Part shown: one piece after another, positions 1 to 31,244 of the stretch
Position numbering within the stretch: the first letter of the stretch is position 1
Layout of the letters: each line of letters opens with the position of its first letter
IMG/VR virus record: IMGVR_UViG_3300008110_000654
Span: 1 to 31,244 of that record
Reading direction: 5' to 3' (one strand)
Length of the DNA: 31,244 bases
Source: a virus
Program-made: the position numbers and the translations under genes
Notes under the pieces: generated by a model
Databases searched by the model: none
Seen by the model: the letters and a program-made list of their open reading frames with translations, nothing else
What the model was told of the DNA's origin: nothing

Positions 1-252
1 GCTTCGTATGGTTTGTTATTGTTAATGATAGCTGATGAAGTTGGTATGGTAGCCGATGAATTGATTGGTAATTTAGGTGATACTCATTTGTATCTTAATC
101 ATATTGAACAAGCCAAAGAACAAATAGGTAGAACTCCGTATGAATTACCAACAGTCCACGTTAGAGATGGTATAGAATCATTTATGCCGGGCGATATAAT
201 TATTGAGAACTACCAATACCATCCAACAATTAAAGCACCATTGAGTAATTAG
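1..252 (+). CDS. thyA: Thymidylate synthase, C-terminal part (partial)
   Basis: The frame is open from base 1, so the 5' end lies outside the window; 83 residues are visible. They match the C-terminal third of ThyA: ASYGLL, then GDTHLYLNH (the loop that contacts dUMP, with the conserved His and Asn), and the terminal YHPTIKAP that closes over the substrate in this family. ThyA makes dTMP from dUMP with methylene-tetrahydrofolate and is common in large phages that build their own nucleotide pools. Nothing looks broken in the visible part. The family call is firm; that it is a phage rather than a host copy is inferred from the neighbourhood. Confidence 0.95.
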   Translation, partial: ASYGLLLLMIADEVGMVADELIGNLGDTHLYLNHIEQAKEQIGRTPYELPTVHVRDGIESFMPGDIIIENYQYHPTIKAPLSN

Positions 253-327
253 TGACATAATTCGAAAATAAATTATATTTATAGTAGTTAATTGGTTATA
301 TATTTTAAATTTAAAACCAATAACAAA

Positions 328-636
328 ATGGCAGCAAGAAAATCAACGGTTGTTGAAAGTGTGGCAGGAACTATAAAACCACCTATATCTTTTAAAGAAT
401 TCTCAAAAGATCCTGTTAAAGGATTATTATTTATTGTTTTGATTGCAATAGGATATCTTTATGTTGATATTAAAATGTCAAATAAAGAAATTCAAACAAA
501 GCAAGATGCTACCATACAACGATATGCAGCAAAAGTAGATACACTACAAAATCAGGTAAACATACTTATCCAACAAGCCGCATCATCACAGGCAAAAATG
601 GAAGTATTAGAATCATTAAAACAAATACCTAAATAA
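328..636 (+). CDS. Small membrane protein with coiled coil (inner-membrane spanin-like)
   Basis: 102 residues starting at the ATG at 328, which has the A-rich upstream context usual here; an in-frame TTG at 292 is less likely. Residues about 30-46 (GLLFIVLIAIGYLYVDI) form one transmembrane helix; the rest is a charged, Gln-rich coiled coil (KVDTLQNQVNILIQQ). A single N-terminal anchor plus periplasmic coiled coil, placed 2 nt before a small lipoprotein gene, is the layout of an i-spanin/o-spanin pair. Sequence alone does not prove this; other small phage membrane proteins look similar. Confidence 0.6.
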   Translation: MAARKSTVVESVAGTIKPPISFKEFSKDPVKGLLFIVLIAIGYLYVDIKMSNKEIQTKQDATIQRYAAKVDTLQNQVNILIQQAASSQAKMEVLESLKQIPK

Positions 637-638
637 AA

Positions 639-983
639 ATGAGAATAGTATATATCATATTATTATTTTTTATGTATTCTTGCACATTGAGTATAGGACA
701 ACAACAAGATGAGCAGGCTAAAAAGGAAATGGAATATCAGGAGCTATTAAAAAAAGCAAAAGAGAGTCAGGCTAAAAGTCAACTTGCTATAAAAGCGGCT
801 GATCAACAAACCACAAAAACTATACAAAAGGCTGCAAGTACGATAACTAATTTGAAAGAAGAAGTAAAAGAATTAAAACAAGAATTAAATGAAAAAAGTG
901 AAAAATTGGATTCTGTTAACAATACTAATAATGGTATCAAATTTGAGTTACGCCCAATACCCGATAGTAAAGAAAATAGGTAA
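639..983 (+). CDS. Small lipoprotein with coiled coil (outer-membrane spanin-like)
   Basis: 114 residues. The N-terminus (MRIVYIILLFFMYSC) is a short hydrophobic signal ending at a Cys in a lipobox-like setting (MYSC), so a lipid-anchored periplasmic protein is expected. The remainder is Lys/Glu/Gln-rich and strongly coiled-coil (about residues 25-95). It starts 2 nt after the preceding membrane protein stops. The last 95 nt are also read in the +1 frame as the start of the next gene, an Rz/Rz1-like economy. Function as o-spanin is inferred. Confidence 0.6.
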   Translation: MRIVYIILLFFMYSCTLSIGQQQDEQAKKEMEYQELLKKAKESQAKSQLAIKAADQQTTKTIQKAASTITNLKEEVKELKQELNEKSEKLDSVNNTNNGIKFELRPIPDSKENR

Positions 984-1314
984 CGATTCCGTTATCTTAA
1001 TTACTTTGAAGCAGGGTAATGATATTAATAAAAAATTTGATGATAATAATTTATTAATTGGAAAGTTGTCTGATACCATTTCTACACTAAAAATGGATGT
1101 TAGACAATTCAAAGGATTATCGGATAGTTTATCATTTAAAAATATCAGAACACAATCCGTTTCTGATAGTTTTAAGTATATGTATGAACAGAATAAGATA
1201 ATCTATTTGGACAGAGAAAAATTTTGGGATAAAAACTTTAAAAGAGAACAAAGGTTATTTGCAATAAACGGAACAGCATTGGTTTTATTATGTATGTTGT
1301 TAGCATGGTTATAA
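889..1314 (+). CDS. Secreted/membrane-tail protein overlapping the lipoprotein gene
   Basis: 141 residues. Starts inside the upstream lipoprotein gene, in the +1 frame, with a 95-nt overlap. The N-terminus is a clean signal peptide (basic MKKVKNW, hydrophobic ILLTILIMVSNL, then SYAQ as a plausible cleavage site). The middle is polar with SDTIS/SDSLSF repeats, and the extreme C-terminus (ALVLLCMLLAWL) is a transmembrane helix. So it is probably exported and tail-anchored in the inner membrane, with its body in the periplasm. The signal peptide is encoded entirely within the overlap. I do not recognise a family; position argues for lysis or an envelope role. Confidence 0.6.
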   Translation: MKKVKNWILLTILIMVSNLSYAQYPIVKKIGNDSVILITLKQGNDINKKFDDNNLLIGKLSDTISTLKMDVRQFKGLSDSLSFKNIRTQSVSDSFKYMYEQNKIIYLDREKFWDKNFKREQRLFAINGTALVLLCMLLAWL

Positions 1315-1350
1315 GAAACTATAATAATTAACAATTAAAAAACAAAAATT

Positions 1351-1653
1351 ATGGCATTTTCAGATTTATTTAAAGATGACAACAACATAAATGAAAAATC
1401 TGTTGTTGGGTTTACCGCATTCTTATGCATGGTTACCGCTTTGGTAGTTGATTTAGTAACCGGTTGGTTAGGTAGAGAACTATTAATTAATGAGTTTATT
1501 TTTAACGGATTTCTAGTAATCACTTTGGGTGCATTTGGAATTGCATCTATTGACAAGTACACAAATAGAAAAGCCGAAAACGAAAAAACTAAAATGGAAA
1601 TTGAAGCTGGTCCACAAGAACCATCGCCTTACAAAGATGAAGAGTTGGGATAA
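1351..1653 (+). CDS. Two-helix membrane protein, holin-like candidate
   Basis: 100 residues. Two hydrophobic segments, about residues 20-40 (VGFTAFLCMVTALVVDLVTG) and 47-68 (FIFNGFLVITLGAFGIASI), are joined by a short loop and followed by a charged tail rich in Lys/Glu/Pro. Small size, two helices, a charged C-terminus and location just after spanin-like genes fit a holin; no catalytic motif is seen. The start ATG is preceded by AAAACAAAAATT, the usual A-rich leader. No endolysin gene is visible in the window, so the role remains an inference. Confidence 0.5.
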   Translation: MAFSDLFKDDNNINEKSVVGFTAFLCMVTALVVDLVTGWLGRELLINEFIFNGFLVITLGAFGIASIDKYTNRKAENEKTKMEIEAGPQEPSPYKDEELG

Positions 1654-1734
1654 TACTTAACAAATTGATAATATAGGTTTCATCCATTTAAAGAAAAAGT
1701 CTCATAATTATTTTCGAACTAACTTAAATAATTT

Positions 1735-3984
1735 ATGAGACTTTTTTTTATTTTATTACTATTACCATTTGTAACTCATTCGCAAGACACTCTATTTTCA
1801 AAACAACTATCAACGGTAACAATCCGTTCAACCGGTAAGAAATCTACCGAAGCAGCTGTAATAACTACAATTCGTAATTCATCTGTAGTTTCGGATGGAG
1901 TATCGGTTGAATTTATTAAAAAGACACCCGATAGAAATGTAGGTGATGCACTTAAAAGAGTGAGTGGTGTTACAATACAAAACGATAAGTTTGTATTAGT
2001 AAGAGGTTTGGCAGACAGATACAATTCTGCATGGTTAAATAAAACCCCACTACCATCAACGGAACCTGATAGAAAATCTTTTTCCTTTGATATAATCCCA
2101 ACATCATTAATTGATAATATTATTGTTTCCAAATCGGCAGCAGCAAACCTACCGGGTGATTGGTCAGGCGGATTGGTTCAAATTTCAACAAAGGATGTAT
2201 CCGATAACTTTTTTAATATTTCATTGGGAAGTGGTTGGGGTTTGGTTTCAACTTTGAAAAGTTTCAAGTTAGTTCAAGCTACCGAATTCCCTTCCACATT
2301 CCCATCTACTTACAAATACCGAATTAGTGGAAATGGTGATAAGAGGTTATATACAAAGCAATTTAACAATCCGGATGTTAATAATTTTACATCAATTCCA
2401 AACTTAAATGGTGGCCTTTCATTTGGATATAAAAGAGGTAAATGGAATGGATTATTAAGTTCCACAATCAGAAACACATATACTCTCAATTATATTGATA
2501 GAAAAGATTATCAATCATCAACTGAATTAGCATACGATTATAAAGATACTCTATTTACAAAAAGATTTTCCGCAAATGGACTTGTTAACTTAACTTATTT
2601 GGGTGATAATCGATATAGTTGGAAAACATTAGTAAACTACCAAACAGATGATACATATCTAACCCGTAATGGTGATAATTTTGATAATGTTCAGAATGTT
2701 AGGAGCACTTCATCTAATCACCTTAATACAATTGTTATTAATTCACAATTTGATGGTAAGATTAAAACTTTAGATTTTAATTTAGGATACAATTATATTT
2801 TCAGACAACAACCTGATTATAGAGTTAATCCAATTACAAAATCATTAGGTATCAACGAACCTTACGCAACTGCATGGAGAGATACATATCGTTTTTGGAG
2901 TGTGATGGATGAGAATTCTTTCAATGGTAACATCAATAAAGAATTTGGTAAGATTAAAATGGGTGGTAGTTATCTAAAAAAGATTAGAGGATTTAATGCA
3001 AGAGTATTTCGATATCAATCAACCGATATGATGGATGAAATTACAAACAATACTGATAGATATACTGCTGATTTTGATTTAGGTTCTCTTTATTCAATGT
3101 ATGAAAATGAATTTGGTAAATGGAAATTAAATACCGGATTGAGAGGTGAGTATAACCTATTTGATGTAGCAACTGCAGATTTTAGTGGACAGAAAGTAAA
3201 TGTGGATAGAGAGTATTTAGACCTTTTACCTTCACTTAACCTTTCATACAACGAAACTAAAACAAAGTATAGATTTTCGGTAAGTAAAACATTGGCAAGA
3301 CCGGAGTTTAGAGAGGTAGCAAATTTTGCCTATTATGATTTTGTAAGAAACGCACAAATTTTAGGTAACTCAAAGTTAGAAAAATCTGACATATATAATT
3401 TAGACCTCAAATACGAATGGTATCCAAAAGCAGGTGAGAATGTTTCTGTTTCTTTATTCGGTAAAAACTTTATTAAACCAATTGAACAAATTGTAGCAGA
3501 TGGTTCGGTTCCATCAAACTTATTATTAACTTACACAAATCCCAATTCGGCTATTCTATATGGTGTTGAATTGGAAGTTCGTAAAAAGATAAATGATTGG
3601 GTTGATTTCTACACAAACCTTTCAGTAATGAATTCGGAAGTAGAGGTAAATGATATTAAAAGACAATTGCAGGGGCAATCAAACTATGTGTTAAATGGTG
3701 GAGTGAATATACACAAAAATAAAAATACCATAAACATAACCTACAATAGAGTTGGAGATAGAATATCAGCAGTAGGATTTCAGGGTTATCCGGACATCTT
3801 TGAAAATAGTAGAGATGTATTGGATATAACTCTTTTACACAAATTAAATAAAGGTGAAATAAAATTGGCAATGGGTGATGTATTTGCGCAACCATCAATC
3901 TATTACCAAAAGTTACAAAACCGAAATTTGATAAAAACAAACAACGAACAAACGATTTCATTAACATTAAATTTGAATTTATGA
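1735..3984 (+). CDS. TonB-dependent outer-membrane receptor
   Basis: 749 residues. Signal peptide MRLFFILLLLPFVTHSQD, then TVTIRS, which could serve as a TonB box. A plug domain follows at about 45-160, with DVGDALKRVSGVTI-type and FVLVRGLADRYN sequences, then IDNIIVSKSAAANLPGDWSGG and VQISTKD, the usual plug end. Residues about 165-749 are alternating aromatic/polar beta strands of a 22-strand barrel. Bacteroidota homologues often carry an extra N-terminal carboxypeptidase-like domain, absent here. Such receptors import large or scarce substrates using TonB energy. The stop overlaps the start of the next gene (ATGA), so the pair is coupled. No frameshift is seen. A receptor in a phage-like region is unusual; the substrate cannot be told from sequence. 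Confidence 0.93.
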   Translation: MRLFFILLLLPFVTHSQDTLFSKQLSTVTIRSTGKKSTEAAVITTIRNSSVVSDGVSVEFIKKTPDRNVGDALKRVSGVTIQNDKFVLVRGLADRYNSAWLNKTPLPSTEPDRKSFSFDIIPTSLIDNIIVSKSAAANLPGDWSGGLVQISTKDVSDNFFNISLGSGWGLVSTLKSFKLVQATEFPSTFPSTYKYRISGNGDKRLYTKQFNNPDVNNFTSIPNLNGGLSFGYKRGKWNGLLSSTIRNTYTLNYIDRKDYQSSTELAYDYKDTLFTKRFSANGLVNLTYLGDNRYSWKTLVNYQTDDTYLTRNGDNFDNVQNVRSTSSNHLNTIVINSQFDGKIKTLDFNLGYNYIFRQQPDYRVNPITKSLGINEPYATAWRDTYRFWSVMDENSFNGNINKEFGKIKMGGSYLKKIRGFNARVFRYQSTDMMDEITNNTDRYTADFDLGSLYSMYENEFGKWKLNTGLRGEYNLFDVATADFSGQKVNVDREYLDLLPSLNLSYNETKTKYRFSVSKTLARPEFREVANFAYYDFVRNAQILGNSKLEKSDIYNLDLKYEWYPKAGENVSVSLFGKNFIKPIEQIVADGSVPSNLLLTYTNPNSAILYGVELEVRKKINDWVDFYTNLSVMNSEVEVNDIKRQLQGQSNYVLNGGVNIHKNKNTINITYNRVGDRISAVGFQGYPDIFENSRDVLDITLLHKLNKGEIKLAMGDVFAQPSIYYQKLQNRNLIKTNNEQTISLTLNLNL

Positions 3985-5177
3985 GAAAATTATTAGGGAT
4001 TATTTTAGTATTAGGGTTATTCAGCTGCAAAAAAGAATTAGGTGGCACAGATGAACCAATAAATGTTCCAACTACAACAACATTAAGTGGGAACATTAAT
4101 ACAACAACAACTTTAACATCGGATAAAGTTTGGACATTAAAAGGTTATGTATATGTAACCGATGGAGCAAAACTTATAATTCAGCCAGGAACAACAATCA
4201 TATCTGATATTGCAGAAAAGGGAGCATTGTGTATCGAAAGAGGTGCACAAATAATTGCAGAAGGAAATGCAACAAAACCAATTGTATTTACATCAGGTAG
4301 AGCAAATGGTGAGAAAGGACCCGGCGATTGGGGTGGTATTGTAATTTTAGGTAGAGCAAAAACTAATAGAACAGCAGAACCAACTATTGAAGGTGGCATT
4401 GGTAGACCTTATGGTGGAACAAACGATTTAGATAATAGTGGTGTTCTAAAATATGTTAGAATTGAATACGCAGGTATTGCAGCATTACCAAACTCCGAAA
4501 TCAATGCACTAACATTAGGTGGAGTTGGTAGTGGAACAATCATTGAGAATGTTCAAACTATCTACGCTAACGATGATGCATTTGAATTCTTTGGTGGAAC
4601 TGTAAATGCTAAAAATCTATACGCATACGCAACCGCAGATGATGATTACGATTTTGATTTTGGATTCACCGGAACAATTACAAATGGTGTAGCAAAGAGA
4701 GACCCACAATTTGTAGATAATGGTGATGCTGGAAATGGTGTAGAATGTGATAACGATGGAACAGGCTCACCTGCACAACCGTATACACATCCAAAACTTT
4801 ATAACATGATTTTAGTTGGACCGAATGTATCTACTGCATTAGCAAACCACAATTTAGGTTTGAGATTTAGGAGAGCAACTCAATTCACAATGAAGAATAG
4901 TGTAATTTGGGGTTGGATGAAAGGTGGTTTAAGTTTGGAAAGTAACGAAACTGCAGGATTCGTAAAAGATGGAGTTTCCGTATTTGAAAATAATTCGGTA
5001 GGAACATTTAATCCTAGTCTAAACTTTATCAGTAAAGCAACTACAATCCTAACAAATGACCAATTGAAAACATTAGCACTTTCAAAAGCAAATAAAGAAA
5101 TAGATGTGGTGATACCAGAATTGGATAAACCAATATGGATAAATGGGTGGACTAGATTTCCAACTAAAGGTAATTAA
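3981..5177 (+). CDS. Surface lipoprotein partner of the TonB receptor (beta-helix-like)
   Basis: 398 residues. MRKLLGIILVLGLFSC is a lipoprotein signal with the lipobox Cys at residue 16, followed by KKE. The body begins with a TTTT-rich linker and then repeated short strands and turns (LIIQPGTTI, IIAEGNATKPIVFTSG, WGGIVILGRA, GVLKYVRIEYAG), the look of a right-handed parallel beta-helix. Asp/Asn-rich stretches (ADDDYDFDFGF) could bind cations. It overlaps the receptor gene by 4 nt, so both are co-translated, as in Bacteroidota receptor/lipoprotein uptake pairs where the lipoprotein captures or gates the ligand. The specific ligand is unknown. Confidence 0.85.
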   Translation: MRKLLGIILVLGLFSCKKELGGTDEPINVPTTTTLSGNINTTTTLTSDKVWTLKGYVYVTDGAKLIIQPGTTIISDIAEKGALCIERGAQIIAEGNATKPIVFTSGRANGEKGPGDWGGIVILGRAKTNRTAEPTIEGGIGRPYGGTNDLDNSGVLKYVRIEYAGIAALPNSEINALTLGGVGSGTIIENVQTIYANDDAFEFFGGTVNAKNLYAYATADDDYDFDFGFTGTITNGVAKRDPQFVDNGDAGNGVECDNDGTGSPAQPYTHPKLYNMILVGPNVSTALANHNLGLRFRRATQFTMKNSVIWGWMKGGLSLESNETAGFVKDGVSVFENNSVGTFNPSLNFISKATTILTNDQLKTLALSKANKEIDVVIPELDKPIWINGWTRFPTKGN

Positions 5178-5181
5178 TAAT

Positions 5182-5207
5182 AAAAGGGAGATTTTCTCCC
5201 TTTTTTT
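5182..5207 (+). terminator. Intrinsic terminator after the receptor operon
   Basis: A perfect stem AAAAGGGAGA / TCTCCCTTTT with a 3-nt loop ends in a run of T. It lies 5 nt after the lipoprotein stop and separates this operon from the nuclease gene. Confidence 0.9.
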
Positions 5208-5228
5208 ATATTTATCAAAAAGAATTGA

Positions 5229-5825
5229 ATGAAGTCATTTTTGTTGATATTATTTTCGTTTGTATATGTATTTTCTTTTGGACAATTAAGGGATTCGGTT
5301 AGAGTAACAAATCGGGTATTTGATGTTGTATATTCTGAAAAATTACAACAACCAAAGTGGCTAGTTTACTATTCTATAAATAGACCTTCCAATGTGACAA
5401 GAAATGGTTTAGATTTCTATACAGAACCAAATATCAAAACATCAGATGGTGCCGATTACTATGCAAATGTATGGGATAAAGGACATTTGGCACCTGCAGC
5501 AACATTCGCAGATTCTGCACATCTAATGAAACAAACATTTTCCTATCTTAATTGCATATTACAACATCAAGATCTAAATAGAGGGGAATGGAGATTATTA
5601 GAGGAACAAGAACGGATGTGGGATAATGTAGAACCACTAAAGGTAAAGGTAAATATCTTTTTTGATAACACATCACAATTGTTACCAACAGGAGCAACTA
5701 TACCAGCTTTTTTTGTAAAGCACATATACTTTCAAAAATCAAATAAATGGAAGTGTTTTAAATTTAAAAATATAAAACCAACGGTCAGTTGGAAAAATTC
5801 CGAAATAGTTTGTACATCACATTAA
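5229..5825 (+). CDS. Secreted DNA/RNA non-specific endonuclease (NUC1 family)
   Basis: 198 residues with an N-terminal signal peptide (MKSFLLILFSFVYVFSFGQ). DKGHLAP at residues 83-89 is the DRGH motif with catalytic His86. LNRGEW at 116-121 supplies the Mg-binding Asn117, and LLEEQER supplies the conserved Glu of the alpha helix. Short for the family (often about 240) but all core residues are kept. The family cuts single- and double-stranded DNA and RNA outside the cytoplasm. It follows a terminator closely, so it probably has its own promoter. Roles could be nucleotide scavenging, clearing DNA at lysis or attacking rivals; the sequence cannot separate these. Confidence 0.85.
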   Translation: MKSFLLILFSFVYVFSFGQLRDSVRVTNRVFDVVYSEKLQQPKWLVYYSINRPSNVTRNGLDFYTEPNIKTSDGADYYANVWDKGHLAPAATFADSAHLMKQTFSYLNCILQHQDLNRGEWRLLEEQERMWDNVEPLKVKVNIFFDNTSQLLPTGATIPAFFVKHIYFQKSNKWKCFKFKNIKPTVSWKNSEIVCTSH

Positions 5826-5834
5826 ATTACTAAA

Positions 5835-6245
5835 ATGTTTACGCCAAATCATCTTCACTTATTAGTAAAGGGTTATCTGAAATCGCCACCAAAAAATGAA
5901 AAAATTTTAAATACGTTTTTCAAACAATTGGTAACTAGGGTTGGGATGAAGGTTGTAGCAGGACCTACATCCGTATATGTTTCCGAACCAGGAAACGAAG
6001 GAATGACGGGAACCGTCACATTAGCAACATCACACGCATCAATACATGTATGGGATAACGAAAATCCTGCTATGTTTCAATTTGACTTGTATAGTTGTTC
6101 GGCATTTACCGCAAAAGAAGTTTTGGATGAAATAGATTTGTGGTTTGGATTAGAATCTGCACATTGGGTAATGTTTGATAGAAATGGAATGCATTTTTTG
6201 AAAATAGGTAGTGGTGATATAATTAAAAAAAATGAGAAACATTAA
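5835..6245 (+). CDS. speD: S-adenosylmethionine decarboxylase-like protein (SpeD family)
   Basis: 136 residues, the usual size for the short bacterial/archaeal class. GNEGMTGTVTL at 53-63 and TSHASIHVW at 65-73, followed by FDLYSCSAF, match the SpeD core. Ser66 would become the pyruvoyl group after self-cleavage; His71 and Cys88 correspond to the processing and catalytic residues. Usual SpeD has Glu immediately before the cleavage Ser; here it is Thr65, a notable change. SpeD supplies decarboxylated SAM for spermidine synthesis; some phage homologues are reported to have shifted to arginine or ornithine decarboxylation. No spermidine synthase is visible nearby. Overlaps the next gene by 14 nt. 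Confidence 0.82.
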   Translation: MFTPNHLHLLVKGYLKSPPKNEKILNTFFKQLVTRVGMKVVAGPTSVYVSEPGNEGMTGTVTLATSHASIHVWDNENPAMFQFDLYSCSAFTAKEVLDEIDLWFGLESAHWVMFDRNGMHFLKIGSGDIIKKNEKH

Positions 6246-6744
6246 GTTTGTAGATTCAACAAAGGAATTTGATATTATAGATAAAATCGGAAACGAATTA
6301 ATCCAATCGGGTTATAACGCATCTAACTCCATTATTATAACGGTATCTACCGATTATAGTTCAATCATTGGCCAGATATTACGGCATCAATTAAGCCACG
6401 CTGGAGAGGTTGTAGATGGGTTTGGTATTGATGTACCATACCCAGATGAACAATGGGATGAGATATATCGTACCAAATTAGCAGCGGACTTACAAAATAA
6501 TTCAAAAAACGTTTATAATAAGAATATAATATTGGTTGAGGCCGGCGTAATACGGGGTGGTAATTATGAGTATGTCGTAAACTATATGAATAAATGGTTG
6601 GGAATAAATAACAATATTATAACCGTAGCTATGTTTGAAAATATAGGTTCAAAGTGGGAGAGTGATTTTGTTGGTGAATACTACGATGATACTTTTGAAG
6701 ATTTAACTTTTTGGTGGGAGAGAGAAAACAAACATTGGAAATAA
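6232..6744 (+). CDS. Unknown protein, possibly phosphoribosyltransferase-like
   Basis: 170 residues, starting inside the end of the SpeD-like gene (14-nt overlap, different frame), so the two are likely co-translated. Two hydrophobic strands stand out: SIIITVSTDYSS at about 34-45 and NIILVEAGVIRGGNYEYV at about 97-114. The second has the strand-acidic-loop-Gly-Gly-helix shape of a PRPP-binding loop (as in VLIVDDGITTG), and the aromatic C-terminus (WWERENKHW) recalls the hood region of that fold. The match is loose: the double acidic residue is missing. Treat the fold as a guess and the gene as real. Confidence 0.6.
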   Translation: MRNIKFVDSTKEFDIIDKIGNELIQSGYNASNSIIITVSTDYSSIIGQILRHQLSHAGEVVDGFGIDVPYPDEQWDEIYRTKLAADLQNNSKNVYNKNIILVEAGVIRGGNYEYVVNYMNKWLGINNNIITVAMFENIGSKWESDFVGEYYDDTFEDLTFWWERENKHWK

Positions 6745-6781
6745 TTTTGCCAATTCAAAAAGTTTCATTATATTGAAGTTT

Positions 6782-7222
6782 ATGAGAATAAAAAATTGGA
6801 ACAAATTGGTTGGTGAACGGGTTACGATATTAGGTAGTGAATTCATTATAAGTGAAGTTGAAGATATATCCACAAACTATAAAGCATCTTTTTTTGATGC
6901 ATATTCTTTAAAAAAAATATTCGATATCCTTTTATATAAAAAAGATGGTTGTTTTGATTTAAAATGCGAATTCGATATAAACAGTTTAGCAATCATACAC
7001 AATCAAGCGATTAGGGCAGTTTTAAGAAAGAATGATGTAATTACAATTAATTCATTTATAAATACGATTGTCAGAGTATTTACAAAAAATAATATAATCT
7101 ATTCATATTTTCAGTTAATTGGTGAAGCACAAAAAATAAATAAAAACAAAAATAAATTAAAGATTTCAAATGGTGGTGGTACATATGGAATACCCACCGG
7201 TAGTTTAATTTCTAAAATTTAA
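6782..7222 (+). CDS. Hypothetical protein
   Basis: 146 residues from the ATG at 6782 (an upstream in-frame TTG at 6773 is less likely). Mixed alpha/beta composition with a Lys/Asn-rich C-terminal third and a Gly-rich end (NGGGTYGIPTGS). No signal peptide, membrane helix or recognisable motif. Just upstream, TTTTG and TATATTGA spaced 19 nt resemble the local promoter type weakly, but the implied start would fall at the ATG itself. It lies in line with the preceding genes and before a small basic ORF. Confidence 0.55.
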   Translation: MRIKNWNKLVGERVTILGSEFIISEVEDISTNYKASFFDAYSLKKIFDILLYKKDGCFDLKCEFDINSLAIIHNQAIRAVLRKNDVITINSFINTIVRVFTKNNIIYSYFQLIGEAQKINKNKNKLKISNGGGTYGIPTGSLISKI

Positions 7223-7232
7223 AAATGTAAAA

Positions 7233-7385
7233 ATGAAAATTAAGGATGTAAATCGTTTTCTAACAGAAGAAACGTATGATGTAAAAATGGTAAAGCAAAA
7301 ACCAAAGAAGATGAAGGGAGAGGAGTTTCAGAAAACGGCAAAAAAACCTATGGATAAAAAGAAGTGGAAATATAAAGAGCAATAA
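7233..7385 (+). CDS. Small basic hypothetical protein (50 aa)
   Basis: Starts at ATG 7233, 10 nt after the preceding stop, and ends 9 nt before the tmRNA. The product is Lys-rich, with an acidic/polar N-terminus (MKIKDVNRFLTEETYD) and a strongly basic tail (KKPMDKKKWKYKEQ). Coding is supported by spacing and composition only. It could bind nucleic acid; no family recognised. Confidence 0.55.
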   Translation: MKIKDVNRFLTEETYDVKMVKQKPKKMKGEEFQKTAKKPMDKKKWKYKEQ

Positions 7386-7394
7386 TACTTATAT

Positions 7395-7760
7395 GGGGAT
7401 GTTTGGTATTGATTGCCATGCGAATGGTAGTACCACACGTAGTGGGATGGTTCTCCAACCACTTTAATATCGGAACAAAACAACAAACGACGAAATGTCA
7501 ACTATGACCTTCGATGACCTTATGGCCTTCGTTGGTGCTGATTACGCTGTAGCAGCCTAATCCCTCCCGCACACATTGTGGGACTTTAAAAAGAATGTGA
7601 AACCAATGTGGCGTAGGAGCCGAATCGAACTCCTACCACTGTCGGCTAACACGGTGTGAAAATGTTAGATAGGTACTTATTCCGAATAATAAGATAAACG
7701 TGTGAAACGCTGGTATTATGATTACTTGGTAAGACACGGGTTCGACTCCCGTCATCTCCA
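7395..7760 (+). ncRNA. ssrA: tmRNA (phage-encoded, about 366 nt)
   Basis: The 5' GGGGATG pairs with 3' CATCTCC (one G-U) to form the acceptor stem, and the T arm ACGGG-TTCGACT-CCCGT sits just before it, followed by discriminator A7760 and CA. Inside is a reading frame ending GADYAVAA and TAA at 7558-7560, the hydrophobic degron typical of tmRNA tags. It aligns at its start (ACA AAC GAC GAA) with the ANDE start of the E. coli tag. A hairpin TGGTT/AACCA lies just upstream as PK1 candidate. A clear pseudoknot is visible downstream: stem GTAGGAG/CTCCTAC (about 7611-7636) with loop AGCCGA pairing to TCGGCT. tmRNA rescues stalled ribosomes and tags truncated proteins. Confidence 0.93.
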
Positions 7761-7763
7761 CAA

Positions 7764-7813
7764 ATATCGCTGAAACCTGTGATAACCTTACATATCGTAG
7801 GTTTCAACGATAT
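7764..7813 (+). terminator. Long hairpin after the tmRNA
   Basis: Arms 7764-7778 and 7799-7813 (ATATCGCTGAAACCT / AGGTTTCAACGATAT) pair over 15 positions with one mismatch around a 20-nt loop. It follows the tmRNA by 3 nt and is followed by an A-rich, not T-rich, stretch. It may be a 3' processing or stability element or a weak terminator. Confidence 0.5.
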
Positions 7814-7832
7814 ATAAAAAACCCATAATATA

Positions 7833-7857
7833 TAACTCATTGATTTTCAATTAGTTA
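7833..7857. repeat. 25-bp palindromic repeat R1
   Basis: Copy of a family with half-sites TAACTCATTGA and TCAATTAGTTA around a 3-bp centre. It lies 8 bp upstream of the -33 box of promoter P1. Six related copies occur at 18721, 18770, 25472, 25501, 25527 and 25579. Confidence 0.75.
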
Positions 7858-7865
7858 AAAAAATA

Positions 7866-7897
7866 TTTGGTGGTTTGGAAAAGTTTTCGTATATTTG
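7866..7897 (+). promoter_or_regulatory. Promoter P1 (Bacteroidota -33/-7 type)
   Basis: TTTGG at 7866-7870, 19-nt spacer, TATATTTG at 7890-7897, an excellent match to the TTTG / TAnnTTTG sigma-A type of this phylum. The expected start is near 7901, which favours ATG 7916 over 7901 for the downstream gene. Confidence 0.85.
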
Positions 7898-7915
7898 GAT
7901 ATGCCAAACAAAAAT

Positions 7916-8464
7916 ATGAATACCTACGTTGATTTTTACGAATCAAAAATCGATGAAGCAACCCATTGGGGTAAAAAAGGTAAAATGGGAATGGTTAGGT
8001 CAACTATGAAAGATTCGGTAGAGTTACTACTTGATCTTATATGGGAAACCGAAACGGGTGGGGAATCGAAGAAAAACGATTTTGTAAATTCCACATCCAA
8101 AAATGGATATGTACTTAAATTTCAGGTAGATAGACATTTGTATACAAAAAAGAAAAGTTTGAAGGGGTTGTGTGAGTGTAAGGCTTATTTAGATAGGTGT
8201 TTTATGGAGAGAGCTAGTTCCGATTTTGGTAGAATTAAAAACGGAATTATTGATAAACCACTAACATCGATTCTATCATTGGAAGATGCAGTTGGTAGTA
8301 ATGCATTTTACTATTATATTGATGAAGGAAACATAGATAGAGTATTTTTCCTATTGGATGGTAAGAGAAACCCTAAAAAACCAATTTGGAAACCAAAGTT
8401 TAGAAAAAGTATAAATGTAGATAAATTAGAAGAATTTGTTTCATTTATAAATAATATAAAATAG
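7916..8464 (+). CDS. PD-(D/E)XK nuclease candidate, restriction-endonuclease-like
   Basis: 182 residues from ATG 7916; ATG 7901 is in frame but would coincide with the predicted transcription start. The segment QVDRHLY...LCECKAYLDRCFMERASSDF (about 70-104) carries Asp72 and Glu87-Cys-Lys89, the spacing and sequence of a PD-(D/E)XK metal site, followed by a helix with Arg/Glu. The motif looks like that of type II restriction enzymes. No methyltransferase is adjacent, so a simple restriction-modification pair is unlikely; it could be a homing-type or host-directed nuclease. The gene stands alone with its own promoter and is followed directly by the tRNA region. Confidence 0.65.
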   Translation: MNTYVDFYESKIDEATHWGKKGKMGMVRSTMKDSVELLLDLIWETETGGESKKNDFVNSTSKNGYVLKFQVDRHLYTKKKSLKGLCECKAYLDRCFMERASSDFGRIKNGIIDKPLTSILSLEDAVGSNAFYYYIDEGNIDRVFFLLDGKRNPKKPIWKPKFRKSINVDKLEEFVSFINNIK

Positions 8465-8477
8465 TTCTTTTATATAT

Positions 8478-8549
8478 TGTGGGGTAGAGCAGTGGTAGCT
8501 CACTAGGCTCATAACCTAGGGGTCGTTGGTTCGAATCCATCCCCCGCAA
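8478..8549 (+). tRNA. tRNA-Met(CAT), initiator-like
   Basis: Acceptor TGTGGGG/CCCCGCA, anticodon loop CTCATAA with CAT at 8510-8512, T loop TTCGAAT, A73 followed by CA. Sequence blocks TAGAGCAG, GGTAGCTC, CTCATAACC, GGTCGT and CCCCCGCAA closely follow bacterial initiator tRNA. Pair 1-72 is U-A instead of the C/A mismatch, and the anticodon stem (CTAGG/CCTAG) has only two G-C pairs next to the loop rather than three. Confidence 0.93.
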
Positions 8550-8559
8550 CAAAAAAAGA

Positions 8560-8591
8560 TTTGGTAGTTTGAAAAAATTATCCTATCTTAC
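8560..8591 (+). promoter_or_regulatory. Promoter P2 for small RNA A
   Basis: TTTGG at 8560-8564, exactly 19 nt, then TATCTTAC at 8584-8591. It lies 10 nt after the initiator-like tRNA and directly before a self-complementary stretch with no ORF. Confidence 0.8.
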
Positions 8592-8592
8592 A

Positions 8593-8697
8593 TTTAAGAT
8601 GATTGGTTGAAGCCAATAGTAATAAAACCGACTATGTGATTTCAAAGGGTGTGAGAGTTCATTTGAATATAAAGCCGGAAACTAATTATCTTAAAAA
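8593..8697 (+). ncRNA. Small structured RNA A (candidate)
   Basis: Closed by TTTAAGAT (8593-8600) with ATCTTAAA (8688-8695); inside are ATTGG-ttgaag-CCAAT and a CCG ... CGG closing pair around a 40-nt internal region. No ORF. P2 places the start near 8595. I do not recognise the class. Confidence 0.55.
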
Positions 8698-8713
8698 GTT
8701 TTTTGAAAATAAA

Positions 8714-8745
8714 TTTGGTAGTGTAAAAAATGTTTCGTATATTAC
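8714..8745 (+). promoter_or_regulatory. Promoter P3 for small RNA B
   Basis: TTTGG at 8714-8718, 19 nt, TATATTAC at 8738-8745. There is no coding sequence downstream before the next promoter, so it should produce a short RNA. Confidence 0.78.
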
Positions 8746-8749
8746 ATAA

Positions 8750-8797
8750 GTAAATGAGAAACAATAGGTGATGAAAGATACTCGTTATCAAATTTAC
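8750..8797 (+). ncRNA. Small structured RNA B (candidate)
   Basis: GTAAAT (8750-8755) pairs with ATTTAC (8792-8797); an inner TGAT/ATCA stem is possible. About 48 nt, right after P3 and about 20 nt before promoter P4. Unknown class. Confidence 0.4.
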
Positions 8798-8816
8798 AAA
8801 AAAACTTTTATAAATA

Positions 8817-8848
8817 TTTGGCGATTTAAAAAATTATTCATATATTTA
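8817..8848 (+). promoter_or_regulatory. Promoter P4 for the large structured RNA
   Basis: TTTGG at 8817-8821, 19 nt, TATATTTA at 8841-8848. The expected start is near 8852, just before the first helix of the large RNA. Confidence 0.85.
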
Positions 8849-8851
8849 TAA

Positions 8852-9812
8852 AAATCACACTACTGATTGAATATGGGAGTAGTATAAACGGAGTATCCTT
8901 AACAGGACATAAGTTTGGCCCATATCCACAAAGTTCTTTAAAAGATTGAAAATATTGCACATAGTAGATTCGTTCTACATAGTGTATGACCGCCGCCTAT
9001 GGTGGTTAAATAAACTACGAAAGTAGGATAAAGTGGGTATAGTTGGTTTACTATATCTGCGGCATCAGAAATGGTGCTTGAGTAGGCAAGTGGGATATCA
9101 TTTGAGCTTTGTACGAAAGGGTAACACTATATCGGAAGAGTTTGAGTGACCAGGGATATGTAGAATCTTTGGTTGAGTTGGGAACAACAATAAGAATAAC
9201 CCATAGAATGCCTGTGAGAAGTATGAGGCTAATCACCTTATACCATTGCGACATTCAATTTCAAAGTAAACTTAAAACCAAGCTATCCGAAAGGACGTAA
9301 GGTAAGTTGATGTACAGGTGGTGCTGTTATTAACCTTTAATGTGGGACACCAATCCCTATTAATGAAGTGGACTTAAAAAATGGTACTGACGATAGTACA
9401 TTGGGTAGTTTAGTATTCTCTCGTTCAAAAGATGGGGGAGCTGGTTGGCAAGCCACTACCTGAACAATCTACAAACCAAATTATTTGCATATGGATTGCA
9501 AAATTCAATTAACAAATAAGCATGAGTGCTTGCCAGTTACGGACGAAAGGTGTCTACATAGTATTGGGTTGTCCAATGCCACGATACCTCCGCAAGAGGT
9601 CTGTGATTGTAACGAAAAGTTTCTAACACCGCAAGTGTGAATTAGCTCGGCAGAGTTGGAGAAATAGAGTAATTACAGAGTAGTCAGTAACTTAATGAGT
9701 GGTTAGCATTACTAACCGACACTGAACGAATACCATTCAAAAGGTGGTGGATAAGAAAGGAACTAATAATCTTTCTAAAGGTTGTTCAACCCAACGAGTA
9801 ATCTCATCGTTT
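8852..9812 (+). ncRNA. Large ornate non-coding RNA (about 960 nt)
   Basis: No plausible gene here: ORFs are short and lack the local start context. The stretch is saturated with perfect helices: a 5' pseudoknot (ACTACT/AGTAGT at 8859-8883, its loop ATATGGG pairing with CCCATAT 8919-8925); GTAGA/TCTAC 8964-8978; GACCGCC/GGTGGTT 8988-9007; CTAC-GAAA-GTAG 9015-9026; TATAGT/ACTATA 9038-9055; GTTG-GGAA-CAAC 9177-9188; AACTTA/TAAGTT enclosing TCC-GAAA-GGA near 9268-9308; GTACT/AGTAC near 9384-9399; AAGCA/TGCTT 9518-9531; ATTGG/CCAAT 9563-9577; ACCTC-CGCAA-GAGGT 9586-9600; ACAC-CGCAA-GTGT 9626-9638; GGTTAG/CTAACC 9701-9717; AGAAAG/CTTTCT 9754-9776. Size, tRNA neighbours and phage setting resemble GOLLD and ROOL RNAs, but I cannot assign it to either. 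Co-transcription with the tRNA-Gly 5 nt downstream is likely. Confidence 0.75.
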
Positions 9813-9817
9813 TATAA

Positions 9818-9888
9818 GCGGAGTTAGTGTAACGATAGCACATCGGACTTCCAGTTCGAAGGATGTGGTTTAATTCCATGGCCCCGCT
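9818..9888 (+). tRNA. tRNA-Gly(TCC), first copy
   Basis: Acceptor GCGGAGT/GCCCCGC with one A-C mismatch, anticodon stem TCGGA/TTCGA, loop CTTCCAG with TCC, T loop TTTAATT, U73 as expected for Gly. It starts 5 nt after the large RNA region. Confidence 0.88.
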
Positions 9889-9934
9889 CTAAATTTTAAA
9901 AACATATACTTATTATAAATGAAATCTTTAACAA

Positions 9935-9986
9935 CACATAACACAATTTGTAACCCAATTATTATTTGGAACAGAATTGCTATGTG
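9935..9986 (+). ncRNA. Inter-tRNA structured spacer D (candidate)
   Basis: Three nested helices: CACATA/TATGTG (9935-9940, 9981-9986), CAATT/AATTG, and CCAA/TTGG around TTATTAT. No ORF. Sits between tRNA-Gly and a strong terminator. The rest of the gap (9889-9934, 9987-10019) shows nothing I can name. Confidence 0.45.
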
Positions 9987-10019
9987 CCGTTAAGGAGAAT
10001 TTATTTTCAATATAGTTTG

Positions 10020-10053
10020 AAACCCCTTAACGAAATGTTTAGGGGTTTTTTTA
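10020..10053 (+). terminator. Intrinsic terminator of the large-RNA/tRNA-Gly unit
   Basis: AAACCCCT (10020-10027) pairs with AGGGGTTT (10041-10048), extended by an AA/TT pairing inside, and is followed by a T-rich tail. It probably ends the transcript that begins at P4. Confidence 0.88.
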
Positions 10054-10063
10054 TTTTATAAAT

Positions 10064-10137
10064 TGGAATATAGCTCAATTGGTTAGAGCACCGCTCTGAT
10101 ACGGCGGGGGTTGAAAGTTCGAGTCTTTCTATTCCAA
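10064..10137 (+). tRNA. tRNA-Ile(GAT)
   Basis: Acceptor TGGAATA/TATTCCA, D arm GCTC...GAGC, anticodon loop CTGATAC with GAT at 10098-10100, T arm GAAAG-TTCGAGT-CTTTC, A73. Confidence 0.95.
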
Positions 10138-10138
10138 C

Positions 10139-10193
10139 TATGTTTTGTAGTAAATGTGTAAGGTTAAAACTGACATATAAACTACAAAACATA
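10139..10193 (+). ncRNA. Perfect 13-bp inverted repeat between two tRNAs
   Basis: TATGTTTTGTAGT (10139-10151) is exactly complementary to 10181-10193; inside, ATGTGT/ACATAT can add six pairs. It fills the whole gap between tRNA-Ile and tRNA-Trp, so it is probably an RNA processing hairpin or a small RNA. Confidence 0.6.
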
Positions 10194-10197
10194 AAAC

Positions 10198-10268
10198 ATG
10201 GGTATGGTGCAATGGTAGCATACCGGTCTCCAAAACCGTTGATGTGGGTTCGAATCCTACTACCCGTG
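10198..10268 (+). tRNA. tRNA-Trp(CCA)
   Basis: Acceptor ATGGGTA/TACCCGT, anticodon loop CTCCAAA with CCA at 10230-10232, T arm GTGGG-TTCGAAT-CCTAC, G73 as in tRNA-Trp, followed by CA. One mismatch at the top of the anticodon stem. Confidence 0.93.
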
Positions 10269-10300
10269 CAGTAGTTAAACTTAATAAAAAATTAAAAGTT

Positions 10301-10600
10301 ATGAAAACATTTAATGATCTAGAATTTACACCCCGCACATTTGGTGGGGTAGGTACTCATACGGAAATCAATGGATTTGTATTGAGTGTTCAGGCATCAG
10401 AAAGTTGCTATTGTTCACCCAGAGAAAACTATCCATCGCAAGAAATGTATGATACATTTGAGATAGCTATTTGGAAATCCGGTGGTAGTCGTAAGTGGTC
10501 CACAAAGCAATTTGTAAATGTGAACGATGATGTTGCCGCATATTTAAGTAGAACTGATATAACAGAAATTATTCAAAAATTAGAAAATTATACTCATTAG
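10301..10600 (+). CDS. Hypothetical protein (99 aa)
   Basis: Starts at ATG 10301, preceded by AAATTAAAAGTT; an upstream GTG lies inside the tRNA and is excluded. Mixed alpha/beta protein with Cys pair YCYC-like (SCYCSPRENYPSQEMYDTFEIAIW). The segment YPSQEMYDTFEIAIWKSGGSRKWS suggests a compact beta sheet. No membrane helix or known motif. It stops 2 nt before the HAD gene, so the two are likely co-expressed, and both lie between tRNA-Trp and tRNA-Cys. Confidence 0.65.
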   Translation: MKTFNDLEFTPRTFGGVGTHTEINGFVLSVQASESCYCSPRENYPSQEMYDTFEIAIWKSGGSRKWSTKQFVNVNDDVAAYLSRTDITEIIQKLENYTH

Positions 10601-10602
10601 TT

Positions 10603-11127
10603 ATGAGACGTAAAATTATTTTTATTGATATAGATGGACCATTGGCGTGGGGAACTTGGGGTGATGGTAAAGTTACTATGCATGAATCTATTGCGGAATT
10701 TTCTATACCATATCCTTGGGTACATGAAGATTGTGATGCACTTCATCAAATTTGTGAAGAAACAAATGCAAGTTTGGTAGTGAGTTCGGATTGGAGAAAG
10801 CATTTCACCTTTATTCAATTAAGACGGATTTTCCAATACTATGGTATCCATGCACCAATTGTGGATATAACCACACATCAGGACCTATGGATGAAAATGA
10901 GTAGACCGGGTGCTGAATGGGAAAGGGCAGCTGAAATTACTAAATGGGTTAAAGATAACAAAATCAGTAATTGGATTTCAATTGATGATATGAAATTAGA
11001 CCAACAATATAAATGGATGAAACCAAAAGTTCCAATGTGGAGACATGTTCAGGTTGATGGTGACTTTGGAAATGGTGGTAGATTAAGAGATAAGATAGAT
11101 GAATGTATAAAAAAATTAAATAGGTAG
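10603..11127 (+). CDS. HAD-superfamily phosphatase, RNA-repair type (HAD_SAK-like)
   Basis: 174 residues. FIDIDGPL at 7-14 is HAD motif I with Asp9 (nucleophile) and Asp11. VVSSDWR around residues 59-65 gives the motif II Ser in the SSDWR form typical of HAD domains of the Swiss-army-knife RNA repair set. ISIDDM near 126-131 gives the acidic motif. The fold removes phosphates; in this subfamily the proposed substrate is a 3' or cyclic phosphate at a broken RNA end. Placement between tRNA genes fits a role in tRNA repair after anticodon-nuclease attack. The fold is confident, the substrate inferred. Confidence 0.8.
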   Translation: MRRKIIFIDIDGPLAWGTWGDGKVTMHESIAEFSIPYPWVHEDCDALHQICEETNASLVVSSDWRKHFTFIQLRRIFQYYGIHAPIVDITTHQDLWMKMSRPGAEWERAAEITKWVKDNKISNWISIDDMKLDQQYKWMKPKVPMWRHVQVDGDFGNGGRLRDKIDECIKKLNR

Positions 11128-11128
11128 T

Positions 11129-11199
11129 GGTGGATTGGCCGAGTGGTTAGGCGGAGGTCTGCAAAACCTTTTACACAAGTTCGAATCTTGTATTCACCT
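11129..11199 (+). tRNA. tRNA-Cys(GCA)
   Basis: Acceptor GGTGGAT/ATTCACC, anticodon loop CTGCAAA with GCA at 11161-11163, T arm ACAAG-TTCGAAT-CTTGT, U73 as in tRNA-Cys. Starts 1 nt after the HAD gene stop. Confidence 0.94.
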
Positions 11200-11211
11200 C
11201 TACTTAATATG

Positions 11212-11282
11212 GTGACTGTGGCCTAATGGTAGGGCGAAAGTTTGTGGCACTTTATGTGAGAGTTCGATTCTCTTCAGTCACA
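11212..11282 (+). tRNA. tRNA-His(GTG)
   Basis: Acceptor GTGACTG/CAGTCAC, anticodon stem AAAGT/ACTTT, loop TTGTGGC with GTG at 11244-11246, T arm GAGAG-TTCGATT-CTCTT. G11211 could serve as G-1, but position 73 is A rather than the usual C. One of three tRNAs here with an encoded CCA. Confidence 0.93.
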
Positions 11283-11313
11283 CCAAAAAAGAAAAAATGA
11301 ATATATAAAATAA

Positions 11314-11775
11314 ATGAGTATGGAATACAAACGTCTATATGATGGTGTAAAAGTGGATTTAGTTCCCTATGTTAAAGAATGGTTAGAAAAGAAACCTAAT
11401 GCGGAAATATTAATTGGATGTGATTCGCAAAACTTTAATGATAGAACGGTTTACGCAATTGTAATAGCATTATATGATACAGGCAAAGGTGCACATGTTT
11501 TATATAATAGATGGAGAAGTGAAGTTGAACCAACTCGTAATATAAGATTGTTAAATGAAGTATGGTATGCGATTGAAGCGGCCGAAACTATGAAGAACGC
11601 CGGATTACCCAAAGTGAAATGGATTGATATAGATATTAATCCAGACCCTAAATTTAAATCCAATGAAGTGTTACGGCAGGCAGTTGGTATGGTTGAAGGT
11701 ATGGGGTATTCGGTTAGATATAAAACATTAGGTCCAATCGCAACTTATGCGGCAGATCATTTGGTAAAAATATAA
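11314..11775 (+). CDS. YkuK-like RNase H-fold protein (DUF458)
   Basis: 153 residues. ILIGCDSQ near 32-39 with following TVYAIVIALYD strands is the RNase-H-like core start of the YkuK family. WIDIDINPDPKFKSNEVLRQAVGMVEGMGY near 108-137 and the closing IATYAADHLVK match the conserved second half. The family is predicted to be a nuclease of the RNase H fold with uncertain substrate. Start may be 11314 or 11320. Flanked by tRNAs on both sides, so a tRNA/RNA processing job is plausible but not shown. Confidence 0.82.
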   Translation: MSMEYKRLYDGVKVDLVPYVKEWLEKKPNAEILIGCDSQNFNDRTVYAIVIALYDTGKGAHVLYNRWRSEVEPTRNIRLLNEVWYAIEAAETMKNAGLPKVKWIDIDINPDPKFKSNEVLRQAVGMVEGMGYSVRYKTLGPIATYAADHLVKI

Positions 11776-11781
11776 TTGGAA

Positions 11782-11812
11782 ATGTAACAAATTTTTTATA
11801 TATTTGTTACAT
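11782..11812 (+). ncRNA. Perfect 11-bp inverted repeat before tRNA-Glu
   Basis: ATGTAACAAAT (11782-11792) is exactly complementary to 11802-11812 around a 9-nt AT-only loop. It lies between the YkuK stop and tRNA-Glu, 4 nt before the tRNA. It might act as a terminator for the gene or as a processing hairpin. Confidence 0.55.
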
Positions 11813-11816
11813 GTTT

Positions 11817-11888
11817 GGCCTCGTCGTCTAATGGTTAGGACGTCACCCTTTCACGGTGAAGATTTCGGTTCGACTCCGTGCGAGGCTA
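11817..11888 (+). tRNA. tRNA-Glu(TTC)
   Basis: Acceptor GGCCTCG/CGAGGCT with a G-U first pair, D stem GTCT/GGAC, anticodon loop CTTTCAC with TTC at 11850-11852, A73 then CA. A frame starting one base later also pairs but would leave U73. Confidence 0.92.
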
Positions 11889-11896
11889 CAAAAGGT

Positions 11897-11982
11897 TGAT
11901 TGGGATAAGCATTTTATTATGTATAAATCGGTTAGAAACGCCAATCATAAAAGTAGATGTCCACACACCCATCTTCTACTTT
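11897..11982 (+). ncRNA. Inter-tRNA structured spacer G (candidate)
   Basis: TGATTGG (11897-11903) pairs with CCAATCA (11941-11947); directly after, AAAGTAGATG (11950-11959) pairs with CATCTTCTACTTT (11970-11982) with a bulge. No ORF. It fills the gap from tRNA-Glu to tRNA-Thr. Confidence 0.5.
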
Positions 11983-11989
11983 CCTAAAT

Positions 11990-12063
11990 GCCCGAGTAGC
12001 TCAATTTGGTAGAGCATCTGTTTTGTACACAGAGGGTTGCAGGTTCGATTCCTGTCTCTGGCT
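11990..12063 (+). tRNA. tRNA-Thr(TGT)
   Basis: Acceptor GCCCGAG/CTCTGGC (one C-U mismatch), D arm GCTC...GAGC, anticodon stem TCTGT/ACAGA, loop TTTGTAC with TGT at 12024-12026, T arm GCAGG-TTCGATT-CCTGT, then TCA. Confidence 0.92.
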
Positions 12064-12066
12064 CAA

Positions 12067-12131
12067 ACTAATTCATTGAGGTATATGTCAACCTACGCAT
12101 GACGTGGTGGTGCAGATAAAGATGAATTAGT
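12067..12131 (+). ncRNA. Inter-tRNA structured spacer H (candidate)
   Basis: ACTAATTCAT (12067-12076) is exactly complementary to 12122-12131, enclosing AGGT/ACCT and a GTGGTGGTGC stretch. About 65 nt with no ORF, between tRNA-Thr and tRNA-Asp. Confidence 0.5.
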
Positions 12132-12137
12132 GGTTAC

Positions 12138-12211
12138 GGATTGTTGGTGAAGTTGGTTATCATGCCACCCTGTCACGGTGGAGTTCACGGGTTCGAGTCC
12201 CGTACAGTCCG
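12138..12211 (+). tRNA. tRNA-Asp(GTC)
   Basis: Acceptor GGATTGT/ACAGTCC, anticodon stem CCACC/GGTGG, loop CTGTCAC with GTC at 12172-12174, T arm ACGGG-TTCGAGT-CCCGT, G73 as in tRNA-Asp, then CA. Confidence 0.95.
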
Positions 12212-12215
12212 CAAA

Positions 12216-12454
12216 AAGTATAATTAGATTGTATATGCAATTAGCTCGGCAATCTTTTACACCTGAAGATGTGAGGTGATTATACTTTAAGTTGTTTCAT
12301 ACACTTAACACACCTAGTAACAAGGTAAGGTACATAGAGTTACATAGAGGCATGGAGTAATTACCCAACGCCACATTCGGACTACAAATGTGATTGAGTT
12401 CTGACGTTGTAGAGAAAGAGATGTTAAGAGTAAACCTTGCAAGTTGAAACAACT
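12216..12454 (+). ncRNA. Second structured RNA (about 240 nt), shares modules with the large RNA
   Basis: Domain 1: AAGTATAAT (12216-12224) with ATTATACTT (12279-12287) closes a three-way junction with AGATTG/CAATCT and CACCT/AGGTG. Domain 2: AGTTGTTTCA (12290-12299) pairs exactly with 12445-12454, then CTTAACA (12304-12310) with TGTTAAG (12422-12428), CAACG/CGTTG (12366-12370, 12405-12409) and CACATT/AATGTG (12372-12377, 12387-12392). A 10-nt near-tandem TACATAGAG occurs at 12331 and 12341. Blocks at 12239-12251 and 12355-12364 are identical to blocks in the large RNA at 9640-9652 and 9667-9676. No ORF; ends 4 nt before tRNA-Arg. Confidence 0.7.
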
Positions 12455-12458
12455 ATTT

Positions 12459-12530
12459 GGCCTCGTAGTTCAATGGATAGAACGGGTGACTTCTAATCTC
12501 CAGATTCAAGTTCGATTCTTGACGAGGCTA
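12459..12530 (+). tRNA. tRNA-Arg(TCT)
   Basis: Acceptor GGCCTCG/CGAGGCT (first pair G-U), D stem GTTC/GAAC, loop CTTCTAA with TCT at 12492-12494, T arm TCAAG-TTCGATT-CTTGA, A73 followed by an encoded CCA. One T-T mismatch in the anticodon stem. Acceptor stem identical to tRNA-Glu. Confidence 0.92.
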
Positions 12531-12534
12531 CCAT

Positions 12535-12608
12535 CGGGGAATAGTACAGTCCGGTAGTATGCATGGTTTGGGACCATGAGGTCGTAGGTTCGAATCCTGC
12601 TTCCCCGA
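12535..12608 (+). tRNA. tRNA-Pro(TGG)
   Basis: Acceptor CGGGGAA/TTCCCCG, anticodon stem CATGG/CCATG, loop TTTGGGA with TGG at 12569-12571, T loop TTCGAAT, A73 then CA. Confidence 0.95.
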
Positions 12609-12616
12609 CAAAAAGA

Positions 12617-12648
12617 TTTGGAAATGTTGAAAAATATTTCTATATTAC
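12617..12648 (+). promoter_or_regulatory. Promoter P5 for tRNA-Leu and downstream genes
   Basis: TTTGG at 12617-12621, 19 nt, TATATTAC at 12641-12648. The predicted transcript begins just before AGTTCTTTAAG (12653), a boxA-like sequence, and tRNA-Leu follows at 12668. Confidence 0.82.
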
Positions 12649-12667
12649 ATTTAGTTCTTTAAGAAAT

Positions 12668-12757
12668 GCCCTGATGGCGGAATAGGTAGACGCGCAAGAC
12701 TTAAAATCTTGTTCACCGAAAATGTGAGTGCCGGTTCGATCCCGGCTTGGGGCACCA
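12668..12757 (+). tRNA. tRNA-Leu(TAA) with encoded CCA
   Basis: Acceptor GCCCTGA/TTGGGGC, anticodon stem CAAGA/TCTTG, loop CTTAAAA with TAA at 12702-12704, long variable arm (TTCACC...GTGAGT), T arm GCCGG-TTCGATC-CCGGC, A73 at 12754 and CCA at 12755-12757. Confidence 0.95.
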
Positions 12758-12791
12758 TCATCGTTCTTTGACATATAGGAGAAAATAAATT

Positions 12792-13085
12792 ATGGAAATT
12801 ACATCATTCGCGTTGGGCATACTGTCAGTTATATTCTTATTGGGTATAGTTGTTCATGTGTTTAGTGCACTTAAAATTTCAAAATTAGAAAAAGAAATTA
12901 ATTCAATAAAAATGGATATCGCAGATATTCATAGACGTATTAGTGAGGTTTCGGAACTTGATAATCGTAGAATAGATAACGAAGTAGGTAGAGTTGACGA
13001 ATTGGTCAATAACATCTACAGAGATATTGATTCACGTTTTGATAAATTTCAAAACCGGATAAAAGCAGAAACAAAAAATAAATAA
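12792..13085 (+). CDS. Membrane-anchored coiled-coil protein (97 aa)
   Basis: Residues about 5-27 (SFALGILSVIFLLGIVVHVF) form one transmembrane helix; the rest is a charged coiled coil (KISKLEKEINSIKMDIADIHRRISEV) with heptads to the end. No enzyme motif. It is preceded by CGTTCTTTGACATATAGG (12762-12779), reminiscent of rRNA-leader boxA sequences, and lies between tRNA-Leu and tRNA-Ala, so it is likely on the P5 transcript. Topology resembles spanin-like or scaffold proteins; function unknown. Confidence 0.7.
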   Translation: MEITSFALGILSVIFLLGIVVHVFSALKISKLEKEINSIKMDIADIHRRISEVSELDNRRIDNEVGRVDELVNNIYRDIDSRFDKFQNRIKAETKNK

Positions 13086-13122
13086 TAACTAAAAATAAAA
13101 AATAAGTTAAAGAATGATGATG

Positions 13123-13194
13123 GGGGGATTAGCTGAGCTGGTTTAGCACCGCCTTTGCACGGCGGAGACAAGAGTTCGAGTCTCTTATCCTCCA
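13123..13194 (+). tRNA. tRNA-Ala(TGC)
   Basis: Acceptor GGGGGAT/ATCCTCC with one G-U (position 3-70), anticodon stem CCGCC/GGCGG, loop TTTGCAC with TGC at 13156-13158, T loop TTCGAGT, A73. Confidence 0.95.
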
Positions 13195-13198
13195 CTTT

Positions 13199-13272
13199 GG
13201 ACCTATAGCTCAGTCGGTTAGAGCAAATGACTCATAATCATTAGGTCCCTGGTTCGAGCCCAGGTGGGTCCA
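13199..13272 (+). tRNA. tRNA with CAT anticodon (Ile2 or elongator Met)
   Basis: Acceptor GGACCTA/TGGGTCC, D arm GCTC...GAGC, anticodon stem AATGA/TCATT, loop CTCATAA with CAT at 13233-13235, T arm CCTGG-TTCGAGC-CCAGG, A73 then CA. The inner stem and variable region (TGACTCATAATCA, TTAGGTC) read more like tRNA-Ile2, whose C34 becomes lysidine, than elongator Met; identity is uncertain. Confidence 0.92.
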
Positions 13273-13328
13273 CACAAAAAAATAATATAAAAATAATAAT
13301 ATTTTTTTGTTATAATCCGTATATATGA

Positions 13329-14268
13329 ATGATTACCTTTTACATTTTAAAATTAGAACATTGTATGTCCGGAAAAAAGATATTATTTATCCTCCGAAGA
13401 AGAATTGATTATAACTCACAGAAACATGGAAGTAGTAATAGTTTAAGTACGGGATTATACAATTCCGCAACTTATATGCATGAGATGTTATTGAATGCTG
13501 GTATTGATAGCAAAATATGTGTTGTAGAAGATAATAATAAAATAGATAAAGAAGTATCGGAGTATAAACCAACTCATGTTATTATAGAAGCATTGTGGGT
13601 TGTTCCATCAAAGTTTAGTGTTCTATGTAAGTTACATCCAAAAGTAAAATGGATAATAAGATTGCATTATTGAAAAGAAAGTAATATTATTACCGAACTC
13701 ATATCCGACTGTTTCGAAAAGAAAAACATATTCGGCAAATGATGAATATATAGATGTTGGTTGTTTTGGAGCAGTACGGCCTATGAAGAACCACGTCATA
13801 CAGGCCCTAGCAGCAATTGAGTTTGCAGAATCAATAGGAAAAAAACTACGATTCCATATAAATTCAGGAAGAGTTGAACAGAGAGGTGAATCAGTTATCA
13901 ATAACCTAATTGGTATCTTTGCACACGTTTACGATTCGGGTCATAGATTAATAAATCACGATTGGCTGCCAAGAGAAAAGTTTATTGAATTATGTTCAAC
14001 AATTGATATTGGAATGCAAGTTTCTTTTTCGGAAACATTTAACATAGTAGCAGCTGATATGTTGAGTCAGGGAGTTCCAATAGTTGTTTCAGAAGAAATC
14101 CCATGGAGTAATCCAATATTTGAAGCATCTCCTACTGATAGGACTGAAATGGTTAGGAAACTTAAATTGACAAACAAATTTAATTGGATTAATGTTTATA
14201 CAAATCAAAAATTATTAAATATATATACTAACAAAACACGTAACATCTGGTTAAAACATTTTAAATGA
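13329..14268 (+). pseudogene. Glycosyltransferase (GT-B/GT4-like), broken by deletion and frameshift
   Basis: The first part (13329-13673; ATG 13365, MSGKKILFILRRR, is a likelier start) reads as a GT-B N-terminal domain and stops just after KVKWIIRLHY. From about 13677 the +1 frame continues KKVILLPNSYPTVSKRKTY...VGCFGAVRPMKNHVIQALAA, then the C-terminal domain SFSETFNIVAADMLSQGVPIVVSEE with the E-x7-D/E type nucleotide-sugar site, ending at 14268. Between RLH and KKVILLPN a full-length protein would have roughly another hundred residues, so an internal deletion caused the frameshift. Residual expression of the C-terminal piece from ATG 13783 is possible but unlikely to be functional. The original role may have been surface or DNA glycosylation. 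Confidence 0.75.
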
Positions 14269-14558
14269 AAAAGAAAGAAAATAATAAATACGTTTTAAAA
14301 AACGCAGCAGCATTAAAAGATTATCAACCAAACGATAAGATGTTTTTCAATGTCGTTTTGAAAGTAATCAAAAATCAAAACAACACATTATATATTGAAG
14401 AAATTGAGTGTGAATCTATACAAGATGCGCATAAAAAAATAAAAGAAATAAAGGAATCGGGGATTAGAGTTAAAATATACAATGAACACAGACATTTGGT
14501 TCATACCGAAACTATCAACTATGTAATACAGAATGGTAATACCCCTGATTACGCTTAA
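14265..14558 (+). CDS. Hypothetical protein (97 aa)
   Basis: Begins in the stop of the broken glycosyltransferase (ATGA overlap). Basic N-terminus (MKKKENNKY), then a beta-alpha-beta pattern: MFFNVVLKVI, TLYIEEIECESIQDAHKKIKEIKESG, IRVKIYNEHRHLVHTE. No cysteines or recognised motif. It might depend on translation of the upstream pseudogene's last segment through coupling. Function unknown. Confidence 0.65.
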   Translation: MKKKENNKYVLKNAAALKDYQPNDKMFFNVVLKVIKNQNNTLYIEEIECESIQDAHKKIKEIKESGIRVKIYNEHRHLVHTETINYVIQNGNTPDYA

Positions 14559-14567
14559 ACTCATATT

Positions 14568-15104
14568 ATGAGAAAGGTTTTATTATATACATCGATACTA
14601 TTATTAACTATAATTGGAATGTTTATTGGATGTAATGCATTTTCAAATGAAGATAAACCATTCAATCAAATTGTATTGAGTGAAGATAATATGGTGATAA
14701 ACTATACCAATGTAAATTATTATGATACCGTTTTGAGTGTTGGATTGAATCAGGCCGGAGTGAATGGTGTATTGGTTAGAATGGAATCATTGAGTGATGC
14801 TGCAAAATCTAATTTCGATGGTGAACTGAAAGCACACATTAGATATTATAATGGTGTATATTATTTGTTTGTTGATGAATTTGATAGAGAGGAAGCTATA
14901 ACCGTTATAGCCCATGAGATAATTCACATCTTACAATATAATTCAGGTCAGTTGCAATATGATTTAGCAACCGGATATGTTGTATGGGAAAATGAAACAA
15001 TCGACCCAATACAAGTATCCTATGATAATAGACCTTGGGAACAGGATGCACATCAACGTGATGGACAATTGAGTATTAAAATTAGAGATATATTATACAA
15101 TTAA
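14568..15104 (+). CDS. Lipoprotein with HExxH zinc-peptidase motif
   Basis: 178 residues. The N-terminal hydrophobic stretch ends IGMFIGC, a plausible lipobox with Cys22. Residues 116-120, HEIIH, inside ITVIAHEIIHILQYNSGQLQ, form a zincin helix, and a downstream acidic region (PWEQDAHQRDG, about 159-169) may supply the third ligand. Best read as an exported, lipid-anchored zinc metallopeptidase-like protein. The substrate is unknown; phage peptidases of this kind can modify host envelope or capsid proteins. Confidence 0.75.
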   Translation: MRKVLLYTSILLLTIIGMFIGCNAFSNEDKPFNQIVLSEDNMVINYTNVNYYDTVLSVGLNQAGVNGVLVRMESLSDAAKSNFDGELKAHIRYYNGVYYLFVDEFDREEAITVIAHEIIHILQYNSGQLQYDLATGYVVWENETIDPIQVSYDNRPWEQDAHQRDGQLSIKIRDILYN

Positions 15105-15118
15105 AAAAACAAAAAGTT

Positions 15119-15361
15119 ATGGAAGTATTTGGTATTTATTATTTGATTACGTTTCTTTACTGCATGATAATGTCAGCACGTAAATGGAATAGAGATGTAC
15201 GAGCTGGCGGTTTGGGTGTTACCCCCGCAATGGACACAATGGCAATAATTATGATGTGTTGGGCATTGGCACCTGTTGATATATTTCTGACATGGATGCG
15301 AGTATATAAAGAAGCTGAAGAAGTGAGACGTAGAATTGATAAGGAAAACAACATTTTCTAA
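15119..15361 (+). CDS. Two-helix small membrane protein (80 aa)
   Basis: Starts at ATG 15119 after AACAAAAAGTT. Helices at about residues 3-19 ([17 protein letters not shown]) and 38-58 ([20 protein letters not shown]) are joined by a basic loop ([12 protein letters not shown]), with a charged coiled tail. It follows the metallopeptidase gene closely and precedes tRNA-Ser. Function unknown. Confidence 0.7.
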
Positions 15362-15368
15362 ATTATCA

Positions 15369-15453
15369 GGAGAGATGGCAGAGCGGTTGAATGCACCGGT
15401 CTTGAAAACCGGCATACTGAAAGGTATCTGGGGTTCGAATCCCTGTCTCTCCG
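15369..15453 (+). tRNA. tRNA-Ser(TGA)
   Basis: Acceptor GGAGAGA/TCTCTCC, anticodon stem CCGGT/ACCGG, loop CTTGAAA with TGA at 15403-15405, long variable arm (CATACTGAAAGGTATC), T loop TTCGAAT, G73 as in tRNA-Ser, then CA. Confidence 0.95.
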
Positions 15454-15460
15454 CAAAAGG

Positions 15461-15508
15461 ACTTTAATGGTTAAAGTACAAAACCAAACGTAGGTTAGTC
15501 CGACCTAC
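15461..15508 (+). ncRNA. Inter-tRNA spacer J: two perfect hairpins
   Basis: ACTTTAA-tgg-TTAAAGT (15461-15477) and GTAGGT-tagtccg-ACCTAC (15490-15508) fill the gap between tRNA-Ser and tRNA-Gly. No ORF. Confidence 0.5.
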
Positions 15509-15512
15509 ATAA

Positions 15513-15584
15513 GCGGATATCGTATAATGGTTATTACTCCTTCCTTCCAAGTAGGAGATGTCGGTTCGATTCCGGCTATCCGCT
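15513..15584 (+). tRNA. tRNA-Gly(TCC), second copy
   Basis: Acceptor GCGGATA/TATCCGC, anticodon stem CCTTC/GTAGG with a T-T mismatch, loop CTTCCAA with TCC at 15546-15548, T arm GTCGG-TTCGATT-CCGGC, U73. Same anticodon as the copy at 9818 but a clearly different body, so not a recent duplicate. Confidence 0.88.
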
Positions 15585-15588
15585 CGTG

Positions 15589-15666
15589 GGCCTGTTAGTA
15601 TTAGGCCGAAAGAGAAATAGGTGTTTTTCAATTACTAACCTCCCAAACATTATCCAATGGGAGGTT
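15589..15666 (+). ncRNA. Inter-tRNA structured spacer K (candidate)
   Basis: AACCTCCC (15637-15644) pairs exactly with GGGAGGTT (15659-15666); GGCCT/AGGCC forms a hairpin near 15590-15606 whose loop GTTAGTA (15594-15600) can pair with TACTAAC (15633-15639), a pseudoknot or alternative fold. No ORF. Confidence 0.5.
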
Positions 15667-15669
15667 CAT

Positions 15670-15740
15670 TGCCCTTTAGTATAACGGTAGTACGACAGAT
15701 TTTGATTCTGTTTGTTGTGGTTCGAATCCATGAGGGGCAA
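15670..15740 (+). tRNA. tRNA-Gln(TTG)
   Basis: Acceptor TGCCCTT/AGGGGCA, anticodon stem ACAGA/TCTGT, loop TTTTGAT with TTG at 15702-15704, T loop TTCGAAT, A73 then CA. Last tRNA of the array. Confidence 0.94.
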
Positions 15741-15783
15741 CATATATATTTTGTATTTTCAGATTTTTTATTTATATTTGATT

Positions 15784-16005
15784 ATGGAACAGCAAGAAAT
15801 AAATTCAGGACATTATTTAGAATTGATGGATAGATTGCATGTTATAATGTGTACTTTAAATGACCATTGTGTAAAGCATCCATTGGCACAATCTGATGAT
15901 GAAATAAAATTTAAAATAGAATACGCAATAGGCCAATTATGGGATGCGTATCAATTAGTAGGAAAAAAAGATTACGAAAATGAAAATGAGAATAACACAT
16001 ATTAG
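15784..16005 (+). CDS. Small hypothetical protein (73 aa)
   Basis: Starts at ATG 15784; an in-frame TTG further upstream lies in the tRNA. Mostly helical (GHYLELMDRLHVIMCTLNDHCVKHP, DEIKFKIEYAIGQLWDAYQLVG), ending in Glu/Asn repeats. It overlaps the phosphoesterase start by 26 nt, suggesting coupling. No family recognised. Confidence 0.65.
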   Translation: MEQQEINSGHYLELMDRLHVIMCTLNDHCVKHPLAQSDDEIKFKIEYAIGQLWDAYQLVGKKDYENENENNTY

Positions 16006-16738
16006 CGATACACATAATAAACACAACCAACTCAATGGTAAATTACCAGGTGGTGATTTACTTATTCATAGTGGGGATGTTTCATCTATTGGTAGGGAAA
16101 ATGAAGTTGAAAGGTTTATAAAATGGTTCAATGGAATTGATAACTATACCAATAAAGTATTTATAGCCGGTAATCATGATTTAACATTTGATTCGGAAAT
16201 TTTGTTAAAAAATAAATCAGAGTATTTTGATAGAAAAGCATACTCAAATCCAAACCCATCAAATGGCAAACCACAATGGTTGGAAATTTTGTTACAATCC
16301 GAACTCAATGATAATGTATTCTATTTAGAGAATAACTTTGTTATGATTGATGGTATTAAAATTTGGGGTTCACCTTATTCACCATCATTCGGACGTGGTT
16401 GGGCATTCAATAAAGATAGAGGACATGATATAATGGAAGTATGGAATCAAATACCAAATGATACTGACATTGTTATTACACATAGTCCGATTTATGGATA
16501 TTGTGATAGAGCATCTAACACAAATCAAAATGTAGGATGTGCAGATTTGTATCATAGATTAAATGAATTGGATGTTCAGTTACATTTCAGCGGTCATATA
16601 CATGAAGCATATGGATATAAACCAACTAAATGGGGTTACGCATTCAATGGTTGTAATTGTAATTTGAGTTATGAAGTGTATAATAATCCTATTACATTTG
16701 ATTATGATTTTATGACAAAAGAAATAGATTTTTTATGA
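15980..16738 (+). CDS. Calcineurin-like metallophosphoesterase
   Basis: 252 residues. ISDTH (Asp10, His12), HSGDV (Asp33), AGNHDL (Asn65, His66), ITHSP and FSGHIH provide the full dimetal site in order. Start at 15980 (in the preceding gene) or 15986. The stop overlaps the next start (ATGA), coupling it to a cREC-like protein. The fold cleaves phosphomono- or diesters; given the neighbours (cREC, HAD_SAK, tRNAs) a nucleic-acid end or 2',3'-cyclic phosphate substrate is a reasonable inference. Confidence 0.9.
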   Translation: MKMRITHISDTHNKHNQLNGKLPGGDLLIHSGDVSSIGRENEVERFIKWFNGIDNYTNKVFIAGNHDLTFDSEILLKNKSEYFDRKAYSNPNPSNGKPQWLEILLQSELNDNVFYLENNFVMIDGIKIWGSPYSPSFGRGWAFNKDRGHDIMEVWNQIPNDTDIVITHSPIYGYCDRASNTNQNVGCADLYHRLNELDVQLHFSGHIHEAYGYKPTKWGYAFNGCNCNLSYEVYNNPITFDYDFMTKEIDFL

Positions 16739-17226
16739 TAAAGAAAGAAAAGATATGGTTGTATTTGGATGATGTCCGAATACCAACCGAAGGAAACTGG
16801 GAAGTGGTCAGAAATTATGATGAGTTTATTTTACACATAAAAATGTATGGATTAGAAAACTATGAAGTAATAAGTTTGGATCACGATTTGGGAGAAGGTG
16901 CAATGGTAGAATATTACACCAATGTAAAACCTAACTATGAATTAAACTACGAACGGATCCCTGAAAAAACAGGAATGGATTGTGCTAGATTTTTGGTAAC
17001 GGAAGCAATGAGTCGAAACATTCAGTTACCAACTATCTATGTACATTCCGCTAATCCGATAGGAGCAGCTAACATAATAGGTTACATTAACAACTATTTC
17101 AGAAATCACAAATTACCTGAAGTATGTGTAAAGGTTAACATAGAACATACTTACTCTCCCGATCAGATATTGAGTGAAGAAGAACGACATAGAAGGTATA
17201 ACATTATAAAACAATATAAAAAATAA
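16735..17226 (+). CDS. Cyclic-phosphate-processing receiver-like protein (cREC)
   Basis: 163 residues. LYLDDVR (residues 9-15), VVRNYDEF, ISLDHDLG (46-53), TGMDCARFLV and HSANPIGAANI (104-114) are the signature strings of the family described as cyclic-phosphate-processing receiver domain. It is a Rossmann-like receiver fold with an added DHD and HSxNP site proposed to act on cyclic nucleotide ends in RNA repair. It is coupled by ATGA to the metallophosphoesterase upstream. Family match is good from memory; the biochemical role is a prediction. Confidence 0.8.
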   Translation: MIKKEKIWLYLDDVRIPTEGNWEVVRNYDEFILHIKMYGLENYEVISLDHDLGEGAMVEYYTNVKPNYELNYERIPEKTGMDCARFLVTEAMSRNIQLPTIYVHSANPIGAANIIGYINNYFRNHKLPEVCVKVNIEHTYSPDQILSEEERHRRYNIIKQYKK

Positions 17227-17229
17227 TTT

Positions 17230-17370
17230 ATGATTGGATTTGCAATTGGATTCGTATTGACATCTATTTGGCTTTGGTTCGAAATATGGCGTTCACCAAC
17301 TGTCGATGAACGAACAGGAAAAACAATAAAACAAGGAAAAAAACTTTCAGACTTATTCAACAAAAAATAA
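17230..17370 (+). CDS. Small single-helix membrane protein (46 aa)
   Basis: ATG 17230, 3 nt after the previous stop, to TAA at 17370. Residues 2-20 (IGFAIGFVLTSIWLWFEIW) form a transmembrane helix, followed by a basic tail (GKTIKQGKKLSDLFNKK). It fills an otherwise empty gap in the operon. Unknown function. Confidence 0.65.
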   Translation: MIGFAIGFVLTSIWLWFEIWRSPTVDERTGKTIKQGKKLSDLFNKK

Positions 17371-17383
17371 AAAATAAATAGTT

Positions 17384-17962
17384 ATGGACATCAGATTCAC
17401 AGATAGCTTTAGTAAAAGTTTGAAAAGGTTAATTTGGCATCAGCATTGGTTATATAAAACCTATGCGTTATTTCGTTATGATATTCCTTTGTTTGTAAAA
17501 AACATTTGGAGATTCAGACGGGAATTGTGGAAGCACGAATGGTGGGATTACCGATTCACACTCAATATGCTGGAACGTTCTCTTACTATAATGGAAGAGG
17601 GAATGAGTGCGAAGGGAATGGAAGTGACCGAAACAAGAGAACCGAAAGTCAAATCAATGAGAAGGGTTTTGGAGTTGCTTCGCAATAATAGAGAAGATAG
17701 ATATATTGAAATGGCAGAGGCTGAGTTGGGTGAATTGATTATGCACGATTGGGAGTGGGAGCCTGTTGAGGGGGAACACTACAAACTAATGGATAAAGAA
17801 ACCAAAGAAGAAAGGGAACACAATCGTGCCGTATTCAATAGAGCAAGAGAAATAGAAGATACGGAGTGGAATGAATTGTGGGAAATTTTCAAAGGTACTA
17901 AATACTCAAAGAAATTTGGGAAAAAATATGATGGTACTGATATGAGGGGATGGTGGGATTAG
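17384..17962 (+). CDS. Conserved phage protein of unknown function (192 aa)
   Basis: Trp- and charge-rich, mostly helical protein. The N-terminal half is basic/aromatic (LIWHQHWLYKTYALFRYDIPLFV, WKHEWWDYRFTLNML); the C-terminal half is acidic. The ending LWEIFKGTKYSKKFGKKYDGTDMRGWWD, with the terminal GWWD, recalls a conserved family in many large phages. No membrane helix is certain. Function unknown. Confidence 0.75.
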   Translation: MDIRFTDSFSKSLKRLIWHQHWLYKTYALFRYDIPLFVKNIWRFRRELWKHEWWDYRFTLNMLERSLTIMEEGMSAKGMEVTETREPKVKSMRRVLELLRNNREDRYIEMAEAELGELIMHDWEWEPVEGEHYKLMDKETKEEREHNRAVFNRAREIEDTEWNELWEIFKGTKYSKKFGKKYDGTDMRGWWD

Positions 17963-17992
17963 GTAGATTACTAACCAATTAATATATGTTTT

Positions 17993-18187
17993 ATGTTTGC
18001 CATTTTGTTTTCTATTGCTATTGCGAGTATCATTGCTTTCTTTTGGGTAAGGGGTATTGATAATATGAAAAAGAATTATCCTGATTATAAAGGGGAAGAT
18101 TTCCTAAATTGGGATAAGGATGTAACCAAATCCGCCGGAAGGGATGGGTGGGATGATAATAAAGTTCATACCGAAGGCGATTTCTAA
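17993..18187 (+). CDS. Small membrane protein (64 aa)
   Basis: N-terminal transmembrane helix (MFAILFSIAIASIIAFFWV) and a short charged tail containing KNYPDYKGEDFLNWDKD. The next gene follows after 23 nt with an A-rich leader. Function unknown. Confidence 0.65.
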   Translation: MFAILFSIAIASIIAFFWVRGIDNMKKNYPDYKGEDFLNWDKDVTKSAGRDGWDDNKVHTEGDF

Positions 18188-18210
18188 TTAGTATTTAAAA
18201 TTTAAAAGTT

Positions 18211-18543
18211 ATGAAAAAATTTACACAAGTTTATCAAAGTTCAGTTTTAATTATTGGTGCGTTATCTTTGATGGTAATGTGCTGGTATCAACGTAGAGAA
18301 ATTAATACCTTAAAAGAAGAAAACGTCAAAGTGAAATTTGAATCGGAATCTTTGCAAGGTGGTGATATTACAAAAACACAAACAATTGATTCTCTACAAA
18401 AGAGATGCGATTCCCTTTATGATGAATTGTTCCCTGCTCAAATTGAATTGGGTAGGTATCAGGTAGCTTACGAAATCTTTTCACAAAGAAATCCTAAAGC
18501 AGCATCACAATATGGTGATATTATTTCAAATGAAACAGAATAA
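18211..18543 (+). CDS. Membrane-anchored coiled-coil protein (110 aa)
   Basis: A transmembrane helix at about residues 12-26 (VLIIGALSLMVMCWY) is followed by a coiled coil (REINTLKEENVKVKFESESLQ, TIDSLQKRCDSLYDELFPAQIELGRY). Starts after AAATTTAAAAGTT. It resembles the other single-anchor coiled-coil proteins here (328, 12792) in design, not in sequence. Function unknown. Confidence 0.7.
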   Translation: MKKFTQVYQSSVLIIGALSLMVMCWYQRREINTLKEENVKVKFESESLQGGDITKTQTIDSLQKRCDSLYDELFPAQIELGRYQVAYEIFSQRNPKAASQYGDIISNETE

Positions 18544-18546
18544 GTT

Positions 18547-18708
18547 ATGGCAATTGAAACAAAATTAGATATGGTATTGAAAGTTCTCGAAGATATAAGA
18601 GAAATTTTGAAAGAACAAAAACAACAACCGCAAACAAAAATTACCGTGGTAGGTAATAAAACACAAAGCACAAAAGGACTCAAAAATAGTGAAGATTTTA
18701 CCCTATAA
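18547..18708 (+). CDS. Small hypothetical protein (53 aa)
   Basis: ATG 18547 lies 3 nt after the preceding stop. The N-terminal half is an amphipathic helix (ETKLDMVLKVLEDIREILKEQKQ), the second half polar (KITVVGNKTQSTKGLKN). It ends about 30 nt before a terminator and is probably the last gene of this operon. No family recognised. Confidence 0.6.
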   Translation: MAIETKLDMVLKVLEDIREILKEQKQQPQTKITVVGNKTQSTKGLKNSEDFTL

Positions 18709-18720
18709 ATAGGGGTTTTA

Positions 18721-18745
18721 TAACTCATTGATAATCAAAGACTTA
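18721..18745. repeat. 25-bp palindromic repeat R2
   Basis: Half-sites TAACTCATTGA and TCAAAGACTTA around TAA. The right half is part of the terminator stem at 18737. Flanked by ATAGGGG as in R7. Confidence 0.65.
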
Positions 18746-18767
18746 CATATGTAGGTCTTTTTTTATG
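18737..18767 (+). terminator. Intrinsic terminator
   Basis: AAAGACTTAC (18737-18746) pairs with GTAGGTCTTT (18751-18760) with one G-U around loop ATAT, followed by a T run. Ends the 15784-18708 gene block. Confidence 0.88.
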
Positions 18768-18769
18768 CG

Positions 18770-18794
18770 TAAAGCGTTGATTGTCAATGGGTTA
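18770..18794. repeat. 25-bp palindromic repeat R3
   Basis: TAAAGCGTTGA and TCAATGGGTTA around TTG, 19 bp upstream of the -33 box of P6. Confidence 0.7.
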
Positions 18795-18813
18795 AAAAAT
18801 AGTTTAATATTTT

Positions 18814-18845
18814 TTTGGCCATTTGAAATATTTTTCGTATATTTA
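18814..18845 (+). promoter_or_regulatory. Promoter P6 for the HExxH/VWA gene
   Basis: TTTGG at 18814-18818, 19 nt, TATATTTA at 18838-18845; predicted leader of about 33 nt before ATG 18882. Confidence 0.85.
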
Positions 18846-18881
18846 CATATATTCACAAATTAATCACACAAATTTATTGTT

Positions 18882-21143
18882 ATGAGTTGGTACAAATCCG
18901 CAGTTGGTAAGGTAAAAAATTATGCTTCATCCTTTTGGTATGATGATTATGATACGTCCTTTGATTATCTTGAAGAATATGGTTCATTCAAAAAAACAGA
19001 TTTGGATGCGTATAAGAAAACCCACAACCTTTACAAATTAGCATCGGTTCGTAGGGCTATATCAAACTTTGTTCAAATTGTAACGAACAAATCTATCCCC
19101 GTTTCATTCGCAACAAAAAGTGATAGTAAAACGGATGGTAAGAAAGTTATTCTTTCCGCCGATGTGGATGATAACTTTGATGTTTCCGTTGGTTTGGCAT
19201 TACACGAAGGTTCACATATTGTACTTTCTGATTTTGAAATGTTGGGAGCACTTGCTAATACTAAAGGTGGTATAGAAAGTTTACATCGTGGTATTCGATA
19301 CCAAAAACAAAAAGCAGAGCTTGAAGGGGCTGTTGATATCTATGATGAAGAATTTATATTAAAATCAATAAACGAATATATTGATGCAAGATGCCCAAAA
19401 TATTCAACCCTTCTTAAAGAAATTTATACATCAAATGGTAAAATTGGTAAGTATGGCAATCCAACGGATGAAGTACACAATGTTATTCAGGGGTTGAATA
19501 ATTGGATTGAAGATAGGCGTATTGATCATTATATATACAATTCGGCGCCTGGTTATAGAGATTACTATCTTTCTATGTATGAACATTATTTCAATGATAA
19601 ATCTGTAACTAAAGGTATCAAATCCGATGAGTTTACGGAAGAAACGTTGGATAGTTATATGTTCCGAATTATCAACCTACTGAATAGTGAAACGAATCTA
19701 TCCAAACTAAAAGGACTTCGTACTATATATCGTATGTTGGATTTGAAGAACATCAGTAGATTGAAATCATCGCAAGATTCATTGGATTTGGCTATCAACA
19801 TTGTTTCTGAAATACTGAAAAATGTTACCGAAAACCAACAGCAAAATGGTGCCGGTAAAGGTAGTGGTAATAATACTGATGGTCAACCAGAAAATGGTAA
19901 CGCTGATGTAAACGAAATGGGTGATGGTGATAATGATGATATGGGTGGCACTAATGGTGGTGCTGATGTGAGTGGGCAGAATGGTTCTCAATCAAATCAG
20001 AATGGTGGTGATGATGAAGGTAAGGATATGTTATCTAAAAACGCTCTTCAATCTCTACTTAAAAAGTTCCAAAAACAAAAGGACTTTCTTAATGGTAATG
20101 TAAAGAAGAAAACGATAACCAAACAAGAGAATGAAAAGTTGGATGATATTCAGGAATCAGGCACCGAATTAGTTCGTGTTGGTTCGGATTATGAAAACCA
20201 TAGAGGTGATCAAATTGGTAAGGGTGTTGATTGTATCGTAGTGAAGAACCTAACAAGTAAGTTGCTTGAAAGTTCAGATTTTCCATTTACAAATAGTTCT
20301 TGGAATTCGGATAAAGCGGTATCTACACCATATGTTGATGAAGTGAAGCGAGGTACTATATTGGGTACTATATTGGGTAAGAAGCTACAAATTCGTAGTG
20401 AAAGTCGAGATACTATCTTTAGTCGCTTGAAGAAGGGTAAAATTGATGGACGTATGGTTGCATCGCTTGGGTTTGATAATGATAACGTATTCTATCAACG
20501 TGATGTTGACCAATACAAAAAAGCAAACCTACATATCTCAATCGATTACTCCGGCTCAATGAGTGGTAGTAAATTGAGAAAGGCAATTGTATCTACCGTC
20601 GCTATTGTAAAAGCATGTGAAATGGCACGTAATATCAATACGCAAGTATCGGTTCGTTCAACTGATACGGGTGGTAGGTCATTACCATATGTTGCGTTGG
20701 TTCACGATAGTAGGAAAAACACATTCAAACAATTCTCATATTTTATGAGTGCTCTTGATTGTACCAATACTACACCTGAAGGTTTGTGTTTTGAAGCAAT
20801 TATGAAAGAACTTATCCCATCTACAAATGATACGGATAGTTATTTCCTAAACTTTTCGGACGGACAACCAACATATAATATTCACAATGGTAATGATTCT
20901 ATCAACTATGGTGGACGGCCAGCTGCAAAACATACCCGTAAGCAAGTGAAGAAAATGCAAACAAATGGTTTGAATATTCTTTCGTACTTTATTACAGAGT
21001 ATAGTTCTGAAAGATTTCAACAATCAACAGATTGGGAAATATTCAAAGAGTGTTATGGACCCGATGCCAAATACATAAATGTAGAAAATATGATTGAGGT
21101 AGCAAAAACAATGAATGAATTGTTCCTTAAAAAAGAAAGATAA
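18882..21143 (+). CDS. Fusion of HExxH metallopeptidase-like domain and VWA domain (CobT-like)
   Basis: 753 residues. An N-terminal domain carries LALHEGSHIVLSDFE with His108, Glu109 and His112, a zincin-type site. Residues about 316-385 are a low-complexity Asn/Gly/Asp linker. The C-terminal VWA domain has the MIDAS DYSGS starting at Asp555, then the Thr of NTTPEG and the Asp of NFSDGQPT. VWA proteins of this design partner a MoxR/CobS/CbbQ AAA+ ATPase, which is the next gene. Such pairs remodel or insert metals into target proteins; phage homologues are often labelled CobT, but no cobalamin genes are near. The extra HExxH suggests it may also cut its target. Confidence 0.85.
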   Translation: MSWYKSAVGKVKNYASSFWYDDYDTSFDYLEEYGSFKKTDLDAYKKTHNLYKLASVRRAISNFVQIVTNKSIPVSFATKSDSKTDGKKVILSADVDDNFDVSVGLALHEGSHIVLSDFEMLGALANTKGGIESLHRGIRYQKQKAELEGAVDIYDEEFILKSINEYIDARCPKYSTLLKEIYTSNGKIGKYGNPTDEVHNVIQGLNNWIEDRRIDHYIYNSAPGYRDYYLSMYEHYFNDKSVTKGIKSDEFTEETLDSYMFRIINLLNSETNLSKLKGLRTIYRMLDLKNISRLKSSQDSLDLAINIVSEILKNVTENQQQNGAGKGSGNNTDGQPENGNADVNEMGDGDNDDMGGTNGGADVSGQNGSQSNQNGGDDEGKDMLSKNALQSLLKKFQKQKDFLNGNVKKKTITKQENEKLDDIQESGTELVRVGSDYENHRGDQIGKGVDCIVVKNLTSKLLESSDFPFTNSSWNSDKAVSTPYVDEVKRGTILGTILGKKLQIRSESRDTIFSRLKKGKIDGRMVASLGFDNDNVFYQRDVDQYKKANLHISIDYSGSMSGSKLRKAIVSTVAIVKACEMARNINTQVSVRSTDTGGRSLPYVALVHDSRKNTFKQFSYFMSALDCTNTTPEGLCFEAIMKELIPSTNDTDSYFLNFSDGQPTYNIHNGNDSINYGGRPAAKHTRKQVKKMQTNGLNILSYFITEYSSERFQQSTDWEIFKECYGPDAKYINVENMIEVAKTMNELFLKKER

Positions 21144-21147
21144 AGTG

Positions 21148-21172
21148 AAGGGGGTTAATAACCCCCTTTTTT
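21148..21172 (+). terminator. Intrinsic terminator between VWA and AAA+ genes
   Basis: AAGGGGGTT / AACCCCCTT with a 3-nt loop and T6 tail, 5 nt after the VWA stop. It should reduce, and so set, expression of the ATPase relative to its partner. Confidence 0.9.
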
Positions 21173-21217
21173 AATAAAAATAGTATAAAAACAAATCACC
21201 AAAAAAAAAAGTCAATT

Positions 21218-22522
21218 ATGAAAAAGAAAACTGTTACTAAAACCGCAAAAACAAAAACTATGGCTCGTAAAACTGCAAAGCGTGTGAGTACACGTAAAAG
21301 TACTCGTAAGACATTAGATACAAATATTGGTTTCACCGATGAGTGTTACAAAAGTATTCAAATCGGACGTTCGTTTGCATTGATGAATACCGCAGGTGAT
21401 GTTTCCCAAAAGGTAACCGGAATCAGTAAGGTTAAAATGAAACAGGCTCATACCGAAGATAAAGCACTCCGTGCATATGTTGGTAAGACGGGTAATGTAT
21501 CTTACAAAATGGTTGAGATGGATGAGTTCAAAAGACTTGCAAACGTAATTGATGACACCGCTTGTGATAGTGTAAGTGAAGCATTTGAAACACACGAACA
21601 ACTGAAGCAATTTATCCATGAGAAAGGTGGTGAATTGAAACCCGAAGGATTGTTCATCGAAGGATTGAAGTGGAAGTATCTACTCCGTTCAGCAGTTCGT
21701 GCTAAAAACATTATGTTGTTAGGTCCAACTGGTTGTGGTAAAACACTTGCCGCTCAATCGTTGGTTAAATCCCTAAAGCGTCCTGATTACTATTTCAACT
21801 TGGGTGCAACGCAAGATGCCCGTGCTACTCTTATCGGTAACACACACTTTAACAAAGAATCCGGTACATTCTTTAGTGAATCGGCCTTCGTTAAAGCAAT
21901 CAAAACTCCTAACGCAATCATTTTGCTTGATGAGTTGAGCCGTGCACATCCAGAAGCTGCTAACATTCTTATGACTGTGTTGGACCAAAACCAACGTTAC
22001 CTTCGTTTGGATGAGGCAATCGATTCACCTATTGTAAAAGTTGCAAGTGGTGTTACATTCATCGCTACTGCAAACGTAGGTAATGAGTACACCGCAACTC
22101 GTATTATGGACCGAGCCCTTCTCGATCGTTTCGTAACTATCGAAATGGATTTGTTGGATAAGCAAAGTGAATACGAATTGTTAAAATTCAAATTCCCTGA
22201 AGCTGATGATTATTCATTGAACGCTTTGGCTGAGATTGCTGAAACAACCCGTCAACTTATCAAAACCGATATGAGTAAGGTTTCTACTATTATCTCCACT
22301 CGTGTTAATGTTGAGGCTGCCGGACTTATCTATGATGGTTTCACATTGATGGAAGCTGCAGAGATTTCAATCCTTCCTTATTTCAGTAATGATGGTGGAT
22401 TGGATAGTGAGCGTGTGTTTGTAAAACAACTTGTTCAGAAATATATTAAAACTGATGATAGTTCACAACTCTTCAACGAAGTGAATGATGAACAATCAAC
22501 AGATGAAACTATTGTTTGGTAG
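21218..22522 (+). CDS. MoxR/CobS-like AAA+ ATPase
   Basis: 434 residues. Residues 1-36 form a basic Lys/Thr/Arg tail (MKKKTVTKTAKTKTMARK), unusual for the family and possibly nucleic-acid binding. Walker A GPTGCGKT begins near residue 169, Walker B IILLDELSRAHPEA lies near 232-245, and sensor 1 is FIATANVG near 285. RIMDRALLDRF provides the arginine-finger/sensor region of MoxR-type ATPases. Adjacent to the VWA partner, so the two should form the usual ATPase-VWA chaperone complex. Base composition is a little richer in C than its neighbours by eye (ACCGC, CGTGC codons), perhaps reflecting high expression. Confidence 0.9.
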   Translation: MKKKTVTKTAKTKTMARKTAKRVSTRKSTRKTLDTNIGFTDECYKSIQIGRSFALMNTAGDVSQKVTGISKVKMKQAHTEDKALRAYVGKTGNVSYKMVEMDEFKRLANVIDDTACDSVSEAFETHEQLKQFIHEKGGELKPEGLFIEGLKWKYLLRSAVRAKNIMLLGPTGCGKTLAAQSLVKSLKRPDYYFNLGATQDARATLIGNTHFNKESGTFFSESAFVKAIKTPNAIILLDELSRAHPEAANILMTVLDQNQRYLRLDEAIDSPIVKVASGVTFIATANVGNEYTATRIMDRALLDRFVTIEMDLLDKQSEYELLKFKFPEADDYSLNALAEIAETTRQLIKTDMSKVSTIISTRVNVEAAGLIYDGFTLMEAAEISILPYFSNDGGLDSERVFVKQLVQKYIKTDDSSQLFNEVNDEQSTDETIVW

Positions 22523-22544
22523 TAGTTAATGGTGATTTAAGAAT

Positions 22545-22577
22545 TGGGGTGGCATTTGTCACCCCATTTTCTTTTTT
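22545..22577 (+). terminator. Terminator-like hairpin before the 22591 gene
   Basis: TGGGGTG (22545-22551) pairs with CACCCCA (22560-22566), followed by TTTTCTTTTTT. It lies between the ATPase stop and the next ATG, 14 nt before it. Confidence 0.8.
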
Positions 22578-22590
22578 AAAATACAAAGAT

Positions 22591-23241
22591 ATGAATATAG
22601 ATTACAAAATAACCGAAGTGAAACCAAATGTGTTCGCTGTTATTATAGAAAATAATTATGATAGAGCAATGACATTTTGTAGAGTTCAAGAATTCTATGA
22701 ATCACCTAATCCTGATTTTTGTGGAAAGGTATTCAGTATGTGGGATTATATGAAATGGTATAGTGAAGAATATGGTAGAGGTTTTAGTTATGGTACTGAT
22801 TGGGGTGGATTTAATATTCCGTTTGATATGCTACATGATTGTTATGGTAATGTAAGTGGATTTGAAACACCATATGATTCCATAATGTACAAAATTTATT
22901 GGCAAATTCGTACAATGAAAGCTGATGGGCATGCTTATGTTATAGGTGCAGCTAATACGGATGGTGATACATTTAAACATGAAATATGTCACGGATTATA
23001 TTCAACCAATAAGATGTATAAAACATTGGTAAACGAAATAACAGATACCATATCATTGGAACACTACAAAACATTTAGAAAAAATCTTATTCAAATGGGA
23101 TATACTGATAAAGTTATTGCAGATGAAATACAGGCGTATCTAACATTCGGACACGACTATCAAAAATTCAGTAATGGGGTAGACAAACAGTTTTGTAAAA
23201 AGTTAAACAAAGAGTACATAAAAGTATTTAATAATTTTTAA
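22591..23241 (+). CDS. Metallopeptidase-like protein with HExxH motif
   Basis: 216 residues from ATG 22591; the in-frame TTG upstream would run through the terminator hairpin. DTFKHEICHGLYSTNKMY carries His130, Glu131 and His134, and a downstream Glu (DEIQAYLTFG, about 185) could be the third ligand. No signal peptide, so it should act in the cytoplasm. N-terminal half has many aromatic residues (MWDYMKWYSEEYG). Homologues of this size occur in large phages; the substrate is unknown. Confidence 0.75.
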   Translation: MNIDYKITEVKPNVFAVIIENNYDRAMTFCRVQEFYESPNPDFCGKVFSMWDYMKWYSEEYGRGFSYGTDWGGFNIPFDMLHDCYGNVSGFETPYDSIMYKIYWQIRTMKADGHAYVIGAANTDGDTFKHEICHGLYSTNKMYKTLVNEITDTISLEHYKTFRKNLIQMGYTDKVIADEIQAYLTFGHDYQKFSNGVDKQFCKKLNKEYIKVFNNF

Positions 23242-23252
23242 ATTTAAATAAC

Positions 23253-23417
23253 ATGCAACTAACAAATGAACAAAAACAGGACATTCAAATGGTTTTATCG
23301 GACGCAAAAGAGTGGGGAGTAGAAACTCAAGTTGAGAAAAAAGCAAAAACCTATATGGAACAAGGACACGATATAGTGGATGCTTACCACTATGCGTTTG
23401 AGGATTGTATAAATTAA
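23253..23417 (+). CDS. Small hypothetical protein (54 aa)
   Basis: ATG 23253 to TAA 23417 with the start context TTTAAATAAC. The product MQLTNEQKQDIQMVLSDAKE... is helical and acidic, ending HYAFEDCIN; repeated short helices (NEQKQDIQMVLSDAKEWG, HDIVDAYHYAFED) look like a small helical bundle. No family recognised. Confidence 0.65.
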   Translation: MQLTNEQKQDIQMVLSDAKEWGVETQVEKKAKTYMEQGHDIVDAYHYAFEDCIN

Positions 23418-23423
23418 TAATGA

Positions 23424-23732
23424 ATGTTAAATATAGTTAATACGAATAAAGTAATTGGCAAAACTTTTGTTGACGGTCGTTTTGTTTGTACTTATGTGCA
23501 AGATTCTATTACTCAATGGAGATTTCAATTTGAAGATTTACAATCGGATAGTAAACGGTTCTTATGGATTGAACTACACAAAGTAGGTAGATGGGATGAT
23601 GAGGATAAACGGGTTTACTATACTTTAGGTTATTATAAAGCACCTTTGCATAGAGTTAGTTTAGATTTTTTTTCCGAATTAGAAAACGTATTATCAACAT
23701 TTGAAGAGGCTTTAAATACAAGTATAAAATAA
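23424..23732 (+). CDS. Hypothetical protein (102 aa)
   Basis: Starts 7 nt after the previous stop. A beta-rich N-terminus (VIGKTFVDGRFVCTYVQDSITQWRFQFE, FLWIELHKVGRW) is followed by a C-terminal helix (FFSELENVLSTFEEALNTS). It may be a small beta-barrel/SH3-like protein; no motif found. Confidence 0.65.
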   Translation: MLNIVNTNKVIGKTFVDGRFVCTYVQDSITQWRFQFEDLQSDSKRFLWIELHKVGRWDDEDKRVYYTLGYYKAPLHRVSLDFFSELENVLSTFEEALNTSIK

Positions 23733-23739
23733 AAAAATT

Positions 23740-24144
23740 ATGGGATTCGCAGGAACAGCAAGAGCAGTTTATACGCAAAGTAGAATACAAAAAATGCGTA
23801 GTGAAAGAAAAACAAAGAAAGCAAAAGTAGATGGTGTATCCGACGTCCAATACATTCGGAGTATGGGTGATTTGATTGGTGCCGGACATTTGAGATTTGT
23901 AGGGATAAGTAATGTTAATATAAAGGATGAACAAGTTATATTACCACATTCACAAAAAATGATTAAGAAAACGGTGGAATTACAAAAGTATTCTAGAGAG
24001 GAAATTGGAATCGGTGAAGGAGCTGATATGGTTGGTTATTTAGCAAGTGGACATCCTAATGATCCCACCTTTCAATTGAAGGGATGGATTAATGAAGATG
24101 GTTCAATACGATTGGAATTGGTAACATCATACGGAAATATATGA
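23740..24144 (+). CDS. Hypothetical protein (134 aa)
   Basis: Basic N-terminus (MGFAGTARAVYTQSRIQKMRSERKTKKAK) suggestive of nucleic-acid contact, then a mixed domain (DLIGAGHLRFVGISNVNIKDEQ...). Overlaps the next gene by 4 nt (ATGA). Family unknown. Confidence 0.65.
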   Translation: MGFAGTARAVYTQSRIQKMRSERKTKKAKVDGVSDVQYIRSMGDLIGAGHLRFVGISNVNIKDEQVILPHSQKMIKKTVELQKYSREEIGIGEGADMVGYLASGHPNDPTFQLKGWINEDGSIRLELVTSYGNI

Positions 24145-24506
24145 TAAAGAACTTTAAAGAAAAAACCGAATATCAGTACATTAATGTTGCTATTTATCCA
24201 CAAATCACAGCAGTGTATGAAATTATTGAATCTTGGACTGAAGAATTTGTTAATGGAGACTGGGCTGGGTTGGTTAGATTAAGATACAATGGTTCTGACT
24301 TCGTAGATAAAGTTCCCAAAGAGTTTATCATCGAAACGAGGATTACAGAACCAAAAAATCTATTTTACTCTACAATGTATTTACGAAAGGATGGTAGTTT
24401 TAAAAACGAAATGGTATTAAGTGATAGTGATTTGAGAAATGTACAAGCATGGAAATTTGCAGTAAGTAAATGTACATTTCAGGCCGGAGATTCTATATTA
24501 CCTTAA
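24141..24506 (+). CDS. Hypothetical protein (121 aa)
   Basis: ATGA-coupled to the upstream gene. Alternating beta strands (YINVAIYPQITAVYEIIESW, EFIIETRITEPKNLFYSTMYL) and a polar C-terminus. No signal, membrane segment or recognised motif. Confidence 0.65.
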   Translation: MIKNFKEKTEYQYINVAIYPQITAVYEIIESWTEEFVNGDWAGLVRLRYNGSDFVDKVPKEFIIETRITEPKNLFYSTMYLRKDGSFKNEMVLSDSDLRNVQAWKFAVSKCTFQAGDSILP

Positions 24507-24518
24507 AAACAAATAACT

Positions 24519-24761
24519 ATGGCACAACAAACAGCAATGCAGACACTATGGAAGTGGATTGATTCAAATTGTCACGAAGATAATTTTAATATCAATGATG
24601 CAAGAGAGATATCATTAAAGTTAGAGAAGGAGCAACGTATAAAAGATTATAATATGGGATATACCGATGCTCAATGTAATCATATCAATGATGCGGAGAA
24701 CTATGTAAATGAACAAGAATATTTAAACGAATCGTATAGTAGTACAAATAAACAAAAGTAA
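24519..24761 (+). CDS. Small hypothetical protein (80 aa)
   Basis: Starts after AACAAATAACT. Helical, polar, with a MGYTDAQCNHINDAENYVNEQEYL segment and Ser/Asn-rich tail. Cytoplasmic; function unknown. Confidence 0.6.
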   Translation: MAQQTAMQTLWKWIDSNCHEDNFNINDAREISLKLEKEQRIKDYNMGYTDAQCNHINDAENYVNEQEYLNESYSSTNKQK

Positions 24762-24772
24762 AAACAAACAAC

Positions 24773-25417
24773 ATGCCAAATTGGTGTTCAAACAGTCTTA
24801 TTGTTTTCGGTGACCAGAAATCAATTGATGACTTTAAAAGTAAGACGGTCGTAAAGAATGAAAATGGAAATGAAGATTTCACAATGGCAATTCTACTACC
24901 TACTCCAAAAGAATTGGAAGAAATGACTTCGCCTGAAATTTGGAGTGGTGATGAATCGGATGTGGAAGGTAAAAAGAAACATGATGAATACATTGCGGAG
25001 TTGATGGGTAAGTATGGACACTCCGATTGGTATAATTGGCGTCTTGAAAATTGGGGAACGAAATGGGATGTTGCGGAGAGTTGGATTACCGATGATGAAG
25101 ATGATATGTTTGCGGTTCAGTATGATACTGCATGGTCGCCTAACATAACATGGATTCATTCAATGTCTAAACTTTATCCAACATTAGAATTCAAATTAAC
25201 ATTTGAAGAACCGGGTTGTGGATTTTGTGGTTGTTACGAAGTGAAAAATGGTGGTGAAGATTTTGAAAGATTGAATGAGGGTGATTTGGAGTATCAAGAT
25301 GATGATGGACGTGAAGTATATTATGATAGTGATAAACATTTATATCGTTATTGTGATACGGATGAATTGATTGAAGATGAAGATTTCTGGCCGCAACCAT
25401 ATAACCCATACATTTAA
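24773..25417 (+). CDS. Api92-like ferredoxin-fold phage protein (DUF1281 family)
   Basis: 214 residues. The opening MPNWCSNSLIVFGDQKSIDDF is the hallmark of this family (MPNWCxNxL, then a ferredoxin-like beta-alpha-beta). The central YNWRLENWGTKWDV and PNITWIHSMSKLYPTLEFKLTFEEPGCGFCGCYEV are also characteristic. The last 60 residues are strongly acidic. Common in phages and plasmids; biochemical role unknown. Last gene before the palindrome-rich intergenic hub. Confidence 0.85.
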   Translation: MPNWCSNSLIVFGDQKSIDDFKSKTVVKNENGNEDFTMAILLPTPKELEEMTSPEIWSGDESDVEGKKKHDEYIAELMGKYGHSDWYNWRLENWGTKWDVAESWITDDEDDMFAVQYDTAWSPNITWIHSMSKLYPTLEFKLTFEEPGCGFCGCYEVKNGGEDFERLNEGDLEYQDDDGREVYYDSDKHLYRYCDTDELIEDEDFWPQPYNPYI

Positions 25418-25426
25418 TAATACAAT

Positions 25427-25454
25427 ATCATATTATAAAAATTCATAATATGAT
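25427..25454 (+). repeat. Perfect 10-bp hairpin in intergenic hub
   Basis: ATCATATTAT (25427-25436) is exactly complementary to 25445-25454 around an 8-nt loop. It is not followed by a T run, so it is a poor terminator; it opens the palindrome-rich region. Confidence 0.6.
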
Positions 25455-25471
25455 GAAATAGTGGATATGCC

Positions 25472-25496
25472 TAACTTGTTGATTTTCAATGGGTTA
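25472..25496. repeat. 25-bp palindromic repeat R4
   Basis: TAACTTGTTGA and TCAATGGGTTA around TTT; flanked by CC and GG, so the palindrome extends two more bases on each side. Confidence 0.75.
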
Positions 25497-25500
25497 GGCA

Positions 25501-25525
25501 TAACTCGTTGATTGTCAATGGAAAA
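25501..25525. repeat. 25-bp palindromic repeat R5
   Basis: TAACTCGTTGA with TCAATGG after TTG; right outer arm degenerate (AAAA). With R6 it forms a 13-bp inverted repeat. Confidence 0.75.
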
Positions 25526-25526
25526 A

Positions 25527-25551
25527 AAGTTTATTGACAATCAATGACTTA
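25527..25551. repeat. 25-bp palindromic repeat R6
   Basis: Core ATTGACAATCAAT with right arm GACTTA; read on the minus strand it is TAAGTCATTGA, then TTG, TCAATAAAC. Right flank GCATTTAGGT resembles the flank of R2. Confidence 0.7.
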
Positions 25552-25578
25552 CGCATTTAGGTTATAGGGGCAATTTCA

Positions 25579-25603
25579 TAACTCGTTGATTGTCAATGAA
25601 CTT
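25579..25603. repeat. 25-bp palindromic repeat R7
   Basis: TAACTCGTTGA and TCAATGAACTT around TTG, 13 bp upstream of the -33 box of P7; preceded by ATAGGGG as in R2. Confidence 0.75.
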
Positions 25604-25616
25604 TTTTTGATAAAGA

Positions 25617-25648
25617 TTTGGCCAGTAACAAAAAAAATCGTATCTTTA
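25617..25648 (+). promoter_or_regulatory. Promoter P7 for the GP88-like gene
   Basis: TTTGG at 25617-25621, 19 nt, TATCTTTA at 25641-25648. A GGGG/CCCC hairpin with T6 (25678-25701) lies in the leader before the start codon and could act as an attenuator. Confidence 0.83.
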
Positions 25649-25719
25649 CGAAGTAAAGTTCAAAACAATTTTATAGAGGGGTGAATATTGCCCCATTTTT
25701 TATGTCTAAAATGTATATT

Positions 25720-26538
25720 ATGAGTAAGATGAAATTTTCAACAATTGGTAACGCGAAGAAACAAACAGGCCTTTCTTATTTAGGTAGTGTTGCAAGTAGT
25801 TCAAAAATCGCTAAAGGTTTAAAGTACAATGAAGCAACATACATTCTTTATTTGGCACCCGCTGATATGAGTGGTTACAATGTATGTCCTATGGCTTCGG
25901 ATGAATGTAAAGAAGCTTGTTTGAGTGAAAGTGGACACAACCGAATTGATGTTAAGAAAAACAACATCAACAAAGCACGTATCAAAAAGACTAAATTGTT
26001 TTTTGAACAACGTGATTTCTTTATGGGTTGGTTGGTTACTGAAATTGAGAAAGCAAAATACCAATCAGAATCTAATGGTATGAGATTTTCAGTTCGTATC
26101 AATGGTACATCGGATATTAGTTTGGAAAGTTTTAAACTGAATGGTAAGAACATATTGGAATTGTTCAATGATGTTACATTCTATGATTATACGAAAGTAG
26201 TTAAACGTTTCAATATGTTAAGTAAATATCCTAACTATGATTTGACTTATTCATTTAGTGGGCATAATATGTTACATTGTTTGGATTTGTTGAGTAAAGG
26301 TAATGGACGTGTAGCAATGGTATTTGAAGGTAAAGTATTACCCACATCATTTATGGGTTACAAAGTAATTGATGGTGATGAATACGATATGAGATATTTG
26401 GATGAGCAAGGTATTATTGTAGGTTTGAAGTTTAAGAAAGTTCGTAACAAAATTGATACAGCAAACAACGCATTCATCATTCCTATGGATTCTAAATTTA
26501 GTGTATATGAGAAACAAAGTGAAAAGATTAAGCAATAG
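25720..26538 (+). CDS. GP88-family phage protein
   Basis: 272 residues from ATG 25720, whose context TATATT-ATG fits local starts; in-frame ATG 25702 directly abuts a T run of a leader hairpin and is the alternative. YLAPADMSGYNVCPMASDECKEACLSESGHN (about 44-74) holds three spaced Cys and the LAPxxxSGxxxCP string typical of the phage gene product 88 family. FSVRINGTSDISL and YDLTYSFSGHN follow in the expected order. The Cys cluster suggests metal or iron-sulfur binding. Function unproven. Confidence 0.85.
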   Translation: MSKMKFSTIGNAKKQTGLSYLGSVASSSKIAKGLKYNEATYILYLAPADMSGYNVCPMASDECKEACLSESGHNRIDVKKNNINKARIKKTKLFFEQRDFFMGWLVTEIEKAKYQSESNGMRFSVRINGTSDISLESFKLNGKNILELFNDVTFYDYTKVVKRFNMLSKYPNYDLTYSFSGHNMLHCLDLLSKGNGRVAMVFEGKVLPTSFMGYKVIDGDEYDMRYLDEQGIIVGLKFKKVRNKIDTANNAFIIPMDSKFSVYEKQSEKIKQ

Positions 26539-26653
26539 TTCAAAAAGAAATGACCAGCTTGAGGCTGGTCTTTTTGATGGTAGATTCCGTCAGAGAGTAG
26601 TTGTTGATAAAAAGAAAAAACAGAGTCGTAATTGGGCTCGCAAAAATAAATAG
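26507..26653 (+). CDS. Small basic protein overlapping GP88 end (48 aa)
   Basis: ATG 26507 lies inside the last ten codons of the GP88-like gene in another frame; the ORF runs to TAG 26653, 1 nt before the next gene. The product is very basic (MRNKVKRLSNSSKRN, LFDGRFRQRVVVDKKKK, NWARKNK), a composition common in small phage DNA/RNA-binding proteins. A strong hairpin with T5 lies within it, which argues for caution. Confidence 0.45.
   Translation: MRNKVKRLSNSSKRNDQLEAGLFDGRFRQRVVVDKKKKQSRNWARKNK
26552..26575 (+). terminator. Terminator-like hairpin after GP88
   Basis: GACCAGC (26552-26558) pairs with GCTGGTC (26564-26570), followed by TTTTT. It may lower transcription into the long downstream run. 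Confidence 0.8.
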
Positions 26654-26654
26654 T

Positions 26655-27011
26655 ATGAGTAATTTTAATGAGTATTTTAGTAATGACCCGAACAATGATA
26701 CCGATGTTTACAATGAGGGTGGTGTGTTGAATAAGTATTTTGATATGATTATGAAGCACGATTATTCACATATGTTTTCAGATGATAATCGACATTGGTT
26801 AAGTGGTGAACAGAGTGAAAAAGAAATCAAACAATTGATACATTCTCTTTGTACTATCATTCGTATAGATGCTGAACGATTATTAGAAGATAGTTTGTGT
26901 GAAGTTGATGAACAATATAGAGATGGTTTAACTCACAAAACTATCCGTGGTTGGTTCACCCCATATGTAGAGAATGTTAATAATATATTTACCAAACCAA
27001 ATTTTGAATAA
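26655..27011 (+). CDS. Hypothetical protein (118 aa)
   Basis: Starts at ATG 26655 after AAATAAATAGT; the longer in-frame TTG start overlaps the small basic ORF and is unlikely. Asp/Asn-rich N-terminus (SNFNEYFSNDPNNDTDVYNEGG), helical acidic middle (SEKEIKQLIHSLCTIIRIDAERLLEDSLCEVDEQYRDG). Unknown family. Confidence 0.65.
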   Translation: MSNFNEYFSNDPNNDTDVYNEGGVLNKYFDMIMKHDYSHMFSDDNRHWLSGEQSEKEIKQLIHSLCTIIRIDAERLLEDSLCEVDEQYRDGLTHKTIRGWFTPYVENVNNIFTKPNFE

Positions 27012-27012
27012 T

Positions 27013-27270
27013 ATGAACAAAGTGAAAGTAAAATTAGAAATGATGGCATGTATCAAATGTGGTAACGATATGCCTGTTCTACGATTTGCAAAGTATGGTT
27101 ACAAACATTGTGTTAATTGTAGTTCAGTAGAACGTGTCGGTGGTGTACAAATCGCCAATCACAAAACAGGTAATGAGATACAAGTCTTACCAATGGAGAT
27201 GGCTAATAACCTTAATCGATTAGCCGCAAGAAGTGGTTATGGTGTTATGAAAGGAATGAAACACAATTAA
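27013..27270 (+). CDS. Small zinc-ribbon protein (DksA/TraR-finger-like)
   Basis: 85 residues from ATG 27013, 1 nt after the previous stop. Cys13-x2-Cys16-Gly and Cys33-x2-Cys36 (CIKCG ... HCVNC), with RFAKYGYKHC between, match the finger of DksA/TraR-type regulators in spacing. The coiled-coil arm of true DksA is missing, so it could be only a finger module. It may bind RNA polymerase or nucleic acid; this is inferred. Confidence 0.65.
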   Translation: MNKVKVKLEMMACIKCGNDMPVLRFAKYGYKHCVNCSSVERVGGVQIANHKTGNEIQVLPMEMANNLNRLAARSGYGVMKGMKHN

Positions 27271-27282
27271 AAATAAAAACAT

Positions 27283-27510
27283 ATGTCAAACGGAATTAAA
27301 CATTGTATAATTGAAGAAGGTAATCTTACAGCCGTAAAATGTACGGATGATTTTGGTGGACCTAATAAATGGAATCTACACGTAAAAACTACTATGGGTT
27401 ATTCGGAAAGTGTACAATGGATGGATGTGAGTAGAATACAAATGTTTTTCAAAACAAAACTACCCGTCTACAAAGAAAATGAGCCCGATTATTATTTGGA
27501 AAAAGTATAA
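27283..27510 (+). CDS. Hypothetical protein (75 aa)
   Basis: Starts after AAAAATAAAAACAT. Beta-rich and aromatic (HCIIEEGNLTAVKCTDDFGGPNKWNLH, SVQWMDVSRIQMFF), ending in an acidic tail. Two Cys, no motif. Unknown function. Confidence 0.62.
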   Translation: MSNGIKHCIIEEGNLTAVKCTDDFGGPNKWNLHVKTTMGYSESVQWMDVSRIQMFFKTKLPVYKENEPDYYLEKV

Positions 27511-27521
27511 AAATAAATAAT

Positions 27522-27938
27522 ATGTTTGCAAGGCAAATGAGAGAGTTAGAAAGACAACACACAATAGTAAGTTATAAAAAAACAAATATGAGTAAAGAAA
27601 AGTTAATTGAAATCGTTGATGGTATTCGTGTTACCAAACCGTGGAATCAAACAATGTACGATCACAATGATAAGGTTGCGGATGAAATGAAAAAGAATAT
27701 CTTTAATGCTATGAATGATGCCTATAAATCGGATAATGAAACATTGTTGAGAGATTTGGGTAAATTTGTATGTTCATATGGTTTTGGACAAGGATATGAA
27801 TTGGATGAAATGTATGAAGAAATTTGTAGAGAGTTGGATAACGTACAAAACTTTTGGTTGAATGACATTTATCCTGATATGGTAAAGAAAAATTTAGTTA
27901 AACCAACTACAATCAATTTCGTAGGATATAAAAAATAA
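27522..27938 (+). CDS. Hypothetical protein (138 aa)
   Basis: ATG 27522 follows AAAATAAATAAT; an alternative in-frame ATG at 27588 also has a good A-rich leader and would give 116 residues (MSKEKLIEIVDGIRV). Mostly helical, acidic, with ELDEMYEEICRELDNVQNFW. No motif recognised. Confidence 0.65.
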   Translation: MFARQMRELERQHTIVSYKKTNMSKEKLIEIVDGIRVTKPWNQTMYDHNDKVADEMKKNIFNAMNDAYKSDNETLLRDLGKFVCSYGFGQGYELDEMYEEICRELDNVQNFWLNDIYPDMVKKNLVKPTTINFVGYKK

Positions 27939-27943
27939 AAATT

Positions 27944-28621
27944 ATGAAAAGAACATCAACATATATCGCCACTATTCCAATGAAGAATATTGAGCAAGTT
28001 ATCGAAGTGAAAAAAACATTAGAACAAATCTTTGGGTGGGTAGTATTAAGAGGGCGTCATTCTAATAGGAGAAAAGTATTGGGTGATGCATATTATAGGG
28101 GTGCGCAAAACGATATTCCTTGGCGCAAAGCTCAACATATTGATGTTTATCTTCATCCTAAAAATCCAAACTATGAAAATGTTAGTAAGGGTAAAGGTAT
28201 TCAAAGAAAGAATATAAATAAACCAAATATATGGGTTAAAACGTATGGTGAAATGAAGATGGGATTTTATGATGCACATATGGCATCTTTGAAATCAAAA
28301 GGAAAAACAAATCCCAAATTACAAAGGATATATCAAAAAGAGAAATATTCAAACATCAATGAAAAATTACAACAAGGTGATTGGGGTTACATCACACAAT
28401 CTATTTTGGATTTTGTTCAACAAAAGAGTGAAGTAACCTTTAGTGAAATGAAAACTTATTATGATGTTGTATTGAGAGGTGAACCGCAAATGAGAGAAGG
28501 TGGTTCATTTATTCATCATTTACATTCGTTGGTAAAACCATCAAATGTAAAAGGTAGAAGATGTAACCGACTTCTTTACAAAGCAATTGGTGGTAAGTAT
28601 AAAGTAACTACACAAAAATAA
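27944..28621 (+). CDS. Hypothetical protein (225 aa), possible C-terminal winged helix
   Basis: The N-terminal 100 residues are basic with an IPMKNIEQVIEVKKTLEQIFGW alpha/beta start. The C-terminal part ITQSILDFVQQKSEVTFSEMKTYYDVVLRGEP...GGSFIHHLHSLVKPS reads like helix-turn-helix with a wing, plausible for DNA binding. Basic overall. Family not recognised; the DNA-binding idea is inference. Confidence 0.65.
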   Translation: MKRTSTYIATIPMKNIEQVIEVKKTLEQIFGWVVLRGRHSNRRKVLGDAYYRGAQNDIPWRKAQHIDVYLHPKNPNYENVSKGKGIQRKNINKPNIWVKTYGEMKMGFYDAHMASLKSKGKTNPKLQRIYQKEKYSNINEKLQQGDWGYITQSILDFVQQKSEVTFSEMKTYYDVVLRGEPQMREGGSFIHHLHSLVKPSNVKGRRCNRLLYKAIGGKYKVTTQK

Positions 28622-28625
28622 ATTT

Positions 28626-28832
28626 ATGATAATAACAATTTTATTAGTGTGGGTATTACTAACCTATCCAATGGTTAGGGAAACATTACGATTGATGGAA
28701 ATTGAAAATAGACCGGAACGGCATAGTTTATCCTTTCAACTAATATTGATATTACAATGTATGGTTCATGTTCCATTGTATTATCCGTTGGTTATGATGG
28801 GAAGTATTGTTAAAATTTTTAAAAAGAAATAG
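28626..28832 (+). CDS. Two-helix small membrane protein (68 aa)
   Basis: Helices at about 2-16 (IITILLVWVLLTYPM) and 36-58 (SFQLILILQCMVHVPLYYPLVMM), with a basic end (IVKIFKKK). Function unknown. Confidence 0.65.
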   Translation: MIITILLVWVLLTYPMVRETLRLMEIENRPERHSLSFQLILILQCMVHVPLYYPLVMMGSIVKIFKKK

Positions 28833-28833
28833 T

Positions 28834-29193
28834 ATGTTTAAAGAAATCAGAGACAAAATTGAAAAAACAAATGATCAAAGAATTGCAATGGCACTTACTT
28901 TGATTAACGTAATGAAACAAAGTGATAAGGTTGGTATTGAAATCAGAACCGCAGTAGCGGCAGCTATGATTGATATGTTGGACTCTCATATGCTTGAGGA
29001 AGATACCGATTTGATTAAAGTTATCAATGATGGTATAGATTCAGTTTGTATCGATGCAGAGAAATCACACGGAGTGAAAAATCTTCGTCAATCATTGAGA
29101 GAAATTATATCAACATCTAAACAGGTTATAGCACAGCAAATCCATCGTGTTAGTGATGGTGAATCTATTTTAAAATCAATAAACTTAAATTAA
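28834..29193 (+). CDS. Hypothetical helical protein (119 aa)
   Basis: Starts at ATG 28834, 1 nt after the previous stop; the TTG start at 28807 would overlap. All-helical (DKIEKTNDQRIAMALTLINVMK, IRTAVAAAMIDMLDSHML, LRQSLREIISTSKQVIAQQIHRV), soluble. No family recognised. Confidence 0.65.
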   Translation: MFKEIRDKIEKTNDQRIAMALTLINVMKQSDKVGIEIRTAVAAAMIDMLDSHMLEEDTDLIKVINDGIDSVCIDAEKSHGVKNLRQSLREIISTSKQVIAQQIHRVSDGESILKSINLN

Positions 29194-29198
29194 TAATT

Positions 29199-29579
29199 AT
29201 GGGATTAGACATGTACGCAATTGCAACAAAAGCAAAGTTTCAAACAGAAGTAGATATGGACTTTACAAATGTAAAGATTAGTGACTCGGATGACCTCCAT
29301 TATTGGAGAAAACATCCAAACCTACACGGTTGGATGCACGAACTATATGTGAAGAAAGGTGGTAAATCAAATGACTTCAATGGAGATTGTGTAGTCCTAA
29401 CATCAAAAGATTTAGATAACCTATATCAGGATATCATTGATGATGAACTACCAAACACATCAGGATTCTTTTTTGGACAAACTGATGGAGATGAAAAGGA
29501 AGATGATTTAAAATTTGTAGCGGAAGCACGCAACGCGATCCGTGATGGACTTACAGTTTATTATACATCAAGTTGGTAA
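29199..29579 (+). CDS. Conserved phage protein (MGLDMY family)
   Basis: 126 residues. MGLDMYAIATKA, then YWRKHPNLHGWMHELYVKKGG, FNGDCVVLTSKDLDNLYQDI and FFFGQTDGDEKEDD, is the pattern of a widespread phage/plasmid protein sometimes mislabelled as a kinase. No catalytic motif. Cytoplasmic; function unknown. Confidence 0.8.
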   Translation: MGLDMYAIATKAKFQTEVDMDFTNVKISDSDDLHYWRKHPNLHGWMHELYVKKGGKSNDFNGDCVVLTSKDLDNLYQDIIDDELPNTSGFFFGQTDGDEKEDDLKFVAEARNAIRDGLTVYYTSSW

Positions 29580-29582
29580 AAT

Positions 29583-29792
29583 ATGGATTACGAAAATGTT
29601 ATTTGTTGTAGTGGAAATGGATGTTCCAAAACAACGCAAGATGAAACGGCATATGTAGAATTAAGACATGATAACTATGGTATTCCGACAAGATACTATT
29701 GTGATGATTGTTATGAAAACAATTATCCGTATCGTAAGGATAACTATTACGATTATCTTAACGCCGGTGAATATATGGATGATGACTATTAA
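29583..29792 (+). CDS. Small Cys-rich acidic protein (69 aa)
   Basis: Cys pairs CCSGNGC near the N-terminus and CDDC near residue 40 give a possible zinc knuckle; the rest is Tyr/Asp/Asn-rich (DNYYDYLNAGEYMDDDY). It lies 3 nt after the previous gene and 10 nt before the SWIM gene. Unknown function. Confidence 0.65.
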   Translation: MDYENVICCSGNGCSKTTQDETAYVELRHDNYGIPTRYYCDDCYENNYPYRKDNYYDYLNAGEYMDDDY

Positions 29793-29802
29793 AAAACAAA
29801 TT

Positions 29803-30168
29803 ATGAGATTTAAATCGTTTTATCCGCCTGTATCATATAAAGGTGATATAAGTGGCAAGTGGTACGTTATATGTAGTTCCGATGGGGATGGTTGGGTTGA
29901 AGTTGATAGAAAGTATCAATGGAGTGAGTTGGAAAAACTTTGGGATAAGATTCAGTATGGTTCACCAAAAACAATGGCAAAAACCAAAGTGAAAAAAGAA
30001 TACAAAGTTAATGGGAGTAAAGGAAATGTATATAGTGTGGTAAACGATGATGGGTTTTGGAGTTGTAGTTGTCCGGCGCATGGGTTCGGGCGTGGTAAAG
30101 ATTGTAAACATATCAAACAAATAAAAGATGAAACATCTAAAAAAACAAACAAACGAAAAGCAATATGA
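29803..30168 (+). CDS. SWIM zinc-finger protein
   Basis: 121 residues from ATG 29803 (start context AAAAAACAAATT). YSVVNDDGFWSCSCPAHGFGRGKDCKHIKQI holds Cys88-x-Cys90 and Cys101-x-His103, the CxCx(n)CxH SWIM motif. A basic linker (MAKTKVKKEYKVNG) precedes it. SWIM domains bind DNA or proteins and often accompany recombination or helicase proteins; no such partner is visible here. Overlaps the next gene by 41 nt. Confidence 0.8.
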   Translation: MRFKSFYPPVSYKGDISGKWYVICSSDGDGWVEVDRKYQWSELEKLWDKIQYGSPKTMAKTKVKKEYKVNGSKGNVYSVVNDDGFWSCSCPAHGFGRGKDCKHIKQIKDETSKKTNKRKAI

Positions 30169-30382
30169 AATTGATTCATATGAAAGAAACTCTGTATTTG
30201 CAGAACTTGACCAATGGTGTTTTGGTTATGGTGATAAACACGACTATATTGAAGTGACGGAATGGTATAACGGAGAGGGGTTCGATGTTGATATCGAAAC
30301 CCACCAACGCCAAAGATTTCAGTTGAGTTGGGGTCAATGGGAAGCATTAAAGTATTTAGTAAACAAAATCGAAAATAAATAA
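30128..30382 (+). CDS. Hypothetical protein (84 aa)
   Basis: Starts inside the SWIM gene in another frame (41-nt overlap); no later in-frame ATG exists, and the GYGDKHDYIEVTEWYNGEGFDVDIETHQRQRFQLSWGQWEALKYL part looks like a genuine small folded domain. Basic N-terminal tail. Function unknown. Confidence 0.65.
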   Translation: MKHLKKQTNEKQYEIDSYERNSVFAELDQWCFGYGDKHDYIEVTEWYNGEGFDVDIETHQRQRFQLSWGQWEALKYLVNKIENK

Positions 30383-30393
30383 AAATAAAAATT

Positions 30394-30960
30394 ATGGCAA
30401 ATAAACTAACCAGAAATTATAAACCAAGAGTTGAATATAATTCAAAATATCCACTATCACATTCTGTTAATAAACCGTATGTACAGCAATTGGCTAAATT
30501 CTTTATGGAACGAATTAAACAATGTGCTAGACCATATCATGAAAAGCACAAAGGAGTTAAAGATTCCGGTTCAACTGGAAAAATGGTATCAGTTACATTG
30601 GAACAAATAGAAAAAATAATTATAAAATCAAATGGGAAATCGCCGGATGGTGTGTTAATACATTTTGCTCCAATTGGAATTTTAAAATCACCAACCGAAG
30701 CTGAAGAATTTGGATTTATTACAAGTGAACAACGTGGCAGATTTCCATCTATGGATAGAATTGTATCATCAATTGGATATGATGCAAATAACATGCAATT
30801 AACTACAAAAAGATACAATCTTGGTAAATCAATATCATCAGCTGATGAACTAATTCCATCCATTAATAACGTAACCATTAAATGGAATGGTGCAGAATTT
30901 GAATTTAGTAATATAACTGCCAGTTTTTTAGCAGATACAATGAAAGAATTAGCAAAATAA
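30394..30960 (+). CDS. Hypothetical protein (188 aa)
   Basis: Starts after AAATAAAAATAAAAATT. Basic N-terminal third (MANKLTRNYKPRVEYNSKYPLSHS), then mixed alpha/beta with VTLEQIEKIIIKSNGKSPDGVLIHFAPIGI. Soluble; no motif recognised. Confidence 0.65.
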   Translation: MANKLTRNYKPRVEYNSKYPLSHSVNKPYVQQLAKFFMERIKQCARPYHEKHKGVKDSGSTGKMVSVTLEQIEKIIIKSNGKSPDGVLIHFAPIGILKSPTEAEEFGFITSEQRGRFPSMDRIVSSIGYDANNMQLTTKRYNLGKSISSADELIPSINNVTIKWNGAEFEFSNITASFLADTMKELAK

Positions 30961-30971
30961 AAATAAAATAT

Positions 30972-31244
30972 ATGGGATTTTTTAGTTGGAAAACGCAAGA
31001 CACGGATAAGAGTATTGCTAACAATTATTCAGCTCGTTCAACATTCAAAGTTGATATGATGGATAATAAAGGTAATGTATGGACAGAAGATAACTATGAC
31101 GGTTATGGTGTATTTGGTGGTAAGGATTACTATGAATTGTTAGCCGAAATGAATGGGTTTGTGTCGGATAAAACAGGTGATGAATATACGAATGAAGCTA
31201 GAGGGTTTGGTATCAATTTGGTATTCGAAAATAACCCTAGTGGT
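30972..31244 (+). CDS. Conserved phage protein (MGFFSWKT family), partial
   Basis: 91 codons are visible and the frame runs off the window. MGFFSWKTQDTDKSIANNYS, followed by VDMMDNKGNVWTEDNYDGYGVFGGKDYYELLAEMNG, matches a widespread family of small phage/plasmid proteins of unknown function. No defect in the visible part. Confidence 0.8.
   Translation, partial: MGFFSWKTQDTDKSIANNYSARSTFKVDMMDNKGNVWTEDNYDGYGVFGGKDYYELLAEMNGFVSDKTGDEYTNEARGFGINLVFENNPSG

Follow-up and report, generated by a model that had tools for sequence, protein, structure and literature searches.

A tmRNA gene with a long, conserved tag in a virus fragment of probable Bacteroidota host

The window (the whole stretch of DNA analyzed here) is a 31,244-base virus record and so is likely to be only part of a larger phage. 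It almost certainly carries a real tmRNA gene (7395–7760) with an unusually long tag, as a sequence-only reading of the same DNA had proposed: 23 residues compared with 9–10 in the tmRNAs of the likely host. The tag occurs on virus contigs, its peptide is under selection, and it has been kept in related viruses while the rest of the RNA changed.

Detection and structure of the tmRNA gene

Rfam model RF00023 identified a complete, one-piece tmRNA in the window, matching all 374 model positions (1–374) with 75.1 bits (E 1.1e-27) against a gathering score, the curated cut-off, of 47 bits, and so bore out the location given in the sequence-only reading. The match spans 7395–7763, while the tmRNA gene itself ends at 7760 (Table 1); the 3' CCA is absent from the gene, and CAA are the next bases after 7760. 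The model also matched in all 30 large related contigs, 29 of them over the cut-off. ARAGORN, which the reading had also proposed running, gave a divided result: it called most of the relatives' tmRNAs but reported 16 tRNAs in the window without the tmRNA gene among them. This omission is likely due to a non-standard context upstream of the tag, given parallels in two relatives. One (L075) has the same C as the window upstream of the tag, and ARAGORN started its tag wrongly (ADYAVAA); the other (L028), with the context AGUAAAU, received no tmRNA call.

The tRNA-like domain contains the acceptor stem, the T arm, and a G-U third acceptor pair, the last being present in 34 of 35 sequences, window included. 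This pair is the alanine identity element needed by alanyl-tRNA synthetase. Pairing across 35 relatives reached 100% of cells in the T arm and 82%–86% in helix 2, with compensatory changes in both. The stems of pseudoknot 1 were re-formed with other bases in relatives (AGAGG/CCTCT and AGGCG/CGCCT; TGTAC/GTACA and GTGC/GCAC). When 12 sequences were searched singly, stems of pseudoknots 1 and 2 were recovered from differing bases, except that pseudoknot 2 was not found in one relative (L347). Over the 35-member alignment, the drawn structure had 74.5% of cells paired and 214 doubly changed cells, compared with 39%–51% and 58–89 in controls with partners slid, a comparison that somewhat favors the drawn structure as it was drawn from the window. 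A hairpin lies directly after the tmRNA and, from its letters, is a possible terminator or 3' processing signal.

Table 1. Positions of the tmRNA gene, its parts, and the adjoining hairpin in the window
Feature	Position	Strand	Details
tmRNA gene (mature RNA)	7395–7760	+	RF00023 and alignment with 34 relatives
Acceptor stem, 5' half GGGGATG	7395–7401	+	Pairs with CATCTCC 7753–7759, 7/7 pairs
Helix 2, 5' strand	7427–7440	+	Pairs with 7698–7704 and 7713–7719
Pseudoknot 1, upstream of resume codon	7442–7476	+	GTGG/CCAC (7442–7445 with 7459–7462), GTTCT/GGAAC (7450–7454 with 7472–7476)
Resume-codon selector ACAAAC (family: AUAANY)	7483–7488	+	Alignment to relatives; function from PMC2481249
Tag reading frame DEMSTMTFDDLMAFVGADYAVAA, 23 codons and TAA	7489–7560	+	Coded by 7489–7557, stop 7558–7560; homology to ARAGORN-called tags, peptide-level selection
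Extra conserved segment STMTFDDLMAFVG, missing from host tags	7498–7536	+	pN/pS
Pseudoknot 2, downstream of tag	7566–7599	+	CCCGC/GTGGG, CACATT/AATGTG; compensatory changes in relatives
Pseudoknot 3 (probable)	7613–7646	+	GTAGGAG/CTCCTAC (7613–7619 with 7630–7636), CCGA/TCGG (7620–7623 with 7642–7645); from sequence only
T arm ACGGG TTCGACT CCCGT	7736–7752	+	5/5 pairs
Hairpin directly after tmRNA, ATATCGCTGAAACCT / AGGTTTCAACGATAT	7764–7813	+	From sequence only

The tag and selection on its peptide

Translation very probably resumes at GAC 7489, judging by alignment. Most relatives have AUAA(A/C/G)(C/U) immediately 5' of the first tag codon, and the tag start called by ARAGORN in relatives is the codon homologous to GAC 7489. 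The window departs from the family consensus in this upstream context at one base, 7484, the equivalent of U85 in Escherichia coli (U to C), and keeps A 7485, the equivalent of A86. In E. coli, the change of U85 to C is tolerated and harmless, and A86 is essential (PMC2481249). The sequence-only reading had placed the resume codon at ACA 7483, with a 25-residue tag starting TN; alignment to the AUAANY relatives shows that this is two codons too early and replaces it with the 23-residue frame. The reading had also named a resume codon much nearer GADYAVAA as the outcome contrary to a long tag, and instead we found purifying selection on codons well upstream of that end. We rejected an independent small protein starting from internal ATG codons, as the ATG codons are missing from the equivalent position in many relatives (AEELSSFTFEDAM..., GEEKSSFTWEDAM...).

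The same long tag is widespread among related viruses. We first scanned IMG/VR for DNA encoding ADYAVAA-stop, leaving every third position free. There were 96 hits; in each of them, as in the window, the frame continues upstream into a long tag. ARAGORN called most of these as tmRNAs with 23–25-residue tags (e.g., DEMSTMTFEDLMAFVGADYAVAA, AEELSSFTFEDAMAFVGADYAVAA, and GEEKSSFTWEDAMAFIGADYAVAA). Further IMG/VR scans brought the family to more than 100 related virus fragments with 95 distinct tmRNAs, 64 of which share pairwise identities below 90%. Tag length in these 95 varies by whole codons only, with 23 residues in 34 sequences, 24 in 53, 25 in eight, and no other lengths. The family pattern is S[ST][MFW]TF[ED]D[ALV]M[AS]F[VI]GADYA[VLI]AA, which agrees with the GADYAVAA end and the hydrophobic and acidic middle described in the sequence-only reading. 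That reading took VAA to replace the usual LAA; the ending is as described but is not rare, since relatives have LAA, IAA, or VSA. Tags of the Caulobacter type end in AVAA.

Conservation was concentrated in the peptide. Median identity was 43% outside the tag compared with 76% of amino acids within it, and DEMSTMTFDDLMAFVGADYAVAA recurs unchanged in several relatives, with tmRNA identity to the window of 67% or less. The 13 codons before ADYAVAA, blocks that the first search left unconstrained, vary mostly at third positions (p ~0.0005, column shuffling), and the extra segment has a pN/pS of 0.32 in frame compared with 1.26 and 1.82 when read out of frame. We interpret these patterns as selection on the peptide, its extra part included. 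Among 94 tags, the S, T, F, G, A, D, and Y positions were invariant, the invariance of ADYA being partly fixed by the search patterns, and M and D were near-invariant; the C-terminal [VLI]AA was present in 93, the remaining tag having VSA. Retention of the same long tag in so many fragments makes a function for the extra part very probable, and we are highly confident that it is functional as a peptide.

Host, proposed role, and competing explanations

Several features point to a Bacteroidota host, which we regard as quite likely. The promoter motif TTTG-N17-21-TANNTTTG occurs seven times in the window against 1.9 expected, and the window encodes a TonB-dependent receptor whose barrel, of the OMP_b-brl_3 family, is of the Bacteroidota type. 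This receptor (1735–3984; 749 aa, Plug and OMP_b-brl_3 barrel), a possible block to superinfection, has relatives in records of huge phages and of fecal phages. Chromosomal tmRNAs of Bacteroidota were sampled with a tag-blind pattern for the tRNA-like domain (118 genomes, 32 matches, 30 loci fetched, plus three genomes reached otherwise), and ARAGORN read tags of 9–10 residues in 33 of 33 from this mostly tag-blind sample. The comparison with host ssrA that the sequence-only reading had proposed thus sets the window tag apart from the host GENNYALAA type. The window tmRNA resembles Bacteroidota-type ssrA (RF00023, GENNYALAA) in its fold, G-U pair, pseudoknot 1 before the resume codon, A86 equivalent, and hydrophobic-Ala-Ala end; it differs in tag length, in its extra acidic and hydrophobic segment, and in its occurrence on virus contigs only. 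A search for ADYA[VLI]AA-stop across 84,980 genomes of bacteria and archaea gave no matches, where rough arithmetic predicts ~3–4 by chance, so that zero is somewhat low and the conclusion unchanged. Accordingly, we rejected an origin of the tag in the host, or as a prophage or ssrA remnant. A search of 30 large relatives (75–271 kb) detected the controls but no SmpB gene, which would mean that host SmpB must serve; these contigs may be incomplete, and the absence is no proof.

A reasonably probable account is that this is the working tmRNA of a large Bacteroidota phage, charged by the host, whose tag combines a ClpXP end with a phage-specific second element that alters the removal of tagged proteins. 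Host alanyl-tRNA synthetase would charge it via the G-U third pair, and host SmpB would bring it to stalled ribosomes, where translation would resume at GAC 7489 and append the 23 residues of the tag. The C-terminal ADYA[VLI]AA would engage host ClpXP as usual, and S[ST]xTF[ED]DxM[AS]F[VI]G would form an additional, phage-specific element for recognition or engagement, changing either the speed at which tagged proteins are removed during infection or the AAA+ protease or adaptor used. Its partner might be a phage protein or an adaptor, a different AAA+ protease, or a second site on the same protease. For the extra segment itself, we lean towards a role in degradation. In other bacteria, ClpX recognizes tags by an -[VLI]AA end. 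With that end retained, degradation is the default expectation, and proteins carrying the window tag are most likely still degraded. The suggestion in the sequence-only reading that a long tag alters which host protease or adaptor recognizes tagged proteins is plausible. Its other suggestion, rescue independent of host degradation, finds no support: [VLI]AA is near-universal, as expected under selection for a ClpXP signal. The tag is unlike that of the host and was kept while the rest of the RNA changed, and thus the gain to the phage depends on the peptide, beyond freeing ribosomes.

A rather unlikely alternative is that the long tag sends proteins to another machine, such as Lon as in Mollicutes or a phage ClpP or adaptor, with the host pathway bypassed or shared. 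Mollicutes are without active ClpXP, and long tags there, such as the Mesoplasma florum tag ending in NYAFA, are read by Lon (PMC9382460). The window family resembles these tags in length and hydrophobic middle, but its tags end in YA[VLI]AA (93 of 94) or YAVSA (one) and none in YAFA, the sequences are unrelated, and the Mollicute genes are chromosomal. A phage protease is suggested by a ClpP homologue with an aligned Ser/His/Asp triad, located 3.5–4.8 kb upstream of the tmRNA in nine of the 52 family loci with enough flank (L418–L422, L062, L358, L374, and L390), always on the same strand and within a block of tRNAs and short conserved ORFs. Just upstream of the tmRNA, ~14 loci also have a conserved small ORF, MACH...EEYELCAEIKKIL (e.g., L419:2604-2918, minus strand, MACH...SQYKELLxNCMDDLIxxEEYELCAEIKKIL); it had no convincing Pfam family, and a diverged paralogue is found near ClpP. 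However, ClpP was not seen in 25 of the 30 large relatives or among the window ORFs tested, the same tag occurs with or without it, and phage ClpP is also similar to head-maturation proteases (PHROG 94). Since ClpP and the small ORF are both missing from most relatives and ClpP is head-maturation-like, neither is a general partner. A phage Hsp100/ClpX partner for ClpP was also rejected: a ClpB_D2-small protein occurred in three contigs only, none with ClpP, and these look like one phage (same tag, same scores).

The remaining explanations leave degradation or the peptide aside. A tag that stabilizes or relocates proteins, giving rescue without protein loss, would fit a conserved, phage-only extra segment, but we consider it improbable because [VLI]AA is, with GADYA, among the most constrained features, for no obvious reason if degradation is avoided. 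It is very improbable that the RNA chiefly competes with host tmRNA for SmpB, its tag being incidental: such competition has been proposed for the tRNA-like-only form of mycobacteriophage DS6A, which serves as a precedent (PMC4131195 and PMC11915505), but the window tmRNA has a complete mRNA-like domain, pseudoknot 1, a resume context, and a selected tag. Least credible is a long frame that is a neutral by-product, with only the last 8–10 residues mattering. A stop-free frame of 23 codons is by itself weak evidence, and ARAGORN reads only ADYAVAA in L075; this explanation is nonetheless already contradicted by third-position variation and low pN/pS upstream of ADYAVAA, by the invariant S, T, F, and G with near-invariant M and D, and by length changes in whole codons only.

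Long tags in other phages and further features of the window

Long tags were also found in viruses outside this family. A tag-blind pattern run on viral contigs returned 120 rows, including 74 newly fetched tmRNAs readable by ARAGORN (L427–L533); a further 13 rows repeated loci retrieved earlier, and those listed all belong to the family of the window. Of the 74 viral tags, 43 had 8–15 residues, 31 had 21–31, and none had 16–20, and the share of long tags is only indicative because the sample was taken in file order, not at random, and IMG/VR is redundant. The long tags fall in several unrelated groups (e.g., GNTFAKMATLGLTREASVVAA, ANNNVDMAPSVAEADAILAKHGWAEEAAVAA, DNTISRQEEGARIINMAFANVEMAVAA, and GNTSIWDVINGFVGAPATEVEYAVAA) and include relatives of the window tag with other ends (ANVELSTMTFEDAMAWMNSFDYAVAA); some long-tag pairs hold their peptide pattern at 50%–55% RNA identity. 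We tentatively suggest that viral tmRNAs form a short and a long class and that long two-part tags may be a general strategy of phages with several independent origins. Selected, lineage-specific segments ahead of the -AA end would recruit a phage-chosen protease, adaptor, or other partner, and ribosome rescue during infection would then feed proteins into a phage-controlled route.

Cultured phages of Bacteroidota provide one parallel. In Cellulophaga phages Calle_1 (L400) and phi38:1 (L424), ARAGORN found a 22-residue tag, AQIEANMEAVNAILNLEVAVGV, which is long like that of the window but unrelated to it and without the usual AA end. The phi38:1 tmRNA is unannotated, and a 'hypothetical protein' on the opposite strand overlaps it. 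A search for relatives of the Calle-type tag recovered only the same phages and no divergent ones. Among 50,697 deposited phages, there was no close DNA and no near-identical tag for the window, and three other long tags were likewise not found, whereas the Calle tag, used as a positive control, was recovered. In crAss-like phages (L396–L399), ARAGORN found permuted tmRNAs with a shared tag GN(N/F)(F/Y)VTDYT... (e.g., GNNFVTDYTQLAVA), in agreement with the deposited SsrA annotation. The 484-kb phage record LR756508.1 has two RF00023 matches over the cut-off, 92434–92880 and 414804–414915 (L404 and L410); one is only 112 bases long and resembles a tmRNA consisting of the tRNA-like domain only.

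Phage-borne tmRNAs are themselves not new, being found in phage G (Bacillus), mycobacteriophages Bxz1 and Wildcat, pelagimyophages, Melnitz, and huge phages; a 2014 survey listed ten phages with tmRNA genes (PMC4131195). The accessible portions of PMC4131195, PMC11915505, PMC9004378, and PMC7162821 describe no long-tag class for reported phage tmRNAs. The huge-phage paper records tmRNAs and SmpB but gives no tags (PMC7162821). In the 2025 paper on the tmRNA database (97,179 sequences), the commonest tag length is 10 residues and very short tags are reported, and its accessible portions do not mention long phage tags (PMC11915505), which the tmRNA website, supplements, or subscription journals may already list without comment. 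Long tags are already known from Mycoplasma/Mollicutes. As to why phages carry tmRNA, the Melnitz paper offers only guesses: the RNA might keep the hijacked machinery of the host running or serve to degrade host proteins (PMC9004378). New natural degradation tags could also be useful as tools.

The window contains other features alongside the tmRNA gene. A GOLLD RNA (RF02032, 295.8 bits) lies at 9401–9810 inside the tRNA cluster and is also present in nine of the 30 large relatives; a weak tRNA, detected by Rfam only, follows seven bases after it (9818–9888). Two adjacent genes at 18882–22522 are similar to CobT and CobS (PHROG cobalamin/porphyrin families, AAA_5 ATPase). The polyamine enzyme S-adenosylmethionine decarboxylase (PF02675) is encoded at 5835–6245 and adjoins a DNA/RNA non-specific endonuclease at 5229–5825.

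Follow-up and report, generated by a model that had tools for sequence, protein, structure and literature searches.

A phage GOLLD RNA with a boxA-like site at its front and a degenerate tRNA-Gly behind its 3′ end

Downstream of a promoter in a phage tRNA array, positions 8852–9812 of IMG/VR virus record IMGVR_UViG_3300008110_000654 form a stretch of nearly 1 kb with no credible gene, which raises the question of what this DNA encodes and how its product is made. The original prediction was a large ornate non-coding RNA with the size and setting of GOLLD and ROOL, either a divergent member or a new class. We analysed the whole record of 31,244 bases, referred to here as the window; the features identified are collected in Table 1.

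Table 1. Features at and around the GOLLD locus of the window
Feature	Position	Strand	Evidence
Second promoter (8714–8743) and conserved 50-nt leader hairpin element (8746–8805)	8714–8805	+	Upstream of GOLLD
Bacteroidota-type promoter P4, TTTGG-N19-TATATT	8817–8846	+	Box scan; upstream regions of homologues
Optional 5′ leader pseudoknot	8858–8925	+	Stem 8859–8864/8878–8883; loop 8871–8877 with 8919–8925
boxA-like putative antitermination site GTTCTTTAAAA	8933–8943	+	Fits consensus GYTCTTTAANA
GOLLD 5′ domain (cap domain)	8944–9400	+	Consensus of 102 pairs, of which 82 show a compensatory double change at least once; 8992–9207 matches LR745206.1
Conserved GAAA-capped hairpin CUACGAAAGUAG	9015–9026	+	Pattern AATAAACNNCGAAAGNNGNATAAAGT matches at least 120 viral-contig rows
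GOLLD 3′ domain	9401–9810	+	RF02032 positions 1–416, 295.8 bits, E 6.6e-84
Variable linker in 3′ region	9461–9527 (approximate ends)	+	Unpaired variable stretch of Rfam alignment
CGCAA-loop hairpin, probable L21a kissing loop (bridge B8 of the 14-mer)	9626–9638	+	Mapped by numbering
Degenerate tRNA-Gly (TCC), probable 3′ processing signal	9818–9888	+	Rfam, 41.4 bits; missed by ARAGORN
Intrinsic-terminator-like hairpin and T-run	10024–10053 (hairpin 10024–10045)	+	Number found not above chance

Identity of the RNA and its two domains

The Rfam scan proposed with the original prediction (cmscan) assigned the 3′ part of the stretch to GOLLD (RF02032) with about twice the cut-off score of 150 bits, and the model was covered in full, without truncation. 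This model describes the conserved 3′ domain only (410 nt here), and the 5′ half is without an Rfam model. In published GOLLD RNA a 5′ domain of lower conservation is present as well (PMC12286853); the window RNA exceeds 800 nt in total and includes an additional structured 5′ domain (8933–9400). Its setting in a virus record, near tRNAs, is likewise that of GOLLD; ARAGORN called 16 tRNAs in the window, to which Rfam added a tRNA-Gly. ROOL is alike in size, phage setting and tRNA neighbours, but its sequence is unrelated: ROOL, OLE and HEARO had no Rfam match in the window at gathering score, and no other large-RNA family, these three included, matched 8551–10063 up to E 10. As had been claimed, the stretch holds no credible gene; the only ORFs overlapping 8852–9812, of 63 and 67 aa, are chance ones and do not argue for translation. 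Folding of the RNA gave an MFE of −265 kcal/mol (z −3.9 relative to 20 shuffles).

The 5′ half belongs to GOLLD as well. A blastn search with 8700–9900 identified a match of 72% to the 5′ domain in LR745206.1, an uncultured huge phage of 634,780 bases. This match adjoins the phage's own GOLLD 3′ domain, which lies directly behind it (287.3 bits). Relatives were gathered from IMG/VR viral contigs with a 3′-domain pattern (61 loci) and with the 5′ hairpin pattern listed in Table 1, which gave at least 172 loci with a match; at least 135 of these span both domains and were grouped into 57 clusters at 85% identity. A strict version of the 3′-domain pattern, GAGTAATNACAGAGTAGTC, matched zero viral contigs. 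Among 84,980 bacterial and archaeal genomes, the 5′-domain pattern was found in none and the 3′-domain pattern had 13 matches, 12 of which were rejected, the Mycobacterium one alone being a real GOLLD.

An alignment of 46 5′ domains (A1; homologues below 85% identity) revealed the massive covariation that the original prediction had named as its test. Paired cells amounted to 96.5%, compared with 37–43% when partners were slid by 1–3 columns, and 897 cells were changed on both sides, compared with 65–143 in the slid controls. These compensatory changes refute the reading of the stretch as a protein-coding remnant or a chance structure in AT-rich intergenic DNA, which the presence of short ORFs might suggest and to which we assign next to no probability. 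The predicted GNRA-capped hairpins fared unevenly: GAAA at 9015–9026 and GGAA at 9177–9188 are conserved in the 46 homologues, whereas the GAAA hairpin near 9288 is found in only part of them.

Restriction of the Rfam model to the 3′ 410 nt would leave room for a new class that resembles GOLLD in size and setting only. The strength of the match over the full model refutes this, as do the co-occurrence of the 5′ and 3′ halves in the loci that span both domains and the presence of a recognisable 5′ half in LR745206.1 and, on the basis of a motif, in Acinetobacter phage Ab15; a new class is thus improbable in the extreme. A divergent member is not supported either: the full-length relatives of the RNA in IMG/VR are numerous and many carry Bacteroidota-type promoters. 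With its full-length RF02032 match and covarying 5′ domain, the window RNA is a straightforward member of the known GOLLD RNA, which bears out the GOLLD reading of the original prediction.

Several other elements were observed in its surroundings. A tmRNA (RF00023) lies near GOLLD in the window (7395–7763, a copy not called by ARAGORN), and two further phages with a GOLLD encode one, L221 (1717–2086) and L040 (9602–9987). The window also encodes a TonB-dependent receptor with OMP_b-brl_3 and Plug domains (1735–3984), as does the GOLLD-bearing LR745206.1. A possible small RNA at 8590–8712, with its own promoter (8560–8589), has a long closing helix (TTAAGATGATTGG/CTAATTATCTTAA) and a folding z of −2.1. 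Adjoining the tRNA array, 10603–11127 encodes a protein with a HAD_SAK_2 domain, of the Swiss-army-knife type linked to RNA repair, for which tRNA repair would be a fitting role.

Promoters, leader elements and the boxA-like site

Boxes of the form TTTGG-N18-20-TATNTT, which we take to resemble the Bacteroidota promoter consensus, occur eight times on the plus strand of the window and never on the minus strand (0.5 expected), and four of the eight fall in 7866–8846. The predicted promoter P4 exists as a site of this type; a sigma-70 promoter scan of the window stayed at chance level. Ahead of boxA, 38 of the 55 homologue clusters carry TTG-N17-24-TAnnTTTG, against an expectation of 0.7. We infer a large phage of Bacteroidota type and a corresponding host, in which RNA polymerase would start at about 8853.

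Two elements occupy the leader upstream of boxA. The 5′ pseudoknot of the original prediction is present, and compensatory changes in L041 and L221 convert its ATATGGG/CCCATAT pairing to ATGTGAA/TTCACAT (three sequences only). Because it is absent from the closest homologues, it represents an optional leader element outside the core GOLLD. The 50-nt leader hairpin element, with the core AUAGGUGAUGAAAGAUACUCGGUAU, 22 invariant positions and a closing helix that covaries, is carried by 77 IMG/VR viral contigs (e.g., L088, L222 and L228) and has no Rfam match. It lies right behind Bacteroidota-type promoters, usually upstream of GOLLD and sometimes upstream of tRNAs or other RNAs. When folded as single sequences, the pseudoknot and the small leader hairpin did not stand out clearly from shuffles; support for both comes from comparison.

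Between the promoter and the RNA we identified a perfect fit to the gamma-proteobacterial boxA consensus (PMC5725501). An identical boxA of a Legionella CRISPR array raised precursor transcription of the array about tenfold (PMC7862264). Of 19 Bacteroidota 16S leaders (at least 200 nt), 12 contain the word GTTCTTTRA upstream of 16S, and others have it with one mismatch. Among the GOLLD relatives, 51 of the 56 clusters possess the word within −60 to +30 of the 5′ edge of the homologous region, as do 119 of the 133 loci; about 0.3 clusters are expected, and the background, taken from the rest of the same loci, is 0.0048 per 90-nt stretch. Among 42 permutations of its first seven letters the word ranked first; second place went to an overlapping register, and the median was 0. 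The patterns used to gather the relatives did not include it, and in the set found by the 3′-domain pattern alone it is present in 15 of 17 clusters.

The same word could be part of the conserved structure of a plain GOLLD, or a phage promoter-proximal motif other than a Nus-factor site. Its constant position where the homologous region begins would suit such a role. We nevertheless consider this unlikely, since the word is unpaired in the 46-sequence consensus, recurs in host 16S leaders and stands ahead of other non-coding transcripts, including tRNA transcripts (L225, L242 and L284) and another large RNA (L222, L252 and L266). Its occurrence before unrelated transcripts indicates that it is not an element of the GOLLD fold. 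It also appears, as GTTCTTTAACA, at the 5′ end of the L040 GOLLD, a strongly divergent member (161.6 bits) whose 5′ domain could not be aligned, and again in the window between a promoter and tRNA-Leu, at 12654. In this second instance promoter, boxA-like word and tRNA-Leu follow in a row (12617–12668), and a further boxA-like word lies just behind the tRNA-Leu, at 12763.

No boxA was found near the GOLLDs of the Acinetobacter phage L003, L035, L043, Mycobacterium L178 or L028. The GOLLDs of L003, L035, L043 and L178 are situated inside tRNA arrays with a tRNA just upstream and no promoter, a position that may explain, post hoc, why they lack the site. The non-coding region of ∼1 kb in Vibrio phage ICP1 likewise yielded no boxA, so that not all giant phage RNAs have the site.

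Most simply, a GOLLD that has its own promoter would recruit the Nus complex. NusB/S10 of the host would load at boxA together with the remainder of this complex and render the polymerase Rho-resistant, which would allow an untranslated, structured RNA of ∼960 nt to be produced in large amounts, as happens with rRNA. The succession of promoter, boxA and long untranslated structured RNA is shared with rRNA operon leaders and CRISPR-array boxA, and the word itself is common to Bacteroidota 16S leaders and GOLLD fronts. In contrast to the rRNA operon leader, the product here is a phage RNA, only boxA was identified, without boxB or boxC, and the Nus site is putative.

Two further non-coding stretches were observed in viral contigs. 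A structured-looking RNA of ∼560 nt lies behind the leader hairpin and boxA and has a terminator at its end (in L222, minus strand, about 6500–7090); its pattern is present in seven contigs (L222, L230, L252, L266, L268, L274 and L283), has no Rfam match and represents a candidate new large phage RNA. The other, a stretch of ∼400 nt containing GGTGGTTCCCCATACTCNCC, follows a tRNA with a long D-loop insert and also ends in a terminator. It occurs in 27 contigs (including L223, L224, L225, L226, L238, L242 and L284), with no Rfam match in those scanned.

The region behind the 3′ end

The tRNA-Gly predicted directly behind the RNA was recovered by Rfam only, 7 nt past the 3′ end of the model. It is degenerate: the acceptor has a mismatch and the T-loop lacks its usual C, so that RNase P would not with certainty cleave at this tRNA. 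A further tRNA-Gly-TCC is located at 15513. In 29 loci the next downstream tRNA lies 6–17 nt past the homologous region, and otherwise none is found before 98 nt; in the divergent GOLLDs of L040 and Mycobacterium L178 the distance is 9 nt each. Five clusters (L038, L079, L089, L113 and L164) possess minihelices composed of a 7-bp acceptor stem and T-arm only. These sit 5–9 nt behind GOLLD and comprise four different, fully paired stems; about 0.03 such clusters are expected, the frequency elsewhere being 0.0005 per comparable site. An acceptor stem with a T-arm is a minimal substrate sufficient for RNase P.

The tRNA behind GOLLD might simply be a decoding tRNA, the next gene of the array, with the RNA 3′ end made by a terminator or an exonuclease. 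tRNA arrays are tightly packed, and in 23 of 57 clusters (∼40%) a terminator-like hairpin within 80 nt takes the place of the tRNA. However, minihelices that lack the D and anticodon arms are unable to decode, and still their position and pairing are kept; the jump in tRNA distances from 17 to 98 nt also speaks against mere packing; we therefore regard this alternative as rather doubtful. The clusters ending in a terminator-like hairpin do imply that RNase P trimming is not general. For a subset of GOLLDs including that of the window, 3′ trimming by RNase P appears likely: the enzyme would cut where the tRNA or tRNA-like hairpin begins (about 9817/9818), which would set the GOLLD 3′ end. In the window, a terminator had been predicted near 10020. 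The hairpin and T-run are there, but one match was obtained where 1.2 are expected by chance.

A comparable arrangement is known from MALAT1/mascRNA, in which the 3′ end of a long RNA adjoins a tRNA-like element processed by RNase P. The GOLLD 3′ end similarly abuts an element that RNase P could cleave. It differs in belonging to a bacterial phage RNA, in that the element ranges from a full tRNA to an acceptor/T-arm minihelix, and in that cleavage is predicted from this layout.

Probable oligomerisation and implications

GOLLD is known to form cages composed of RNA only. The cryo-EM structure of GOLLD env-38 is a 14-mer in which a symmetric kissing contact is formed by loop L21a, which alternates between GC and CG (PMC12286853). 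The two CGCAA hairpins pointed out in the original prediction (9586–9600 and 9626–9638) correspond to standard GOLLD 3′-domain loops, and the latter is probably L21a. All 54 readable clusters have a self-complementary dinucleotide at its centre (42 GC, 11 CG and 1 AT); on this basis, the window RNA most probably oligomerises too. The linker, described in the same structure (PMC12286853), would be expected inside the cage by analogy. The window RNA thus resembles env-38 in its 3′-domain match, 5′ domain, length, phage tRNA array, self-complementary GC/CG kissing-loop dinucleotide and unpaired linker. In contrast to env-38, it adds a promoter, boxA and optional leader elements at the 5′ end and has a degenerate tRNA-Gly right behind its 3′ end, and its linker contains no tRNA.

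GOLLD RNA would fold unaided into a two-domain subunit, and the subunits would assemble into a homo-oligomeric cage like the env-38 14-mer (PMC12286853). GOLLD is reported in PMC7567579 to accumulate in lytic growth and to be dispensable in one Lactobacillus brevis prophage, and PMC12286853 mentions a reported pull-down of GOLLD with ribosomes. Late in infection, the cage would most likely serve to store or sequester RNA or cargo related to the ribosome.

A promoter, a boxA signal, a two-domain covarying GOLLD with its kissing loop and a tRNA behind the 3′ end can all be read directly from the DNA. We consider it probable that they belong to a GOLLD of a large Bacteroidota-type phage, which would be transcribed with the help of boxA, trimmed by RNase P and self-assembled into a cage. 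Evenly poised, in our judgement, is the broader proposal of an rRNA-like programme (promoter, leader hairpin or pseudoknot, boxA) for GOLLD in Bacteroidota-type phages, partly minihelix-trimmed, in which the leader element and boxA would form a phage antitermination module common to GOLLD, tRNA transcripts and one or more other, undescribed large RNAs. As far as we checked, the boxA at the front, the tRNA or minihelix behind the end and the optional leader elements are new; within a limited literature that included few subscription papers, we found no report of boxA or antitermination with GOLLD, or of the minihelix layout.

If correct, boxA would explain how long untranslated GOLLD RNAs are made in large amounts. 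It would also tie GOLLD to the Nus/ribosome-assembly machinery, S10 being both NusE and a ribosomal protein. Mutation of boxA and the tRNA-like 3′ hairpin would then provide handles for controlling and mapping this RNA in vivo.
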